Positions 1-64,000 of a stretch of DNA of 64,000 nucleotides are shown here, in pieces. Source of the DNA: Gammaproteobacteria bacterium (GTDB lineage: Bacteria; Pseudomonadota; Gammaproteobacteria; Pseudomonadales; Pseudohongiellaceae); contig SHZK01000002.1 of the NCBI GenBank assembly GCA_009692305.1, positions 1 to 64,000 of the forward strand, read 5' to 3'. The position numbers and the translations under genes were made by a program. How positions within the stretch are numbered: the stretch's first letter is position 1; every line of letters starts with the position of its first letter. The notes under the pieces are model-generated. The model was not told where the DNA came from and made no database searches. It saw only the letters and a list, made by a program, of their open reading frames with translations.

Positions 1-71
1 AGCAGTATCTGGCCTTGTTCGTCGGTAGTTCAGGTAATCCAGCTGAGCTGGTGGCTTATGCGCTGCCGTAG
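1..71 (+). CDS. C-terminal end of a PQQ-type beta-propeller dehydrogenase (partial)
   Basis: The window opens inside a reading frame that ends QYLALFVGSSGNPAELVAYALP followed by TAG at 69-71. The pattern of a QY-hydrophobic strand, a short glycine-rich turn and a terminal LVAYALP is how the other PQQ dehydrogenases in this window finish (compare the ends at 40910 and 54864). I infer the last blade of a secreted quinoprotein dehydrogenase. Only 22 residues are visible, so the assignment rests on this tail alone. Confidence 0.5.
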   Translation, partial: QYLALFVGSSGNPAELVAYALP

Positions 72-110
72 TTAGATAAAAGCTGTCTAGAAAAAAGCTG
101 TCGAAAAAAA

Positions 111-143
111 GGGGTCAGATTTATTTTAAATCTGACCCCTTTT
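111..143. terminator. REP-like hairpin and probable bidirectional terminator
   Basis: Perfect 12-bp arms (GGGGTCAGATTT at 111-122 and its complement at 128-139) enclose a 5-base loop and run into T-rich sequence on the plus strand and A-rich sequence upstream. It lies between two genes that converge on it. It belongs to a dispersed family also seen near 3634, 5490, 19483 and 36253. Just before it (about 79-118) are 13-bp near-repeats built on AAAAGCTGTC. Confidence 0.7.
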
Positions 144-198
144 CCTTTTGCTACCTTTTTTTCTTTTTCCCGATCAGTATTCCCTGTAATCAGCTTTG

Positions 199-1122
199 CT
201 AATCCAGATCATACACTTCGGCAATCCGGGTGGGTTCGTTGCCTTTATTGCAGATGCGCAAGTAGCGCCACGGATTGTTGAAGTAAGGCACGTCCCAATC
301 GCTGAAAATTTTGTCATCCTGAAAACAAGTGAGCCAGTTGAGCTTGTCATTGCTGACTTCAACGGTGACCGGCTGCTCTGAATTGGCACGCACGATGCGC
401 AGGTCTGAGCGGAAGCCATGGTCTTCGATACGGCGTACTCCGAAATCAATAATGATGCCACCTTCAGGATATACGATAGCCCACTCTACCTCGGGTTTTG
501 TGTTAGTCCGACTGATGTCGGACAGCGCCCCTTCGGGATTGGTGACATTACCGATGCTGGTGACAGTAATACCGCCTGCCGTGAGTCGCTCAGGTGCATT
601 GGCTTCTGACGACGAGATTTGCATAACCGAACTCCATAGGGAACGTGTTAGCAAGAAGATCAACAATAGCAGCAGTATCAGCGTCAACAACGCCAGCAAG
701 AGTCCCAGCTTGTCTGCGTACAACGCGAGGTCGAGCGTTTCTGAAAACAGAGCCAACACTACATCAACCATCATGTAGATGATGACGCCTGCGCAGAGCG
801 CCGCCACGCACCAGCAGATTTTCTCCGGCAGATCGTGTCCCGCAAGTTTCAGAATCAGGTAGGTATAGATCACCACCAGATTGCCCGCGCCAGTTACATA
901 TCAGAGGCCCGGCCCTTCCGGCCCTGCGGAGGGTCCGATTAATCGAAATACGACTGATACCATAAATAGCACTGTGATGAACCAGATGATCGTTTCCGAG
1001 TTCTACAGGATCTGGGAGTTGGGACGCTTGGTGCCGACCAGTCCATTGACGTAGGCCAACAAGCAGACATAGAGTCCGCCAGTGCAGAAAAGCGCGAGGT
1101 AAAAGAGTTCAGCAGGATTCAT
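199..1122 (-). pseudogene. Membrane protein with discoidin-like C-terminal domain, interrupted by two stops
   Basis: Read on the minus strand from ATG at 1122 (or 1137 in the same frame), one frame codes a coherent protein of about 307 codons interrupted by TAG (codon 40) and TGA (codon 74). The first 39 residues hold a membrane segment, the stretch between the stops another (ETIIWFITVLFMVSVVF), and the remainder, open from about 876, adds three more. The last 100 residues contain a strand-rich region with VSNDKLNWLTC and WRYLRICNKG, resembling an F5/8 type C (discoidin-like) fold. Both stops fall in otherwise intact coding sequence, so this looks like recent decay or sequencing error. A shortened protein could start at 876, but no ribosome site is obvious there. 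Function unknown. Confidence 0.6.
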
Positions 1123-1143
1123 TATGGTATTTATCATGAAGGT

Positions 1144-2175
1144 TTATTGCGCTCGCAACTCCTCCATTCTCTCCCCGCGTAAAATATTTTCCATGCCGTA
1201 ATTGCCTTCATGACAGCCATATTCATACAGCTGACCTGCTACTTTCGTCATAGGCACTATGGCGGTGATCTTGTCGGTGAAAGTGGATGGGTCTTCCAGC
1301 GTCCACTCGTAGTCAATGGTGAAGGCACTCACGCGCGTGAAGCGTTCGATGAGGCTCTTGTTTGCAGCGTTGCCAAATTGGCTGAAACTGGGCACTAGAT
1401 CCGTAAAATTTCTGGTCTCGACTACCAGCGTTTCGCCTTCCCAGTAGCCGCGGGAATCGCCGGTCCATAAACGTATATCGGCATCGAGGGCGGGCTTGTC
1501 ACCGAGTGGAACGATGCGCGCGTCATGCACCATCTCGGTCATGATTACCGCGTTGTCCTTGTTCTGGAAGATCTGCACATTGGCATTGTAGCCGCCACCG
1601 GTAAATGGCGGCCCGGCGTTAAAGCCGATCAGGCAGCGCTCCGACAGTCCGCGATCCTCCGGCCCGTTCTTGCCGATGCCGCCGAATACGGCGAGTACCG
1701 GTCGCTCGCCGGGAACATCGGGTCCCAGGTTGGCGGTGTGTACTGCGGCGCCTTCCACCCGGCCAGGCAAACGACCATCGGTTGGATAGACAATCAGTGA
1801 GGTGCGCACGTTGGCGCCGATGCTGGCAGATTCGTACCAGAAATTGTTATAGCCGCCGGTGCTGTCGCCTGCTTCCGGGGCCTGCGGGTCCGACACCAGT
1901 GCGGCCTCGGCGGCATCAGCCTCCACGCGCCGCTCTGCCTGACTGATGCGATCCTGTTCAAATTCCTCGGGAGTCAGAAATTCCTGGAGGCCGAAGCGCT
2001 GCGGTCGCTGCAATGGTGTGCTGGAATTGAAATTCCACACACCCTGCAAGTCGGGCTGGCCCCACTCGGTGCGTGGCGCGACATAATCAGTGGTGGTTTG
2101 AGCAATGACCGGGTTCAATGCACCAAGCAGCGGGCCGACCAGTGTGGTAACAAGCAGCAATAATTTGGCTTTCAA
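1144..2175 (-). CDS. Secreted PDLQGVW-family protein, copy 1
   Basis: 343 residues with a Sec signal (cleavage near VIAQ, residue 26). It opens with PRTEWGQPDLQGVWNF and ends with the family signature YEYGCHEGNYGMENILRG. This uncharacterised family is common in Acidobacteria and marine Gammaproteobacteria; four members lie in this window (1144, 8604, 48332, 49358). Conserved central motifs are GPEDRGLSERC, VQIFQNKDNAVIMTEM and LWTGDSRGYWEGETLVVET. The start is TTG with an AAGGGG site 7 bases upstream. It is periplasmic or extracellular. The Cys-His-Glu near the end could bind a metal or form a disulfide, but that is inference. Confidence 0.8.
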   Translation of the reverse strand: MKAKLLLLVTTLVGPLLGALNPVIAQTTTDYVAPRTEWGQPDLQGVWNFNSSTPLQRPQRFGLQEFLTPEEFEQDRISQAERRVEADAAEAALVSDPQAPEAGDSTGGYNNFWYESASIGANVRTSLIVYPTDGRLPGRVEGAAVHTANLGPDVPGERPVLAVFGGIGKNGPEDRGLSERCLIGFNAGPPFTGGGYNANVQIFQNKDNAVIMTEMVHDARIVPLGDKPALDADIRLWTGDSRGYWEGETLVVETRNFTDLVPSFSQFGNAANKSLIERFTRVSAFTIDYEWTLEDPSTFTDKITAIVPMTKVAGQLYEYGCHEGNYGMENILRGERMEELRAQ

Positions 2176-2282
2176 GGCGATTCCCCTTAAATTGTAATGA
2201 CTTGATGCTATGTCATCTGAGTAACTACAAACAACTCTATTTGACGACTATTCAATTTATCCCGACGGCAGCCGCGGCGCAC

Positions 2283-2501
2283 ATGGACTCTATCAAAGAC
2301 CTCATCCCCGGCGTGCGCGACGGCCTCACCCGCAAAGAGCGGGTCATCCTCTATTGCCTGCAGCGGGCGCAAAAGGAGTTTCCGGGACGTAATGTGCCCA
2401 CGATACTGCTGTATGGCCGGGTGCTTGAACATATGGATATGGACGAACACGAGTTTCAGTCCATTCTCTCGCGCATGGCAGGGCTGACCCGGGATACCTG
2501 A
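2283..2501 (+). CDS. Small conserved-looking hypothetical protein, 72 aa
   Basis: Starting at ATG 2283 the frame gives a soluble, charged, helix-rich protein (DGLTRKERVILYCLQRAQKEFPGRN, then LYGRVLEHMDMDEHEF). The alternation of amphipathic helices suggests a small helix-turn-helix or partner-binding protein, but I do not recognise the family. An upstream in-frame start at 2202 would add a poor leader. It lies between a divergent PDLQGVW gene and the NHL gene at 2659. Confidence 0.45.
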   Translation: MDSIKDLIPGVRDGLTRKERVILYCLQRAQKEFPGRNVPTILLYGRVLEHMDMDEHEFQSILSRMAGLTRDT

Positions 2502-2658
2502 GTCCGACTGATTTTACTTGCTGCATTCCGCGTATACCGGCAGCACTTGGACGCCGCCTTTGTTCCCCGCTTGAACTCTGGCTATACTCAGCTGGCCAAC
2601 TGAAATGGCCAACTAAACATCCAATTACCCTCAGCACTGCACTGCAACGAGAATACTC

Positions 2659-3621
2659 ATGCGATTAATCACACTGTCCTGTCTGCTTCTGTTACTCATC
2701 TCACCCCTGGCTTCCGCCCAGCGACCGATACGGCCGTTGCTGCCACTGCGTGCTTACACACTGATGGACTACCAACCGGTGGAGTTTACCGAGGCGTTTG
2801 CGTTGCCGGCGTCGATGGAGACTGCTTCCTATGCCGGGGTCGCCATGAATGCGGCCGACAATCTGGTAATTCTGAGTCGTGGCACACCCACGTTTCTGGA
2901 GTTTGACAAGCGTGGCCAATTCGTTCGCTCCTTTGGCGCCGATGGCTTGTTCACGCGCAGCCATGGCCTGCACATCGACAAGGACAACAACATCTGGGCC
3001 ACTGATGTCGCCGACCATGTGGTGATGAAGCTGGATGCCGATGGCAATGTGCTGATGACCATCGGCACCAAAGGCACTGCTGGGGAATGGGACGAGGCGG
3101 CCGGCAATCACCTGTTGTCCGAACCCAACGATGTCGTGCTGGACTCGATGGGAAATATTTATATCGCTCAGGGCCACGGCGGCAATCTGCCGCGCGTGTT
3201 GAAGTTTAATCCCCGTGGTGAGTTCATCACGCAGTGGGGCAGTCGTGGCTATGACCCTGGCCAGTTTGTGGCGGCGCACGCGATCGAGATTGATGGCAAC
3301 GACGTGCTGCTGGTAGCAGACCGCGAGAACATGCGCATCCAGCGCTTCGACACCAGCGGCAATTTGTTGCGCGAGTGGAAATTTGACGCCGTAGTCTGCG
3401 CCCTGTTTCTGCATAGAGATGGTTATATGTACATCACCACCGGCTTCGATGGCGAACTGGCGAAGGTGGATATGGACGGCAATGTGCTCGGCGCCATCGG
3501 CAGCCCTGGCACCGGCAATGGCCAGTTCGGCGAAGCCCATGCGCTGACCCTGGACAGTGAACATAACGTTTACATTGGAGACGTGATTTTGCGCCGCATC
3601 CAAAAATTCGAGAAACAATAG
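2659..3621 (+). CDS. Exported NHL-repeat beta-propeller protein
   Basis: 320 residues with a Sec signal ending near ASAQ (residue 21). About six NHL-type blades follow, each of the form D-x-x-G-N-hydrophobic with an aromatic or lysine-phenylalanine turn: DKDNNIWATDVADHVVMKLD, DSMGNIYIAQGHG, ADRENMRIQRFDTSGN, DMDGNVLGAIGSPG. The fold resembles the lyase domain of peptidylglycine alpha-amidating enzymes and SMP-30-like propellers. Other NHL proteins here are at 35030 and 50746. Substrate unknown; a binding scaffold or lyase are both possible. Confidence 0.75.
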   Translation: MRLITLSCLLLLLISPLASAQRPIRPLLPLRAYTLMDYQPVEFTEAFALPASMETASYAGVAMNAADNLVILSRGTPTFLEFDKRGQFVRSFGADGLFTRSHGLHIDKDNNIWATDVADHVVMKLDADGNVLMTIGTKGTAGEWDEAAGNHLLSEPNDVVLDSMGNIYIAQGHGGNLPRVLKFNPRGEFITQWGSRGYDPGQFVAAHAIEIDGNDVLLVADRENMRIQRFDTSGNLLREWKFDAVVCALFLHRDGYMYITTGFDGELAKVDMDGNVLGAIGSPGTGNGQFGEAHALTLDSEHNVYIGDVILRRIQKFEKQ

Positions 3622-3633
3622 AGTACAAGACAA

Positions 3634-3660
3634 AAAGGTGCCAGATTTGTTTTTACAGAT
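3634..3660. repeat. Half copy of the REP-like GGTGTCAGATTT repeat
   Basis: AAAAAGGTGCCAGATTTG followed by a T run matches one arm of the dispersed hairpin family with one change (GCC for GTC). The second arm is missing or degenerate, so termination activity is uncertain. It sits between the NHL gene and the M28 peptidase. Confidence 0.45.
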
Positions 3661-3757
3661 GGTTGTTGCTACTTAATTGGTGAATTTATATACGTTTACT
3701 GTCCGCCTTTTTTCTGTTCTCTGGCATTTCACACCAATTCAACACAGGTAAAAGATC

Positions 3758-5467
3758 ATGGAAATTATCAACCGACCACTCGCCACCTTGGCCTGTCTCA
3801 TGCTGCTGCTGGTCACCTGCAGCCCTGAGTCGCAGCAAGGCGCGCCTGATCCTGCAGTGACCACTACTGCCCCGGGCGCCGCCATGACGGCGACCGAACG
3901 CACCGAGGCGGAATTGCATCAACACATTCGTGTGCTGGCCTCGGACGAATTCGGTGGCCGCGCACCAGCCACTCCCGGCGAGACACTCACCACTGATTAT
4001 CTGCAGGCGCAGTTCCGCGCACTTGGTTTGCAGCCGGGTAATGGCGACAGTTATTTGCAGGAAGTGCCGGTGACCGAGATCACCGCCGACAGCAACGTAG
4101 TACTCGCCCTGCGCGGCAGCGACTATTTTGCCGACCTGCGCTACGCCGAGGACATGGTGGTAAGCACTTATCGGGAAGTGGAGAACATCGGTATCGACAA
4201 CAGTGAGCTGGTGTTTGTGGGCTATGGCATCGTCGCGCCGGAACGTAACTGGAACGACTATGCGAATGTTGATGTGCAAGGCAAGACCGTGGTGATTCTG
4301 GTAAATGATCCCGGCTATGCTACCGGCGATCCTGAATTGTTCAACGGCAATACCATGACGTGGTATGGCCGCTGGCCTTATAAATACGAGGAAGCGGCAC
4401 GCCAGGGAGCAGCCGGCGCCATCATCATTCATGAAGCTGGTGCCGCCGCTTAGGGTTGGGATGTAGTGCGCAATAGCTGGACCGGTCCGCAAATTGTGTT
4501 GACCTCACCCGATGGCGGCGCGAATCAGTCGCCGGTGATTGGCTGGTTAACGCAGGAGTCGGCACGGGACTTGTTTGACGGCGCAGGACTCGATTTCGAT
4601 GCACTCGTCACCGCGGCGGCGCAACCTGGATTCCAAGCAGTGCCGATTGGAGATATCCGCGCATCCGCCAGCCTGACCAATACGATTCGACGCTCGGTCT
4701 CCAATAATGTCATCGCCGTGCTGCCAGGCAGTGAGCGCCCGCAGGAGACGATAATCTACACGGCGCATTGGGATCATCTGGGTATCAATCCAGAACTGCC
4801 CGACGACCAAATCTATAATGGTGCCAACGATAATGCGACCGGCACCGCCGCGCTGTTCTCGCTCGCCAGAATGTTTACTAAAAGTCCGCAACCGCCGCAG
4901 CGCTCTGTGGTGTTCCTGGCAGTTACTGCCGAAGAGTCCGGCTTGCTGGGGTCACAGTGGTATGCCGATAATCCTTTGTATCCCGTGGCCACCACTGTAG
5001 CCAATATCAACATGGATGCACTAGGCACCAATGACTCCATGCGGGATGTTGTGGTTGTGGGTGCAGGCAACAGCGAGCTGGAAGATTATTTAAGAGACGC
5101 GGTGGCCGCGCAGGACGGTCGCTACATTGCTGCGGAGCCGCATCCGGAACGAGGCTACTATTACCGCTCCGATCACCTGAATTTCGCACGCAAGGGCATT
5201 CCTGCATTGTATGCAAAGAGTGGCGAGGACAGCATTATTGGTGGCCGTGAACGCGGTGCTCAGCAGGCGCAGGAATATACCGACATTCGCTATCACGCGC
5301 CCTCTGACGAATATGATTCTGCCTGGGATCTGAGCGGAGTAGTACTGGACATCGACCTCTACTTCACCATAGGACGGCGGTTAAGCATGGAAAGCAGTTG
5401 GCCGAACTGGTATGAGGGCAATGAGTTCAAGGCAGCTCGGGATGCGACCGCCGCCGAGCGCGAGTAG
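3758..5467 (+). pseudogene. M28-family aminopeptidase split by an in-frame amber codon
   Basis: One frame from ATG 3758 to TAG 5465-5467 is interrupted once by TAG at 4451-4453 and stays in frame after it. The first 231 residues carry a lipoprotein-type signal (LLLVTC) and the start of a PA-type insert. After the stop the protein resumes at GWDVVRNSW and includes every M28 zinc ligand motif: AHWDHLG, NGANDNATGTA, EESGLLGS, NMDALG and SDHLNF. In relatives the broken point usually reads A-A-Y-x-W-x-V-V, so TAT or TAC to TAG is the likely change. The downstream part could be translated from GTG 4466 but would lack a signal. Without suppression the product is a truncated, inactive lipoprotein. 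Confidence 0.75.
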
Positions 5468-5488
5468 TTAAGACAATAAAAGGTTCTA

Positions 5489-5540
5489 AAAAAGCTGTCT
5501 GGTTTATTTTCCTGATACGGAAAAATACCTGACACCTTTT
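5489..5540. terminator. Degenerate REP-like hairpin between converging genes
   Basis: The left arm (AAGCTGTCTGGTTT) and the right arm (AAATACCTGACACC) pair imperfectly and end in a run of T. It has the same arm core as the copies at 111, 19483 and 36253, and again lies between converging genes. Confidence 0.5.
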
Positions 5541-5545
5541 TTTGT

Positions 5546-7333
5546 TTAGGGCAGCTTGAATACAAACAGGATATTGCCACCCGCGCGCTGCTGCACTTCC
5601 GGAGTATGCCTGCGGTAGTTTACGCCACCGCCAGCCGCGATCGCTACGTACTGCACGCCATCCACGCTGTAGGACACGGGAAAGCCGCCAGCAGACGAAT
5701 TCAGAATCTGTTCCCATAACACAGCACCGGTGTCGGCATCGAACGCGCGAAAGCGGCGCGCATCATCAGAGACGAACACGAGACCACCGCCGGTTGTCAG
5801 CACCGAGCCACCGATACCTTCTCGCTGTCGATATGTCCACTTCGCCGCACCAGTAGCCACATCCACAGCGGTGAACTGCCCCACCTGCCCTTCGAATCCA
5901 GGTCTCTCAACCGGCACCGACGTCGCTGAACTGTGGTGCAGCCCTACGGTCGGCTCTACCGGCCGCAAGTAAAAATCCATACAGGTGTTATTGGTAGGCG
6001 CGTACAGCAGGTTGGTTTGTGGACTATAGCCAACCGAATTCCAGTTGATGCCGCCCTGTGTAGTTGGGCACACGAGTTTGTTCTGGCGAATTTCGGTAAT
6101 TGCGATCTCCGGATTGGTGATGCCTTTGCGGTTCGCGATGTCCACGCCGATGATCACGTTCTGGAAATTGGTCTCGGTGGCCCACAGGAATTCGCCAGTG
6201 GCAGCATCGAGTGTCCACACGATGCCCGGCTTTCCGGGCACGCCTGTGATGACCTTCCGGCGCGCACTCGAGGCAATATCCGGATTGATCCAGGACACGG
6301 CATCCGCGTCCGGTGTCACCTCCGATTCCACGATGATGCGCTCAAAAGGATGATCCTGATCCCAGTTATCGCCAGGTATGTGCTGGAAGTACCACACGAT
6401 CTCGCCGGTGTCGGCATTCAGCGCCAGCGTGGAATTGGTATACAACACGTCGCCACCCTTGGTGTCGCGCTGAATCTCACCCCAGGGAATGGGCACCGCA
6501 ATGCCCATGAAAATCAGATTCAATTCCGGATCGTAACTGGCCGGCATCCAGGCCGAGCCGCCGCGGCGCAATTCATCGGGTACTGTTCCCCAACTTTCGC
6601 CGCCTGGTTCGCCGATCTTCGGCACGGTATTCGTGCGCCACAGTTCCTCGCCGGTGTCGGCATCGTGGGCTGTAATCCAGCAACCGGTGTTGATGTAATA
6701 GCAGCCCGACATGCCGGCGATGATCTTGCCATCGAACACTTGTGGTCCACCGGAGTAATGCTGACCCACAGTCCAGTCACCCACCTGATGTTCCCAGGTC
6801 ACTGCACCGGTTCTGGCATTAAGCGACACCAGATAGGCATCACGCGTGGCGAGAATCAGCTGGTCTTTATACAAGGTGCCATTGCGATTGGCGCAGGACA
6901 GCGGTGCGGCATGATCTACCGGCGGGCGTCGGTATTCCCAGAGTGGCGTGCCGTCGGTAGCATCCACCGCCTCGATGAAATCGCAGGCTTGTGGCAAAAA
7001 CATCACACCATCATGCACCAGCGGCGTGGTTTCCTGCATGCCGGGCTCCATGGTCCAGGCCCAGGCCAGCCGCAAACTGCCGACGTTGGTCTTGTCAATC
7101 TGATCCAGCGGGCTGTAGCCCCAGTGATTCGCCGTGCGCCGCCACATCAGCCAGTCGTCTGCAGGTGGAGCTGCCAGGTCTTCCAGTGTGACCAGCGTAT
7201 AGTTATCCAGTAACGATTGTGAGGATGAAGATGGCTGGGCAGTACTGCTTGAGGCGTACGCAAGCAAAATGAGAGGAATGTAACTAAGGAGGTTCATGAC
7301 ACGCTGAACGTTGCCAGACTTGCTTGACTGCAT
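5546..7333 (-). CDS. PQQ-dependent dehydrogenase-like beta-propeller
   Basis: 595 residues, preceded by AAGGAACG 5 bases before ATG 7333. A signal peptide follows a short charged leader (LLSYIPLILLAYASSSTAQ). The blades carry tryptophan-docking motifs typical of PQQ enzymes, such as AVDATDGTPLWEYRRP, NADTGEIVWYFQH and DADTGAVLWEQ. The acidic NWDQDHPFE element sits where membrane and soluble quinoprotein alcohol dehydrogenases keep an active-site region. SGCYYINTGC contains two close cysteines that may form a disulfide. It should oxidise an alcohol, aldose or similar substrate in the periplasm and pass electrons to a cytochrome or quinone. There is no fused heme domain. Substrate not predictable. 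Confidence 0.85.
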   Translation of the reverse strand: MQSSKSGNVQRVMNLLSYIPLILLAYASSSTAQPSSSSQSLLDNYTLVTLEDLAAPPADDWLMWRRTANHWGYSPLDQIDKTNVGSLRLAWAWTMEPGMQETTPLVHDGVMFLPQACDFIEAVDATDGTPLWEYRRPPVDHAAPLSCANRNGTLYKDQLILATRDAYLVSLNARTGAVTWEHQVGDWTVGQHYSGGPQVFDGKIIAGMSGCYYINTGCWITAHDADTGEELWRTNTVPKIGEPGGESWGTVPDELRRGGSAWMPASYDPELNLIFMGIAVPIPWGEIQRDTKGGDVLYTNSTLALNADTGEIVWYFQHIPGDNWDQDHPFERIIVESEVTPDADAVSWINPDIASSARRKVITGVPGKPGIVWTLDAATGEFLWATETNFQNVIIGVDIANRKGITNPEIAITEIRQNKLVCPTTQGGINWNSVGYSPQTNLLYAPTNNTCMDFYLRPVEPTVGLHHSSATSVPVERPGFEGQVGQFTAVDVATGAAKWTYRQREGIGGSVLTTGGGLVFVSDDARRFRAFDADTGAVLWEQILNSSAGGFPVSYSVDGVQYVAIAAGGGVNYRRHTPEVQQRAGGNILFVFKLP

Positions 7334-7402
7334 GGTGCGTTCCTTTTTTATTATAATTTCTTTAGTGAAACCAAATTATTCGAATATATTAAACCCTTGA
7401 GG

Positions 7403-8584
7403 TCATGCACGTGGCACGCGTGCGCCGGCCAGAATGGTTTCGGATGGAAACAGGCGCTGAGTGCCAACGCGTACATTTTCATAATTATCCAGAAAATCAA
7501 AAGTACCTTCCCGTAGTTCTAGGATAGCCAGATCGGCTGGAGCTCCGACATGCAAGGTTCCCTTGTCACGCAGAAATGGAAATACGCGCGCCGGATGGGA
7601 TGTGGCACAGGCCACCGCGTCACTCAGACTCATGCCACCAAAATTTACCAACTTGGAGATGACGTTAGGGAAATCCACCACGCCAGGCACGCTGCGACTG
7701 GTAGCGAAGCCATCAGTGGAAGTCGTGTCAGGCCAAAAGCCTGTCGCCATGATGGCGTCAAAGGTATCCCGGCGCAGATGATCGATGCGGCCGTTGGCCA
7801 CGTCGAACCAGATGCCGCGACGGCGGGCTTCCAGAATTTCCGGCAGCATACGACCATTGGCATTTATGATCGCATTCGGTGGTGGCGCGAACATGTGCGT
7901 GACAATGTCACCGGGCTTCAGCAATTTAATCAGCATGCTCATGGGCGTGACCGACTGGCCCATGTGAATCATTACTGGAAGGTTGAAGGAGGATGCGACT
8001 TCCTGAGCACGTCGTAATACTCCGACATCATCTGCAGTCACTCCGGCAGTGAGACGTGCCTTGACGCCGACCACATACTTACTGTTACGAGCTAGCGCGG
8101 CCTTCGCGGCTGCGACATCGGCTAACGCCAGATCTGCCGTGTCGCCTTCACCCCGCACACCCAAGCGGCCTATGTTGATCAGAATGCGCGCGGGCTGCGG
8201 TGCGTCGCGCGCGATCGCAACCACAGCGTCGATCCCGTCCGCGCCTGCCGAGCCGGCATCCACCCATCCGGTTATACCATCGGACAGACAGATGTGTGGA
8301 CCCTGGGCATCCTGTGCGTAGTGACCGTGTATATCGAGCAGACCCGGTACTACCAGTTTACCAGCGGCATTAATTTCTTGCGTTGCTGTGGCAGTGATAC
8401 CAGCGGCGACGGCTGCGATGCGACCATTACTGATCGCGACATCAGCGATGGTGTCTATATGCAATGAGGGATCGATGACGCGGCCGCCCCTGACAATCAG
8501 GTCGTAGGACTGCGCGAAGACAAACGGCGCGCGACCGACGAGGGCGGCGCAAATGGCGGAACGCAGGAAGCGACGGCGATGCAT
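7403..8584 (-). CDS. Tat-exported amidohydrolase/deacetylase-family metallohydrolase
   Basis: 393 residues from ATG 8584, beginning HRRRFLRSAICAALVG, a Tat-like leader. The amidohydrolase fold is clear: SYDLIVRGGRVIDPS, GLLDIHGHYAQ as the metal-binding H-x-H, KARLTAG with the probable carbamylated lysine, MIHMG and a C-terminal HPARVFPF plus GAPADLAILEL. It is closest in style to the deacetylase/dihydroorotase-like branch rather than true dihydroorotase. The annotated frame could extend upstream to 8638, but that would overlap the PDLQGVW gene ending at 8604. The pair is probably co-transcribed. Substrate unknown. Confidence 0.75.
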   Translation of the reverse strand: MHRRRFLRSAICAALVGRAPFVFAQSYDLIVRGGRVIDPSLHIDTIADVAISNGRIAAVAAGITATATQEINAAGKLVVPGLLDIHGHYAQDAQGPHICLSDGITGWVDAGSAGADGIDAVVAIARDAPQPARILINIGRLGVRGEGDTADLALADVAAAKAALARNSKYVVGVKARLTAGVTADDVGVLRRAQEVASSFNLPVMIHMGQSVTPMSMLIKLLKPGDIVTHMFAPPPNAIINANGRMLPEILEARRRGIWFDVANGRIDHLRRDTFDAIMATGFWPDTTSTDGFATSRSVPGVVDFPNVISKLVNFGGMSLSDAVACATSHPARVFPFLRDKGTLHVGAPADLAILELREGTFDFLDNYENVRVGTQRLFPSETILAGARVPRA

Positions 8585-8603
8585 GCGATGAACTACCCTT
8601 GTG

Positions 8604-9653
8604 CTAGCGTGATGCTTCTGTTGGCTGCCCTTCCTCAAAGCGCTGTCCGCGCAACAGATTCTTCATGCCATAGTTGCCCTCGTGACAGGCGTATTCGTAC
8701 AACTGTCCAGCTACTTTCGTTAACGGCACGATGGCGACGAGTTTGTCGGTAAATGTACCGGGATCGTCGATAGTGAATTCATAATCCACCGTGTCGAAGC
8801 CGGTACGCGTGAATTTTTCGGTGAGCACGGCTTTTTCATTCGAGCCGACAAAACTGTAATTCAGTGACTGGCGCAGGCCATTAAAGTTTTTCGTCTCGAC
8901 CACCAAGGTATCGCCTTCATACCAGCCGCGGGAATCGCCCGACCATAACTTGATCTCTGCGGGCAACTCAGGCTTGTCGCCGAGGGGCACGATGCGGGCA
9001 TCGTGTATCATCTCGGTATAAATCACCGCAGTGTCCCGGCCCTGGATTATCTGTACATTGTTGTTGTACAGGCTCGGGGTGAACGGTGGGCCCGAGTTGA
9101 AACCGACAATACAACGCTCGGACAGGCCGCGATCTTCCGGTCCGTCTTTGGCGATGCCGCCAACCAGTGTTCGCACCGGGCGGGTGCCAGGAGTATCGGG
9201 CCCAAGCGTATCAAATTGGCGTGCAACACCCTCGACTGTCGCCGGGTATTTGCCATTGGTGGGATAGACGATTAGTGACGTTCTGACCGTGTCACCAATG
9301 CTGGCGCTCTCGAACCAGAAGTCGTTATAGCCGCCGGGATCAGCTGCCACTTCCGGCGCATTGGGGTCAACCACCCGCTCGGCGGCGGCCGCATCGGCGG
9401 CGGCAGCTGCTGCTGCTTGCTTGGCTAATTCTTCCTGAATTTGTTCTGGCGTCAAAAATTCCTGATCACCGAAGCGATCCGGGCGCTGCATAGGAATGGA
9501 CGTGGCAAAATTCCACACCCCATACAGATCAGGGTGGCCATATTCGGTACGTGGCACTTGATAGTCACTGGCTGATTGGGCGGCAACCGCGCCGGCGATA
9601 GTACTGCATATAATCGCGGCTACGGCTGAAACAAGGCTGCTTGTTGCTTTCAT
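8604..9653 (-). CDS. Secreted PDLQGVW-family protein, copy 2
   Basis: 349 residues from ATG 9653, preceded by GCGAGG. It has a Sec signal (IICSTIAGAVAAQ), then PRTEYGHPDLYGVWNF, an alanine-rich linker (AAAAAADAAAAERV), GPEDRGLSERCIVGFNSGPP, LWSGDSRGWYEGDTLVVET and the C-terminal YEYACHEGNYGMKNLLRG. Nearest in layout to copies at 1144 and 49358. It lies directly upstream of the Tat amidohydrolase with a 19-bp gap, suggesting one transcript and a shared exported pathway. Confidence 0.8.
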   Translation of the reverse strand: MKATSSLVSAVAAIICSTIAGAVAAQSASDYQVPRTEYGHPDLYGVWNFATSIPMQRPDRFGDQEFLTPEQIQEELAKQAAAAAAADAAAAERVVDPNAPEVAADPGGYNDFWFESASIGDTVRTSLIVYPTNGKYPATVEGVARQFDTLGPDTPGTRPVRTLVGGIAKDGPEDRGLSERCIVGFNSGPPFTPSLYNNNVQIIQGRDTAVIYTEMIHDARIVPLGDKPELPAEIKLWSGDSRGWYEGDTLVVETKNFNGLRQSLNYSFVGSNEKAVLTEKFTRTGFDTVDYEFTIDDPGTFTDKLVAIVPLTKVAGQLYEYACHEGNYGMKNLLRGQRFEEGQPTEASR

Positions 9654-9754
9654 GAAAACCTCGCAGATATGGGCTGGCGTTGGGCTAAGGTAGTAGTTCT
9701 GTTGAGGGGACGCAAGGGGGCAGCGGTCCGTCCCCATTCTGCAGCATTTAGCTG

Positions 9755-10300
9755 CTATTTCTCGGCAACATCCTGCAACACTTCCCAGGTCAGTTCGCAG
9801 TCACCCCTGGACGCGCTGATAAATACTGTCTCACCACTGATACTGAGCGCCATATCCATGGTGCGTTCCAGCAACTCCGCGAACTTTTGCACCTCGGGCC
9901 AGGCAAACTTATAGATCGACGCATTGAATTTGGCGAGCTCGTCCTTGTTCTGGGTCCACCACACGCCGGCTTTGGAATTGAAACTATAGACTTTAGTCTC
10001 CGGAGATTGGCGCGAAGCTTTCTTCACTCTTTCCACAATCGGCTCCCCCACTTCAATCCACAGCTTGATGGAATCATGCAAGGTGCGCGCCCATACATCC
10101 GCTTCCTCGGGCGCACTCAGACCATTAGTAAATTTCAAACCCTCCTGCGCATTAAGGCAATAGGCAAGCACTCTCACTAACATGCGCTCTGCAGTTTCTG
10201 ACGGATGCTGCGCTACAGTCAGGCTCAGGGTTTCGTATACATCCCTGTTCATGTCGGACAGTGCAATCTGAAAACGGTAAATTGTGGGTTTGCTTGCCAT
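9755..10300 (-). CDS. yaeQ: YaeQ family protein
   Basis: 181 residues, the usual YaeQ length, beginning ASKPTIYRFQIALSDMNRDVYE from ATG 10300. Family features are HPSETAERMLVRVLAYCL, the ADVWARTLHDSIKLWIEVG block and YSFNSKAGVWW. YaeQ has a PD-(D/E)XK nuclease-like fold; the Escherichia and Salmonella proteins were linked to suppression of RfaH loss, but the biochemical role remains unsettled. It lies 20 bp downstream of the N-formylglutamate amidohydrolase-like gene on the same strand. A longer frame to 10345 exists but lacks family support. Confidence 0.9.
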   Translation of the reverse strand: MASKPTIYRFQIALSDMNRDVYETLSLTVAQHPSETAERMLVRVLAYCLNAQEGLKFTNGLSAPEEADVWARTLHDSIKLWIEVGEPIVERVKKASRQSPETKVYSFNSKAGVWWTQNKDELAKFNASIYKFAWPEVQKFAELLERTMDMALSISGETVFISASRGDCELTWEVLQDVAEK

Positions 10301-10320
10301 AGACACTCGGCCTTCGTGAT

Positions 10321-11103
10321 TTATTGATCCTGCATACTCAACCACGCCTCGGCAATTATGTCACTCCATAACTGCACGCCAGCCGGATCCTGAATTTTGT
10401 CCTGACGAATTTCCAGCATGATGCTCGGTATCCCGCGACTCTCGCCCTGCACCGGAATGGTGTAATCACATCCCTCTTCAATCGAATAAGGCTCATTGTC
10501 ACCCACTAGTTCGGCGCTGTTGTTGCCGAATTTTCCCTTGATGTTGACTCGCAATGCAGCAAGCCAGCGCCTGGCCAGCTCCTGATCTTTGCGATAGCAC
10601 ACCCCAATTGACCAAGGCCGATCGACACCGAACAACGAGGGCGTGAAACTGTGAATGCTGAGCAAGACGCACTGCGGCGCGGCGTTGGATAACAACGCGG
10701 CAATTTCAGCCTGGTAGGGTTCGAACAGAGTCAGGCGTCGAACCAATCCCTCGCCTTCTGAGAGCACGCCATTGCCAGGTATGAGAACTCCACCGCTGGA
10801 TTGCGGAATTGAATCGGCAGCAATGAGCCAGCGATTACAATCGATCACCAGACGTGAGTAATTGCTGAGTAGCAATGGCGCATCTAGGCATGCTGACAAG
10901 ATCCGGGACACAGCCGCGGCGCCAGAGTCCCACCCGATATGGCTATTCAGTTGCGCTTCGGTAAGCCCGAGATTTGCCAATCGGGCCGGCACGCGATTCG
11001 ACGCATGATCACACACCAGCACAAGATTGCTACGACCACCTGCGTTGATGAGTTCAAAGGGAGCGGGCTCGTTTTCACCCAATAAGGTTTGTGTAGCTAT
11101 CAT
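10321..11103 (-). CDS. N-formylglutamate amidohydrolase-like protein
   Basis: 260 residues. Motifs match the FGase family: LVLVCDHASNRVP near residue 30, HIGWDSGA, SRLVIDCNR, LLSIHSFTPS and a C-terminal IMLEIRQDKI. The family hydrolyses N-formylglutamate or related N-acyl amino acids through a zinc site in which the first His/Asp and SIHSF residues take part. The start ATG overlaps the stop of the transglutaminase remnant (ATGA), so translation was probably coupled to that gene in an ancestor. Cytoplasmic, no signal. Exact substrate uncertain because this short branch is widely distributed. Confidence 0.8.
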   Translation of the reverse strand: MIATQTLLGENEPAPFELINAGGRSNLVLVCDHASNRVPARLANLGLTEAQLNSHIGWDSGAAAVSRILSACLDAPLLLSNYSRLVIDCNRWLIAADSIPQSSGGVLIPGNGVLSEGEGLVRRLTLFEPYQAEIAALLSNAAPQCVLLSIHSFTPSLFGVDRPWSIGVCYRKDQELARRWLAALRVNIKGKFGNNSAELVGDNEPYSIEEGCDYTIPVQGESRGIPSIMLEIRQDKIQDPAGVQLWSDIIAEAWLSMQDQ

Positions 11104-11282
11104 GATTTTACTGGCGGTTGGTTCTCAGTGGGATAGGCGCTCAGTGGCAGACGCGGATTGGTCATAATTTGATCGGGTGTAACGAGGAACGCCGCCTGTG
11201 ATGAATGCACATTCAGGGTGAGTATCATCGGAGTATGCTGGCTGCAGCGATACACTATTTCGTATCCGATTCGAATCTGCAT
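11100..11282 (-). pseudogene. N-terminal remnant of a transglutaminase-like protease
   Basis: From ATG 11282 (AGGATTT site just upstream) 60 residues run QIRIGYEIVYRCSQHTPMIL, then LNVHSSQAAFLVTPDQ. This is the typical opening of the bacterial transglutaminase-like family, where proteins are about 260-290 residues and the Cys-His-Asp core comes later. Here the frame stops after PTENQPPVKS, exactly overlapping the next gene, so the whole catalytic domain is missing. I call it a deletion product. Confidence 0.65.
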
Positions 11283-11369
11283 AAATCCTGTCCCAGGCTG
11301 GCAACCGCCTCGGCAGCCGGGGATCGGCAAAGAAGTTCGATTGGAAGGTGCTACAGTAACACTTTATTA

Positions 11370-11467
11370 CCCGATAACTAAAACCCGATAACTTTAGTCC
11401 GATAACTACAACCCGATAACTACAACCCAAAACCTACACCGCAAAACCTACAACGCAAACACCCATA
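11370..11467. repeat. 14-bp minisatellite, about 7 units
   Basis: Units begin at 11370, 11384, 11398, 11412, 11426, 11440 and 11454, with a strict 14-base period. The consensus drifts from CCCGATAACTACAA at the left to CGCAAAACCTACAA at the right. The last units overlap the 3' end of the PQQ gene: its stop codon is inside unit 6. On the gene's strand the array therefore starts in coding sequence and extends downstream. Confidence 0.85.
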
Positions 11468-13580
11468 GTGTTGCGCCAGTTGGCGGCAGATTAATGTTCG
11501 CGGCATTGCGCATCGTGCGCGTGTGAATACCACCGGTGTTAGTTGCCACTGCCACATATTGCTTGCCGTTGACACGATACGTGATCGGATAGGAATTTAG
11601 TGCGTTGTCGAGCCTGCGCTGCCACAACACCTCACCGTTGCTTTGATCCAATGCCTTGAACCAGCGGTCTACCGAGCCGATGAATAGCAGACCGCCATCG
11701 GTGATCAGATTTGCTGCCGCCTGTGGACCGGTTTGGCGTTGTGTCCACTCAATCTCGCGAGTTTCCAGATTCACCGCCTTGATGATGCCGTAGCTGCCAT
11801 CAGTACTGCTGTCCGGATATTTCTGCCAGCGCTCGCCAGTGTCATCGTCAAGGCAAGTGTCAGATAATGGAATAAACAGCGTGTGGGTGGCCGCGTTGTA
11901 GGCGGTCGTTTGCATATTGCGCGCACCCAGCCAATCAGGGCAGATACCGGGCAACGAGTATTGACTCAGGGTCGCATCCAACGCGGGAATCGCCGCGGGG
12001 AACAGAGTCTTGCGCCCGCTGGCAGCATCAATTTCGGCCACTACATTCTGCATATCCAGATCGAATGAAAACAGGTATTCGCCGGTGGCAGCATCCATCG
12101 CCTCGAAGATGGCCAGCTTGCCCCCGGTGATGACAACCTTGCGCATCACACCGTTCACCGATATTTCCACCAGCGTTCTTTCAAAGGCCCAATCGTGATC
12201 AAGCTGATCGTTGCGCGCATGCTGGTAATGCCATACGAGTTCGCCAGTGTCTGCGTTCAACGCAATCGTGCTGTTGGTAAACAGCGCGTCGTTATTCGCA
12301 TTCGCCTGCTCTGGACCCTGCCGCAGTCGACCGGTGTCATAGGTAGGTGCGGGTCCAAAATACACGAGATTCAGTTCGGCATCGTAACTGCCGGGAATCC
12401 ATACCGAACCGCCGGTGCGCTGCTCCAACGGCAAACCATTCCAGGTATCACCGCCGGGAGCGTCGGGGCGTGCAATGGCCCAGAAGCGCCAAGCTTCTTC
12501 ACCGGTTGCTACATCTACTGCGAGAATGAAGTTGCCACCGGCCACGCGCTGGCGTCCGGTCAGGCCGATAATGGCCTTGCCATTGGCGATCATCGGTGCA
12601 CTCTTGAACCAGTGACCGTCGGCATCGTCGATGACCACGTGGTCCCACACTACCGCGCCGGTTTTCATATCAAGCGCTATTAGGTGCATGTCCGATGTCG
12701 GGATGATTATCTTGTCATCGTAGATTGCGACTCCTTTCTTGGAGTCCGGTGGTATATCACCATCCAGTTTTCGCTCGTAACCCCATAACAATTCTCCAGT
12801 GGTGGCATCGAGCGCCTGCAATACATCACCGAAACTGTATGCGAACATTACGCCATCATGCACGATGGGAGTCATCATGTTCTCGCCAGAGGGCAGTGCC
12901 CAACTCCAGGCGAGATCCAGATCTTGCACATTGTCCCGGTTGATCTGATTGAGCGGGCTGTGACCGCGGCTGTCACGAGTGCGCCGCCAGTTCAGCCAGT
13001 CGTCCGCTGGCGGGTTCAACAGCATAGCTTCTGTTACCGGGCGCAGATTTTGCAGTACCGGATAATCTGCCAGTGGTCCGTCGGTCAGATACAGCAGGGG
13101 CTCGGTCGAGTCCGCGCGCGCCACGTTCGCAGTGGGTATGGGTATAAGCTGGGTGCGCAGTACTACCGGATTATCTGCTACCGGCGTGGCACCGGCGGCG
13201 ATGCCATTGTGTTGCAATAGATAGGCAAAGAGACTGGCATACTTGGTTGCCGTCAGGCTGTCCGGCGCCGCCGGCGGCATGCGTCGCAACTCCTGCGCCA
13301 GTTGCCCGGCATTATTGCCGCCCCAGCGTTCGGCGAAAATACTGCCAGTCAACCCCGGCACCAGACCAAAGCCTGCCATGTCGAAGCCGTGACAGGAGGC
13401 GCAGTGAGCGGCGTAAGCAACCTGGCCGGCAGCCGCCTGGGTGACAGTGTAGGTGACGGTGGGATCGGCGAGATCAGCCGCATGTGCGCCAAATTGCGCA
13501 GCGGCAGCGCCTAGCAAGGCAAGACACAAGGCAATCGTATGAATTTGTTTACTGGATTTTTTCAATGGGACGTCAGCCAT
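11448..13580 (-). CDS. Quinohemoprotein: cytochrome c domain fused to PQQ propeller
   Basis: 710 residues from ATG 13580 with GCGGAAAG upstream. Order: signal peptide (ALCLALLGAAAAQFGAHAA), a cytochrome c domain with CASCHGF (about residue 60) and MPPAAPDS as likely axial-methionine loop, then a full PQQ propeller from about residue 185 (ADDWLNWRRTRDSRGHSPL). Blades include VDVATGEEAWRFW, NADTGELVWHYQH and DQSNGEVLWQRRLD. An N-terminal heme is unusual: classical quinohemoprotein alcohol dehydrogenases carry it at the C terminus. It should oxidise a substrate in the periplasm and pass electrons to its own heme. It lies 30 bp after the MFS gene in one operon. Confidence 0.85.
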   Translation of the reverse strand: MADVPLKKSSKQIHTIALCLALLGAAAAQFGAHAADLADPTVTYTVTQAAAGQVAYAAHCASCHGFDMAGFGLVPGLTGSIFAERWGGNNAGQLAQELRRMPPAAPDSLTATKYASLFAYLLQHNGIAAGATPVADNPVVLRTQLIPIPTANVARADSTEPLLYLTDGPLADYPVLQNLRPVTEAMLLNPPADDWLNWRRTRDSRGHSPLNQINRDNVQDLDLAWSWALPSGENMMTPIVHDGVMFAYSFGDVLQALDATTGELLWGYERKLDGDIPPDSKKGVAIYDDKIIIPTSDMHLIALDMKTGAVVWDHVVIDDADGHWFKSAPMIANGKAIIGLTGRQRVAGGNFILAVDVATGEEAWRFWAIARPDAPGGDTWNGLPLEQRTGGSVWIPGSYDAELNLVYFGPAPTYDTGRLRQGPEQANANNDALFTNSTIALNADTGELVWHYQHARNDQLDHDWAFERTLVEISVNGVMRKVVITGGKLAIFEAMDAATGEYLFSFDLDMQNVVAEIDAASGRKTLFPAAIPALDATLSQYSLPGICPDWLGARNMQTTAYNAATHTLFIPLSDTCLDDDTGERWQKYPDSSTDGSYGIIKAVNLETREIEWTQRQTGPQAAANLITDGGLLFIGSVDRWFKALDQSNGEVLWQRRLDNALNSYPITYRVNGKQYVAVATNTGGIHTRTMRNAANINLPPTGATLWVFAL

Positions 13581-13610
13581 AATATCTTTCCGCAATAATT
13601 CAATCGCAGC

Positions 13611-15308
13611 CTATGCCGCGACCGCTTCTACAATATGATGCTTCGCCGCAACTGGTTTCATCAGGGCATTGCTCACCAGTGCGATGCCTAACAACGCCGC
13701 CATCAATATCATTGTTGAGTTATAAATTCCGCTGGTGGGATCCATAGTGCCTGCTGGTGCGATCTCCATCAGCCGCGCAATCGTTACCGAATTCTGTTGC
13801 ACCAGCAATTCCAATTGTTCCACCGGCGCGCCAAAGTGTGCCCGAAAGTCTGCGGGGGTGATGGTCGTCATCAACTCACTGATAGCCCGGTTAATCGAAC
13901 TCTCGCGCAGCGATGTTATGGCGAGCGGCCCGAGTACGCCGGCAGTGCTCCACGCAGTTAACAAGCGGCCGTGGATGCCACCGACATAACGTGTGCCAAA
14001 GATGTCGGCAAGATACGCCGGAATGGTGGCGAAACCGCCACCATACATGGTGAAGATGATCATGGTTGCCGCGTAGAAATATACCAGCAGTACTACGGAG
14101 GGATCGGCACTAACCTGTCGCGCAGTCCACGGAATCGACAGATACAGCGCGATGCCGAGTACGAAAAAAATCCAGTAGGTGTTGCGACGCCCGATGTAAT
14201 CCGACGCGCTGGCCCAGATGAAGCGACCCACCATATTGAACGCACTGATCATCACCACATAGGTTGCCGCGAAACTCGCATCAACGATATCCGGCAGGCT
14301 CGCGCCAAAGATCTCGGTGATCATGGTACGGGCCACACCGAGCACACCGATGCCCGCAGTGACGTTCAGACACAGCACAATCCATAACTGATAAAACTGC
14401 GGCGTTTTTAACGCCTGATCGATATCGACATCGTTGCCGGAGATCATTGCATTGCGGTTCTTGGCGGCGGGTTCGATCCAGCCAGCCGGCTTCCAACCCG
14501 GCGCCGGCAAACGGTAAGAGAACGCCGCGAGCAACATCACTACCAGATAGATCAAGCCGATCACGAGAAAAGTTTCGGCCACACCGGCGGCGCCGGTATT
14601 TACCAGATACACGCCTTCAGGACCCGGCACGATCATGTTGCGCACTTCGTTGGCACCAATCACTACCACTTCCTGCAAGTTGCCGCCGATCTCGGCGAAG
14701 CGGCGTCCGGCCTGGGTGACGAGTGTCACCTCAGCGACAGTGCCGAGGTAGTCCGGAGCGTGGTAAAACAGCTTGATGAAATATTCTTTCATGGGCGTGC
14801 CGATCATAGCGCCGCCGCCGAAACCCATGATGGCCATGCCCGCCGCCATGCCGCGTCGATCCGGAAACCATCTGATTAAGGTACTGACCGGAGAGACATA
14901 GCCGAGTCCAAGACCACAGCCACCGATGACGCCATAGCCCAAATATAACAACCATAATTGGTGCGTATAGATGCCGGCCGCTCCAACCAAATATCCTCCG
15001 CCCCAGCAGCAAGCCGCGACCACACCAACTTTGCGCGGCCCTACAGCTTCCAGCCATTTGCCGGCGAATGCGGCCGCAAGGCCGAGAAATACGATGGCGA
15101 CGGTGAAGATCCAGACGACTGCACTCAGGCTCCAGTCATCACCAGAGCTGGTGACGACGCCATACACGCGAGTGAGCGAGGGATTGTAGATACTCCAGGC
15201 GTAGACCGAACCAATACACAGATGAATGGCGACCGAGGCGAGCGGAACTTTCCAGCGGTTGTAGCCGGGTGGCGCGATGATGCGTTTCCGGGACAGTAAT
15301 CCGGTCAT
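13611..15308 (-). CDS. OFA-type MFS transporter
   Basis: 565 residues, about 12 membrane helices, with a large loop between the two halves (about 180-270). Family marks are WKVPLASVAIHLCIGSVYAW at the start, GLGLGYVSPVSTLIRWFPDR after helix 4 and the GGGFATIPAYLADIFG block. This is the oxalate/formate antiporter branch of MFS, which moves small monocarboxylates or dicarboxylates. The position between a cupin and a cytochrome-PQQ enzyme suggests uptake or efflux of an acid made by that pathway. The loop insert is longer than usual for the family. Confidence 0.8.
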   Translation of the reverse strand: MTGLLSRKRIIAPPGYNRWKVPLASVAIHLCIGSVYAWSIYNPSLTRVYGVVTSSGDDWSLSAVVWIFTVAIVFLGLAAAFAGKWLEAVGPRKVGVVAACCWGGGYLVGAAGIYTHQLWLLYLGYGVIGGCGLGLGYVSPVSTLIRWFPDRRGMAAGMAIMGFGGGAMIGTPMKEYFIKLFYHAPDYLGTVAEVTLVTQAGRRFAEIGGNLQEVVVIGANEVRNMIVPGPEGVYLVNTGAAGVAETFLVIGLIYLVVMLLAAFSYRLPAPGWKPAGWIEPAAKNRNAMISGNDVDIDQALKTPQFYQLWIVLCLNVTAGIGVLGVARTMITEIFGASLPDIVDASFAATYVVMISAFNMVGRFIWASASDYIGRRNTYWIFFVLGIALYLSIPWTARQVSADPSVVLLVYFYAATMIIFTMYGGGFATIPAYLADIFGTRYVGGIHGRLLTAWSTAGVLGPLAITSLRESSINRAISELMTTITPADFRAHFGAPVEQLELLVQQNSVTIARLMEIAPAGTMDPTSGIYNSTMILMAALLGIALVSNALMKPVAAKHHIVEAVAA

Positions 15309-15331
15309 GAGATTTTCTCTGCTTATTGTTT

Positions 15332-15820
15332 TTAGTCAGGATCTCTGGCTTCGAAGCGAATGTTGAGATAGGTAATCGAGTCCGACTGCTTGATGCCATG
15401 GGGTAAGCCCGTGGGTATAAAAACCAGATCACCCTCTTTGATTTCTCGTTCGACTCCGCCCTCGATACCGCTGCCACTCAAATCGCCAGGACCTGCTCCT
15501 GCTACCGGGTTGATGATGGTGCCGCCGGTCGCGAGAATGCCCGAGCCTGACTGCACGACCCATACTTCAGTAATGCGTCCGTGCTGCAGCGCGGTCTCGG
15601 CGCCTTCGAGGTGGCGTACGTTAACACTGAATACTCCGCCTTCCAGCAAGCGACGTGTGGCGATGTCCTGTTCTGCAAGATAGCGCGCGGCCTGTTCCAT
15701 TTCCGCGAGTGAGAAATCCACTGCGCGGTCGGTTGGCGCCAAAGGTGCACCGGCGGTTTGTGCGCTTAGAGCAGTAGACAGCAGGGACAGACTAATTCCG
15801 AGACAGATTAGTAATTTCAT
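15332..15820 (-). CDS. Exported cupin-domain protein
   Basis: 162 residues from ATG 15820, preceded by AGAGGC. It has a signal peptide (LLICLGISLSLLSTALSAQ), then a single cupin barrel: NVRHLEGAETALQHGRITEV as motif 1, and GDLVFIPTGLPHGI as motif 2 with the conserved histidine. A short insert rich in Gly and Ser lies between (GAGPGDLSGSGIEGG). Periplasmic small-molecule binding or isomerase/dioxygenase-like activity is possible, but motif 1 is poor in histidines. Co-directional with the MFS gene (23-bp gap) and the MBL gene (22-bp gap). Confidence 0.75.
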   Translation of the reverse strand: MKLLICLGISLSLLSTALSAQTAGAPLAPTDRAVDFSLAEMEQAARYLAEQDIATRRLLEGGVFSVNVRHLEGAETALQHGRITEVWVVQSGSGILATGGTIINPVAGAGPGDLSGSGIEGGVEREIKEGDLVFIPTGLPHGIKQSDSITYLNIRFEARDPD

Positions 15821-15842
15821 GGCTTGCCTCTTGTTGTTATTT

Positions 15843-16754
15843 TTATGGAGCCGTGTACTCAGCGTACGCCTGACGCAACCATTCATTGGTATTGTCATTG
15901 GGTTCTGCGTAACCATCCGCCGGCTCGCTTGCCAACAGTTGTTCCAGCGTCATGCCCTGCACCTTCGCGCGCACCAGGCGACCGCGAATTTCTACCAGCA
16001 TGTTACGATAGTCTAACAAGTCTTGTCGGGTGGCGAGTGCGCCATGGCCAGGAATGATGATCGTGTCATCGTTGATCAGGCTGGCAAGATTCATGGTGGC
16101 CTCGATCATGCCGTCGGCGGTGCCGCCGTTGTCACGATCAATGAATGGCAGACCGTAGCGCACAAACATGTCGCCGGTATGAATGACATTCGCTTCACGC
16201 CAGTACACCTGCGCGTCGCCATCGGTATGGCCTCTGCCGGTGTTGACGATGTCCACTGCATTGCCGTTGAAGTAGAAACGCATCGCATCGAAAAACGTGA
16301 TCTTGGGCAGGCCAGGCGCTGCATAGGCTTCCTGCACACGGCCGCTGCCGGATAATACCTGGGTGCTCTCCATGCGCTTGCGGGCATTGTCGTGGGCAAC
16401 AATATAGGCGCCAGCCCTGCCAAAATTGGTGTTGCCATCGGTGTGGTCGTAATGGAAGTGACTGTTTACCACAAAGGTCACTGGCTTGTCGGTCAAGCTG
16501 GTGATGGCGGTGGTAATCTTGCCGGTTAATGGCGCGAACTGGTCATCCACGATCATGGTGCCATCATCACCAATTGAAACTCCGATATTGCCGCCACTAC
16601 CCTGCAGCATATAGATGCCGGCGCGCACCGGGATTGTTGTAATCTGGACTGCATCGAAGTCCTGGGCACTGACAGCTGCAGGTAGTATGGCTAATAGCAG
16701 AATTGCGGTAACGGTTGACATGGAGCGGGCAAGGATTGTTGTTATAGGTCGCAT
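15843..16754 (-). CDS. Exported metallo-beta-lactamase-fold hydrolase
   Basis: 303 residues with a signal peptide (LLLAILPAAVSAQ). The zinc motif SHFHYDHTDGN is near residue 100; GRGHTDGD and IPGHGAL supply the later histidines. It follows the layout of cyclase-like or quinoprotein relay enzyme (QPRE)-like MBL proteins, and its closest match in the window is the gene at 53953. ATG 16754 has AAGAG 7 bases upstream. It starts the minus-strand run MBL, cupin, MFS, cytochrome-PQQ, which reads as an operon. Confidence 0.8.
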   Translation of the reverse strand: MRPITTILARSMSTVTAILLLAILPAAVSAQDFDAVQITTIPVRAGIYMLQGSGGNIGVSIGDDGTMIVDDQFAPLTGKITTAITSLTDKPVTFVVNSHFHYDHTDGNTNFGRAGAYIVAHDNARKRMESTQVLSGSGRVQEAYAAPGLPKITFFDAMRFYFNGNAVDIVNTGRGHTDGDAQVYWREANVIHTGDMFVRYGLPFIDRDNGGTADGMIEATMNLASLINDDTIIIPGHGALATRQDLLDYRNMLVEIRGRLVRAKVQGMTLEQLLASEPADGYAEPNDNTNEWLRQAYAEYTAP

Positions 16755-16916
16755 AGTGTGGATCTCTTGGGGGCCATCGACAAGGCTCTACTCTAGTGCA
16801 ATCAGCGGTCAGAGTAAAAACACTTTAACAGAAAAATCCCGATTGTTATGCACCAATCTGCGCGTGCAAAACAGCACCTTAGCCCTTACTATTTGACTCC
16901 TCACTATTCGGCTATT

Positions 16917-16972
16917 TTTTAACACCCAGTTTTTAACACCCGGTTTTTACCACCCAGTTTTTAACATCCAGG
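16917..16972. repeat. 14-bp minisatellite, 4 units
   Basis: Four consecutive 14-base units of TTTTAACACCCAGT with one or two changes each, ending 10 bases before the MoxR fragment. Same period as the array at 11370 but a different sequence. Confidence 0.85.
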
Positions 16973-16982
16973 CAGATTTATT

Positions 16983-17279
16983 GTGAAATCGATTGAGCAG
17001 TCAGAACAGCAACCCGATATCAGCGAATATCTTTCATTATTGAAACAGGCCCAGCAGACCCTGGCCCGACATTGGCTGGGTGAAGATTTTGTGATTGAGT
17101 TGTTGCTGGCCAGCGTGATCGCGCGCGGACATGTCCTGGTGGTGGATGTGCCTGGGGTTGGCAAGACTACTCTGGCAAAAAGCATGGCTGAAACCCACCA
17201 TGAACGCTCGCGCTTTGTGCTGGTCACGGGAAAGTGGTTATATGTGGATGGCAACCAGGAATCGAGCGAGACTATCTGA
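16983..17279 (+). pseudogene. Truncated MoxR-type AAA ATPase
   Basis: From GTG 16983, 98 residues: a helical N terminus (LKQAQQTLARHWLGEDFVIE), then VLVVDVPGVGKTTLAKSMAE, a Walker A motif in the MoxR context. MoxR ATPases are about 300 residues; here the match ends right after Walker A and the tail (RFVLVTGKWLYVDGNQ) is unrelated, so Walker B, sensor and arginine finger are gone. The stop lies 2 bases before the antiporter ATG, so this fragment now sits as the upstream leader of that gene. Confidence 0.65.
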
Positions 17280-17281
17280 CG

Positions 17282-18949
17282 ATGTCACAAGAACTGTTTC
17301 AGCAATTCCTTCTAATACTCGGCTTCTCGCTGGTTGGCGCGGTTCTGCTGCAGCGGCTGCGCATGGCGACGATCGTGGCTTACATAATTGTCGGCGCGCT
17401 GATCGGCCCAGCCGCACTGGGTCTGATTGATGACCCCAGCCAGTTCAGCCTGCTCGCCGAGTTCGGCGTGGTGCTGCTGCTATTCACACTGGGGCTGGAA
17501 TTCAATTTCAAAAAAATGTTGGCGATGCGCTTCGCGGTATTCGGTGTCGGCAGCATGCAAGTCGCGGTGTGTACTGGCGTGTTTGCAATCGCCGTGTACA
17601 TGTGGGGAGCTTCCCTGCCCGCTGCCATTATAATTGCGGGTACACTGGCACTGTCCTCCACGGCTATTGTTACGCGCGAATTACTCAATAATCGCCAGAC
17701 CCACAGTCAGCATGGCCAACTCTCTATCGGGGTATTGCTGTTCCAGGATCTGATTGCCGTGGTCTTTCTGGTGCTCGTACCCGTGTTTGGCCAGCAAACC
17801 GAAGTGTCGTTGCTGGCGAACCTGACCCAGGCCGGAATCAATGCCGCCATACTACTCCTGCTGCTGCTCGCCGCCGGCAAATGGTTATTACCCATCATCT
17901 ATGCGGAGGTGGCCAGGAGCAAGTCAGAGGAAATCTTCGCGCTGACAACTCTTGTGATCGTGCTGCTCGCCGCCTGGCTTACCCACAGTTTCCAGCTGTC
18001 CATGGCTCTGGGCGGTTTTGTGACCGGCATGATGCTGGGCGAAGGCTCGTTTCATTACCAGATACAAAGTGATATACGCGCATTCCGGGACATCCTGCTT
18101 GGACTATTTTTTGTTACCATCGGCATGAGCATTGACCTGACCCTGCTGTTCAATTACTGGCCCAGAATTATTCTCTTCACCATAGGGTTGATCGCGATCA
18201 AGACGCTGGTGGTGGCGTTGTCTGTAAGGCTGTTGAGTTATGGGGCACGAGACGCATTTCGGGTTGGACTGAATCTCGCCCAGGCCGGTGAATTCGGCAT
18301 TGCCTTAATGGCACTGGCACTGGTGAACCAGATCGTGCCGTCCGAGCAGGCTTCCTTTGTCACCATCATTGCCATACTGACGATGGTGGCAAGTCCATTC
18401 CTGATCCGTCACACGGAAACTATCAGTCGCTGGCTCACGGGTGGCGATGCCTCCCTCTCGGCGCATCAACCGGGGCAGGTTGACCTCAATAACCATGTCA
18501 TTATTGGCGGCTATGGCCGGCTCGGAACCACTCTCGCGGGATTTCTGGAAGGCAATGCTATTGCATACATTGCCATCGATACCGACATCAACGTCGTGGA
18601 GAAATACCGGAAGCTGGGCAAAAATATTGTCTATGGTGACAGTCACAGCGCGGAAATCCTCGGCTACTGCAACCTCTCTTCGGCGCGGCTGGTCGTGCTT
18701 ACCTTCAAATCCATGGAACAGGGCAAGGCCGCGATCGCCTCAATCAGGCCGCGGGCACCTGATGTCGCGATTATCGTGCGCTGTCTGGAGGAAGATGGCT
18801 TCGATGAACTAATCTCACTCGGCGCTAATCTGGTATTTCCGGAGCTACTGGAGTCCAGCCTGATGATCAGTCGTCAGGCTCTGGAGATTCTCCATGTCAG
18901 TGTCGAGGACATCGACGTTCAGATGCGCAAATATCGAAACGTAGATTAA
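17282..18949 (+). CDS. CPA2 (KefB/KefC-like) cation:proton antiporter with RCK domain
   Basis: 555 residues from ATG 17282. An upstream in-frame start at 17234 would put 16 polar residues before the first helix and overlap the MoxR remnant, so I reject it. About 12 helices cover residues 5-385, with GLEFNFKK, GTLALSSTAIVTREL and NLAQAGEFGIAL typical of the Na+/H+ exchanger fold. The C-terminal RCK-N domain (HVIIGGYGRLGTTLAGFLEG, about 400) binds a nucleotide. KefB/C proteins exchange K+ for H+ under thiol or electrophile stress, but no KefF/KefG partner is adjacent, so gating is unknown. Confidence 0.88.
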   Translation: MSQELFQQFLLILGFSLVGAVLLQRLRMATIVAYIIVGALIGPAALGLIDDPSQFSLLAEFGVVLLLFTLGLEFNFKKMLAMRFAVFGVGSMQVAVCTGVFAIAVYMWGASLPAAIIIAGTLALSSTAIVTRELLNNRQTHSQHGQLSIGVLLFQDLIAVVFLVLVPVFGQQTEVSLLANLTQAGINAAILLLLLLAAGKWLLPIIYAEVARSKSEEIFALTTLVIVLLAAWLTHSFQLSMALGGFVTGMMLGEGSFHYQIQSDIRAFRDILLGLFFVTIGMSIDLTLLFNYWPRIILFTIGLIAIKTLVVALSVRLLSYGARDAFRVGLNLAQAGEFGIALMALALVNQIVPSEQASFVTIIAILTMVASPFLIRHTETISRWLTGGDASLSAHQPGQVDLNNHVIIGGYGRLGTTLAGFLEGNAIAYIAIDTDINVVEKYRKLGKNIVYGDSHSAEILGYCNLSSARLVVLTFKSMEQGKAAIASIRPRAPDVAIIVRCLEEDGFDELISLGANLVFPELLESSLMISRQALEILHVSVEDIDVQMRKYRNVD

Positions 18950-19068
18950 AAGTTAGTCGCGCGCGCCACAGCCGGCTCTGGTTCCACGGCACCGTCTGTG
19001 GGAGAATTTCGTCAGCAGGACCATGTTCAGTCCTGGTAAATCACCGAATTATTGAAAGAGGAATTCAC

Positions 19069-19452
19069 ATGTTCAGTCACATCATGCTTGGCACTAACGA
19101 CGTCCAGAAATCGAAAAAATTCTATGATGCTATTTTGGGCGCTCTCGGACACGAACCCGGTGTTATCGACGACAAGGGACGTTGTTTCTGGGTGAAGAAG
19201 ACGGGGATTTTTGGCGTTACGCGACCGCTGGACGGTGCGCCTGCATCTAATGGCAATGGCAGCACGTTCGGTTTTGCTGCGACGAGTCCGGCTGCGGCCG
19301 ATGCCTGGCATGCGGCTGGCATCGCCAATGGTGGCACTAACTGTGAAGATCCACCGGGAGTGCGTGAAGGCAGGACGGGGCAACTCTACCTGGCCTACCT
19401 GCGCGATCCTGATGGCAACAAACTGTGCGCACTGCATCGCATCAAGAATTGA
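19069..19452 (+). CDS. VOC/glyoxalase superfamily protein
   Basis: 127 residues with GAGGAAT 6 bases before ATG. It opens SHIMLGTNDVQKSKKFYDA and closes YLRDPDGNKLCALH, the paired beta-alpha-beta halves of a vicinal-oxygen-chelate fold, with metal-ligand positions at the first His and late Glu/His region. Proteins of this size are often annotated glyoxalase/bleomycin-resistance-like; true glyoxalase I activity is not implied. Confidence 0.8.
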   Translation: MFSHIMLGTNDVQKSKKFYDAILGALGHEPGVIDDKGRCFWVKKTGIFGVTRPLDGAPASNGNGSTFGFAATSPAAADAWHAAGIANGGTNCEDPPGVREGRTGQLYLAYLRDPDGNKLCALHRIKN

Positions 19453-19482
19453 TCGGCGGGAAGTTTGTGACTTAGACGGAAG

Positions 19483-19526
19483 AAGGTGTCAGATTTGCTT
19501 CAAAAAATAAATCTGACACCTTTTTT
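19483..19526. terminator. REP-like hairpin, bidirectional terminator
   Basis: Fourteen-base arms (AAGGTGTCAGATTT at 19483-19496 and its complement at 19509-19522) enclose a 12-base spacer and run into a T8 tract. It sits between the converging VOC and SRPBCC genes. Confidence 0.8.
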
Positions 19527-19546
19527 TTGACAACTTTTTTTGTTGG

Positions 19547-20041
19547 TTATTCTTCAGCCAGCGCCTTCATTCTTGCCAGGGCGCCTTCGAACATCGTGCG
19601 GCGTCCAGCCAGATTCGCATCTTTCGCCGCCTGATCCGGTAAATTAGACACATCCAGCAGGAGTGTGTAAATCAACTTCGAGCTAGTCTCACTCACTGGT
19701 CTGGCTTCCAGAAAACCGTGGTACAAATTATAGAAAGCGCCTTCTACGGCAGGTTGCGTATAACCATAGGAAAGTGGTGTTTCTGCCACCAGGATTTCGG
19801 TAACGCGTCCACCTGCCAGCACTCGCACTGAACCCATGCCACCATCGCCGGAAGCGAGTGTGCAATCAAGGTTTAACCATTCAGCGATAGCACAGTAGTC
19901 GCCGACCTTGGCCCATACTTGGTCAGCCGGTTTGGCAACATCAATTTCCATTTCAATCGTAACGTATTCGGGCTGGGCGAACACTGCACTCGTTGCGAGC
20001 AGTGAATACAGAGCAATAAATCCTGGCAATAAGCGTTTCAT
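19547..20041 (-). CDS. Exported SRPBCC (START/Bet v 1-like) protein
   Basis: 164 residues with a signal peptide ending near AVFAQ (residue 23). The mature part opens EMEIDVAKPADQVWAKVGD and includes DCTLASGDGGMGSVRVL and a final helix (GRRTMFEGALARMKALAEE), the helix-grip layout of polyketide cyclase/SRPBCC proteins, which bind hydrophobic ligands in a deep cavity. Export is unusual for the fold but seen in several marine relatives. Two cysteines (DYCAIAEWLNLDC) may be bonded. AAGGAAACCCCG precedes ATG 20041. Confidence 0.75.
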   Translation of the reverse strand: MKRLLPGFIALYSLLATSAVFAQPEYVTIEMEIDVAKPADQVWAKVGDYCAIAEWLNLDCTLASGDGGMGSVRVLAGGRVTEILVAETPLSYGYTQPAVEGAFYNLYHGFLEARPVSETSSKLIYTLLLDVSNLPDQAAKDANLAGRRTMFEGALARMKALAEE

Positions 20042-20229
20042 CGGGGTTTCCTTGTGGTAACAATAAGTGGTAACAATAAATGGTGGGCTGATGCTACAGA
20101 TTTTGCGCCAAATAGGGAATGCCTCTTGGCGTAGCCAAAAAGCTCTGCCATGGCCAAGACGCCATATAAAATATAGTAATACTCAACGCAACGGTGCTGC
20201 TTACAGCGCGTGACAATTATTCGCCGGCA

Positions 20230-20787
20230 TTAACTCCTGCTTATGAAGTCAGGCAGCATTCGCTTGAGTGTGTCATCCTTCACCAAGTAATGGTGATGCA
20301 GAGCGGCCAGCGCATGTACAGCAATAAACAAGTAGGCGGACACACCAAAAATCTCGTGTGCTTCCTCGGCAATACCAGCCAATGATTCCGAGACCGTGGC
20401 GATGCCCGGCATGGGAATGAAAAACAACTTCACTGCCTCCCCTTCTGCGCTGACAAAAATCCAACCAACTATCGGCATCGTAATCATCAGTATATACAAA
20501 TAGATTTTCATCAATGACGTCAGTCGCATTTGCCATTGCGGCGGACGCGGCAAAATTCCGGGTGGCTGCAGGCGTAAATTGACGGACAGCCGATAGGCAC
20601 CGAGCAATAACATGCACAGGCCCAGAAAGATGTGCCAATCCTCCATGGCGCCACGCAGGGGATTTTCCCGCGGAATGATTTCGTGCAACTCGATAGTCGC
20701 ATAGATTGCGAGCATCATAATCACGGTGATCCAGTGCAACGCTATAGAGAGCGGCGCATATTTCTGTTGCTGACCAAGGCTATTCAC
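20230..20787 (-). CDS. Cytochrome b561-type membrane protein
   Basis: 185 residues from GTG 20787, which has GGGAG 6 bases upstream; an ATG at 20808 would add seven residues without a ribosome site. Four helices carry histidines in b561 positions: IALHWITV, MEDWHIFLGLCML and VHALAALHHHYL. These normally hold two b hemes. Bacterial YceJ/YodB-like b561 proteins pass electrons from the quinone pool to periplasmic acceptors or oxidise superoxide. The neighbouring c-type heme protein at 21019 is a possible partner, by position only. Confidence 0.82.
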   Translation of the reverse strand: MNSLGQQQKYAPLSIALHWITVIMMLAIYATIELHEIIPRENPLRGAMEDWHIFLGLCMLLLGAYRLSVNLRLQPPGILPRPPQWQMRLTSLMKIYLYILMITMPIVGWIFVSAEGEAVKLFFIPMPGIATVSESLAGIAEEAHEIFGVSAYLFIAVHALAALHHHYLVKDDTLKRMLPDFISRS

Positions 20788-21018
20788 TGACGACTCCCTG
20801 CAATGCATTGCATTGACCGTAGATTCTGACTATTACCAGTCTGGATTCTGGATGAGGCTGCAGTCGATGGTATTGATTCAATCGAGCTATGCCGCATTTA
20901 GTGAATTAAGAGGCAGCCAGCTTAAGGGAGTATTAAAAGATGTTAATGCAGGGAGTGCCGGCGCCGACCGATGCCTGCGAACAAAAAGGGCTCCAGCTTA
21001 GTGCCATGGCCCTATGAA

Positions 21019-21891
21019 TTACTCGGCCTTCACCGCGTTCACGAAGGCTGTCAGATTCAGGAAATTCTGGCTGCTGGCACTCAGCAAAGCGCCGCCGCTA
21101 TGGTCCACGCCTCGAGGTTTGGACAGAATCAAAGAAGAGCCGCCGGGCGCAGTCTTGATGTAATTCACCAGCGTAGCGTAATTCGTGCTGAGGCTGTTCG
21201 CTTGTGAGCTGCTCACATAGTGTAAATTTGTCGGGGCGCCCGCATTCGCCGTGGCGGAATGACAGATGATGCAGGTGCTCTGAATAATCTGTGACGACAC
21301 TGTATTGGTAAACAGAGTCAGACTCGCTGGCGTGACAACTTCCTTGTCTATAGCAAATGTTAGCGGTGTACCGCTGTAGTACAACTCATTGGGCGCTGCC
21401 ATGGTGTTATACGCCAGAAATATACTCAAGCTGGCACCGGATACTCCAGCCGGGCCGAATGCGACATTGTTCACTATCGGTAAGGGCTCGCTGATCTGCA
21501 GATTTTTGGCAGGACTCGCCGCCACCAGCTTGGGCAAGGTCAGATCCCATGGCAGAAATTTGCCGGCTTGATCACGCATGAAATATTGTTGGCCGAGCGC
21601 AATAATTATATAGAGATTGCCCATTGTATTCACATGCGCGGCCTCAACCCGGATCTCTGTAGATACAGTTATGGGTTGGGAGAAACCAAAGCTGGTCTTG
21701 TAACTCACCCCATTGTCCGCCGTGGCACCGCCAAAGAATCGGGCAGTGGTGCTGGCTCCAGATCCGGTTTTGGGCAGCGCCAGCTCCGGCAGCTGTGCGT
21801 GCAGAGTTATAGGGAGAAGCATAGTCATGAGAGCCAATAAGCTTCTGACGGATTTGGATATAACTATTGTGCGTAATGAATAGTGTGGCAC
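21019..21891 (-). CDS. Exported protein with a single c-heme motif
   Basis: 290 residues from GTG 21891; signal peptide (LLALMTMLLPITLHAQ). The first two thirds are strand-rich, glycine- and threonine-rich (GSGASTTARFFGGATADNGV), resembling an extracellular beta domain. Near residue 207 comes CIICHSATANAG, a heme-binding C-x-x-C-H, and later SKPRGVDHSGG then a closing helix. The tail from about residue 195 is like a PSD1/cytochrome c domain. No named family recognised for the N-terminal part. It lies next to cytochrome b561. Confidence 0.65.
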   Translation of the reverse strand: MPHYSLRTIVISKSVRSLLALMTMLLPITLHAQLPELALPKTGSGASTTARFFGGATADNGVSYKTSFGFSQPITVSTEIRVEAAHVNTMGNLYIIIALGQQYFMRDQAGKFLPWDLTLPKLVAASPAKNLQISEPLPIVNNVAFGPAGVSGASLSIFLAYNTMAAPNELYYSGTPLTFAIDKEVVTPASLTLFTNTVSSQIIQSTCIICHSATANAGAPTNLHYVSSSQANSLSTNYATLVNYIKTAPGGSSLILSKPRGVDHSGGALLSASSQNFLNLTAFVNAVKAE

Positions 21892-22120
21892 GGCATAGCT
21901 TCTCGTTCAGATCCAATGATTGTGTAGCAGTAGAACGCCCGGATTCACAATTAAGTTACCGCATTATCAATATACATTGCAGTACTTCCTATCCCTTCAT
22001 CGCAGAAATGAGATGTGGATCAAGCTTACCGGTTTTTACTCATGCTGTACAATTCAGTGTTGCGGGGCTAATTTCAGCACCTGCGTCTGTTTTCACCACG
22101 TGCACTCTCTGGAGCCCGCC

Positions 22121-23296
22121 ATGCCTAAATCCTATCGAATCCGTTTACTGTTCCTTTCCCTGCTGCTTTCCCTGTTAAGTGCTGTGCTGCCAAGCGTGCA
22201 GGCGCAGAGCCTGGACAGCACGGCGCTATTGCTGCAGGAACTAAGCGATGCCCCGGGCCCCTCCGCATTTGAAGAAGCTGTGCGTGCGATCATGGTGCGC
22301 GAATATCAATCCCTGGGCGCTGCCATCGAATACGACGGACTCGGCTCAGTACTCGCCACGCTTCCGGACAACAGCTCCGGGCCGCGCGTTATGGTAACTG
22401 CGCACATGGACGAAGTGGGCCTGATGGTGCAATACATTACCGACGATGGTTATATTCGGGTGAAACTGCTGGGCGGCATACTGGAGCAGGCACTACCAGA
22501 CCAACGCTGGACGATTCTGGGCAGCAATGGCTCTGTAATGGCTGTTAGTGGCTTGCATACGATTCACGTGACTCCACCCGCCCTGCGCACACAAGTCTGG
22601 CCGGTGGATGATATCTTTCTCGATGTAGGCGCGCGCACTCGTGCCGAAGCCGAGGCGCTGGGCATTCGACCGGGTGATGGTATTGCTCCCTATAGCGAAT
22701 TCACTGTGCTGGCAAACGAACGATATGCCGGCAAGGCCTGGGATGATCGCGTGGGACTGGCGGTAATGCTGGCCGCCGCACGCCGCATTCAAGCCGAACG
22801 GTTACAATTGCCGGCACAAGTAATCTGGGTGGCAACGACCCAGGAAGAGATTGGTCTGCGCGGCGCCCAGACTTCCGTCGAATTGGCGCGTCCGGTACTG
22901 GGCATTTCATTGGAGGCTGGAGTCTCGGCAGATTATCCGGGCATTCGACCAACCCAGGCACAGGAGCGTCTCGGTGGTGGTCCCGGCATTTTTCTGCTGG
23001 ACAGTTCCATGATTCCGAATCGAAAACTGAGGGATTTTTTCTTTGCAGTTGCTGCCACGGCAAACATCCCTCTGCAACCAAACGTCTTGAGCGGTTACGG
23101 TGAAGATGGCGCCGAGATCCAACGTTATGACACCGGTCGACCCACGGTGAATATGACCGTGCCGACCCGTTATTTACACGGACACACCAGCATAATCCAG
23201 CGCTCCGATTTTGATCAGGCAGTCGAATTGCTGCTGCAAGTACTGCAGCGACTGGATGCGGACACAGTACTGGAACTTTCCAGCTTTGCTCCATAG
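22121..23296 (+). CDS. Exported M42-family aminopeptidase
   Basis: 391 residues from ATG 22121 (GGAGCCCGCC upstream). A signal peptide (LLFLSLLLSLLSAVLPSVQAQ) precedes a complete M42 domain: AHMDEVGLMV (first His), AWDDRVGLAV (bridging Asp), TQEEIGLRGAQ (catalytic Glu pair), ISLEAGVSADYPG and RYLHGHTSII (last His). M42 peptidases (glutamyl aminopeptidase, TET) are normally cytosolic dodecamers. An exported version suggests trimming of peptides in the periplasm. The open frame runs upstream to 21920, but the leader there is not protein-like. Confidence 0.85.
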   Translation: MPKSYRIRLLFLSLLLSLLSAVLPSVQAQSLDSTALLLQELSDAPGPSAFEEAVRAIMVREYQSLGAAIEYDGLGSVLATLPDNSSGPRVMVTAHMDEVGLMVQYITDDGYIRVKLLGGILEQALPDQRWTILGSNGSVMAVSGLHTIHVTPPALRTQVWPVDDIFLDVGARTRAEAEALGIRPGDGIAPYSEFTVLANERYAGKAWDDRVGLAVMLAAARRIQAERLQLPAQVIWVATTQEEIGLRGAQTSVELARPVLGISLEAGVSADYPGIRPTQAQERLGGGPGIFLLDSSMIPNRKLRDFFFAVAATANIPLQPNVLSGYGEDGAEIQRYDTGRPTVNMTVPTRYLHGHTSIIQRSDFDQAVELLLQVLQRLDADTVLELSSFAP

Positions 23297-23334
23297 ATAG
23301 GGATCTATGTAAAAAGTGTTATAGAGGCAGAACC

Positions 23335-24054
23335 ATGATCGAGAGAGAAGTAGATGTAGCAACCAGGGATGGCGCAATGAACACCTTCATCGTGCATCCG
23401 GAAGAAGATGGGCCCCATCCATTGGTATTATTCCTGATGGATGCGCCGGGCAAACGCGAAGAGCTGCATGACATGGCGCGCCGACTGGCAAGCGCGGGTT
23501 ATTACGTGATGTTGCCAAATCTCTATTACCGGCGCGTGCGTGAATTCCGCATTGAGAACTCCACTCGGGAAATAATGTTTGCCCACATGGATTCATTAAC
23601 GAACGCCATGGTGTGTGCTGATATTGCAGCGTTACTGGATGGCGCCGCCGCCGACAAGGCAGCGCGCAAGGGCAAGGTTGGCTGCGTTGGTTACTGTATG
23701 AGCGGACCATTTGCATTCGCTGCCGCTGCGGCCTTTCCAGACACAATCGCCGCAAGCGCATCCTTTCATGGCGTCAGACTGTTTACAGACAGCCCGGATT
23801 CTCCGCATCTGGATGCAGGCAAGATCAAGGGTGAGATGTATTTCGGTTGTGCCGAGACTGATGTCTATGCACCAACACAGATGATTGCAGACCTAGAAAT
23901 ATTCCTCGCAGGAACTACACTAAAATTCCGGATTGAATGGTACCCCGGCACCGAGCACGGCTTCGTGTTCCCCTTGCGTCAGGGCAAGTACAACAAGGCA
24001 GCGGCCGAACGCCACTGGAAAAGACTGTTGGCGATGTTCAACCGCTGCCTTTAA
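23335..24054 (+). CDS. Dienelactone hydrolase family protein
   Basis: 239 residues; AGAGGCAGAACC precedes ATG. Alpha/beta-hydrolase triad in dienelactone hydrolase form: GCVGYCMSGPFA (Cys nucleophile, about 123), CAETDVYAP (Asp) and GTEHGFVFP (His). Cytosolic. DLH proteins open lactone rings in chlorocatechol and related ring cleavage routes, and many paralogs act on other esters. Convergent with the MBL gene at 24065, with only 10 bp between stops. Confidence 0.85.
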   Translation: MIEREVDVATRDGAMNTFIVHPEEDGPHPLVLFLMDAPGKREELHDMARRLASAGYYVMLPNLYYRRVREFRIENSTREIMFAHMDSLTNAMVCADIAALLDGAAADKAARKGKVGCVGYCMSGPFAFAAAAAFPDTIAASASFHGVRLFTDSPDSPHLDAGKIKGEMYFGCAETDVYAPTQMIADLEIFLAGTTLKFRIEWYPGTEHGFVFPLRQGKYNKAAAERHWKRLLAMFNRCL

Positions 24055-24064
24055 TGCGCTGCAA

Positions 24065-25048
24065 TCAGGGTGCGACTTCCATCCCATCGCGCCCGACCAG
24101 GATAGGGCCCTTGTAAAAATCACTCATGCCCTGAATGAATTGCGCTTCGGCCTGATCGGTAGGTGGAATCGACGGAAACAAATGGGTCAGGGCGAGTTTT
24201 TTCACTCCGACTTCTTGCGCCAAGCGAGCCAATGCCAACGACTCGGCATGATAATCCATACCTTCTTCTATCATCGCCACCTGGCGCAGATTATTGCTAT
24301 TGCGTGCCAAGGTAATCGCCGCGTTGAATATTTGTGCATTCTCCACCTCGCTGATCAGCAGGTCGGCATCGCGCGCTCCCTCAGCAAATTCAGCACAGAC
24401 TTTCGTGTCGCCAGACACGACGATGCTTTGGCCCTGATATTCAAAACGATAACCTACCGCAGGTTCTATGGGTTGATGACAGACATTGAACATCGTCACT
24501 TTGAGCCCCTGCTCTTCGAAGATCACACCGGGGGTGTGCTCGGTTACGATTGGCTCCATCACTGCAGCGCTGAATTTGTCACCGTGATGCGCCAGGCGAT
24601 AATCGAGATCCAGTTTATAGGTGGCAGCAATGCCTGCCATGACTTCTTTGGCACCAGTTGGACCGCGCACGGGAATTGCCGCGGCATTGCCGGCAATGGC
24701 GAAATTGAGCAGGATCTCACCGATACCGATGAAATGGTCCGAATGATAATGGGTAAAGAAAATTCCGGTGAGATCGCGAATGCCGGCCTGGTTCAGCGGG
24801 ACGATACAATTGCGTCCCGTGTCTACCAGAAACACCCGGGCACCGGCGATGATTGCCGTGCAAGCGGTGGCGCGAGCCGGATTCGGTATTGGCACACCAG
24901 TGCCGAGCAGGATCGCTGACAGGCCTGCATTCGGATCGAGTGTACGCGGCGGAATGGCGCCGGCGAGCACCTGTGCATTCAACCCGTTGCTAAGCAACAG
25001 CAACACCGCAGCAAACAAGGTCGGAATCGCGCTTTTCAATTTATTCAA
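24065..25048 (-). CDS. Exported RNase Z-like metallo-beta-lactamase hydrolase
   Basis: 327 residues. I choose TTG 25048 because AGGCAGGAG lies 6-8 bases upstream; a longer ORF to 25132 would overlap metY. Signal peptide: FAAVLLLLSNGLNAQ. The domain opens LLGTGVPIPNPARA, as in arylsulfatase/RNase Z-type MBL enzymes, then THYHSDHFIGIGEIL (zinc motif), SGDTKVCAEF, and HAESL and LTHLFPS histidines near the end. Exported relatives hydrolyse phosphodiesters, sulfate esters or lactones; RNA processing is excluded by export. Substrate unknown. Confidence 0.75.
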   Translation of the reverse strand: MNKLKSAIPTLFAAVLLLLSNGLNAQVLAGAIPPRTLDPNAGLSAILLGTGVPIPNPARATACTAIIAGARVFLVDTGRNCIVPLNQAGIRDLTGIFFTHYHSDHFIGIGEILLNFAIAGNAAAIPVRGPTGAKEVMAGIAATYKLDLDYRLAHHGDKFSAAVMEPIVTEHTPGVIFEEQGLKVTMFNVCHQPIEPAVGYRFEYQGQSIVVSGDTKVCAEFAEGARDADLLISEVENAQIFNAAITLARNSNNLRQVAMIEEGMDYHAESLALARLAQEVGVKKLALTHLFPSIPPTDQAEAQFIQGMSDFYKGPILVGRDGMEVAP

Positions 25049-25070
25049 AATATACTCCTGCCTGGTTCTA

Positions 25071-26339
25071 TTATGCTGCCAGTGCCTGTTCGATATCGGC
25101 GATGATATCATCAATGTGCTCAATGCCGACACAGATGCGAATCATCTCCGGCTTCACGCCCGCGGTGAGTTGCTCTGCTTCTGATAACTGTCGATGCGTG
25201 GTCGATGCCGGATGACAAGCTAACGACTTCGCGTCACCTATATTGACCAGACGCTTGATCATTTGCAACGCATCGTAGAATTTTACGCCGGCATCAAAAC
25301 CGCCCTTGATACCGAATGACAACAGTGAGGCAGGCACACCTCCGCAATATTTCTGCGCCAGACTGTTGCGCGGGTCATCTTTCAATCCGGCGAAATTGAC
25401 CCATTGCACTTTCTTGTGCGCCTTCAGGTAATTCGCCACCGCCATTGCATTCTCGCAATGCCGTTCCATGCGCAGACTCAACGTTTCGAGGCCCTGTAAA
25501 ATCTGGAATGCATTCATCGGCGACAAGGCTGAGCCCGTGTTGCGCAGCGGTACCGTGCGGGCGCGGCCGATGAAAGCGGCCTCACCCAGGGCCTCGGTGT
25601 ATACCACCCCATGATAGGACGCTTCCGGTTCATTCAATTCAGGATAGCGTTGCCTGTGCGTGGCCCAGGGGAATTTGCCGGAGTCGACAATGATGCCGCC
25701 AATGGAAGTGCCGTGACCGCCAATATATTTGGTAAGTGAATGCACAACGATGTCGGCCCCGAATTCAATCGGACGGCACAACGCCGGTGTCGCCACGGTA
25801 TTGTCCACAATTACTGCCACGCCATGTTTGTGGGCAGCCTTGCAGACCGGTTCCAGGTCGATGATATTTCCAGCCGGATTGCCTATCGTTTCGCAATACA
25901 CGGCCTTGGTCTTGCCATCGATGAGCGCTTCGATTGCCACAGCCGAATCATCCTTGGCAAAGCGCACTTCAATACCGAGACTTGGCAACATGTGAGCGAA
26001 CAGTGTGTAGGTGCCGCCATATAACTGCGGTGTAGAAATAATATTGTCACCTGCCCTGGCGATGGTAAGTATGGCGTAATTTATCGCCGCCATTCCAGAG
26101 GACACCGCTAGTGCTGCAAGACCACCTTCAAGCGCCGCCACGCGTTTTTCCAGCACATCATTGGTCGGGTTCATGATGCGCGAATAAATATTGCCGGGCA
26201 CGGCCAGATTGAACAGGTCGGCGCCATGTTGGGCATTATCAAACTCGAAGGCGACAGTCTGATAAATTGGCACTGCCACCGCTTTGGTGGTGGGGTCCGT
26301 GGTATAGCCTGCATGAATAGCCAGAGTTTCCTTTTTCAT
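25071..26339 (-). CDS. metY: O-acetylhomoserine sulfhydrylase (MetY-type)
   Basis: 422 residues from ATG 26339, GGAG 7 bases upstream. Cys/Met metabolism PLP fold type I: YGGTYTLFAHMLP, DNTVATPALCRP and SLTKYIGGHGTSIGG with the PLP lysine near 205, then ACHPASTTHRQLS. The length and the insert with HRQRYPELNEPEASYHG mark the O-acetylhomoserine aminocarboxypropyltransferase branch, which makes homocysteine from sulfide. Downstream of a duplicated aminotransferase end (stop 26363), suggesting it once followed that gene in an operon. Confidence 0.9.
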   Translation of the reverse strand: MKKETLAIHAGYTTDPTTKAVAVPIYQTVAFEFDNAQHGADLFNLAVPGNIYSRIMNPTNDVLEKRVAALEGGLAALAVSSGMAAINYAILTIARAGDNIISTPQLYGGTYTLFAHMLPSLGIEVRFAKDDSAVAIEALIDGKTKAVYCETIGNPAGNIIDLEPVCKAAHKHGVAVIVDNTVATPALCRPIEFGADIVVHSLTKYIGGHGTSIGGIIVDSGKFPWATHRQRYPELNEPEASYHGVVYTEALGEAAFIGRARTVPLRNTGSALSPMNAFQILQGLETLSLRMERHCENAMAVANYLKAHKKVQWVNFAGLKDDPRNSLAQKYCGGVPASLLSFGIKGGFDAGVKFYDALQMIKRLVNIGDAKSLACHPASTTHRQLSEAEQLTAGVKPEMIRICVGIEHIDDIIADIEQALAA

Positions 26340-26362
26340 TCGCTTTTCTCCTGATTTTCTTA

Positions 26363-26589
26363 TCATCTTTTGTTTGTTTCAGACATTACTTGCACAAGAC
26401 TTTTATCGAGCTTTTCCACCAACTCATCGATATGTGTATCCTGAATTATAAATGGCAGTGCCAACAAGACGTGATCGCCGCTCTGACCATCAATGCTGCC
26501 CCCCATAGGATAGCAGATCAAGCCATTATCGAGAGCCGCTCGTTTCAATTGCCTGTGCAGGCCAAGCGCGTTAGCAAAACCTGCCTTGC
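26363..26589 (-). pseudogene. Duplicated C-terminal fragment of the class III aminotransferase
   Basis: Positions 26380-26589 match 29525-29734 (the 3' end of the intact aminotransferase) with six base differences in 210. The fragment encodes LKRAALDNGLICYPMGG and onward to VMSETNKR, stop at 26363. Its end differs from the intact gene's VMSGR, so it preserves a different, possibly original, stop region. It breaks off at 26589, where unrelated sequence leading into a transposase remnant begins. Confidence 0.85.
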
Positions 26590-26592
26590 GGT

Positions 26593-26930
26593 ATTGGTCC
26601 TGATGCTAGCGCTGAAAGTGGGTAGGGCGTCTATATCTTCTATCCTTGAAGAGGCTTTTCCGCCAGAGATTTGCAAGGTAATTTACACGACCAATGCCAT
26701 TGAGTCTGTGAACATGAGCCTGCGCAAGATCACGAAGAACCGTGGATCGTTTCCAAGCGATGAGGCGCTGAGCAAATTGTTCTACTTGGCACTGAGAAAT
26801 ATTAGCCAGAAATGGAACATGCCAATTCGGGTCTGGAAGGCGGCGCTGAATCGGTTTAGTATTGAGTTTGAGGATCGGGTCCCTCATCAATGACCCTTAA
26901 CTCCGTTTACACAAAAAATCGGACACCCTC
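26593..26930 (+). mobile_element. IS256-family remnant, transposase C terminus and right end
   Basis: In frame up to TGA at 26893 the sequence encodes PPEICKVIYTTNAIESVN, NRGSFPSDEALSKLFYLAL and IRVWKAALNRFSIEF, the final 80 or so residues of an IS256-type transposase (DDE family, about 400 residues whole). The recognisable part starts near 26653; 26593-26652 is not identifiable. After the stop, TTTACACAAAAAATCGGACA and CCCTC (to 26930) look like the terminal inverted repeat. The catalytic domain and left end are missing, so it cannot move itself. Confidence 0.75.
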
Positions 26931-27022
26931 AAACCACGGCCTATCAACTTCAGGCTCGACAGCTCAGAAATACCCGTTTATTCTTCCTAACCTTTTATAC
27001 TGTAATCCCAGAGAATACCTCA

Positions 27023-27646
27023 ATGACCAATCGAAATTACGCAGTGCTGGGGTCCCTGTCAGGAATTACCTTCTGGGTGACGTACTTAATCATGTCATCC
27101 ATCCGCACCGAGTATACCCATTTTCACAAAGCCGTGAGTGAACTGGGCTCGGTAGACGCCAGTAATGCCATCATCTCGAATCTGATTGGATTTATTCTGG
27201 TTGGAATTTTTATCTGTGTCTTCGCCATTGGTCTGCATAAAAGTATTTCCAATGGAACTAATGGCAGAGTCGCATTTTATCCACTCTTTGCCTGTGGTAT
27301 TTTCTATGCCTGCGCCGGGCTCTTTCCCGCCGACATGGAGAACAGGACATCACTGATTACAATTCTGCATCTGATTGGCAGTATGGGAAGTGGACTGTTC
27401 TTCGTGGTAGCCGTGTTCGCCTACATATCTCCGATGCGAGCCTCACACTATTGGAAATCCGCAGTCATTCCATCGCTTATACTGGTGCTGTTGTTCATAG
27501 CCAGCGGATTTCTGCGTTCAGGCGAAACTCCCGCGCTGGGTCAAAAGATTGGATTCTTCTTTTTCTTTTTATGGCTGGGGTTCATGGCATTCAAGCTGTA
27601 TTCTCATACTGCTGCCGAACAGTCCGAGCCAGCGACGAGTTCATGA
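27023..27646 (+). CDS. DUF998 membrane protein
   Basis: 207 residues, six predicted helices. DUF998 marks: HKAVSELGSVDASNA after helix 1, GLFPADMENRTSLITILHLIGS in the centre. Family proteins are small integral membrane proteins of unknown function with conserved polar residues in the helices. ATG 27023 is preceded by GAGAATACC. It lies between the IS remnant and an exported hydrolase. Confidence 0.75.
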   Translation: MTNRNYAVLGSLSGITFWVTYLIMSSIRTEYTHFHKAVSELGSVDASNAIISNLIGFILVGIFICVFAIGLHKSISNGTNGRVAFYPLFACGIFYACAGLFPADMENRTSLITILHLIGSMGSGLFFVVAVFAYISPMRASHYWKSAVIPSLILVLLFIASGFLRSGETPALGQKIGFFFFFLWLGFMAFKLYSHTAAEQSEPATSS

Positions 27647-27764
27647 GAGCAGCAGTATTATTCGTATCGAAGAATAGTCGACAGTCAAATGCTAATTATC
27701 AAGTTTTACAGGCTAATCCAGACAAATTCCAATAAGCATAATTTCAATAAAGGAAACTACGACC

Positions 27765-28922
27765 ATGCGCCGACTAATTATTGCCAGGATATTTCTCTCA
27801 GTCTGTATTTTCTTTTCTGCCGCACTAGTCGCTCAGGAAGCACTCGACCCTGAGCAGTTCGGTTCTTATCCGGTTGGCGTCACCACGATCCAGCTGGATG
27901 ATCACAGTCGCATTGATCCGGAAACCGGAGGAGCGAGACAATTGCTCACGGAAATCTGGTACCCCGCCGTAGAGACCTCGCGCGGTCAACCGGTCAACAA
28001 GTATTCTGAATTTGTCTTGCGTGGAACCGGCGCCGGATTTGTCGAGGCGGCCGAGGCAGGGTTGAACGGATATCGAGCGGGTCTTACGATAGCCGAACTG
28101 GATCGAACTTTTGAAAATATTGCGGTGCGCGACAGCGGCGTGCGCGAGGGCAATTGGCCTCTTATTTTGTTCTCTCATGGTAGTGGCGGCACTCGCGTCG
28201 GCTATGTGTATTTTGTCGAACACATGGCATCTCACGGATACATTGTTATGTCGGCGGATCATACCGGAAATTCCCGCTACACCTTTCTCGATGGCAAGGT
28301 AGTACTCGCCGGTGGTGAACGCGGCAGTAATTCTGCAACCGACCGACCCAACGACGTCAGCTTCCTGCTGGACACGATGACCCGAATGAATGCCGGTGCT
28401 GATAGCCGATTTGCCGGGCGCATCAATCTCGATCAGGTTGCGGTCAGCGGCATGTCATTCGGCGGCTCCACCAGTATCAATGTGTTGAATCAGGATGCAC
28501 GCATCAAAGCTGGTGTGATGTTGGCGCCGGGCGGTCCGGTAGAAGAACGTCAGAATACTTCGACTCCGATCATGATGATGATTGGCACCGAAGACAACAC
28601 CGTTGGAGAACGTGGCAACGCCGCTAATCGTCTGTACTATGAAAATTCAGCTGGGCCTCGTTATCTGGTTGAGATAAAGGACGGTGGTCATATGACCTTT
28701 ACCAGCGTTAATCAATATAACCCGGAGTATGGTAATGGCTTCGGCAGCGGTGTGCGGATCACCAACGGCGAGCCACTCGAATATCTCGATGCTGATGAAT
28801 CGCACACCCTCATCAATGCTTACGCCCTGTCATTTCTGAATACTTATGTGCGGGGCATGCAAGGCTATGCGGGATTCCTGCTGGAGAATCACTACGGTGA
28901 CAAGATTATCTTCAAGCGCTAG
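27765..28922 (+). CDS. Exported alpha/beta hydrolase (PAF acetylhydrolase/dienelactone-like)
   Basis: 385 residues with AAAGGAAACTACGACC before ATG and a signal peptide (IFLSVCIFFSAALVAQ). Triad region: LFSHGSGGTRVGY oxyanion loop (about 130), SGMSFGGSTS nucleophile Ser (about 230), IGTEDNTVGERG acid and KDGGHMTF His. The N-terminal TEIWYPAVE strand is typical of PAF-AH-like esterases. It should cleave esters in the periplasm. Beyond the stop begins the 594-bp gene-poor zone containing element 2. Confidence 0.8.
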   Translation: MRRLIIARIFLSVCIFFSAALVAQEALDPEQFGSYPVGVTTIQLDDHSRIDPETGGARQLLTEIWYPAVETSRGQPVNKYSEFVLRGTGAGFVEAAEAGLNGYRAGLTIAELDRTFENIAVRDSGVREGNWPLILFSHGSGGTRVGYVYFVEHMASHGYIVMSADHTGNSRYTFLDGKVVLAGGERGSNSATDRPNDVSFLLDTMTRMNAGADSRFAGRINLDQVAVSGMSFGGSTSINVLNQDARIKAGVMLAPGGPVEERQNTSTPIMMMIGTEDNTVGERGNAANRLYYENSAGPRYLVEIKDGGHMTFTSVNQYNPEYGNGFGSGVRITNGEPLEYLDADESHTLINAYALSFLNTYVRGMQGYAGFLLENHYGDKIIFKR

Positions 28923-29040
28923 CGCAGGCGTTCGGAAAACTGCTTGGCCCAGTACGCCGAACAACAGTCCAACCACCACAAACAGGATCGACAGGTAAAG
29001 CAGCTTCTTGCACCTCTCCGGGGTTCCCTCACCCGGTCGG
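28885..29040 (-). other. Gene-poor stretch with a possible membrane-protein remnant
   Basis: In 28923-29199 I see no convincing gene. On the minus strand one frame reads KKLLYLSILFVVVGLLFGVL, then GQAVFRTPA, which looks like a genuine membrane helix but overlaps the end of the hydrolase and lacks a start with ribosome site. It may be the relic of a small membrane protein. The rest to 29199 is unassigned. Confidence 0.25.
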
Positions 29041-29199
29041 GAGCCATCTCTCTCCAATAAATCGCGGGGCGTAAAGGAAAGAATGCACTGCGTTAGAGAT
29101 GTCTGGAACTGATTTGACCAAATATTTTCTGGAGACACTTCAGTCTCCGAGTTGATCTTTATTCGAAGTTGAGTCCAGTCGAATCAGTCTTTGTTCCAA

Positions 29200-29345
29200 G
29201 GTGCCGGGTGGCTATGTGTGGTGTAGCTGCATTAAAAGACCAGCGCCGAGCGCAGAAAAATGACCGTCCTTTGGGCATTTTTAGGAGAGAGGGCACCCTG
29301 GAAGGCCGGGGTCTGCAGCAACACCACACATAGCCACTCGGCGCC
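29200..29345 (+). ncRNA. Structured element 2 (candidate RNA), 146 bp
   Basis: Arms 29200-29230 and 29315-29345 are complementary at 28 of 31 positions (arm core GTGGCTATGTGTGGTGT). Inside, a hairpin AAAAATG/CATTTTT (29256-29262 with 29276-29282) holds loop ACCGTCCTTTGGG, followed by GAGAGGGCACCCTGGAAGG. The same architecture and length recur at 36352, 58730 and (minus) 58459. Orientation set by the core. The arms have no sequence in common with the other copies except near their outer ends, yet pair. Confidence 0.6.
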
Positions 29346-29524
29346 GCTCGAAGCCACGCATGATTTTCCAATAAAGCAGTAAACCCACCAGAGCAAGTTC
29401 CCTCTGTTACTGAATTAGCGAACTGTCTCGCATTGCAAGTATGTGTCGGTCGATGCCACCGATGTCTTTCCAGTAAAGATCTAAAACCACTACAGCAAGA
29501 TCCCTCTGTTACTGAATTAACGAC
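29321..29524 (+). repeat. 102-bp direct repeat, 2 units, 3' of element 2
   Basis: TCCCTCTGTTACTGAATTA occurs at 29399 and 29501. Backward alignment (CGCTCGAAGCCAC with CGGTCGATGCCAC, TTTCCAATAAAG with TTTCCAGTAAAG) extends both units to about 102 bases. Unit 1 appears to include the 3' arm of element 2. Unit 2 ends in the terminal codons of the aminotransferase on the other strand. Confidence 0.65.
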
Positions 29525-30845
29525 CAGACATTACTTGCACAAGACTTTTATCGAGCTTTTCCACCAACTCATCGATATGTGCATCCTGAATTATAAACGG
29601 CGGTGCCAACAATACGTGATCGCCGCTCTGACCATCAATGCTGCCTCCCATTGGATAGCAGATCAAGCCATTATCGAGAGCCGCTCGTTTCAATTGCCTG
29701 TGCAGGCCAAGCGCGTTAGCAAAACCTGCCTTGCTGGCTTTGTCCGCCACCAGCTCGATACCGATAAACAAGCCGCGTCCCCGAATATCGCCTATGTAGG
29801 GTCGCTCCGCGAATTCGCTGCGCAGTCTCTGCATAATGGCTGCGCCTTGAGTCCTGACCCGCTCCAGCAACTGGCGTTTCAATATGGCATTCACTACCGC
29901 ATCGGCGGCAGCGCATGCAACCGGGTGCCCAAGATAGGTGTATCCGTGCTGAAAGAATCCCGAGCCGGTTTCAATTGCACGATAGATGCCGGAACTACAT
30001 AGCATCGCTCCTATGGGTTGATAACCCGCAGCGAGTCCCTTCGCTATCGTGACAATATCCGGTTCAATACCTTCCTGCTCGAAAGCGAACAGTGTGCCGG
30101 TGCGACCCATGCCGCACATCACTTCATCAAGAATCAGCAATACACCGTACTCATCACAGATTGCCCGAATACGCTGGAAGTAACCTGTCTCAGCGGCTAC
30201 CGCACCAAGGGTGGCACCGACAACGGTCTCGGCGACGAACGCCATGACCTGATCGGCCCCTACGCGTTCGATTTCAATTTTCAGTTCTTCCGCCATGCGT
30301 TGGCCGTAGGCGTATGGGGATTCCTGCGCATTCTGGCCGCGATAGGCATAACAAGGCGAGATATGGGAAACGTCAATTAATAGCGGTTCAAACGGTTGCC
30401 TGCGCCAGGCATTGCCACCGGTGGCGAGTGCTCCGAGGGTATTGCCGTGGTAACTCTGGCGTCGCGCGATAATCTTGTGGCGGGCGGCCTGGCCGATTTC
30501 GATAAAATACTGACGTGCCAGCTTGAGTGCGGCTTCAATTGCTTCCGATCCACCCGAGACGATATAGACGCGGTCCAGAGCACCCGGCGCGTTTGCGATC
30601 AGGGTGTTGGCCAATGCTTCCGCGGCGACGCTGGTGAAGAAACCAGTGTGGGCGAATTCCAGTGCAGCCAGTTGCGTCTTGATCGCGCTGATAATTTCCG
30701 GATCACCATGTCCCAGACTGGATACGGCGGCGCCACCGGAAGCGTCCAGATATTGCTTGCCGTTGCTGTCAGTGATGTACATACCAGCACCGCTGACCGC
30801 GACTGGTAATTCGAATTTCGTGTGGCGTGGGAAGACGTGACTCAT
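29517..30845 (-). CDS. Class III (aspartate-family/omega) aminotransferase
   Basis: 442 residues. Fold type I class III marks: GGSEAIEAALKLARQYF, RRQSYHGNTLGALATG, ILDEVMCGMGRTG and IAKGLAAGYQPIGAML with the PLP lysine near 270, then YTYLGHPVACAAA. Family members transfer amino groups from putrescine, beta-alanine, GABA or similar donors. The last codons (VMSGR, stop) are supplied by the neighbouring repeat; the duplicate at 26363 ends VMSETNKR instead. Upstream lies a BKACE remnant. Confidence 0.85.
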   Translation of the reverse strand: MSHVFPRHTKFELPVAVSGAGMYITDSNGKQYLDASGGAAVSSLGHGDPEIISAIKTQLAALEFAHTGFFTSVAAEALANTLIANAPGALDRVYIVSGGSEAIEAALKLARQYFIEIGQAARHKIIARRQSYHGNTLGALATGGNAWRRQPFEPLLIDVSHISPCYAYRGQNAQESPYAYGQRMAEELKIEIERVGADQVMAFVAETVVGATLGAVAAETGYFQRIRAICDEYGVLLILDEVMCGMGRTGTLFAFEQEGIEPDIVTIAKGLAAGYQPIGAMLCSSGIYRAIETGSGFFQHGYTYLGHPVACAAADAVVNAILKRQLLERVRTQGAAIMQRLRSEFAERPYIGDIRGRGLFIGIELVADKASKAGFANALGLHRQLKRAALDNGLICYPMGGSIDGQSGDHVLLAPPFIIQDAHIDELVEKLDKSLVQVMSGR

Positions 30846-31007
30846 GATGCGTCAATCATAAGCAGTAACGGTGACCAGTGAAAGGCTATAAGCTCCGGCT
30901 CTGCAGATTGCCAGCAGCCCGCGGCGCGATAGTCTGACCCGAACTGCAGCACACATGAGCGCCGGACGATAATAAGCAGACAAGATAACTGCGAAGGAAG
31001 CACACAA

Positions 31008-31166
31008 TTGGAAGCACTGGCCCCACTGATGATCACCGTAGCCCCGAACGGTGCGCGCAAATCCCGTCGCGACCATGCCGAGCTTCCCATCACCCCGGCG
31101 CAGGTGGCTGCCACCGCAGCGAGTTGCGTCGCCGCCGCCGAACATTATCGATGTTGCACTGAATGA
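31008..31166 (+). pseudogene. N-terminal remnant of a BKACE (3-keto-5-aminohexanoate cleavage) enzyme
   Basis: From TTG 31008 with GAAGGAAG 7 bases upstream, 44 residues read EALAPLMITVAPNGARKSRR, then DHAELPITPAQVAATAASC. That is the standard opening of BKACE proteins (about 300 residues, metal-dependent cleavage of beta-keto acids with acetyl-CoA). Homology stops near 31140, just before the usual H-x-H metal motif; the frame then ends at TGA 31164. Everything catalytic is gone. Confidence 0.65.
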
Positions 31167-31368
31167 CGGTCGCAGGCTGGTAATTGAAGGACTCGCCCCG
31201 AACCGTCAGGTTGAGTTCACACTGTCAGGCCGCAGTCTTGATTCTGTGGCGCGCATGGAAAATATCGCAGTAACTGTGGCAGCGAACGGCCGCGCCATTG
31301 CCAGCAATCCGACGCTGACCGTGCTTTCCCGCTTTTTTAAAAATGTGTTCGGAGTTTTTGGATTTTAA
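31141..31368 (+). other. Unassigned open frame after the BKACE remnant
   Basis: One base out of phase with the remnant, a frame runs NIIDVALNDGRRLVIEGLAP to RFFKNVFGVFGF and stops at 31368. It has strand-like character and could be the tail of another gene joined by deletion. I do not recognise it and there is no ribosome site at its own start. From 31369 to 31599 I see nothing. Confidence 0.25.
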
Positions 31369-31599
31369 GAGCAGGAATTTAAAAACAGGAGCTTAATAAC
31401 AATATTTTAAATCCAACTGCCACGCGCCCAGTACCAAACCCATCAACGTAAATACCAAAATCCAGTAACTACTGGTGATCACGCTATATTGGTACGATCG
31501 CATTTCAACCAATGAGTTTGTACAAATGACCTGGATATCCAGCCGAAACCAGTAAGGCATCCATAAACCGCACTCAATGCCTGCGGGATGCTAGCACCG

Positions 31600-32754
31600 T
31601 CACCGATAGCGCAACATGTCTCGATTCAATTCGCTGACGTTTTTCACGCCGAGCAGACGCATGTCGCGTTCAATTTCTCTACGCAGATTACCTAACGCTC
31701 GTTCCACTCCAGGTTGGCCAGCTCCGGCGAGTGCATACAGATACATGCGACCACCAGAACAGGCTTTCGCACCGGCCGCCAGTGCCTTCAGCACATGGGT
31801 GCCGCGCCGGATGCCGCCGTCACAGATAATATCGATCTGGTCACCCACCGCATCGGCGATCTCGGCAATCTGGTCGAAGGGTGCACGCGAGCCGTCGAGC
31901 TGGCGGCCGCCATGGTTCGACACCATGATTGCATCAGCGCCGATAGCCACCGCTTTTTTCGCATCTGCCACGCTCATGATGCCCTTCAGGCAAAATGGTC
32001 CGCCCCACTGCGCGCGCAGTGCTTCGGCATCGGACCAGTTCATGGTCTGGTCCAGCATGCCGGCAAAGTAGTCACCAATTGAGACTGCAACATTGGAGCC
32101 TTGCTGCACGAAGTCTTTCAGCTCGGCGAGTTCAAACGGCTCGCGCAGAAAATAGTTCAGCGCCCAACCGGGATGCAGTCCAAAGCTGAGCAAGCTTTTA
32201 AGCGTGAGCCGCGGCGGTGAGGTAAACCCGGTATACAGGTCACGCTCCCGATTGCCGCCAGTAATCGTATCAACGGTGAGGGCCAACGCATTGAAGCCGG
32301 CGGCCTTGGCCCGTTGCACCATGGCGTCATTCAGGCCACGGTCCTTGTGAAAATAAAACTGAAACAGCTTGGGCGTGCTGATCATCTGGCCAATCTCGGC
32401 CAACGTTACTGTGCCCAACGCCGAAACCCCGAACATGGTGCCGAATTTTTCAGCGGCACGCGCCACCGCGCGTTCACCATCATGATGAAACAGACGTTGC
32501 AACGCGGTGGGTGAACAGAACAGCGGCATCTTGAGCTTCTGGCCCATCACCGTCACTGACATGTCCACTTCCGCCACGCCCGCGAGGACATTCGGTACCA
32601 GATCACAATCAGCGTAGGCCGCCGTATTGCGCCGGTAAGTCACCTCATCGTCGGCGGCGCCATCTATATAATGAAAGATAGGACCGGGTAAGCGCTGCTT
32701 GGCCAGCAGGCGCAGGTCTTCCACGTTATGGCAATGCTTGAGGCGTCTGAACAT
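31600..32754 (-). CDS. FMN-dependent alpha-hydroxyacid dehydrogenase (LldD-like)
   Basis: 384 residues, standard length. FMN barrel marks: GPIFHYIDGAADDEVTYRRN at the start, LTVDTITGGNRERD, LKGIMSVADAKKAV, SNHGGRQLDGSRAPFD with the catalytic His (about 280), and ICDGGIRRGTHVLKALAAG. The family oxidises L-lactate, glycolate or mandelate and reduces the quinone chain or oxygen. Absence of a membrane insert points to a peripheral protein. Divergent from aguA. Confidence 0.85.
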   Translation of the reverse strand: MFRRLKHCHNVEDLRLLAKQRLPGPIFHYIDGAADDEVTYRRNTAAYADCDLVPNVLAGVAEVDMSVTVMGQKLKMPLFCSPTALQRLFHHDGERAVARAAEKFGTMFGVSALGTVTLAEIGQMISTPKLFQFYFHKDRGLNDAMVQRAKAAGFNALALTVDTITGGNRERDLYTGFTSPPRLTLKSLLSFGLHPGWALNYFLREPFELAELKDFVQQGSNVAVSIGDYFAGMLDQTMNWSDAEALRAQWGGPFCLKGIMSVADAKKAVAIGADAIMVSNHGGRQLDGSRAPFDQIAEIADAVGDQIDIICDGGIRRGTHVLKALAAGAKACSGGRMYLYALAGAGQPGVERALGNLRREIERDMRLLGVKNVSELNRDMLRYR

Positions 32755-32943
32755 AATTCGGCTCTGGGAAAAAGGAATGAGTATAGCTGCGCCAGGGGTA
32801 GCTGTGACAGCTTTCCGGTGTCAGCTTTTGTTCGGCGAGAGTATTCGGCTGGCTACATTGCCGGTGGTCACTTGATATCCCGCAGCCTATAATTCCTTGT
32901 CTCGAACTTCTCTACCTTGCTTTTTCGTATTCAGGACTGCGGC

Positions 32944-33987
32944 ATGCTCGATCCATCCAAGAAAACCACCATTCCGCCAGAATGGGCGCCACACAAGGCG
33001 ATGTGGACTGCGTGGCCTTCGCACCCGAATTTGTGGAAGGAAAATCTGGAAGGCGCACGCGCCGAAGTAGCGGCCATGGTTAGGGTGCTGGCCGATGGCG
33101 AAGACATGAAGGTACTGGCCTGCGGTGAAGAGGCAATGGCATCTGCACGCGCTGCCATTGGTGACTGCGCCAGGATTATTCCGGCGAATTTCGGCGATAT
33201 CTGGGTGCGTGATACCGGACCAATATTTGCATTTTCCGGGGAAAGGCCAGTGGCCTTGCGCTTCGTCAATAATGGTTGGGGTAATAAATATGTACTCCCC
33301 GGGGATAACACTGTCGGCGATGCCATCGCGCTGGCGGCCGGTGTGGAAACTGTCCGCTTCGATTTCGTGCTAGAAGGTGGAGCGGTGGAGATGAATGGCG
33401 AGGGCTGGCTATTCAGCACCATGGAATGTGTGCTCAATACCAATCGCAATTACTGGGAAGAAAAGGCCGCTATTCGCGCGTTGCACGGTGCGTTTCAATG
33501 CAGTCGCGTATCCTGGCTGGAGAATGGTTTGATGAATGACCATACCGATGGTCATATCGACAACCTGTTACGATTCATTGCACGTAACGTTGTCGTTATT
33601 CAGCTTCCCAGCGGTGACGATGACCCCAATGCCGAACTCTACTTAAATATATTGAAGGAAGTGCAAACGATGAATGTGCTGATACAGTGCATCCAGTCGC
33701 CTGGCAGGATTTGCGACGACGATGGCAGGGTAATGCCGGCTTCGCACCTGAATTTTGTAATCGGCAACAAGGCCGTGGTTATTCCTGTATACGACGAAGA
33801 ATATGGTAATTCTGTGGTAGCCAAATTCAAGGATTTTTTCCCCAAGCACAATGTAGTTGGCCTGCCCTCCAAACATTTACTATCCGGTGGCGGTTCATTT
33901 CATTGCATCACACAACAAGAACCGGCCGCTCCCGATTTTGAATTAATGCGACCAAAATCATTTCTGCCATTCAAATCGAAAAAATAA
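32944..33987 (+). CDS. aguA: Agmatine deiminase
   Basis: 347 residues from ATG 32944. Peptidyl-arginine deiminase-type fold: PPEWAPHKAMWTAWPSHPN near the start, DIWVRDTGPIF, FVLEGGAVEMNGEGWLFST, DHTDGHIDNLLRF (catalytic His/Asp) and the terminal GGGSFHCITQQEP with the nucleophilic Cys. Converts agmatine to N-carbamoylputrescine plus ammonia. Stop and next start overlap as TAATG, so aguA and aguB are translationally coupled. An in-frame TTG at 32917 lacks support. Confidence 0.9.
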   Translation: MLDPSKKTTIPPEWAPHKAMWTAWPSHPNLWKENLEGARAEVAAMVRVLADGEDMKVLACGEEAMASARAAIGDCARIIPANFGDIWVRDTGPIFAFSGERPVALRFVNNGWGNKYVLPGDNTVGDAIALAAGVETVRFDFVLEGGAVEMNGEGWLFSTMECVLNTNRNYWEEKAAIRALHGAFQCSRVSWLENGLMNDHTDGHIDNLLRFIARNVVVIQLPSGDDDPNAELYLNILKEVQTMNVLIQCIQSPGRICDDDGRVMPASHLNFVIGNKAVVIPVYDEEYGNSVVAKFKDFFPKHNVVGLPSKHLLSGGGSFHCITQQEPAAPDFELMRPKSFLPFKSKK

Positions 33988-34844
33988 TGACAAAAAAAAA
34001 TTCACACGCGACAGTTGCAGCAATACAAACATCCTATGGCAAGGATATGGATGCCAACATTGCGAAAACCATCGATTTTATCGAACAGGCGGCGCAACTC
34101 GGCGCACAGGTGATACTGCCGTCAGAACTGTTTCAGGGTCCGTACTTCTGCACGACCCAGGATGAGCGTTGGTTTGAAACAGCCTATCCGGCCGCCTCTC
34201 ATCCATGTGTCGTACTTTTGCAACCAGTGGCAAAGGCACTGCGCGTAGTGCTGCCAGTTTCCATCTTTGAGCGCGACGGTAACCACACCTATAACAGTGT
34301 CGTGATGTTGAATCACGCTGGCGAGATTATGGGCGTGTATCGAAAGAGCCACATCCCTGACGGTCCAGGTTATCAGGAAAAATATTACTTCCGCCCCGGC
34401 AATACCGGGTTCAAGGTGTGGAACACCATCTACGGAAAGATAGGTGTTGGCATCTGCTGGGATCAATGGTTTCCAGAGACCGCGCGGCAGCTCATGCTGC
34501 AAGGCGCTGACTTGTTGATGTATCCCACCGCTATCGGCTCCGAACCTCACGACTCTTCTCTGGATACGGCAACTCCCTGGCGCCGCGCGATGCAGGGCCA
34601 TGCTGTCTCCAACGTAGTGCCGGTGATCGCCGCCAATCGCGTTGGCCTCGAACAGGGCCTCGGCGCACCCCAGAATTTTTATGGCCACTCCTTCATTGCC
34701 GATCATCGCGGCGAGCTGGTGCAGTCATTCGGCGCCAAGGAAGAAGGCGTGCTGGTACACACTTTCGATCTCGACTTTCTGAAAACCCATCGCAGTGCCT
34801 GGGGTTTCTTCCGGGATCGGCGCGAAGATCTCTACACCAAGTAA
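33987..34844 (+). CDS. aguB: N-carbamoylputrescine amidohydrolase
   Basis: 285 residues of the nitrilase superfamily. Triad: LPSELFQGPYF (Glu), YRKSHIPDGPGYQEKYYF (Lys) and GVGICWDQWFPE (Cys, about 157). Converts N-carbamoylputrescine to putrescine, CO2 and ammonia, completing the agmatine route with the upstream gene. Cytosolic. Ends EDLYTK as usual. Confidence 0.92.
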   Translation: MTKKNSHATVAAIQTSYGKDMDANIAKTIDFIEQAAQLGAQVILPSELFQGPYFCTTQDERWFETAYPAASHPCVVLLQPVAKALRVVLPVSIFERDGNHTYNSVVMLNHAGEIMGVYRKSHIPDGPGYQEKYYFRPGNTGFKVWNTIYGKIGVGICWDQWFPETARQLMLQGADLLMYPTAIGSEPHDSSLDTATPWRRAMQGHAVSNVVPVIAANRVGLEQGLGAPQNFYGHSFIADHRGELVQSFGAKEEGVLVHTFDLDFLKTHRSAWGFFRDRREDLYTK

Positions 34845-35029
34845 AATGCACGTATCCGCGCCCTTCGCCGTTTTTTCCAACTGAAGCGTTAAATGTAGCT
34901 GCACTGCTTGCCCGGTCAGGTCAATGACAATAGTGATCTGAATCGAGTTCAGGTGGACTTGCGCGCGGATAGCTTTTATTCTGGGGCGAGTTTTTCAGCT
35001 CTCAACAATCCAATAAAACAGGAGCAACC

Positions 35030-36232
35030 ATGTCATCTTTCCGAATTGTTACTTCAACCCTGCTCGCCAGCGCCGCCGTGTTACTGGCCGCCTGCAGCGA
35101 TTCCGGTTCCACCAATACCGCAGCGACAGCTGCTTCCAGCGAACCAGCAGCAGCGCCTGCAGCAGCACCAATGGTGATGGCGGCAGGCAATGCGATCTCC
35201 GGTGAAGGCTTCTCCGGTCCTGTGCCCACAGTTACCCAGAATTGGGGGGCTTTACCGGCTGGCCGCACCTGGGGCTCGACTGCGGGTATCGATATCGACC
35301 CCATTGACGGTCAGATCTGGGCCTACGAGCGCTGTGGCGCGGGCAGTTTTGGCGCCGGCGCACCGATTACCTGTGACACCAATCCAGTAGATCCAATTTT
35401 CAAGTTTGATCGTGCGACCGGAGCAGTACTGGCCAATTTCGGCGCTGGTGTGATGCAGACACCCCACGGGATTCACGTCGATGCCGAAGGCAACGTGTGG
35501 ATCGCCGACTTTGCTGCCAATCCTGAAGGCACCAAGGGCATGCAAGTACACAAGTTCAGCTCAACTGGCGAACTGCTCATGAGCCTGGGCACTGCAGGTC
35601 AGGCCGGCAATGACTCCAGCCATTTCAACCAACCAAACGATGTAATCGTAGGCCCGGATGGCAGCATTTATGTTTCTGACGGCCACAACGCACAAGGCAT
35701 GATTACCAATCAGGCCATGGCCGAAGGTCGCGCCAATGGCGAAACCTCCCGCATCATGAAGTTCGCCGCTGATGGCACCTTTATCAAGCAGTGGGGCGAA
35801 ATCGGCGTGCTCCATGGTGAATTCCGTACCCCCCACGCAATGGAATTCGACTCACTGGGTCGCCTGTGGGTAGCTGACCGTGGCAATCATCGCATCGAGA
35901 TTTATGACCAGGACGGCAATTACCTCGAATCCCGTTACAACTTCAGCCGCATCAGCGGCCTGTTCATCACTGACGATGACATGGTCTATGCCATCGATTC
36001 CGAATCCAGCCCAACCGGTCATCCTGGCTGGCGCAATGGCGTTCGCAGCGGCTCCATTCATGCTGACGTCGTCACCGGCTTTATCCAGCCCTTCGAACGC
36101 GAAGACCGGGTTTATCAAGGCACCGCCGGCGAAGGCGTAGCAGTTGATGCGGATGGCAATGTCTACGCCGCCGAAGGTCCAAACTCCCTGACTCAAGCTG
36201 GTGGTGCATTTACAAAGTACACGTTTAACTAA
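35030..36232 (+). CDS. NHL-repeat lipoprotein
   Basis: 400 residues, AACAGGAGCAACC before ATG. Lipobox LLAACS at about residue 22 and an Ala/Ser/Pro-rich linker (to residue 60) place it at a membrane, outward-facing. NHL blades follow: GIHVDAEGNVWIADFAANPE, NQPNDVIVGPDGSIYVSDGH, FDSLGRLWVADRGNHRIEIY and VDADGNVYAAEGP. Very close in arrangement to the gene at 50746 (both start the propeller with NWG/DWG-x-LPAG). Peptidyl-alpha-hydroxyglycine lyase-like fold; activity unknown. Confidence 0.8.
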   Translation: MSSFRIVTSTLLASAAVLLAACSDSGSTNTAATAASSEPAAAPAAAPMVMAAGNAISGEGFSGPVPTVTQNWGALPAGRTWGSTAGIDIDPIDGQIWAYERCGAGSFGAGAPITCDTNPVDPIFKFDRATGAVLANFGAGVMQTPHGIHVDAEGNVWIADFAANPEGTKGMQVHKFSSTGELLMSLGTAGQAGNDSSHFNQPNDVIVGPDGSIYVSDGHNAQGMITNQAMAEGRANGETSRIMKFAADGTFIKQWGEIGVLHGEFRTPHAMEFDSLGRLWVADRGNHRIEIYDQDGNYLESRYNFSRISGLFITDDDMVYAIDSESSPTGHPGWRNGVRSGSIHADVVTGFIQPFEREDRVYQGTAGEGVAVDADGNVYAAEGPNSLTQAGGAFTKYTFN

Positions 36233-36252
36233 CAAATATTGGCCAGCTAACT

Positions 36253-36297
36253 AAAGGTGTCAGATTTATTTTTCAAAATAGATCTGACACCTTTTTT
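36253..36297 (+). terminator. REP-like hairpin terminator after the NHL lipoprotein
   Basis: AAAGGTGTCAGAT (36253-36265) pairs with ATCTGACACCTTT (36282-36294) and runs into T6. A degenerate extra half (AGATCTGAAACTTTTTT) follows at 36319-36335. Confidence 0.8.
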
Positions 36298-36351
36298 GTT
36301 TTGTTGATTTTCGAATTAGATCTGAAACTTTTTTCTTCCTAGGAACTGCAA

Positions 36352-36498
36352 GCGCTGGGTGAATGGGTATTGTGACACCAGCGATCAAAGCGCAGCACCG
36401 ACTGACCGAGGAAGACCGCTTTACAGGGCTTCCGACCGAGGGAGGGCACCCTGGAGGGGTGCGCGCTGCAGAGGTCACAAAACCCATTTACCCGGCGC
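36352..36498 (+). ncRNA. Structured element 1 (candidate RNA), 147 bp
   Basis: Arms 36352-36376 and 36474-36498 pair at 22 of 25 positions (outer GCGC, inner TTGTGAC). Next inside, CAGCG pairs CGCTG. The core 36387-36446 is identical over 60 bases to 58765-58824. It contains the hairpin GGAAG/CTTCC (36410-36414 with 36429-36433) with loop ACCGCTTTACAGGG, then GAGGGAGGGCACCCTGGAGG. ORFs across it are by-products. The architecture recalls compact RNAs of the HEARO/omegaRNA kind, but no associated nuclease is in the window, so the class is open. Confidence 0.6.
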
Positions 36499-36580
36499 GA
36501 TCTATCAGACTCAATACATCCGGTGCGATCTCGCAGACTCAACAGACCCAAAGCGATCTATCAGACTCAATAAACCCAAC
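36497..36580 (+). repeat. 28-bp direct repeat, 3 units, 3' of element 1
   Basis: Units start at 36497, 36525 and 36553, each opening GCGATCT and sharing CAGACTCAA; a fourth degenerate unit may follow to about 36608. It begins on the last bases of the element's 3' arm. The same period and GCGATC head occur after element 3. Confidence 0.85.
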
Positions 36581-36641
36581 ACCATCCAATTCAATTGAGA
36601 CAAATTAGCAATCTGCATTACCTCCATCGAATGGGTCAACT

Positions 36642-37271
36642 ATGAATCTCGAAAAACTAAAACGCGCTGAACGTATTTTTATGCATCGCTATCCGGGAGG
36701 ATTCGGACATCCGGAGATGATGGCGCTTGGTAAAAAACACAAGATGGACAAGATGACCACGGCCGTGCAGGAGCGCTTCGCAAAGAAGCAATTCCGGGAT
36801 ACCGCAGACACACTGCAAAGCCTGATCAAGATAGTTACATCTTCATCCATGGTATCCATATTCGAGAAACCGAAGTTCCGGGATTTCGTCAATGGCCTCG
36901 AACCGAAGTATCAGAATGCGCTGGTGAGCGGATTGAAGGAACAACTGCATGGAGATGAACAGAAAGGATTCGAGAAAGTACTGGGAGTATTGCAGACCGG
37001 CAAAATGGCGAAGTGGTCGCTGATCAGTATCGTGCCAGTGTATTTCCACCCGCAACACGATGTGTTTGTAAAACCGACAACTGCCAAAGGCGTAATTTCT
37101 TATTTCGCACTGGAGTCACTGCACTACAAACCACAACCGAGTTGGGCATTCTATGCAGAGTTCCGCGACCTGATTAACCAGATGAAAACCAGGGTTGATG
37201 CGACGCTGTCACCGAACAACGCCGCATTTACCGGATTTCTGATGATGAGTCTTGCCGCTACACTCGAATGA
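36642..37271 (+). CDS. Hypothetical cytosolic protein, 209 aa
   Basis: No signal or membrane segment. Opens NLEKLKRAERIFMHRYPGGF, a lysine- and helix-rich domain with KKHKMDKMTTAVQERFAKKQ, then a C-terminal part with VYFHPQHDVFVKPTTAKGV and YYKPQPSWAFYAEFRD-like aromatic clusters (actual FALESLHYKPQPSWAFYAEF). Codon use and length look real. I do not recognise the family; it has the look of a conserved hypothetical of Gammaproteobacteria. It stands alone, convergent with the NIPSNAP gene. Confidence 0.6.
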   Translation: MNLEKLKRAERIFMHRYPGGFGHPEMMALGKKHKMDKMTTAVQERFAKKQFRDTADTLQSLIKIVTSSSMVSIFEKPKFRDFVNGLEPKYQNALVSGLKEQLHGDEQKGFEKVLGVLQTGKMAKWSLISIVPVYFHPQHDVFVKPTTAKGVISYFALESLHYKPQPSWAFYAEFRDLINQMKTRVDATLSPNNAAFTGFLMMSLAATLE

Positions 37272-37282
37272 GTGTTAGCGCC

Positions 37283-37741
37283 TTACTTCAGTTTTGAATA
37301 ATCAGTAGCGCTCATCATGAAAGTATTGGCTGTGATCGGTACATTGTATTTCTCGCGCAGCGCCACCCATTCTGCATCGGTACGGAATGCAGTCCACACT
37401 TCCTCACGATGGGCACGATCGCGATAGGCCAACATCCACACCAAGGTGTTAGGGTCATCGAGACGCTGCCACACCGCAACAATCTCGGCACCAAGACGCT
37501 CGAAGATACCGATTTCCGCTTCGCGGAAACGCTGATGCAACATATTAATACCACCATTGCCATCAACAGCAGGTGCGGCGGTATACATGCGCATTTCGAA
37601 GCAGCGTGAATCGGCGGCGACGTTGCCTGACAGGTCGGCAGACAATTGGCCGGAAGGACCGCATGGGGGCGGAGTCTCCGCGGCAAAGGCCATTCCGCCA
37701 ATACCAAGCCCGAATAGTAGTGTGATTAGAATCTTGTGCAT
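37283..37741 (-). CDS. Exported NIPSNAP-family protein
   Basis: 152 residues, CAAGGAGATACAC before ATG. Signal peptide ILITLLFGLGIGGMAFAAE, then a ferredoxin-like NIPSNAP half: CFEMRMYTAAPAVDGN, HQRFREAEIGIFERLGAEIV and DPNTLVWMLAYRDRAHREEVW. The family dimerises through a ferredoxin-like sheet; no enzymatic role established. PCGPSG after the signal plus CFEMR gives two cysteines. Confidence 0.85.
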   Translation of the reverse strand: MHKILITLLFGLGIGGMAFAAETPPPCGPSGQLSADLSGNVAADSRCFEMRMYTAAPAVDGNGGINMLHQRFREAEIGIFERLGAEIVAVWQRLDDPNTLVWMLAYRDRAHREEVWTAFRTDAEWVALREKYNVPITANTFMMSATDYSKLK

Positions 37742-37842
37742 GTGTATCTCCTTGTTTGCAGTGGGTCTTGCGTGAATGTAGACGAAATGCCGTTTACAAA
37801 ATATATTTATGTGATGAATTAAAATTTGTCACATTTAATTGA

Positions 37843-38658
37843 TTAGTCTGGTTTCTCGAATGCGAGTACAAATTGATCAGTACGCCCCTGAATGTCTTCG
37901 TCGAACACGATGCGGGAGCGATCATCAATCGTACTGCGCAGCGCATCGGTAGTTGCCACCAATACAAAACCGCGCGCCTCGATTTCCTGCCGCGCGAAAA
38001 TTTCAACAATACGGTGCAGATCCCCCGCTGCTTCATTTTCCGCATCCGGTTCGGCGGCATGATCCACTACGACGAAGCGACCACCGGGTTTTAACGCGCG
38101 ATATACCTGATCCAGAAAATAGCTGACGTTGGCTGGACTGCCTGTGCGCACGTATTTTTCGCCGTCATAACTTTTCGGTATGACATACAGATCATGAAAG
38201 GCCATGACGATCAGCGCGGCATCGAGACTGTTATCAGTCAAATCGAGGTTAATGCCACTGCCAGTGCAGCGCGTGATCCGGCCCGGATCACGCTTGTCGA
38301 AACGATCACGCAAACCATTTATGCCCCAGGCTTCAAAGCCGAGGTTGTTATGCAGTAATGCCTCGCCCTGTTCGCCCAGCACACTCGCCAGCAATTCGCT
38401 GTAGTAGCCCCCGGACCCGAAAATATCAACCACCCTGTCGCCCGGCTCCAGCATGAGCAAGGGAATCACGAACTGCGGTTTGCTGTTCTGGTCGCGCTCA
38501 ATGTCCGCGGCGAGCCTGCCGGGTTTCGCCATTGCGGCCAGCACCGCAGTCTCGTCGATGACGTCGCCGTAGCCCGGCACAGCACAAGAAATTGCCCATG
38601 CAAAAACGAGAAAGGGGACGGATTTAACCAGTCCCCTCCCGGTATTTGCCAATGTCAT
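37843..38658 (-). CDS. Exported class I SAM-dependent methyltransferase-like protein
   Basis: 271 residues from ATG 38658; the longer frame to 38775 would overlap the aminotransferase. Signal-like N terminus (SVPFLVFAWAISCAVPGYG). Rossmann marks: LEPGDRVVDIFGSGGYYSEL (SAM glycine loop, about 80), DAALIVMAFHDLYVIP, LKPGGRFVVVDHAAEP. Exported methyltransferase-fold proteins of this type exist in proteobacteria; whether SAM is available outside the cytosol is doubtful. Follows the aminotransferase by 31 bp. Confidence 0.7.
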   Translation of the reverse strand: MTLANTGRGLVKSVPFLVFAWAISCAVPGYGDVIDETAVLAAMAKPGRLAADIERDQNSKPQFVIPLLMLEPGDRVVDIFGSGGYYSELLASVLGEQGEALLHNNLGFEAWGINGLRDRFDKRDPGRITRCTGSGINLDLTDNSLDAALIVMAFHDLYVIPKSYDGEKYVRTGSPANVSYFLDQVYRALKPGGRFVVVDHAAEPDAENEAAGDLHRIVEIFARQEIEARGFVLVATTDALRSTIDDRSRIVFDEDIQGRTDQFVLAFEKPD

Positions 38659-38689
38659 CAGGATTTTGGTTGTTATACGAGCACCTGTT

Positions 38690-39841
38690 TTATGCAAGTA
38701 CTTTTCTAAACACGGCAACCGCTTGCTGCATTTCTTCCCTGCTGCCCAGGGAAATGCGGCAGTGGGTGTTTTCAAAGGGCGGGAAGTCGCGCCCTACCAG
38801 AATCTTTTGCTCGAGACAGGCGGCACGGAATTCACTCGCAGGACGGCGTACGTTTACGAAGATATGGTTGGTTTGAGAGTCGGCAACTTCGTAACCCACC
38901 TCGCGAATGGCGGCCACGGTAAATGTGCGAATCTCCGCATTCTCTTTACTTTCCCATTCGATATGTTCCTTGTCCTTAAACGCTGTCAGCGCAGCGATGG
39001 CCGCGAGCATGTTGATGTCGCCCATATTCCACGCCTTTTGCATGGCACGCAATTTGTCGGCATGACCCAATGCGTAACCGACGCGCAGGCCAGCCATGCC
39101 ATGGGCTTTAGAGAAGGAGCGCGTGATGAATACGTTGGGAAGTTCTTTCACCAGCGGCAATGCTGTCTGCATTGAGGCGGGATCGGCGTAGTTGATATAC
39201 GCCTCATCCAGATGCACATGAATGTCCGGCGTTTCACTCAGCACCCGCCGCACGAAGTTCTCGATCGCAGCATAGGAATGCACAGTGCCAGTAGGATTAT
39301 TCGGGTTACATACGTACACCAGACCGGCGCCGCGGGCCGCGTCAGCCATGGCCTCGAGATCCAGGCTCATGGACTGGTCTACCGTAATGCGCTTGATTGG
39401 CGCACCGATGTTAGTCGCCATGCCTTCGCTGGTGCTGTAAGTCGGACCGGCGGTGACGAATGCGCGCTCTGGACTGCAGAATGCTCGCACCGCCCCTTCC
39501 AATAAAGGTGTAGAGCCGGTACCGAGCAGGACATTGTCATTTGCCAGACCGTAGCTTTCCGCAATGGCGGCTTGTAACTCATTCACATGATCCGGTGGAT
39601 AACCCCGTCCGAGCCGGTGGTTGATGTGGGAATGCAGCGCCTCCAGCGTTTTCGGGCCGGGGCCGCGCGCGCTTTCATTCTGGTTAAGCTGCATGATGCC
39701 GCCATCGTAGACCCTTGTTTCCGGGGTCGGTCCGGGCGTGGCAGCGGCAGCACCTGACCCTTTGCTAACGGTATTCGAGAGCAGTCCGGCGGCAGCGCCG
39801 AGACCAAGTGTTCCAACAAAACCGCGACGTGTTATTTTCAT
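38690..39841 (-). CDS. Tat-exported PLP aminotransferase (HisC-like)
   Basis: 383 residues, AAGGGAG before ATG 39841. N terminus TRRGFVGTLGLGAAAGLLSN is a twin-arginine signal. The catalytic domain is class I/II aminotransferase, closest to histidinol-phosphate aminotransferase: MQLNQNESARGPGP, YVCNPNNPTGTVHS, VHLDEAYINYADP, TRSFSKAHGMAGLRVGYALG with the PLP lysine (about 248). Tat export fits a protein that folds around PLP first. Not likely to serve histidine synthesis; perhaps amine removal in the periplasm. Confidence 0.85.
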   Translation of the reverse strand: MKITRRGFVGTLGLGAAAGLLSNTVSKGSGAAAATPGPTPETRVYDGGIMQLNQNESARGPGPKTLEALHSHINHRLGRGYPPDHVNELQAAIAESYGLANDNVLLGTGSTPLLEGAVRAFCSPERAFVTAGPTYSTSEGMATNIGAPIKRITVDQSMSLDLEAMADAARGAGLVYVCNPNNPTGTVHSYAAIENFVRRVLSETPDIHVHLDEAYINYADPASMQTALPLVKELPNVFITRSFSKAHGMAGLRVGYALGHADKLRAMQKAWNMGDINMLAAIAALTAFKDKEHIEWESKENAEIRTFTVAAIREVGYEVADSQTNHIFVNVRRPASEFRAACLEQKILVGRDFPPFENTHCRISLGSREEMQQAVAVFRKVLA

Positions 39842-39971
39842 TTAGTACTCCCTTGCCCGAGCGGACGAAGAATGTCGGTTGGGCTGATAATACGCAATAA
39901 TCGCGCTTGGAGTAAAAGCAAATCTCCCGAAACAGGCTGTTTTCGGAGCGCCTGATTCCACCTGGCTCTGA

Positions 39972-40592
39972 CTAATCCAGAGCGTCGACACTGTCACGCG
40001 CAGTAACAAGTGCATGCCAGCGCCACAAATTGGTCAGTCCTGCGTCTGGTTTCAAACCAACCAAGGTGCGGGCAAAATCCACGCCGCAAATCAGCGTTAT
40101 ATCCGCTACGGTAAAACGCGAGCCCGCCACATACTCCGAATTCGCAAACTCCTTATCGAGTCTTTCATAATACTTGTTCACATTCACATCGCTGACTGCT
40201 TTTGCTTCTGGAATAGTCTTGTAGATTCCCATCTTGGCAACGATGGGACCGTTCACCCAGGACACACCGATTTGCGACCACAACTCGGTTTCCATCTGCC
40301 GATTGCGCATTTCGATAAAGCCCATTTCGTAGGCATCAGTGCCGAACAGATTCCGCTGCGGATGAATCTGTTCAAGATAGCGACAAATCGCGATCGACTC
40401 AGACAGGTAACGGCCATCGTCCAATTCCAGTACCGGTAGCTTGCCGCTGGGATTTTTCTGGAGAAACTGCGGCGTCTTATGCTCGCCTTTCATCATGTCC
40501 ACCTGGACCAGATCGTAGGCTATGCCTTTCTCGGCCAGAAATATTTTTACCTTGCGCGGATTTGGCGCCGTGCCGTAACTGTAAAGTTTCAT
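39972..40592 (-). CDS. Glutathione S-transferase family protein
   Basis: 206 residues from ATG 40592 with AAGGAAGAAGGTG upstream. Thioredoxin-like N domain: YGTAPNPRKVKIFLAEKGI, NPSGKLPVLELDDGRYLSES (cis-Pro and ESxAI glutathione site), AICRYLEQIHP; all-helical C domain with VAGSRFTVADITLICGVDF. A Ser/Thr-type active site near Y-G-T-A-P-N is likely. Detoxification or isomerase role; substrate unknown. Confidence 0.88.
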   Translation of the reverse strand: MKLYSYGTAPNPRKVKIFLAEKGIAYDLVQVDMMKGEHKTPQFLQKNPSGKLPVLELDDGRYLSESIAICRYLEQIHPQRNLFGTDAYEMGFIEMRNRQMETELWSQIGVSWVNGPIVAKMGIYKTIPEAKAVSDVNVNKYYERLDKEFANSEYVAGSRFTVADITLICGVDFARTLVGLKPDAGLTNLWRWHALVTARDSVDALD

Positions 40593-40610
40593 CACCTTCT
40601 TCCTTATTGC

Positions 40611-40862
40611 TTATTCCGGCTCCCGTTTGCGATCCGCACTCAGGGTATCCCTGACATAACCGGATAAGGGTTTCTCTTCGCCGAGATTATTTACCAGGAT
40701 CATGGTGCCACCGAGAATGGAGACACCTATTGTTACGCCTAAAATAAATGAGATGCGCAAAAACATGTGAATATGAATGCCCGTGTAATACTCACCGATT
40801 ATCGAGATTGCATTGATCAGCACGAAGGAGATACCGAAAACCAACCAGACGATTTTTCTCAT
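40611..40862 (-). CDS. Small two-helix membrane protein, 83 aa
   Basis: From ATG 40862 with GCAGGAG 6 bases upstream. Helices IVWLVFGISFVLINAISIIG and FLRISFILGVTIGVSILGG, then a charged tail (YVRDTLSADRKREPE). No known family recognised. Between the PQQ gene (stop... start order on the minus strand) and the GST gene, probably one transcript. Confidence 0.55.
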   Translation of the reverse strand: MRKIVWLVFGISFVLINAISIIGEYYTGIHIHMFLRISFILGVTIGVSILGGTMILVNNLGEEKPLSGYVRDTLSADRKREPE

Positions 40863-40909
40863 GCGGTCTCCTGCGTGCGCGATTACATGCTGCATTCCAG
40901 GTTAATTGC

Positions 40910-43066
40910 TCAGGGCAATCGATATGCCACCAGCGCGCCAGGCGTATCGGTGCGTGAGCTGCCAATCTGTACCACGATGTACTGCTTGTCCTCGTGCAGA
41001 TAAGTCATCATGCCGTACTGGGCCGGTGCCGGTAGCGGCACACTGGCCAGAATCTCTCCAGTGAATTTATCCCTGGCATTGAGTGTGAGGGGATCTTCAT
41101 CGGGCTCGAACTGCACCCCGCCTTCGCTCATCGCTCGCGCCTGCACCAGAACATCACCGGTGACCATCTGGATCGACCAGCCGAGTCCGCCAGTATCAGG
41201 AATATCTACTCCCTGCAGCATCGGATGATTTTTGAATAAATCCGGAGTCGGGCCGATTGGCAAGGACCAGGTCTTGTCACCAGTATTCATGTTGTATGCG
41301 GTGAGCTGGCTTTCCATGGGCTTGTAGAGGGGAAGGCCCTCGATTGTTGGCAAGCCGCCGCCACCGCCACCGGGCAACCATGCTGCTACCGTGCGACCGG
41401 TCGTAGGAGTACTGTTAGGAGTTACACCACCTTCACCCGGACGCGGATAATTCGGATTGTCGCGATCGACGCCATTCGTCGCCTGCATGAAACCAGGGGC
41501 GAAGCAGCTGCGACTATGGGAGTTGTACATCATGCCCGTGCTGGGATCGGCCACCGGCGGATGTGGAATGATATTACCGCCACCAAGGCAACCGATGTTG
41601 TTGATGAAATCGTTGTCATGATCAGCTGGCAGTGGTGGCACGTAGAGGCCGCCAACCCGATAGCCATTCAGAATCACCATTGCCTGTTCTTTCAATGCCG
41701 GCGTGTAATCGATAACGAATTCTTCGGTCAGACCATTCGTGACAATAGGATCCACCGGTTCCGGCCAGGTCGGATACGGTTGGGTCGGAGAGGTCCAGTT
41801 GCCTGGCACTTCAGTTTGCATGACCGGACGTTCTTCAATCGGCCAGATTGGTTCACCAGTCTCGCGATTGAATGCGAACACGAGCCCTTGTTTCGTATTC
41901 TGGATCAGCGCGGGAATGAGCTGACCGTTCACCGTGAGATCCATCAGCATCGGCGGCGTCGGCAGATCGTAGTTCCATTGATCGCTATGATGAATCTGGA
42001 AATGCCAGCGACGTTCGCCAGTTTTGACATCCAGTGCCAGCACGCTGCCACCGAATAAATTGTTACCGGGGCGATGCCCGGCATAAGACTGCACGGTGGA
42101 CGCATTCGTCACCATGTACACCAGACCCAGCGCCGGATCGGCCGAGGCTGGTGCCCAGGTGGAGATGTCACCGGAGAAACGCCAGGCATCGTTCAGCCAG
42201 GTTTCGTGTCCGACTTCGCCGGGGCGCGGAATGGAATGAAACTTCCACAGGAAGGCACCGGTGGCGGCATCAAATCCCATGATGTCACCCGGTACGTTTT
42301 CGATGCGAGTCTGGCCATAGCTCGGTTGATGACCAACCAATACCACGACCACACCATTCACCACGATCGGTGGTGCCGAGGCAGTGACCATGCCGAGCTC
42401 ACGGGGAATGCCGTAATCAGCATCATAGCTGCCGCCAGCCACCAGATAATCCTGCCAGGGACCCCAGTCTTCCACGAGGCGCGGAATCAGGTCGACGACA
42501 CCGGTTTCCGGATAGCCACCAACCGGGAACGCGGTGCCCCAGTTCTCCAGCGGTAAGCCGGTTTTGGCATCCAGTGCCCACAGGAAGAAACCCGGGGTAG
42601 TGATATAGATAACACCACGGCCATTGACCTCGGCATAGGCCACGCCTTTACCGTAAGCCTGGCGCGGCGAACGCTGGTGCCGAATTGTTTCCGGTTCACG
42701 AAATGTCCACAAGTTCTCGCCGGTTGCCGGGTCGATCGCGACTACCTGACGGCGGGGTGTGGCAACTGTATATAGTGTGTTCTCTACATAGATTGGCGTG
42801 GCCCGTGAGAAATAGTCGAGATTGGGGCCGAAGTTATCGCTGCGCCAGATCCAAGCCTGCTCGAGGTCGGCGAAATTGCTGCGATTAATCTGATCGAGGG
42901 GCGAATAGCGCGTGTGTCCGGCATCGCCGCCGAGGTAACGCCATTCACCATTTTCTGTGCCAGGCAGCTGCTGCGCGGTAGCCAGCATCGTGGCCAGCAG
43001 GCCGGTGACAACTGCCATAGTTTGGGCGATACGTTGCTGTAGCTTGAATGTGGACGCAATGCTCAT
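40910..43066 (-). CDS. PQQ-dependent dehydrogenase (glucose-dehydrogenase-like)
   Basis: 718 residues, AGAGGAACCAGTTC before ATG. Signal peptide near TGLLATMLATAQQ. Propeller opening EWRYLGGDAGHTRYSPLDQI, blades AIDPATGENLWTFREPE, LDVKTGERRWHFQIHHSDQW and FNRETGEPIWPIEERP; ends LVAYRLP. A loop with AWLPGGGGGGLPTIEG is unusual. The WHFQ-x-x-H-SDQWNYDLP block is the family's PQQ/metal neighbourhood. Periplasmic, no heme or membrane anchor seen. Electron acceptor must be separate. Confidence 0.87.
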   Translation of the reverse strand: MSIASTFKLQQRIAQTMAVVTGLLATMLATAQQLPGTENGEWRYLGGDAGHTRYSPLDQINRSNFADLEQAWIWRSDNFGPNLDYFSRATPIYVENTLYTVATPRRQVVAIDPATGENLWTFREPETIRHQRSPRQAYGKGVAYAEVNGRGVIYITTPGFFLWALDAKTGLPLENWGTAFPVGGYPETGVVDLIPRLVEDWGPWQDYLVAGGSYDADYGIPRELGMVTASAPPIVVNGVVVVLVGHQPSYGQTRIENVPGDIMGFDAATGAFLWKFHSIPRPGEVGHETWLNDAWRFSGDISTWAPASADPALGLVYMVTNASTVQSYAGHRPGNNLFGGSVLALDVKTGERRWHFQIHHSDQWNYDLPTPPMLMDLTVNGQLIPALIQNTKQGLVFAFNRETGEPIWPIEERPVMQTEVPGNWTSPTQPYPTWPEPVDPIVTNGLTEEFVIDYTPALKEQAMVILNGYRVGGLYVPPLPADHDNDFINNIGCLGGGNIIPHPPVADPSTGMMYNSHSRSCFAPGFMQATNGVDRDNPNYPRPGEGGVTPNSTPTTGRTVAAWLPGGGGGGLPTIEGLPLYKPMESQLTAYNMNTGDKTWSLPIGPTPDLFKNHPMLQGVDIPDTGGLGWSIQMVTGDVLVQARAMSEGGVQFEPDEDPLTLNARDKFTGEILASVPLPAPAQYGMMTYLHEDKQYIVVQIGSSRTDTPGALVAYRLP

Positions 43067-43305
43067 GAACTGGTTCCTCTGCTTCTGGTTATGGACGCGC
43101 TCTGCTGAAAGCTATTCCCGTTTACATTTCTCTATTGTTGTTAAAGGCGTCTCTGGAACAGGAGAGTAAGAGCTTGAGAGAACGAAGTCCACCAGCAGGG
43201 CGAAAGCATGGTTTGCCCTGGCAAATTCATTTATCCTGTCGCCTCAAAGTTGTTCCTGCATTTGCATAACCCGCTGGCGTTACCGGGTCTTCTGGAGATA
43301 AATCG

Positions 43306-45831
43306 ATGCCTACCCTGTTTTCTGGCCATGTTCTGTTTGGCACCCGCCTGGCGCTCGTTGCCGGCATTAACCTGCTGCTCGCTATGCCGACTCTGGCCCA
43401 GCCGCCGATCATTCAGCCCGGGCCGCCCGGCCAGCCGAGCCGTTTGATCACAGCTGAAGCAGCGTCCAATCTCGCCAGCATTCAATTCTCTGACGCCGAC
43501 GTGAAGTTCATGCAGGGCATGATTTCCCATCACGCCCAGGCGATGGAGATGACAGCATTCGTGGCAGCGCGCTCGCAGCGCGAACCCGTGCGCTTGTTGT
43601 CCGAGCGCATCTCCCTGTCGCAGGATGACGAGATGTCGATGATGCGGGACTGGTTGTCGGAAAAAGATCAGACCATACCTGCGCCGGATACCCACCACGC
43701 CCATGATGCAGAACTGATGCCCGGCATGGCCACGACTGCAGACATGGCGCGACTGGAAGCAGCCACAGGTGCCGAGTTCGACAAGATTTTCCTGGAATTA
43801 ATGATCAAGCATCACAGTGGTGCAGTAGAGATGGTAGAGACCTTGCTGAAGCAGCCTGGCTCTGCCCAGGACTCAGTGTTGTTCGCCTTTACCTCGGACG
43901 TTACTGCCGATCAGACCAGCGAGATCGAGCGCATGGACTCCATGCTCGCCGGCTTCTCGCCCGATCCGCGCGTAAACCTGAAACCAGGTTTCGACGATGC
44001 CGGACAGGCGTCACTCAATATGCAACTGGTCATCGCCATTCCCAAGCCCGATGGCTTCTTCGATCCTGCCAATCCATCCGGCTTGCCCATGAGCCGCGAA
44101 ACCGATGCCGAAGAAACCCTGGCGCCGGATGCCGACACACCAGCTGCTGACGCTGCGCAAAACGTAAGCTCCACCGCGCAGGCCAGCAATGCGGTCGAAA
44201 CACCAGTAGCCGATGACCCGGAAGACGAGAAGTCTGAACCACGTCCGAGCCTGCTGAATTTTGCCAACACCGATCTCACCTTTGCCGGAGACGTATTGAT
44301 TGCCGGCAACTACCACGGTTTCAATGCCTACGACATCAGCAATCCGCGCGCGCCACAATTGTTGAGCTCAGTGGTGTGCCCCGGCGGCCAGGGTGACGTG
44401 TCCGTCATCGGCAACCTGCTGATCCTGTCGGTAGAACAAACCCGCGGCCGCCTCGATTGCGGCCTGCAGGGTGTGGCCGAACCAACCAGCAGCGATCGCT
44501 TCCGCGGCATCCGCATCTTTGATGTGACTGACTTTCGCATGCCGATCCAGGTGGGCGCCGTGCAAACCTGTCGCGGCTCCCACACCCATACCGTAGTCAC
44601 CGATCCCGATGACGAGGGCAATATCTATGTGTATGGCTCAGGCACCAGCTCAGTACGTCCCGGTGAGGAGATGGCGGGCTGTACGGATGATTCACCCTTT
44701 GAGAATCCGGAATCCGCGCTGTTCCGCATCGACGTAATCCAGATTCCAGTGAACAATCCGCAAAATTCCAGCGTCGTAAATCGGCCGTATATTTTCTCCG
44801 ATCCCCAATCCGGCATAGCGGCAGGTTTATGGGAGGGCGGCGACCACGGTGATGGTACTCAGACGACCAGTGAGACCAACCAGTGTCACGACATTACTGC
44901 CTACCCGGAAATCGGCCTTGCTGCCGGCGCCTGTTCCGGTAACGGTATCTTGCTGGATATCTCCGATCCGGTGCATCCGGTGCGACGGCACGAAGTGATC
45001 GACACCGGTTTTGCCTATTGGCATTCCGCCACCTTTAACAACGATGGCACCAAGGTCTTGTTCACCGATGAATGGGGTGGCGGTTCACGTCCACGCTGTC
45101 GCGCCCAGGACCCGATGGACTGGGGTGCGGATGCGTTCTACGACATCGTCGATGGCAAGATGCAATTCCGCAGTCACTTCAAGCTGCCAGCGCCGCAAAC
45201 CGACACCGAGAACTGCGTAGCCCACAACGGCTCACTGGTGCCGGTGCCCGGTCGCGATATTTTCGTGCAGGCCTGGTATCAGGGCGGCATCTCGGTCATC
45301 GACTTCACCGATTCCTCCAACCCGGTGGAAATCGCGTTCTTCGACCGCGGGCCACTGCATGAAGAGAAACTTATGCTGGGCGGATACTGGTCGGCATACT
45401 GGCTTGGCGGCTTGATCTATGGCACTGAAATCGCCCGTGGACTCGACGTGCTGTCTCTCTCGCCCAGCGATTACCTGTCTGCCAACGAAATCGCCGCGGC
45501 CTCGTTAAAGGAGCCCGGTGTCATTGTTAATGCCCAGCAACAGAAACGGCATCAATGGCCAGCCGAACCGGTAGTTGCCCGCGCCTATCTGGATCAATTG
45601 CTACGGGACAATGTGATTGACGCAGCCCAGCAGCAGTCCTTGAACTCAGCATTAGACAGCGCCACCAATGCGCTCGCCGACAACGGTCGCCGCGATGCAG
45701 CTACCGCCGCGCAGTTACAAACGCTGGCCACCAATTTCACGGCGGAAGGCAATCGTCGCGATGGCATTACCCAGTCTCGATATCTGGGTTTGGCAACCAC
45801 CCTAAACGGCTTGGCAGAACGCCTGCGCTAG
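43306..45831 (+). CDS. DUF305 domain fused to LVIVD-type propeller, exported
   Basis: 841 residues, GGAGATAAATCG before ATG. Signal peptide (INLLLAMPTLAQ), then a DUF305 domain with two halves: FMQGMISHHAQAMEMTAFV (about 67) and FLELMIKHHSGAVEMVETL (about 163), a His/Met-rich ferritin-like fold. An acidic Ala/Pro linker (about 265-310) leads to an LVIVD-like propeller: GDVLIAGNYHGFNAYDISNP, GIRIFDVTDFRMPIQVGAVQ, WHSATFNNDGTKVLFTDEWG. DUF305 proteins are linked to copper or redox stress. The C-terminal 90 residues are helical. Confidence 0.8.
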   Translation: MPTLFSGHVLFGTRLALVAGINLLLAMPTLAQPPIIQPGPPGQPSRLITAEAASNLASIQFSDADVKFMQGMISHHAQAMEMTAFVAARSQREPVRLLSERISLSQDDEMSMMRDWLSEKDQTIPAPDTHHAHDAELMPGMATTADMARLEAATGAEFDKIFLELMIKHHSGAVEMVETLLKQPGSAQDSVLFAFTSDVTADQTSEIERMDSMLAGFSPDPRVNLKPGFDDAGQASLNMQLVIAIPKPDGFFDPANPSGLPMSRETDAEETLAPDADTPAADAAQNVSSTAQASNAVETPVADDPEDEKSEPRPSLLNFANTDLTFAGDVLIAGNYHGFNAYDISNPRAPQLLSSVVCPGGQGDVSVIGNLLILSVEQTRGRLDCGLQGVAEPTSSDRFRGIRIFDVTDFRMPIQVGAVQTCRGSHTHTVVTDPDDEGNIYVYGSGTSSVRPGEEMAGCTDDSPFENPESALFRIDVIQIPVNNPQNSSVVNRPYIFSDPQSGIAAGLWEGGDHGDGTQTTSETNQCHDITAYPEIGLAAGACSGNGILLDISDPVHPVRRHEVIDTGFAYWHSATFNNDGTKVLFTDEWGGGSRPRCRAQDPMDWGADAFYDIVDGKMQFRSHFKLPAPQTDTENCVAHNGSLVPVPGRDIFVQAWYQGGISVIDFTDSSNPVEIAFFDRGPLHEEKLMLGGYWSAYWLGGLIYGTEIARGLDVLSLSPSDYLSANEIAAASLKEPGVIVNAQQQKRHQWPAEPVVARAYLDQLLRDNVIDAAQQQSLNSALDSATNALADNGRRDAATAAQLQTLATNFTAEGNRRDGITQSRYLGLATTLNGLAERLR

Positions 45832-45842
45832 AGCGTGTCACA

Positions 45843-45876
45843 GACACAGCTACACCATGTGTGTGGCTGTGTCTCG
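45843..45876 (+). terminator. Stem-loop after the DUF305-LVIVD gene
   Basis: GACACAGCTACAC at 45843 pairs with GTGTGGCTGTGTC across a short loop, directly after the stop. There is no clear T tract, so it may be a weak or Rho-assisted end. Confidence 0.45.
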
Positions 45877-45989
45877 ATTACTTGCGCGGGGAATTAGGGT
45901 ACACTGGCACCGCTTGAAAAAAGGCAGGTCAGTTTCAAACTACAAGTTTCGCAACAAAAATGACTTTTCGTTTTCCCCTGGAGGATTAC

Positions 45990-46367
45990 ATGAAATTCGG
46001 TATGACTAAAAAATTAACTGCAATTGTACTTATGGGTCTGTGCTCACAAATGGCGTTGGCTGATCCAGTCAGTGCCAGAAAAACTGTTGCCGGCATTCTC
46101 ACTGGCATGAATCATTTCGCCAGCGATGAACAAAAAGCCCAGTTAATGGCGATTGCTGGTGATGAAAGTTCAGGTCGCGGCATGCAGATGATTGCATCTA
46201 CCGTACATGACATTCAACACGCTGCAACTGCAGAAGGCAAAGAAGCCATGGCTCAAGTTATGGCCGCCGACGCTGCTCCTGCCGAAGTGAAGGCTTTGGC
46301 AAAAGTCGTTGCTGAATTTAACCATATGGCAAGTGATGAAGCCAAAGCCGTATTAGCTGGCCTGTAA
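45990..46367 (+). CDS. Small exported protein with an internal repeat
   Basis: 125 residues from ATG 45990, CTGGAGGATTAC upstream; ATG 45960 lacks a site. Signal peptide LTAIVLMGLCSQMALAD. The mature helical part begins and ends with related motifs, MNHFASDEQKAQL and FNHMASDEAKAVL. No cysteine after cleavage. Family not recognised. Own terminator at 46470. Confidence 0.65.
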   Translation: MKFGMTKKLTAIVLMGLCSQMALADPVSARKTVAGILTGMNHFASDEQKAQLMAIAGDESSGRGMQMIASTVHDIQHAATAEGKEAMAQVMAADAAPAEVKALAKVVAEFNHMASDEAKAVLAGL

Positions 46368-46469
46368 TTTCAGCAATTAAACTTTAGTAAATTTAACTTT
46401 AGTAAACTACAAGTTCACACACTTTGGTTCACACGGGTTAAGTTGCAAAAAGCAAGTTGCTAAAAAATG

Positions 46470-46502
46470 CGGGGACATCCACACGGATGTCCCCGTTTTT
46501 TT
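46470..46502 (+). terminator. Rho-independent terminator
   Basis: Perfect 11-bp arms CGGGGACATCC and GGATGTCCCCG around ACAC, followed by T7. Ends the small exported protein gene. Confidence 0.88.
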
Positions 46503-46541
46503 CGCCCGCTCTCTTCAAATTTTAGCCAAAGAATTGAAACC

Positions 46542-47342
46542 ATGACTGACCGAAACTTTGACGAACTGGCGGATCGCTTCGAGACCAAATTGTATGGTCA
46601 CTGGCGCGGCCAGATCCGGTTGCAGTTGGTCACAGAGGCGCTGTTGCAGGATGCCAACTGCCTGCAGCAGTCACAACCGCTGCGGGTGCTTGATGCCGGC
46701 TGCGGCCTCGGCCAGATGAGTCTGTTGCTGGCCGAGCGTGGCCATCATATTACTGCGTGTGATGTTTCTGGCATTCTGCTGGAACGAGCACGCGCGCGCA
46801 TCGCTGCAGCCAATCCGGAACTCCTGCAGCACATCGACTTCCATTGTTGTCCGCTGCAATCTATCGGCGCGCATGTGGAGGGCCAGTTTGACCTGATCAT
46901 ATTCCACGCTGTACTGGAATGGCTGGAAGATCCGCGCGCCGGACTACAGAGTCTGCTGCCTCTGTTAAAACCTGGCGGCGAAATGTCAGTGTTGTTCTAT
47001 AACCGCCACAGCATCATCTTCAAGAATTTGCTGCGTGGAGATTTTCGGCGCATCGATGAGCAGGATTTCAAAGGCGATTCCGGCAGCCTGACTCCAATCA
47101 ATCCATTGCCGCCTGCAGACGTGGCCGCATGGCTGCATGCAATGTCACTCACCGTCACGAGCCAGCGCGGCATCCGTACATTCTATGATTACATGGAACA
47201 GAATCTGGACAAAAACAAGCCAGCCAAGGCTTCGCTCGACGATATTATGCGAATGGAGAAAAAATTCAGTACACTCGAACCTTATCGAAGTCTGGCACGC
47301 TATCTGTTATGGCACTGCCGCAAGACACCAGAAGGCATCTGA
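46542..47342 (+). CDS. cmoM: tRNA 5-carboxymethoxyuridine methyltransferase
   Basis: 266 residues from ATG 46542; the open frame upstream runs through the terminator. It matches CmoM across its length: TDRNFDELADRFETKLYG, LRVLDAGCGLGQMSLLLAERG (SAM loop), DLIIFHAVLEWLEDPRAGL, LKPGGEMSVLFYNRHSIIFK and GIRTFYDYME. CmoM methylates cmo5U34 to mcmo5U in several tRNAs. Its stop is one base before the next start (TGATATG), suggesting coupling. Confidence 0.9.
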   Translation: MTDRNFDELADRFETKLYGHWRGQIRLQLVTEALLQDANCLQQSQPLRVLDAGCGLGQMSLLLAERGHHITACDVSGILLERARARIAAANPELLQHIDFHCCPLQSIGAHVEGQFDLIIFHAVLEWLEDPRAGLQSLLPLLKPGGEMSVLFYNRHSIIFKNLLRGDFRRIDEQDFKGDSGSLTPINPLPPADVAAWLHAMSLTVTSQRGIRTFYDYMEQNLDKNKPAKASLDDIMRMEKKFSTLEPYRSLARYLLWHCRKTPEGI

Positions 47343-47343
47343 T

Positions 47344-48192
47344 ATGAAGCAATTTCTCAACTACGCATTAAGCTGTGCTCTGGGCGGCATTTTTTCCCTG
47401 TTGGTGAGTCAGAGCGGGTTCGCCCAGGATGGCACCGCCTATTACATGGCAAACGAAGGCTTGATGGTCACACAAGGCGAGACCAAGATTTTGTTCGATC
47501 CCTTGTTTCGCAACGGCTATGGTCAATACCTGCTAATCCCGGAAGAAATGGAGGCCGCCCTGTTTGCTGGTCGCGCTCCCTTTGATGGGGTAGATGCCAT
47601 CTTCATCAGCCATTTTCATGGTGACCATTTTTCCCCGGAAGATATATTACGTTTGTTGCAAACACAAACTGCAATTCAATTGTATGCACCGATGCAGGCA
47701 GTAATCACCTTGCGTGCTGAAACCAGCAATCAGGACGATGCCGTATTTGAACGAGTACATGGGGTGAGTCTGGCGTATATGGATACGCCGGTGTCGATGA
47801 CTATGGCTGGGCTGTTTATCGAGGCCGTGCGCATACCGCACTCAGGCTGGCCAACTGGTCGACTGGACGTAGAAAATATAGCCTGGCGCGTGACCTTAAA
47901 TGAGACCACGACTGTGCTGCATATGGGAGATGCTGATCCCAACGACATGCATTTCGCCCGCGACGCGGCCTATTGGGAGCAGACGCCCCCGCACATGGCA
48001 TTTCCACCCTACTGGTTTCTCGACTCCAATGAAGGACCGCAGATTCTGCGCGAGCGCATCAAATCCAGGCGCTCCATCGGCGTGCACGTACCAGTGACGA
48101 TTCCGGCTGACCCGATCCAGCGCCCTTATAGCCTGCGTAATCAGGACCTGTTCGTCAGTCCGGGCGAGACGCGGGTAATCAGCCACGATTGA
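47344..48192 (+). CDS. Exported metallo-beta-lactamase-fold (UlaG/YycJ-like) hydrolase
   Basis: 282 residues from ATG 47344. Signal peptide (SCALGGIFSLLVSQSGFAQ). Zinc motif FISHFHGDHFSPED near 85, then IPHSGWP and LHMGDADPNDMHF. The layout is the short UlaG-like branch rather than lactamase B. The tail VHVPVTIPADPIQRPYSLR is not a known domain. Substrate unknown; may share a transcript with cmoM by proximity only. Confidence 0.75.
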   Translation: MKQFLNYALSCALGGIFSLLVSQSGFAQDGTAYYMANEGLMVTQGETKILFDPLFRNGYGQYLLIPEEMEAALFAGRAPFDGVDAIFISHFHGDHFSPEDILRLLQTQTAIQLYAPMQAVITLRAETSNQDDAVFERVHGVSLAYMDTPVSMTMAGLFIEAVRIPHSGWPTGRLDVENIAWRVTLNETTTVLHMGDADPNDMHFARDAAYWEQTPPHMAFPPYWFLDSNEGPQILRERIKSRRSIGVHVPVTIPADPIQRPYSLRNQDLFVSPGETRVISHD

Positions 48193-48331
48193 GTCGCTAT
48201 CCCCCCATCACCCAACTGTTCTCCTTGATTCTTCAGACCTTTTGGTTAACGATAGCGCCTAGCCCTCGAACCAATATTAAGCCCTATAATAAGCCGTATA
48301 ATCAGCACTAAAACCAGAAGGGAATAGCCTT

Positions 48332-49324
48332 ATGAAAACCGCAACGTTGCTTTGCAGTTCAGTCCTTACCCTGGCCCTATTTTCCGCCGCGGCCCTCGCC
48401 CAGACTACTAACGACTACACCGTTCCAAGAACCATTGACGGGCATCCGGATTTCCAGGGTGTGTGGGAAAACAATTCCATCACCCCCGTAGAGCGCCCCG
48501 ATGTGTTCGGGACCAAAGAGTTACTGACCGATGAAGACGTGGCTTTTCTGCAAACACGGCTGTCTGAAATTAATCAGGAAGGCGGCGATGCCTTGTTCGG
48601 GGAAGGCGTCCTGGAAGCGGTGTTCAGCGGAGAAGTGAAATCCTATGATCCATCCACCGGCAACTACGACTCACAATGGATGGTAGATCGCAAAATTCAC
48701 CGGCGGACTTCCCAGATCATTGATCCGCCCAATGGCAAGTACCCGCCGCGTACCGAACGTGCCATTGCCATGGCCAAGGCCGAGGCACAGCATCGCGAAG
48801 AGCATCCAGCCGATTCCTATACTGACCGGCCACTGGGTGAGCGCTGCCTGTCCTTCGGCGCACCACGCCTGGGAGCCGGTTACAACAGCTACTGGCAAAT
48901 CGTGCAAACCAGAGACACCGTAGCAATTATTCAAGAGATGGCCCATGACGTGCGCATCATTCCCCTGGTCGAAATGCCCCATATCCATGCGAATATCAAA
49001 CTGTGGCACGGCGACTCGCGGGGTTATTGGGAAGGTGACACGCTCGTGATTGAAACCAAAAATTATTCAGACAAGAGCAGCAGCGGACCAGACAACTCGC
49101 AAAAAATAAACGTGGAACGCTTCACCCGGGTCGCCGCTGATTCTATCCAGTATCAGTTTACTTCCCACGACCCCGGAACTTACATCGCACCCTACACGCG
49201 GGAAATTATTCTCGATTTAACCCCGGATGCAATTTACGAATACGCCTGTCACGAAGGCAACTACGGGATGGAAAATATCCTGTCCGGCCACCGCGCTGAA
49301 GAACGATTGGAAGCCAAAAACTGA
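48332..49324 (+). CDS. Secreted PDLQGVW-family protein, divergent copy 3
   Basis: 330 residues, AGAAGGGAATAGCCTT before ATG. Signal LALFSAAALAQ, then PRTIDGHPDFQGVWENNSIT, DRPLGERCLSFGAPRLGAGY, IIQEMAHDVRIIPLVEMPH, LWHGDSRGYWEGDTLVIET and YEYACHEGNYGMENILSGH. This member lacks the GPEDRGLSERC form and resembles the acidobacterial branch (HPDFQGVW, LGERCL). 33 bp before copy 4: a tandem pair. Confidence 0.8.
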   Translation: MKTATLLCSSVLTLALFSAAALAQTTNDYTVPRTIDGHPDFQGVWENNSITPVERPDVFGTKELLTDEDVAFLQTRLSEINQEGGDALFGEGVLEAVFSGEVKSYDPSTGNYDSQWMVDRKIHRRTSQIIDPPNGKYPPRTERAIAMAKAEAQHREEHPADSYTDRPLGERCLSFGAPRLGAGYNSYWQIVQTRDTVAIIQEMAHDVRIIPLVEMPHIHANIKLWHGDSRGYWEGDTLVIETKNYSDKSSSGPDNSQKINVERFTRVAADSIQYQFTSHDPGTYIAPYTREIILDLTPDAIYEYACHEGNYGMENILSGHRAEERLEAKN

Positions 49325-49357
49325 TCCGGCGCAGGGCAACTAATTACAGAGGCTGTT

Positions 49358-50374
49358 ATGAAAATATTCCTTATCCTTGCTACATTCAGTTCGGCATTGG
49401 CTGGTTCGGTTGCATTACACGCGGCTGACGCTTACACGACTCCGCGTACCGAGTGGGGCCAACCGGATTTGCAGGGAGTATGGAATTTTTCCTCAAACAC
49501 GCCGATGCAACGCGCTTCCCGCTATGGCGATCGCCAATTCCTCACCCCGGAAGAAGTAGCCGAGATGGTGACGGCACGGGCGGCGCGGGATGCGGGTTCG
49601 GATGCGGCGCTACCTATTGGCGGCGTGGATGAGTCTTACAACGATTTCTGGATCGAGAATGCCGGTATCGGTGGTGATGTCAGAACGTCCCACATTGTCT
49701 ATCCCCGGAACGGACAAATGCCGGCGCTGGTTGCAGGCGCAGTCGTGCAGACTGGTAATTATGGAGCAGAGACTACCGGTGAGAGCCGACCGGCGCGCTT
49801 GATGGCTGGCGGCATTGGCCGTGATGGCCCGGAAGATCGAGGCCTGTCAGAGCGCTGCATTGTCGGCTTTAACGCCGGACCGCCATTTTTTCCCAGTCTG
49901 TACAATAACAATGTACAGATTTTCCAGAGCAAGGATCACGCTGTGCTCATGACTGAGATGATTCACGACGCGCGCGTGGTGCCATTGTATGCCTCGCAGG
50001 CAGAGCTGCCGGTACTGGATGCCGAAGTTGGTCTTTGGTCCGGTGATTCAAGAGGCTACTGGGATGGCGATACCCTGGTTGTGGTAACGCAGAATTTCAA
50101 TGGCCTCACTGCTAGTTATGGCACTGCTGGCACTTCCGACACCAAGCTGCTCACTGAGCGCTTTACACGCCGCGGCGCCGCCACTGTGGATTATGAATTT
50201 ACCATTGAAGATGCTGCCACTTACACCGACAAGTTCACTGCTGTCATTCCAATGACCAAAGTAGCAGGACAGTTGTACGAGTATGCCTGCCATGAAGGCA
50301 ATTACGGCATGGTGAATATTTTGCGCGGTGCCCGCGCCGAAGAAGCGATGGCAGCGTCTGAAGCGGGCCGTTAA
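49358..50374 (+). CDS. Secreted PDLQGVW-family protein, copy 4
   Basis: 338 residues, ACAGAGGCTGTT before ATG. Signal FSSALAGSVALHAAD, then PRTEWGQPDLQGVWNFSSNT, GPEDRGLSERCIVGFNAGPP, VQIFQSKDHAVLMTEMIHDA, LWSGDSRGYWDGDTLVVVT and YEYACHEGNYGMVNILRGA. Closest to copies at 1144 and 8604. Confidence 0.82.
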   Translation: MKIFLILATFSSALAGSVALHAADAYTTPRTEWGQPDLQGVWNFSSNTPMQRASRYGDRQFLTPEEVAEMVTARAARDAGSDAALPIGGVDESYNDFWIENAGIGGDVRTSHIVYPRNGQMPALVAGAVVQTGNYGAETTGESRPARLMAGGIGRDGPEDRGLSERCIVGFNAGPPFFPSLYNNNVQIFQSKDHAVLMTEMIHDARVVPLYASQAELPVLDAEVGLWSGDSRGYWDGDTLVVVTQNFNGLTASYGTAGTSDTKLLTERFTRRGAATVDYEFTIEDAATYTDKFTAVIPMTKVAGQLYEYACHEGNYGMVNILRGARAEEAMAASEAGR

Positions 50375-50387
50375 ACTTTAGCCCGGA

Positions 50388-50627
50388 CTAATCTGCTAGT
50401 TGCAGCATCGTGATCAATGCCTGCGTGTGTTCGGCGGCCTGAATCCCGAGTGGAGTCAGATAACCGCCATCCTCAAGCGTGATTACGTGTTTGGCGAATA
50501 GGCGTTGGGCAGATCTAATACGCGCCGGTTCAGCATCATGATGTATTTTTAACCCACCCTGATGACTGTCCAGATTAAACAGATTTAGCAGTTCCAGTTC
50601 TTCTAAAAATTCCTGACTCAAGTGCAT
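50388..50627 (-). CDS. TIGR02647-family small protein
   Basis: 79 residues. LSQEFLEELELLNLFNLDS, QGGLKIHHDAEPARI, AQRLFAKHVITLEDGGYLT and PLGIQAAEHTQALIT match the whole length of the TIGR02647 family, a small winged-helix-like protein of Gammaproteobacteria of unknown role. Convergent with copy 4. Confidence 0.85.
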   Translation of the reverse strand: MHLSQEFLEELELLNLFNLDSHQGGLKIHHDAEPARIRSAQRLFAKHVITLEDGGYLTPLGIQAAEHTQALITMLQLAD

Positions 50628-50745
50628 AATGACCGTCTCATCGTTATTCTTTTAGTCACTGTTTTAACCGACAGTGTGGACTGCAGGATAACACGGGTCA
50701 GCGCGATCAAGCCCACCATAGTGTGAACAGAAAGCAGAATAATAA

Positions 50746-51801
50746 ATGCGTTCAATCCAATCCCTTGTTGCCTGCATCCTCTTGCTGGTCATAGTCCCTG
50801 GCATCGGCTTCGGCACACTTGCGCAGGCGCAGATAGTGGCAGCTGAAGCGCATGGCGTGCGCAACGACCTGCCACGTCCCTATGCGACGCAACGTGATTG
50901 GGGAAAATTGCCGGCAGGCACGCCCTGGGCGGCAGTGACAGCCATAGAGCCATCGCCCGATGGACGTTTTATCTACGTCATTCATCGCTGCCTGAACAAT
51001 TCCTGCGAGGGCCGCAGCGAGCACCCGATTTTGCAATTCGACTATGACGGTAACCTGATCTCCAGCTTCGGCGCCGGTCTGTTCGTATTCCCCCATGGGG
51101 CCGCGGTCGATAGCGCGGGCAACTTGTGGGTAACTGATGCGCGCGGCAATGACCAGTTGGGTCATCAGGTCTTCAAATTTGATGCGGCAGGAACGGTGCT
51201 GATGACATTGGGCCAAAAAGGCCAGGGCGGTTCCGGGCCGGCACTGTTGCAGCAACCGAATGACGTGGTGATCGATCCGGCGGATGGTGACATCTTCGTC
51301 GCCGACAGCCATCGCGGGGGCTTGAACAACCGCATCGTGCACTTCGCGGCAGATGGCACTTATATCAAGCAATGGGGCAGCAAGGGTGCTGGCCCGGGCC
51401 AACTAAGTGAACCCCATGCCATCGCCATGGACTCGCAAGGCCGCCTGTTCGTCGGTGACCGGGAAAATAACCGCATCCAGATTTTCAACCAGGCCGGTGA
51501 ATTTATCGATGAGTGGCGTCAGTTCGGTCGCCCCAGCGGACTGTTCATTACCCCTGATGACATGCTGTATGTGGCTGACTCCGAATCAGGACCAGACACT
51601 GGCGCCAATGAGCTGTCGGGAATCATGAAAGGCATTCGCATCGGTTCTGCTGTGGATGGTTCGGTAACCGCGTTTATCGAAGATCTGGAACCCCTGCGTG
51701 ATGACCATTCCGGTGCCGAAGGTGTAGGTGTCGATGCCCGGGGCAATGTGTATGGCGCCGTGGTACGCCGCCAGATGTTGGAGCGCCACGTGCGCAATTA
51801 A
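50746..51801 (+). CDS. Exported NHL-repeat protein
   Basis: 351 residues; signal VACILLLVIVPGIGFGTLAQ. Propeller opens RDWGKLPAGTPWAAVTAIEP, then GAAVDSAGNLWVTDARGNDQ, QQPNDVVIDPADGDIFVADS, MDSQGRLFVGDRENNRIQIF and VDARGNVYGAVVRR. Closely related to the lipoprotein at 35030 but with a cleavable signal. Followed 117 bp later by the molybdoenzyme gene. Confidence 0.8.
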   Translation: MRSIQSLVACILLLVIVPGIGFGTLAQAQIVAAEAHGVRNDLPRPYATQRDWGKLPAGTPWAAVTAIEPSPDGRFIYVIHRCLNNSCEGRSEHPILQFDYDGNLISSFGAGLFVFPHGAAVDSAGNLWVTDARGNDQLGHQVFKFDAAGTVLMTLGQKGQGGSGPALLQQPNDVVIDPADGDIFVADSHRGGLNNRIVHFAADGTYIKQWGSKGAGPGQLSEPHAIAMDSQGRLFVGDRENNRIQIFNQAGEFIDEWRQFGRPSGLFITPDDMLYVADSESGPDTGANELSGIMKGIRIGSAVDGSVTAFIEDLEPLRDDHSGAEGVGVDARGNVYGAVVRRQMLERHVRN

Positions 51802-51918
51802 TTTGGGTATAGCACCGTGGTTTTATCTGTATACTCTGGGACCGAAAACACAAACGCACGTATTTATATAATCAGATCGCCAGCAACATGCCAGTAAATA
51901 AATAAAGAGGAACGCATC

Positions 51919-53091
51919 ATGCATAATGAAAAAATCGATCGTCGCACCCTGCTCAAGAATTCGATAAAAACCGGCCTCACTCTGGGGGCCATTACCAGCC
52001 TGCCTCAATGGGCACTGCCCACGCTCGCGCAAGGCGAAGTGCTGGTGCAATTTACTGATATGCCGGAAAACTATTCACGGGGTCCGGCATTACCTGGCGC
52101 CACTCATTTCCAGGATACCCGCCAGATTGATTCCTTCTATAGCGCCAACGAAGATTTTTATGTGGTACAGCATTACGGCCAGCCCGAAGTGGATGTGGCC
52201 AATTTCAAACTGAGCGTGACTGGCCTGGTGAACAATCCCAGGGAATATACCCTGGCGGATTTGCAGGGCAGGACCCAGTTTGAAATCGACGCCGGGTTCG
52301 AATGCGGTGGCAATCGACCCGATAGTTTATTCCAGGGCCTGATCGGCAATGCGAAATGGCGCGGCGTGCGTCTGCGCGAGATTCTGCAGGAAGCTGGCGT
52401 TAAACCCGAAGGCACTGAGATCGTCTTCTTCGGCGCCGACAAGGGTACCGAAAATATTCGCGAGACAGATGTCGAACAAAGTTTCGCACGCAGCCTGCCG
52501 GTAGAAGAAGCGATGCGCGATGAGAACATGCTGGCGCTGGAGATGAACGGCGAGGCAATGCCGCAATTTCATGGCCGCCCGTTGCGCCTGCTGGTTCCCG
52601 GATTCTACGGTGTCGCTAACGTAAAGTGGCTGACGCAGATCCATGTTCAAGACAGACGTTACATGGGCCGCTTCATGGGTCGTGACTATGTCACACTCAA
52701 GAAAGAAATGATCGGAAACGAAGCACGCTGGGTGGAGAATTCAGTCACGCGCATACAACTCAAATCCTCCGTCGTACGCGTCACCCGCCTCGGCAACCAG
52801 CATACGATTACCGGATTCGTGCTCAACGATGGTACGCCTCTGGCCAGTGTGGAAGTGCAAATTGATAACGGTGCCTGGCAAGCCGCCGAGATTGATCCGC
52901 AATCGTCCCAGTATTCCTGGAAATTGTTCTCATTGAACTGGAGCAATGCGACAGCGGGTGAGCACACGATCGTGTCGCGCGTAACTGATGCCAATGGCAA
53001 CGTGCAGCCGACTGCTGATCAAGTGCCGGAAAAAATCAGTCGCTGGGAAAATTATGCGCAGTTTCCACGAACAGTAATGGTTACTGGCTAG
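51919..53091 (+). CDS. Tat-exported sulfite-oxidase-family molybdoenzyme
   Basis: 390 residues, AGAGGAACGCATC before ATG. Tat leader DRRTLLKNSIKTGLTLG. Moco domain (about 60-270): VTGLVNNPREYTLADLQG, DAGFECGGNRP with the molybdenum-ligand Cys (about 120), HGRPLRLLVPGFYGVANVKW. A C-terminal Ig-like dimer domain includes ITGFVLNDGTPLASVEVQI and WENYAQFPRTV. Sulfite oxidase (SorA), MsrP and related oxidoreductases share this layout; no cytochrome partner is adjacent, so the acceptor is unknown. Confidence 0.87.
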   Translation: MHNEKIDRRTLLKNSIKTGLTLGAITSLPQWALPTLAQGEVLVQFTDMPENYSRGPALPGATHFQDTRQIDSFYSANEDFYVVQHYGQPEVDVANFKLSVTGLVNNPREYTLADLQGRTQFEIDAGFECGGNRPDSLFQGLIGNAKWRGVRLREILQEAGVKPEGTEIVFFGADKGTENIRETDVEQSFARSLPVEEAMRDENMLALEMNGEAMPQFHGRPLRLLVPGFYGVANVKWLTQIHVQDRRYMGRFMGRDYVTLKKEMIGNEARWVENSVTRIQLKSSVVRVTRLGNQHTITGFVLNDGTPLASVEVQIDNGAWQAAEIDPQSSQYSWKLFSLNWSNATAGEHTIVSRVTDANGNVQPTADQVPEKISRWENYAQFPRTVMVTG

Positions 53092-53175
53092 GAAACCCGG
53101 ACGTAGCCCAATTAGGAAATTACACAAATTGGTTTTTTGAAAGTATCACTGCAGCGAAACCAATAAACTCAAGAA

Positions 53176-53207
53176 AAAAAAGGGATGGCTCTCACCATCC
53201 CTTTTTT
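53176..53207. terminator. Bidirectional Rho-independent terminator
   Basis: GGGATGG (53182-53188) pairs with CCATCCC (53195-53201), flanked by A8 on the left and T6 on the right, between converging genes. Confidence 0.88.
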
Positions 53208-53233
53208 ATTGCCCAACTCTTGCGAGTAGCAGC

Positions 53234-53701
53234 TTACTGAGTTTCCAGCGACGTGGTGACTACCGGACCCATGCCCATGATTTGGACGGTGACTTCCTCG
53301 TCTTTCGCCATGTCATAGTGGTGACCATTTGGTGGCTCGTAAATGAAAGTACCCTGTTCTACGCGCTGCATCTTATCCGGATTGTAGACCCCTGACTCGG
53401 GTCCGGTAGACACCCACCATGTACCTTTCAATACGGTGATGTAACGGGCCGTGTTGTGGAAATGCGGACGACTGCCGCGGCCGGGTGCGAACGTGATCTG
53501 GATTACGTAGATGCCTTCCTTGCTGGGGTCGCCAAATACATTCACGGTGCGGCTGGTTTCCCCTGGCATCAGGTCTGCCGGGGTTGCAATCATGAAACCG
53601 TGTTCATCCTGCGGCACTACCTGCGCAAGCACTGCCTGGCTACCAATCAGCATGACGCCGAGCAGACAGCCGGTCAGGGTTTTAATTGCCTTGTTTTTCA
53701 T
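53234..53701 (-). CDS. Exported cupin-domain protein
   Basis: 155 residues, AGGAGAAGAAT before ATG. Signal LLGVMLIGSQAVLAQ. Cupin motif 1 is GRGSRPHFHNTARYITVLKG with two His, motif 2 FIYEPPNGHHYDMAKDEEV. It resembles small exported cupins found beside oxidoreductases; metal-dependent activity possible. Confidence 0.8.
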   Translation of the reverse strand: MKNKAIKTLTGCLLGVMLIGSQAVLAQVVPQDEHGFMIATPADLMPGETSRTVNVFGDPSKEGIYVIQITFAPGRGSRPHFHNTARYITVLKGTWWVSTGPESGVYNPDKMQRVEQGTFIYEPPNGHHYDMAKDEEVTVQIMGMGPVVTTSLETQ

Positions 53702-53952
53702 ATTCTTCTCCTGTCAGAAAGGTTAATGCTGGAGGGTGTTGCTCCTGCAAAAAAAAATCATAGCGAACAAGCGCGTGGCCGCAATATAGCACGGAAACCG
53801 CAAGACGAAAGACTCTGGTTGAGGCTGGCGCAGTGCTTCCAATGCAGCCGTCCCGCGATTATAGTGAGCAGACAGGAATTGGTAAACCGGTGGCGCACGG
53901 ACTCTACCAGCAAGGCTGTTCAATCAATCCGAAAATAAAAACGAGGCTGCCC

Positions 53953-54849
53953 ATGTTAAATAAATTAATAGTTGGTGGATTACTGGTTGCGAGTCTGGTC
54001 GCGGTAAGCGTGCTCAGCGCGCAGCAACGCCCTGCCTTGACAGCGGAGCAAGAGGCGCGCCTGCAGATACAGCCGGTTCCAGGCAAGCCGGGCCTGTTCA
54101 TCATTCCCGGCTTCGACGGCAATATGTCGGGCGGCAACATGGCGGTAAGGGTAACCGATGAGGGTGTCATCCTGGTAGATAACAAGTTTGCGGATAGTTT
54201 CGCTGGCATCATGCAGCAGGTGCGCAAGCTGACGGATGCACCGATTCGTTATGTTCTGAATACGCACAGTCACTTCGATCATGCCGGCAGCAATGCCGAT
54301 TTCATGCCCGCGGCGCAGGTCATTGGCCATGAAAACGCGCGCGCCAATATGCTCCGCAATGGTGATGCCGGGCCGCCTTCTGTTACTTACGATGGTCGCA
54401 CCGCGGTGTTCATGGGCGATGCGGAAGTACAGGCGCACTATTTCGGTCGCGGTCACACCAGTGGCGATTCGGTGGTCTATTTTCCTGACCTGCGTACAGT
54501 GCATACCGGCGATCTCGTGCTATGGGGCGATCGCATGGATGGCACCACGCTGACGCCGTTTATCGACTATGCCAATGGCGGCAGTGCGCTGGCGTGGACC
54601 ACGACTCTGGATGGACTGTTGACCTTGGACTTTGATACGGTAATTCCAGGACATGGCCCGCTATTGACGCGCGCCGATGTGCTGGAGTTTCAGGACAAAT
54701 TTTCCCGCATGATGATGCGCATGACACGCCTGATAGATGCCGGCACCAGCCGCGATGCGATCGTTACCGCAATCGACCTCACTGACCTTAACTGGCCAAT
54801 GGCGCCGGAACGCTTACAAGCGATCTATGATGAGATCTACAGTCGCTAA
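53953..54849 (+). CDS. Exported metallo-beta-lactamase-fold hydrolase
   Basis: 298 residues from ATG 53953; the frame upstream to 53833 is not signal-like. Signal LVASLVAVSVLSAQ. Zinc motif NTHSHFDHAGSN (about 108), then GRGHTSGDSVVYFPD, HTGDLVLWGD and VIPGHGPLL. Same subtype as the gene at 15843, sharing the final helical region. Converges on the PQQ lipoprotein gene. Confidence 0.82.
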   Translation: MLNKLIVGGLLVASLVAVSVLSAQQRPALTAEQEARLQIQPVPGKPGLFIIPGFDGNMSGGNMAVRVTDEGVILVDNKFADSFAGIMQQVRKLTDAPIRYVLNTHSHFDHAGSNADFMPAAQVIGHENARANMLRNGDAGPPSVTYDGRTAVFMGDAEVQAHYFGRGHTSGDSVVYFPDLRTVHTGDLVLWGDRMDGTTLTPFIDYANGGSALAWTTTLDGLLTLDFDTVIPGHGPLLTRADVLEFQDKFSRMMMRMTRLIDAGTSRDAIVTAIDLTDLNWPMAPERLQAIYDEIYSR

Positions 54850-54863
54850 TCTGTAGCGTTAGC

Positions 54864-56723
54864 TCAGGGCAATCGAAAACTCACCAGTGAGTCGCTGGCG
54901 CTGATCACGATATATTGCTTGCCATCGCTGCCCAGATAACTCATCGGGTTGGCGTTACCGCGACCACTCAAGGTGGTTTCCCACAATTGCCTGCCACTAC
55001 TCGTTTCCAGTGCTCGCAAGCGATTGTCATCGGTCGCTCCGATAAAGAGCAAATTGCTTCCCGTCACCAGTGCGCCGGCACGCCCCGGGCGCCCGGTTAG
55101 TTGACGCTCTGCGGGCAGCGACTCGGTGATACCGATACGCTGCTGCCAGGCTATTTCTCCGGTGCGCGTATCCACAGCAGTGAGCGTGCCCCATGGTGGT
55201 TTCTGGCAAGGCATGCTGACGCCATTAATGCGCACTTCAAAACCCGCAGGTCTTGGTCCGGTCAAACTATAGGGCACAGCCGAACTTGCCGGCGCGTCTT
55301 CAAGCCAGCCCAACGTGCCAGTATTAGCGGCGAACACGAACACATAACCAGAGTTAGGATCATAGGGTGCCCCGCCCCAATTCGGTCCGCCGCCAAGTCC
55401 CGGAAATAATAACGTCGCTACACCACTGGCAGGAGTGGGCTTGAAGGTCCAGGGAGAATACGCTCCCGCATTGGTAAATGGACCGACCTCGGTGAGCATT
55501 GCCAGGCAAGCGGTGACATGTTCCGGGGACGTGTCTGCTATAGTCACCAGATCGCTACCGCTATAACTTACACGCGCCATAGGTGGTGTGGCAGGAATCG
55601 GTTGCGTAGCCCAGGTCTGTTCTCCGGGCACATCACTCTGGGGTACAACGCGCTCTTCCACGGCGACTAGCGGCACGCCGGTTTCCCTATTAAGCAGAAA
55701 CAGATAGCCGGATTTGGTGGTTACCGCAAGAGCCGGTACTGTTGCGCCATTCTGATTCATGTCAAACAGTGTCGGCGGTGCCGGTGGATCATGGTCCCAT
55801 AGATCATGATGTATGGTTTGAAAATGCCACACATAGTCTCCGCTATGAATATTCACTGCCACGATACTGTTCGCGAACAGGTTGGAGCCCTCGCGGTCAC
55901 CTCCGTATGCAAATGGCAGCGAGCCGGCGAGAGGTATATAGAGCAGATCACGCTCGACATCTACGGTGAAATAGAAAGGCCAGGCGTTGGCACCCAGTCG
56001 CCCCGCCCAGCTATCGGCTTCCCAGGTGTCGTGCCCGAGTTCTCCGGGCTGCGGCACGGAGTTGAATTCCCAGAGCTTGGTGCCACTCAGCGCATCGAAT
56101 GCACGCGCATTGCCGACACCACCAGTGGCCCCGCTCGGGGTATTGGCACCAATCACGATCACATCATCGTATACCAGCGGTACGGAAATATAGGGTATGC
56201 CAAGGTCGATCTCGCCCCCTTGCCCAAACGCGGTAGCGAGTGCGCCGGTGGCGGCGTCGAGTGCGACGAGGCGCGTGCCTGCGGTGAAATAGATGCGCGG
56301 GGCAGCGCCATCGGTTCCTGGCCAGTAACTCACACCTCGGCGCGAAGGCACTCCGGTAGTTACCCCATGGCGCCACAGCTCCGTGCCAGTAACCGGATCA
56401 AGCGCAACAACGCGATCAGCCGCAGCGAGGTACATGATCCCGGCAATTACTATGGGAGTAACTTGCGAATTCGGATTACGCGTTGCCGCCTCGGCATCGA
56501 CATCGCTGCGCAAGTTATAACTCCAGCCAGCGACCAGATTCTGCACGTTGTCAGTCGTGATCTGGGACAGGGCTGAATAACCGGTGCCGGCAAGTCCGCC
56601 CCGATATTGCGGCCAATCTGTAGCAACGCCGTCTGCCTCTGGTTCGCTTACCTCGGCGCAGGCACCCAACAGTGCAGTTATAAGACTGGCAAGCAAAATT
56701 CGGTTGGTGAAGAGCTTGGGCAT
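54864..56723 (-). CDS. PQQ-dependent dehydrogenase, lipoprotein
   Basis: 619 residues. Lipobox LLGACA (Cys about 22) anchors it. Propeller opening WPQYRGGLAGTGYSALSQIT, blades ALDPVTGTELWRHG, FDALSGTKLWEFNSVPQPGE, VNIHSGDYVWHFQTIHHDLW with DHDPPAPP as the active-site loop, and VDTRTGEIAWQQRIG. Ends LVSFRLP. The HHDLWDHDPP block is that of quinoprotein glucose/quinate dehydrogenases, but the membrane helices of GDH are absent. Substrate unknown. Confidence 0.87.
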   Translation of the reverse strand: MPKLFTNRILLASLITALLGACAEVSEPEADGVATDWPQYRGGLAGTGYSALSQITTDNVQNLVAGWSYNLRSDVDAEAATRNPNSQVTPIVIAGIMYLAAADRVVALDPVTGTELWRHGVTTGVPSRRGVSYWPGTDGAAPRIYFTAGTRLVALDAATGALATAFGQGGEIDLGIPYISVPLVYDDVIVIGANTPSGATGGVGNARAFDALSGTKLWEFNSVPQPGELGHDTWEADSWAGRLGANAWPFYFTVDVERDLLYIPLAGSLPFAYGGDREGSNLFANSIVAVNIHSGDYVWHFQTIHHDLWDHDPPAPPTLFDMNQNGATVPALAVTTKSGYLFLLNRETGVPLVAVEERVVPQSDVPGEQTWATQPIPATPPMARVSYSGSDLVTIADTSPEHVTACLAMLTEVGPFTNAGAYSPWTFKPTPASGVATLLFPGLGGGPNWGGAPYDPNSGYVFVFAANTGTLGWLEDAPASSAVPYSLTGPRPAGFEVRINGVSMPCQKPPWGTLTAVDTRTGEIAWQQRIGITESLPAERQLTGRPGRAGALVTGSNLLFIGATDDNRLRALETSSGRQLWETTLSGRGNANPMSYLGSDGKQYIVISASDSLVSFRLP

Positions 56724-56935
56724 GGCGGGTACCTGTTCAGAGAGTTAGCAATGATTGAATTACATTATTTTTGTGTCTGCTGCAGTGCATGGCGCCTTCT
56801 CAACCTGCAGTATTGACGTTACTGGCAATGCTTGGGGAGTGCAAACATGGCTGCTGTTTTGGTGCTGCCAATAAACCATGAATTGCTGTGCTTAAGCAAT
56901 TGGCTGCGGCGGCATGGGACGCATGCAAAGAAAGA

Positions 56936-57250
56936 TTAGAAGTTCCGGGATTCATCCAGGAAACGATCGAGTTGTTGTCGCAATAATTGATTCTCGCTTT
57001 GCAACTGTTCTCTCTGTTCTATCAATTTTTCGACAATAGCTACTGCCGCCCAATCCAGCTCCAGATCGCGATGCAAACGGGCAGCACGCTGGGCGATAGC
57101 GAGCATGCTCGTGTCGAATACCCATTGCGCCGGTTCAGCGCCAAGCGGTCGCACAATGTCGTGCTGCACCAGCTCCACAAACACCGCTTCTGGCAAGCGC
57201 ACCGCGACGCAAATATCGGTCAGGCTCAATTTGAAATAGTGCTCTGTCAT
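56936..57250 (-). CDS. cbpM: Chaperone modulator CbpM
   Basis: 104 residues. MerR-like winged domain: LSLTDICVAVRLPEAVFVEL, then HDIVRPLGAEPAQWVFDTSM, LDWAAVAIVEKLIEQREQLQ and a coiled end. CbpM binds the J domain of CbpA and blocks its co-chaperone and DNA-binding activity. 15 bp after cbpA with CCCGGGAGCCAGGTA before ATG. Confidence 0.9.
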   Translation of the reverse strand: MTEHYFKLSLTDICVAVRLPEAVFVELVQHDIVRPLGAEPAQWVFDTSMLAIAQRAARLHRDLELDWAAVAIVEKLIEQREQLQSENQLLRQQLDRFLDESRNF

Positions 57251-57265
57251 TACCTGGCTCCCGGG

Positions 57266-58225
57266 TTATTGCTCGAATCCGCTGCGCGGATCGAAAGCGG
57301 ATTTGGCAGCCAACTCCTGCCACAACTGCTTGCTGGCCGCATCGACTTGTTTTGGCATCACCACCTTGAGCTGCACATACAGATCGCCGTGACCATGCTT
57401 GCCCGGCAGTCCCTTGCCCTTCACCCGCAGGCGCTGCCCGGTTTGTGCCGCTGGGGCAATCGACAAGCTGATGCGCCCATCCAGTGTCGGCACCTTAACC
57501 GTAGCGCCTAACGCCGCTTCCCAGGGCGCCACGGGTAAGGTGATGGTCAAATCATGTCCGCTCACATCAAATAATGGATGGGGTACCAGCTTTACGCGCA
57601 GATAGACATCGCCGGCCGGGGCGTTACCACTGCCCGTGCCACCCTGTCGCTTCAAACGGATGCGCTCTCCATCTACAGCGCCTTTGGGGATTTTTATCTT
57701 CAGCGTTTTGGTCTGGCCTGGGCCACGCCCGCTGTTATCCGCGAGGGTAAACTCAATGGTTTTGGGTGTGTCTTTCAGCATGTCTTCCAGCAACAATGGC
57801 AGCTCAATCTCCACATCCTGGCCGCGCTGCGCGAACATTTGTGCTTCCCCATCGAAGTGCGTCCGTGGGCGGCGACCGCCTCCCGGAGTTTGTTGGATGC
57901 GGTTACCAAACAGGCTGGAGAAGAACTCGGAGAAATCACCGTCACTGAAATTTGCGCCTGTGGCTGTGCTGTTCCAGCCCGGTGGCGGCGTAAAGGCCTG
58001 TCCTTTATGACCATATTGCCGCAGCTGGTCATACTCGGCGCGCTTGGTGGCTTCGCCCAGCACCTCGTATGCTTCTGCTACATCCTTGAATTGTCGCTCC
58101 GCATTGGGCTCCTTCGACACATCCGGATGGTATTTACGGGCCAAACGTCGATACGCCGCCTTGACCGCTTTGGCGTCTGCGTCCGGCTTGATCCCAAGTA
58201 TGTCGTAGTAATCCTTGAATTCCAT
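57266..58225 (-). CDS. cbpA: DnaJ-class co-chaperone CbpA
   Basis: 319 residues from ATG 58225. J domain EFKDYYDILGIKPDADAKAV with HPD in RRLARKYHPDVSKEP (about 34), a Gly/Phe-rich linker (FSDGDFSEFFSSLFGN), no zinc fingers, then two C-terminal beta domains (VEIELPLLLEDMLKDTPKTI; GDVYLRVKLVPHPLFDVSGH) and the dimerisation end. It stimulates DnaK ATPase and compacts DNA. Upstream ORF extension to 58321 enters the 47-bp array and is rejected. Confidence 0.92.
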   Translation of the reverse strand: MEFKDYYDILGIKPDADAKAVKAAYRRLARKYHPDVSKEPNAERQFKDVAEAYEVLGEATKRAEYDQLRQYGHKGQAFTPPPGWNSTATGANFSDGDFSEFFSSLFGNRIQQTPGGGRRPRTHFDGEAQMFAQRGQDVEIELPLLLEDMLKDTPKTIEFTLADNSGRGPGQTKTLKIKIPKGAVDGERIRLKRQGGTGSGNAPAGDVYLRVKLVPHPLFDVSGHDLTITLPVAPWEAALGATVKVPTLDGRISLSIAPAAQTGQRLRVKGKGLPGKHGHGDLYVQLKVVMPKQVDAASKQLWQELAAKSAFDPRSGFEQ

Positions 58226-58304
58226 CGTGTAACTCAGTGGTCTGTGTGTTGCCCAGTATGGCAGATTCAACGTTGGGGCTTGTTGATTTAATTCTATTGT
58301 TATT

Positions 58305-58492
58305 GTTCCTTCGAGTCGCACTTCGGGCTGTCAGCTGTAACCATTGTTACTGTTCCTTCGAGTCGCACTACGGACTGTCAGATTCACTCATTGGTAGGGT
58401 TCCTTCGAGTCGCACTTCGGGCTGTCACCTGTAACCATTGTTAGGGTTCCTTCGAGTCGCACTACGGACTGTCAGCTCCAACCACTGGCGCC
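58305..58492 (-). repeat. 47-bp direct repeat, 4 units, 3' of element 4
   Basis: GTTCCTTCGAGTCGCAC starts at 58305, 58352, 58399 and 58446. Units alternate CTTCGGGCTGTCA and CTACGGACTGTCA. The unit at 58446 contains the element's own 3' arm, so on the minus strand the array is successive copies of that arm plus spacer. Confidence 0.9.
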
Positions 58493-58596
58493 GGCCCTCC
58501 GGGCTGCCCTCTCTGCGGAAAAAGCCCTGTAAAGCGGTCTTTTTCCTCGCTCGGCGTTGCGCCTTTGACGTGGTCTCCGCTGTCAGTCCGTAGTGC
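58459..58596 (-). ncRNA. Structured element 4 (candidate RNA), minus strand
   Basis: Arms GCACTACGGACTG (58459 on) and its complement (to 58596) pair over 17 of 18, then ACCAC pairs GTGGT inside. Hairpin stem GGAAAAAG/CTTTTTCC (58517-58524 with 58539-58546) has the same loop as elements 1 and 3 but a longer stem. On the minus strand the core ends GAGAGGGCAGCCCGGAGGG. Its 5' side faces element 3. Confidence 0.6.
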
Positions 58597-58729
58597 TAGT
58601 AGATCGAGCACAAACTGGTGATTTATTGGCTTCGAAGGGAGAGTTATTCGAAGGGGAAGTTACTCGAGTTTCGTATTTGGTATTTCGCGTTCGAGTTTTG
58701 CTTTTCAAATTGCCTTATGGGAACTGCGA

Positions 58730-58876
58730 GCGCAGGGTTAGGGGATTGTGTTGGCTCGGCGATTAAAGCGCAGCACCGACTGACCGAGGAAGACCGCTTT
58801 ACAGGGCTTCCGACCGAGGGAGGGGACCCCGGAGGGGGGCAAGCTGCCGAGCGGACACAAACCCCTAACCCGGCGC
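58730..58876 (+). ncRNA. Structured element 3 (candidate RNA), 147 bp
   Basis: Arms 58730-58760 and 58846-58876 pair at 27 of 31 positions. Core identical over 60 bases to element 1 and equal in length. The upstream flank GGAACTGC-A/G-AGCGC is shared with element 1. Core tail is GGGGACCCCGGAGGGGGG. 58597-58729 between elements 3 and 4 holds nothing recognisable. Confidence 0.6.
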
Positions 58877-58987
58877 GATCCAGCCACATCATACAAACCA
58901 ACACGATCCAGCCGCATCCTACCAACCAAAGCGATCCAGCCGCATCACACAAACCAGCACGACCCAGCCACATCAAATACACCAACA
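58876..58987 (+). repeat. 28-bp direct repeat, 4 units, 3' of element 3
   Basis: Units begin at 58876, 58904, 58932 and 58960, each CGAYCCAGCC-R-CATC with an A/C-rich second half. It starts on the last base of the element's 3' arm. No unique spacers as in CRISPR. Confidence 0.88.
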
Positions 58988-59037
58988 CGAACGAATAGCC
59001 TTTCCAATCCAGAACCCACTGGATTATTCTTCGCTCT

Positions 59038-60387
59038 ATGACATCTCTTATATACCCAACAACCAATCTCAAAAAAACCGAACAACTCAACATCGTCCGC
59101 GGCGAAGGTATTTATGTCTACGATGACAAGGGCAACCAGTATCTGGAAGGACTTGCCGGTTTATGGTGCTCGGCTCTCGGCTTTGGCAATGCCGAGCTGA
59201 TTGATGCCATTACCCGGCAGTTAAAAACCCTTTCTTACTCCCATATGTTTGGCGGCCGCACGCATCCGGTGGCAATCGAGCTGGCAGATAAACTCGCCGC
59301 CATGGTGCCCATACCCGATGCGAAAATATTTTTCGCCAATTCCGGTAGCGAGGCCAATGATTCTCACATCAAGATGCTGCATTACTATTTTAATGTGATT
59401 GGCAAACCGAAGAAGAAGAAAATCATCGCGCTGGAGCGCTCCTATCACGGCGTCACGATGGCATCGGCAGCACTGACCGGATTAGCTGCGAATCACACCC
59501 ACTTCGATATACCCGTGGATGCGTTGGGCATTCTGCGCGCAGATGCTCCCCACTATTATCGCGGCCATCTGGCTGGAGAAAGCGAGGCCGAGTTTAGCGT
59601 GCGGCTGATCGCCAATCTGGAGCAACTGATACTCTGCGAAGGTCCGGAGACCATCGCCGCCTATATTGCCGAACCAGTGACTGGAGCGAGCGGCGTGATC
59701 GTGGCACCTGCAAATTATTTTGCGGAAGTGCAACGACTGTTAACGAAATATGACATCTTGTTCTGGGCTGATGAAGTGATCTGCGGCTTTGGACGCACGG
59801 GCAATGATTTTGGTTCAACGACGATGGGCATCTCACCGCAACTGATGACACTGGCCAAACAATTGTCATCCGCTTATATCCCGATCAGCGCCGCCATAAT
59901 TCCCGGCACGATGTATGAGGCCTTGGTAGAACCGAGCGCACAGGTGGGAGTGTTCGGTCACGGCTATACTTACACCGGTCATCCGGTGGCTTGTGCTGCC
60001 GCATTGAAGACACTGGAAATATTCGAGCGTGACCATTTGTTCGAGCAAGCCGCCAAGACTGGTGCCTATCTGCAGCAACAATTGCGTCAATTCGCCTCAC
60101 ATCCGCTGGTTGGCGAAGTGCGCGGCAAAGGCCTCATCGGCGCGGTGGAGATGGTAAAAAACAAGACAACCGGGGAAGCTTTCCCTGATGGCAGGCTCGG
60201 CGCTTTTGCTACCCAGGCTTGTTTGCTGAATGGCTTGTCACTACGTGCGGTCGCCGGCAATTCCATGGCGTTCTGCCCACCGCTTATTATTACCATCGCG
60301 CAGATTGATGAGATGATGGACAAATTTTCCCGTGCATTGGATAGCACGCTCGCCCATGCGCAGCTTGAAGAAATGATAACCACATAA
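59038..60387 (+). CDS. Omega-aminotransferase (class III)
   Basis: 449 residues. YVYDDKGNQYLEGLAGLWCS, FANSGSEANDSHIKMLHYYF, ALERSYHGVTMASAALTG, FWADEVICGFGRTGNDFGS, TLAKQLSSAYIPISAAI with the PLP lysine (about 283) and YTYTGHPVACAAAL. The GLWCSALGFG start and SYSH loop resemble putrescine/beta-alanine:pyruvate transaminases. With the amidohydrolase and permease downstream (33 and 9 bp gaps) it forms a likely operon for an amine or amide. Confidence 0.87.
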   Translation: MTSLIYPTTNLKKTEQLNIVRGEGIYVYDDKGNQYLEGLAGLWCSALGFGNAELIDAITRQLKTLSYSHMFGGRTHPVAIELADKLAAMVPIPDAKIFFANSGSEANDSHIKMLHYYFNVIGKPKKKKIIALERSYHGVTMASAALTGLAANHTHFDIPVDALGILRADAPHYYRGHLAGESEAEFSVRLIANLEQLILCEGPETIAAYIAEPVTGASGVIVAPANYFAEVQRLLTKYDILFWADEVICGFGRTGNDFGSTTMGISPQLMTLAKQLSSAYIPISAAIIPGTMYEALVEPSAQVGVFGHGYTYTGHPVACAAALKTLEIFERDHLFEQAAKTGAYLQQQLRQFASHPLVGEVRGKGLIGAVEMVKNKTTGEAFPDGRLGAFATQACLLNGLSLRAVAGNSMAFCPPLIITIAQIDEMMDKFSRALDSTLAHAQLEEMITT

Positions 60388-60420
60388 TAATTGTAAATTA
60401 ATTCGTATATAGGGGCTCTA

Positions 60421-62079
60421 ATGAAAGCAATAACCAAGTCTCTGCTCTGCTCATTCTGTTGCTTGCTGCTGGCAGCCTGTGATCAGGCCAAGCCTCCGCA
60501 AACCGTTATCACTGACGTCGATTTGATTCTGACGAATGGCAAGATTGTTACCGTGGACTCGGCGTTCTCCATACACGACACGGTAGTGGTGGATGATGGC
60601 AAGATCGTGGAGACAGGTTCCAACTCTCTGCTCGGCAAATATCAAGCGGGCTCCCTCATCGATCTCGCAGGCAAGACCCTGATGCCAGGTTTCGTGGATT
60701 CACACACGCACATTCGCGGTCGGCCTCATCGCTATATCGAGTTGAGCGAAGTGACTTCCATTCTTGAGATGCAGGACCTGCTTCGCGCCAAGATCGCGGA
60801 GATTGGTGAAGGTGAGTGGATTACCGGTTACGGCTGGTCAGAGGATCAATTCGCAGACGGCATCCGACCAGTACGACAGGATCTGGATGCGGCGGCGCCA
60901 AATAATCCGGTTACTTTTACCCGTGCCGGCGGGCACAGCGCAGTGGTAAACACCCTGGCGCTGACTCTGGCTGAAATCACGTTCAGCACACCGGACCCGG
61001 AAGGTGGCGTCATCGAACGCGATCAGGAAGGCCAGGCTACGGGCATCATTCGCGAACGCCAGAACATCGTTGACCGGCTGGTACCAGATGATACCTACGA
61101 GGAATTGCGCGCGAGTCTCGAAATAAACCTGAGTGATCTGCTCCGGCTCGGCATTACCAGTATTACCGATGCGTCCAAGTCGCCAGGCGACTACGCCATG
61201 TGGGAAGAGATATACGCAAAGCCTGATGTCAATTTGCCCCGCGCCACTCTGCAATTTCAATGGTTCAATCCCGAAGCGATTGCGGAATTGAAGGCGCGCG
61301 TCGGTGACGGCACCGATAATCTGAAGATCGGCCCGATCAAGGTATTCGTCGACGGCGGCTTCACCGGACCTGCTGCGTATACCAAGGAACCCTATCTGAA
61401 CCAGGGCGACTATCGTGGCTACCTCAATATGCCGGAGGATGAATTGATAAGCCTGCTCAACGAGGTGCATGATGCGGGCTGGCAGATGGGCATACATGCC
61501 GTTGGCGATGCCGCCATAGAACTCGTGGTAGACATTCTGTCCTCCACCCTGGAACGCAATCCGCGTCCCGATCACCGGCACTACCTTAATCATTTCACCA
61601 TGCGACCACCGGAAGCCACCATGGAGAAGATGGCGGAACATGAGATTCACATTACCCAGCAACCGAACTTCACTTACACACTCGAAGGGCGCTATGTCGC
61701 CAATCTGGACGGCTGGCGCCTGGAACACAATAATCCGATACGATCACCAATGGATCACGGGATCACCGTTGCCATCTCCAGCGATATACTTCCCATAGGA
61801 CCGCTGGTAGGAATATACGCGGCAGTGTCACGCAAGGGCATGAGCGGGCGCGTGTTTGGAGCAGACGAGGCGATCACCATTGAGGAAGCAGTGCGTGGCT
61901 ACACACTGACTGGTGCCTATATGAATTTCGATGAAACGAAAAAAGGTTCGCTGGAACCCGGCAAGTTCGCCGACATGATCGTACTGTCGGAAGACATACT
62001 CACGATCGATTCCGCACAGATCATGGACATCGAAATCGAACAAACTTGGCTTGGTGGTGAACTGGTCTACGAGCAGTAG
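60421..62079 (+). CDS. YtcJ-type amidohydrolase, lipoprotein
   Basis: 552 residues, lipobox LLLAACDQ (Cys about 20). Amidohydrolase 3 layout: DLILTNGKIVTVDSAFSIHD, MPGFVDSHTHIRGRPH metal site, TGYGWSEDQF, VFVDGGFTGPAAY, GIHAVGDAAIE and ITQQPNFTYTLEGRY, SSDILPIGPL; ends with SLEPGKFADMIVL. These enzymes cleave C-N bonds of N-acyl or cyclic amides. Anchored outside the inner membrane. Confidence 0.85.
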   Translation: MKAITKSLLCSFCCLLLAACDQAKPPQTVITDVDLILTNGKIVTVDSAFSIHDTVVVDDGKIVETGSNSLLGKYQAGSLIDLAGKTLMPGFVDSHTHIRGRPHRYIELSEVTSILEMQDLLRAKIAEIGEGEWITGYGWSEDQFADGIRPVRQDLDAAAPNNPVTFTRAGGHSAVVNTLALTLAEITFSTPDPEGGVIERDQEGQATGIIRERQNIVDRLVPDDTYEELRASLEINLSDLLRLGITSITDASKSPGDYAMWEEIYAKPDVNLPRATLQFQWFNPEAIAELKARVGDGTDNLKIGPIKVFVDGGFTGPAAYTKEPYLNQGDYRGYLNMPEDELISLLNEVHDAGWQMGIHAVGDAAIELVVDILSSTLERNPRPDHRHYLNHFTMRPPEATMEKMAEHEIHITQQPNFTYTLEGRYVANLDGWRLEHNNPIRSPMDHGITVAISSDILPIGPLVGIYAAVSRKGMSGRVFGADEAITIEEAVRGYTLTGAYMNFDETKKGSLEPGKFADMIVLSEDILTIDSAQIMDIEIEQTWLGGELVYEQ

Positions 62080-62088
62080 GGCCTCAGC

Positions 62089-63501
62089 GTGACCAGCAAA
62101 AATTCCAGCAGCCAACAATTGACCAACGAGCAATTGGGCGCAGCCCAGCCCTCAGGTTTCCGCCGGGTACTGGGGCGCAGTGAAGTATTGGCACTGGCAT
62201 TCGGCGCCATGATCGGCTGGAGCTGGGTAGTGCTCTCGGGCACCTGGATCAGTTCCGCTGGCACCCTCGGTGCCATGCTTGCTTTTCTGCTTGGTGGCGC
62301 CGCCATGCTGCTCATTGGTCTCACCTACGCTGAACTGACTGCCGCACTGCCCTACGCCGGTGGCGAACACGTCTTCAGTCAGCGCGCGCTGGGGGCAGGT
62401 GCCTCTTTTATCTGCACCTGGGCCATCGTGCTCGGTTATGTCTCGGTCGTCACGTTCGAGGCGGTGGCGCTACCCACTGTGCTCGACTCACTGATACCCG
62501 GCCTCGACCAGGTGTTCCTGTGGCAGATTGCCGGTTGGGATGTGTATCTGACCTGGGTACTTACGGGCGTTGCCGGTGCTGTGGTGATGACCTGGATAAA
62601 TATTCGCGGTGTGCGCATGGCGGCACTGGTGCAGACTGTTGTGGTGGTGGCGATGCTGTTGGTCGCCATCCTGTTTGTCAGTGGCGCGGTCGTTACCGGC
62701 GAACTGGCAAACATGGAGCCACTACTGCGCGATGGCGTTTCCGGCATGACCCTGGTGCTGGTGATGGTGCCGTTCATGTTCGTCGGCTTTGATACGATCC
62801 CGCAGGCGGCCGAGGAAATCGATCTGCCGTTTCGCGACATAGGCAACGTGCTGATGCTGTCTGTGGCGATGGCAATTGCCTGGTACACCCTGATCGTACT
62901 CGGCGTTGGTCTGGTACTGGATGCCGCCGCCCTTTCTACCGCAGCCGCCAATGCCACCGTCGTCACTGCAGAGGCGAGTATACGCATCTATGGCGAAGCC
63001 GGCGGCATCATCCTGCTGACAGCGGGTCTCGCGGGCATTATTACCAGCTGGAACGCCTTCATTCTGGGCGGCAGCCGCGCCATCTATGCCCTGGCTCGCG
63101 CCGACTTGTTGCCGGCCGCGCTGGGTAAACTGCACCCGCACTACCACACTCCGGTAAACGCGATTTTGCTGATTGGTGTGCTATCCATTATCGGTCCCTT
63201 CTTCGGGCGACCGGCGCTGGTGTGGGTAGTTGATGCCGGCGGCCTCGGCATCGTCATCGCCTACGCCATGGTGGCCTGGTCGTTTCTGGTGCTTAGACGC
63301 AAGGAGCCAGAACTGGCACGTCCCTATAAAGTGCCATTTGGCAACCTGGTAGGCACACTCGCACTGCTGCTGTCATTTGGCTTGGGATTGTTATATTTAC
63401 CCGGCAGCCCAGCGGCACTGGTATGGCCGCAGGAATGGGCGATTGTGATCGCCTGGTCAGTGCTTGGTGGCCTGCTGTACTTGTCATCCCGCAAGACTTG
63501 A
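62089..63501 (+). CDS. APC-superfamily amino acid permease
   Basis: 470 residues from GTG 62089, AGTAGGG 7 bases upstream. Twelve helices. LGRSEVLALAFGAMIGWSW (TM1 unwound region), YAELTAALPYAGGEHVFSQR, AAEEIDLPFRDIGNVLML and SWNAFILGGSRAIYALARAD. Broad APC transporter, probably proton-driven uptake of an amine or amino acid for the two upstream enzymes. Ligand unknown. Confidence 0.87.
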   Translation: MTSKNSSSQQLTNEQLGAAQPSGFRRVLGRSEVLALAFGAMIGWSWVVLSGTWISSAGTLGAMLAFLLGGAAMLLIGLTYAELTAALPYAGGEHVFSQRALGAGASFICTWAIVLGYVSVVTFEAVALPTVLDSLIPGLDQVFLWQIAGWDVYLTWVLTGVAGAVVMTWINIRGVRMAALVQTVVVVAMLLVAILFVSGAVVTGELANMEPLLRDGVSGMTLVLVMVPFMFVGFDTIPQAAEEIDLPFRDIGNVLMLSVAMAIAWYTLIVLGVGLVLDAAALSTAAANATVVTAEASIRIYGEAGGIILLTAGLAGIITSWNAFILGGSRAIYALARADLLPAALGKLHPHYHTPVNAILLIGVLSIIGPFFGRPALVWVVDAGGLGIVIAYAMVAWSFLVLRRKEPELARPYKVPFGNLVGTLALLLSFGLGLLYLPGSPAALVWPQEWAIVIAWSVLGGLLYLSSRKT

Positions 63502-63669
63502 ATGCCATTCCGGTATTGATCTTGCGCTGAGCATATCAAGGGGCGGGGGTGGGCGAGGCACCGCGGTGACATGCGCCAGCTGCTCAATTCCGGATCAAAA
63601 TTAAAATTTTGTGCAGCAATCATCACCGGTGCACTGCTTGGGGTACACTTGGCGGTGAGTTCAAGTCAT

Positions 63670-63744
63670 GCGGGTGTAGCTCAGTGGTAGAGTCCTAGCT
63701 TCCCAAGCTAGTTGTCGCGAGTTCGAATCTCGTCGCCCGCTCCA
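63670..63744 (+). tRNA. tRNA-Gly (anticodon CCC)
   Basis: Acceptor GCGGGTG pairs CGCCCGC (one T-G), D arm GCTC/GAGT-like with GGTA loop, anticodon stem CTAGC/GCTAG around TTCCCAA, T arm GCGAG-TTCGAAT-CTCGT, then T and encoded CCA. It is highly similar in layout to Escherichia glyU. Reads GGG codons. Confidence 0.95.
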
Positions 63745-63774
63745 ATTTTCAAGACAGCTTTGGAAGCGCGCCGC

Positions 63775-64000
63775 TTATTTTTCCAAAATCGCTTTGATGG
63801 ATTCCAGTCGTTCCATGGCGTGCACGTAGCCGGCCTCAACCACTGCATCGAAAGCCTGCCAGTTCAGTAAATCCACATTGCCGAGAGCGGGTTGCAGCAG
63901 CACGTCACTGTAGTCACGCACCGTGGCAGAGTTGGTGGTGCCGTTTATCATTCCCGCTCTTAGCAACACCTGAAAAATATTGATGTGCTTTTCCCGGCCG
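63775..64000 (-). CDS. Patatin-like phospholipase, C-terminal part (cut by the window end)
   Basis: The frame is open beyond 64000 and ends at 63775. Visible residues INIFQVLLRAGMINGTTNSA, DVLLQPALGNVDLLNWQAFD and AVVEAGYVHAMERL match the final helices of patatin/RssA-type lipases. GTG 63969 is probably internal. The catalytic G-x-S-x-G and D-G-A/G lie outside. Confidence 0.65.
   Translation of the reverse strand, partial: GREKHINIFQVLLRAGMINGTTNSATVRDYSDVLLQPALGNVDLLNWQAFDAVVEAGYVHAMERLESIKAILEK

Follow-up and report, generated by a model that had tools for sequence, protein, structure and literature searches.

Copies of ERIC elements are generally similar in sequence throughout, and the IS200/IS605 elements and RAYTs operate by strand-specific recognition of secondary structure in single-stranded DNA (ssDNA). 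As a system of comparison we use the ssDNA ends of IS200/IS605 together with the RAYTs (PMC6006769). REPs are palindromes of 20–40 bp (PMC3733652), and for REPINs PMC3116915 describes inverted doublets, extragenic spread, compensatory changes and singlet remnants. Here, we describe an apparently unnamed family of folding repeats of about 150 bases, which occurs in dozens of copies in the intergenic gaps of some marine bacteria and of which no description was found in the open-licence literature (titles and abstract starts). We posit, at a probability of roughly one half, that these repeats are a non-autonomous mobile family working like REPIN/BIME, whose unit consists of two divergent structured heads.

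Copies in the analysed window

The first-pass annotation of the window (i.e., the whole stretch of 64,000 nt analysed here) had placed four structured elements at 29200-29345, 36352-36498 and 58730-58876 on the plus strand and 58459-58596 on the minus strand; a check of the sequence returned the same positions and strands. The element at 29200-29345 is a single copy (R1 covariance model match at 29215-29336, 101.9 bits), with type B stem feet GGTGCCG...CGGCGCC followed by GCTCGAAG, and an AAAAATG/CATTTTT inner hairpin. That at 36352-36498 is a single copy of type A (R1 match 36367-36489, 122.6 bits) with a GGAAG/CTTCC inner hairpin, and it continues into a 28-nt tandem repeat tail (36490-36577, plus; 3.1 copies by Tandem Repeats Finder), which in the sequence starts with the element's own 3′ foot, GGCGCGATC. 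The remaining two form a divergent pair. Its left member, 58459-58596, has a type C stem and the inner hairpin GGAAAAAG/CTTTTTCC (R1 match 58464-58585 minus, 74.8 bits), and its right member, 58730-58876, is of type A (R1 match 58745-58867 plus, 125.7 bits). Associated with the latter on the plus strand are the 5′ foot tag of type A-like copies, GGGAACTGCGAGCG, at 58719-58732, which occurs at 27 distinct places among the loci examined, the apical hairpin P4 with loop ACCG...AGGG at 58787-58812 (columns 44-69 of alignment A3), and the apical hairpin P5, CCCC-GGA-GGGG, at 58827-58837 (A3 columns 84-95).

Flanking the type C copy on its 3′ side is a 47-nt tandem array (58296-58484, minus; Tandem Repeats Finder, 4.0 copies, 84% matches) whose units include the 3′ stem arm, and the type A copy of the pair has a 28-nt tandem tail (58876-58990, plus; Tandem Repeats Finder, 4.1 copies). 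These 47- and 28-nt repeats in the 3′ flanks of the window copies are locus-specific, and within them lies the foot or stem arm of the element itself. Another palindrome, of the GGGGTCAGACACC or GGTGTCAGATTTATT type, which resembles hairpins associated with RAYTs, lies just upstream of the 36352 copy (36250-36330), stands in place of the inner hairpin in locus L016 (~1570-1605) and fills the pair spacer in L003 (~1400-1485).

The annotation had credited the 29200 and 58730 copies with 60 identical core bases. These bases exist and are shared by the 36352 and 58730 copies; the 29200 copy has at most 14 consecutive bases in common with any other. As it had claimed, the stems pair internally, with 28 (29200), 25 (36352), 27 (58730) and 22 (58459) Watson-Crick pairs in the outer 31 terminal positions, counted ungapped, and the inner hairpin changes as a pair among the window copies. 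Just two 147-nt spans anywhere in the window have at least 24 of the 31 terminal pairs, namely those at 36352 and 58730.

Family size and spread

The annotation's count of four copies was a large underestimate. A DNA search of the assembly from which the window comes (3.08 Mb in 60 contigs; hereinafter the source genome) gave 38 matches at E <= 10, the weakest at chance level. We aligned 24 source-genome copies with MAFFT, having left out five copies with insertions beforehand; a second MAFFT alignment of 21 copies, from which three type C copies had been removed, was trimmed (A3) and is the basis of the covariance model R1. R1 finds 44 matches in the source genome at E <= 0.1, the two weakest with 31.5 and 23.8 bits. 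Building such a model from the copies and searching related genomes, the course that the annotation had proposed, uncovered a family of dozens of dispersed copies.

Beyond the source genome, the distribution is patchy. Copies are present in 19 of 84 genomes of the genus, the source genome counted (R1, E <= 0.001 with stricter filters), and in 15 of 390 genomes and nine of 142 genera of the order (R1, E <= 1e-4), where only the best nine candidates per genome were scored and copy numbers are therefore lower bounds. A second model, R2, built from 134 aligned copies (alignment A6; 134 rows, 133 distinct), matched two of 369 genomes in a class sample: the source genome and one of another family, whose long-stemmed copy (L216) has a type I restriction specificity gene on one side and a Fic-domain gene on the other. 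Carriers thus fall in ten genera, nine from the order search and one from the class sample. G215, the only other genome of G360's genus in the set, has no copies at E <= 0.001. Among public contigs, a first exact pattern had no match and a second picked out 15 stretches, of which R1 confirms 12 and rejects three (L124, L125 and L128); the titles of the 12 name uncultured Gammaproteobacteria, a Pseudomonadales MAG and a Proteobacteria MAG. The repeat had no match in plasmids and one short 49-bit match in phages, covering 10% of the query; viral contigs gave four exact 16-mer matches, none with R2 and with R1 a single 22-nt match at E 0.16.

Arrangement and gene context

Copies often occur as divergent pairs. 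All 12 close pairs (starts less than 400 nt apart) among the 44 source-genome matches are minus-then-plus, as are 14 of 16 close pairs among 43 of the matches listed for congeners, the other two being one tandem and one convergent. The divergent pair also recurs in G130, G181, G209, G342, G360 and G461, whereas in G039 two copies some 240 nt apart lie on the same strand. In the source genome, 20 of the 44 matches are without a partner within 400 nt.

The copies are mainly intergenic. With frames taken as the longest open frames, not annotated genes, 26 of 37 source-genome copies examined overlap no frame of 90 codons or more, ten overlap frames of 276-456 nt and one overlaps the edge of a 1224-nt frame. 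Fourteen of the 37 are between convergent frames, and their orientation relative to genes shows no clear preference. In genus g80, the copies of L143 and L145 follow an S1-domain gene and precede a gene of HU/IHF type (with L143 as the only locus scanned), and the pair in L143 is surrounded by a further long inverted repeat. In L136, the copy (1501-1629) is about 100 nt upstream of a 6S RNA gene (1725-1902, 101 bits).

A conserved core within stems of free sequence

As written from the folds of individual copies, the structure of each (~150 nt) has a long outer stem, nearly free in sequence and 31 positions in median aligned length, followed inwards by a helix that contains a bulged A. A three-way junction then carries the two core hairpins, P4 with its ACCG...AGGG loop and a short P5 of CCCC-GGA-GGGG or similar. 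On their own strands, the window copies at 29200, 36352, 58730 and 58459 have RNA fold z-scores of -9.2, -7.0, -7.4 and -5.9 and DNA fold z-scores of -8.7, -5.7, -6.2 and -6.1, respectively, each beating 200 of 200 dinucleotide shuffles. The opposite strands of the four fold well too (RNA z -5.5 to -7.9) because palindromes must.

By inspection, the source genome has three stem types, A, B and C, with differing feet and stems, a core of one kind, and 3′ feet that look alike and are weakly shared. In type A and its relatives, the 5′ foot is marked by a sharp tag, GGGAACTGC[AG]AGCG, the exact form of which is found just upstream of only 19 of 134 A6 copies and thus marks one type rather than the whole family. 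Separately, a repeat of about 60 nt (ACT...GGCTTGA...AAGATTCACGA) is nested inside the P5 region of L012, L013 and L016 in the source genome, and the type B copies L015 and L021 are flanked by yet another repeat, CCGCCCGACTCG...GTGAC...ATCACCTCCGATCCGGG.

In A3 (21 copies), both sides have changed in 24 of 37 pairs, a number reached by none of 500 shuffles, and 87.5% of cells pair as against 70.4% when shuffled and at most 46.9% when slid. In A6, double changes affect 37 of 37 pairs, 89.0% of pair cells pair (60.9% shuffled) and the covariation is 0.676 (0.179 shuffled, at most 0.133 slid); A6 was fitted to the model and therefore leans towards it, while A3 was not fitted. Within single genomes, G360 has five copies whose stems extend over 30-47 aligned positions with 29-45 Watson-Crick pairs and whose mean identity is 0.73 in the core and 0.35 in the arms (0.27 for shuffled arms). 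Mean arm identity is 0.41 in G000, 0.42 in both G130 and G098, 0.52 in G181+G209 and 0.67 in G096. The 5′ arms pair with the 3′ arm of their own copy in preference to those of others. The arm pairing score in G360 is 30.6 with a copy's own 3′ arm and 5.7 with those of other copies (0 of 20 swaps reach the own mean), and in G000 (37 copies) it is 19.3 against 7.5 (21 of 1332 swaps). The corresponding values are 20.2 and 8.3 in G130, 22.0 and 9.4 in G098, and 19.2 and 9.6 in G096, the contrast being weakest in G181+G209 (17.0 vs 11.3; 22 of 156 swaps reach the own mean). Hence, the paired change noticed in the first pass is a genuine sign of a maintained fold, attested by covariation in A3 and A6 and by the arm swaps. 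Stem mutation without compensation, which the annotation had regarded as contrary to such a fold, does account for some of the changes between close orthologs (e.g., L076 vs L077). That each copy keeps its fold as its stem sequence drifts suggests mobile DNA that must fold single-stranded.

One strand folds

The defects of the stems are asymmetric between the strands. Among the stem pairs of 90 copies, there are 2158 Watson-Crick pairs, 159 G.T and 23 A.C, and 161 of the 189 other mismatches are purine-purine. When relatedness is controlled by grouping 133 of the 134 copies into 55 clusters, 135 distinct G.T events stand against 31 A.C, and one copy per cluster gives 74 against 25. Such an excess of G.T over A.C on one strand implies that it is this strand which folds, be it in the form of RNA or of ssDNA, and supports a strand-specific fold; neither a double-stranded palindrome nor arm-to-arm repair has reason to produce this asymmetry.

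These data bear on the view that the copies are old palindromic insertions whose arms stayed complementary through palindrome-templated repair, i.e., template switching between arms, rather than selection for a fold. Repair of this kind is consistent with the G360 stems, which are near-perfect over 30-47 bp and unrelated in sequence within one genome, and with an orthologous site between the EF-Tu and ribosomal protein S10 genes (see below), where the arms diverge more than the flanks. However, it should be strand-blind, and what we see is a roughly fourfold excess of G.T over A.C (135 vs 31), other mismatches that are mostly purine-purine on one strand (161/189) and a core conserved in sequence. 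We consider it improbable; the asymmetry argues against templated repair as the full account, to which it may still have contributed.

Tolerance of G.T and a branched core would fit RNA as well, which counts against the REPIN-like reading. The main rival to that reading is a dispersed, possibly mobile family of structured RNAs, either small RNA genes or sense elements in transcripts, in which the plus strand would be transcribed, fold via the same three-way junction and act or spread as RNA. Its merits are the stems that are G.T-rich and A.C-poor on one strand only, the complex conserved core and the covariation over 134 copies; yet there is no consistent gene context, and the window pair, the sole pair scanned, has no match to a sigma-70-like promoter or terminator. 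This is a rival to be taken seriously, though we lean against it.

Orthologous sites

The site of the window pair was sought in 84 congeners, scoring three candidates per genome. Among the places listed, the flanking genes are adjacent only in G008, where the orthologous site is a short intergenic sequence without the unit. Flank alignments to this site (G008:C57) put the approximate extent of the unit, i.e., both elements, the spacer and both tails, at 58281-59005 in the window (no strand assigned), the exact ends being unreadable because identity is only about 70%. The site in G008 may be an unused site or the result of loss. No target-site duplication is demonstrable, the G008 empty site being too diverged to read, and this counts against the mobile-unit reading. 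A clean empty site was also sought in G215 for two G360 loci and rejected, as the neighbours are rearranged and nothing is readable. Of the links to an orphan mobile RNA or a non-autonomous ssDNA transposon offered in the first pass, the mobile and non-autonomous character is supported by dispersal, patchiness and the G008 site; the folded form may be RNA or ssDNA.

We also compared 25 loci, one used twice, across G096, G081 and G069, with flanks 89-95% identical. Six orthologous sites have copies in the same orientation (L076/L077, L190/L184, L192/L187, L195/L182, L198/L188 and L199/L189) and four in the opposite orientation (L193/L189, L094/L097, L191/L200 and L194/L181); L094/L097 and L195/L182 rest on one flank, and L197/L188, ambiguous at a contig end, was left out of the count. 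In L194/L181, the pair is inverted in situ over about 308 bp. The three single-head cases of opposite orientation could equally reflect differential loss of one pair member.

Copies between the EF-Tu and S10 genes are common to G059 (L088) and G079 (L114), with both flanks matched; a G008 copy (L080) matches this site on the S10 side only. The two heads at this site point towards each other (convergent), and the P4 hairpin of L088 is enlarged by about 80 bases. L088 and L114 are 0.85 identical in the core, 0.57-0.59 in the arms and 0.75-0.78 in the flanks. The retention of the core here is in keeping with the structured-RNA alternative, and its greater conservation relative to the stems could mean a host function. 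In six closer ortholog pairs, there is little contrast (pooling all seven gives 0.90 for the core, 0.89 for the arms and 0.80-0.88 for the flanks), so that a single old site is all that suggests purifying selection on individual copies.

Enzymes and known families sought

The annotation's statement that no transposase or nuclease lies alongside agrees with our scan of ten window ORFs, including the neighbours of all four copies, none of which belongs to such a family; the ORF at 36642-37271 has no family match. An HNH/RuvC-like (IscB/IsrB) ORF was found neither among these ten nor among 14 ORFs near other copies. The suggested HEARO/omegaRNA link is not supported: HEARO has no match at E <= 10 in the window or in the window pair alone, and none at E <= 1 in 17 relative loci. 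No Rfam 15 family exceeds its threshold on any copy searched, which tells against a structured RNA. Over the window pair, other families give two chance-level matches (E 8.7 and 9.7) that fall well short of their gathering scores, and sub-threshold matches over or beside other copies are likewise chance-level except for MIR844 (E 0.0008, 35.1 bits, gathering score 70), whose match is to a separate inverted repeat next to the L143 copy.

It is very unlikely that the family belongs to a known guide-RNA or transposon group, be it HEARO/omegaRNA, integron attC or a classical MITE with fixed terminal repeats. Such an assignment could draw on the stem-loop shape, the mainly intergenic location, the resemblance by inspection of the 3′ feet of the three types and the arms partly shared in G096 (0.67) and G181+G209 (0.52). 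Against it stand the absence of HEARO matches at E <= 10, attC-like boxes (GTTRRRY / RYYYAAC) at the stem feet in only one of 134 copies, and arms sharing little in G000 (0.41) and G360 (0.35; shuffled 0.27). The annotation had named a perfect match to a known MITE with a fixed terminal repeat as evidence against its reading; overall the stem arms are no such repeat, differing between copies in G000 and G360, though with the partial sharing in G096 and G181+G209.

A Y1 transposase beside the copies was considered and rejected: none of 15 Y1 loci examined from carriers has a copy within about 1.5 kb. At the genome level, a Y1 gene (E <= 1e-5) is present in 16 of 19 carriers and 33 of 65 non-carriers (Fisher p 0.016, relatedness ignored), a loose and weak association; three of the 19 carriers show no Y1 gene at this cutoff, and the sole Y1 frame of the source genome contains a stop. 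Reverse transcriptase (PF00078) was likewise set aside, occurring in four of 19 carriers and five of 65 others (p 0.20); it was not found in the source genome, which speaks against spread of an RNA by reverse transcription. Genes captured between distant heads were also inspected: L099, with heads 3.5 kb apart, has three ORFs without Pfam match and L165 a dienelactone-hydrolase-like ORF, with no transposase in either.

Under the preferred REPIN-like reading, an enzyme encoded elsewhere would recognise the core on one strand, as ssDNA, and copy or move the unit into intergenic DNA; single heads would be remnants of pairs. It rests on the dispersed family, the strand-specific fold with compensated stems and their length, the divergent pairs, the patchy presence, the G008 site lacking the unit and the pair inverted in situ, as well as on the lack of a clear orientation to genes and of a promoter or terminator match at the window pair. 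Points against it include that no enzyme was found, that none of the 15 Y1 loci has a copy nearby, that three carriers show no Y1 gene, that the source genome's Y1 frame has a stop, that some close pairs are not divergent and that the EF-Tu/S10 copies could have a host function. In a bolder version that we think unlikely, the family would represent a new class of mobile unit, with divergent three-way-junction heads of which one strand would be read by shape by some enzyme, stem sequence being free and pairing kept, and whose movement, at times with inversion in place, would involve no known transposase, reverse transcriptase or integrase family. The model, the 44 matches in one genome and the carriers in ten genera provide a test set for how bacterial intergenic repeats can be moved by shape rather than sequence, and add a well-supported structured element without an Rfam 15 match, frequent in certain members of an uncultured group.

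Comparison with known systems

Like HEARO/omegaRNA, the family is structured and mobile-element-like, but the window has no HEARO match at E <= 10 and its scanned ORFs no nuclease family. With ERIC/IRU, it shares the 100-150 bp size class, the intergenic location and the palindromic character; it differs from ERIC in that stems vary and the core is conserved. Recognition of the IS200/IS605 kind would explain the strand asymmetry, although there is no adjacent Y1 gene in the loci examined and the genome-level link is loose. The likeness to REPIN/BIME lies in being intergenic, multicopy and built of hairpins, with inverted doublets as the repeated unit. The differences are that heads here reach about 150 nt and are branched, their apical core being conserved, as against REPs of 20–40 bp; that the type A tag is GGGAACTGCRAGCG in contrast to the GTAG/CGTC-type REP tag, although by inspection a type C foot does contain GTAG; and that a linked RAYT (Y1) gene was not found in the 15 loci examined. 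Given the head size, the branched core, the foot tag and the lack of a linked RAYT in those loci, we regard the family as working like a REPIN without filing it as one.
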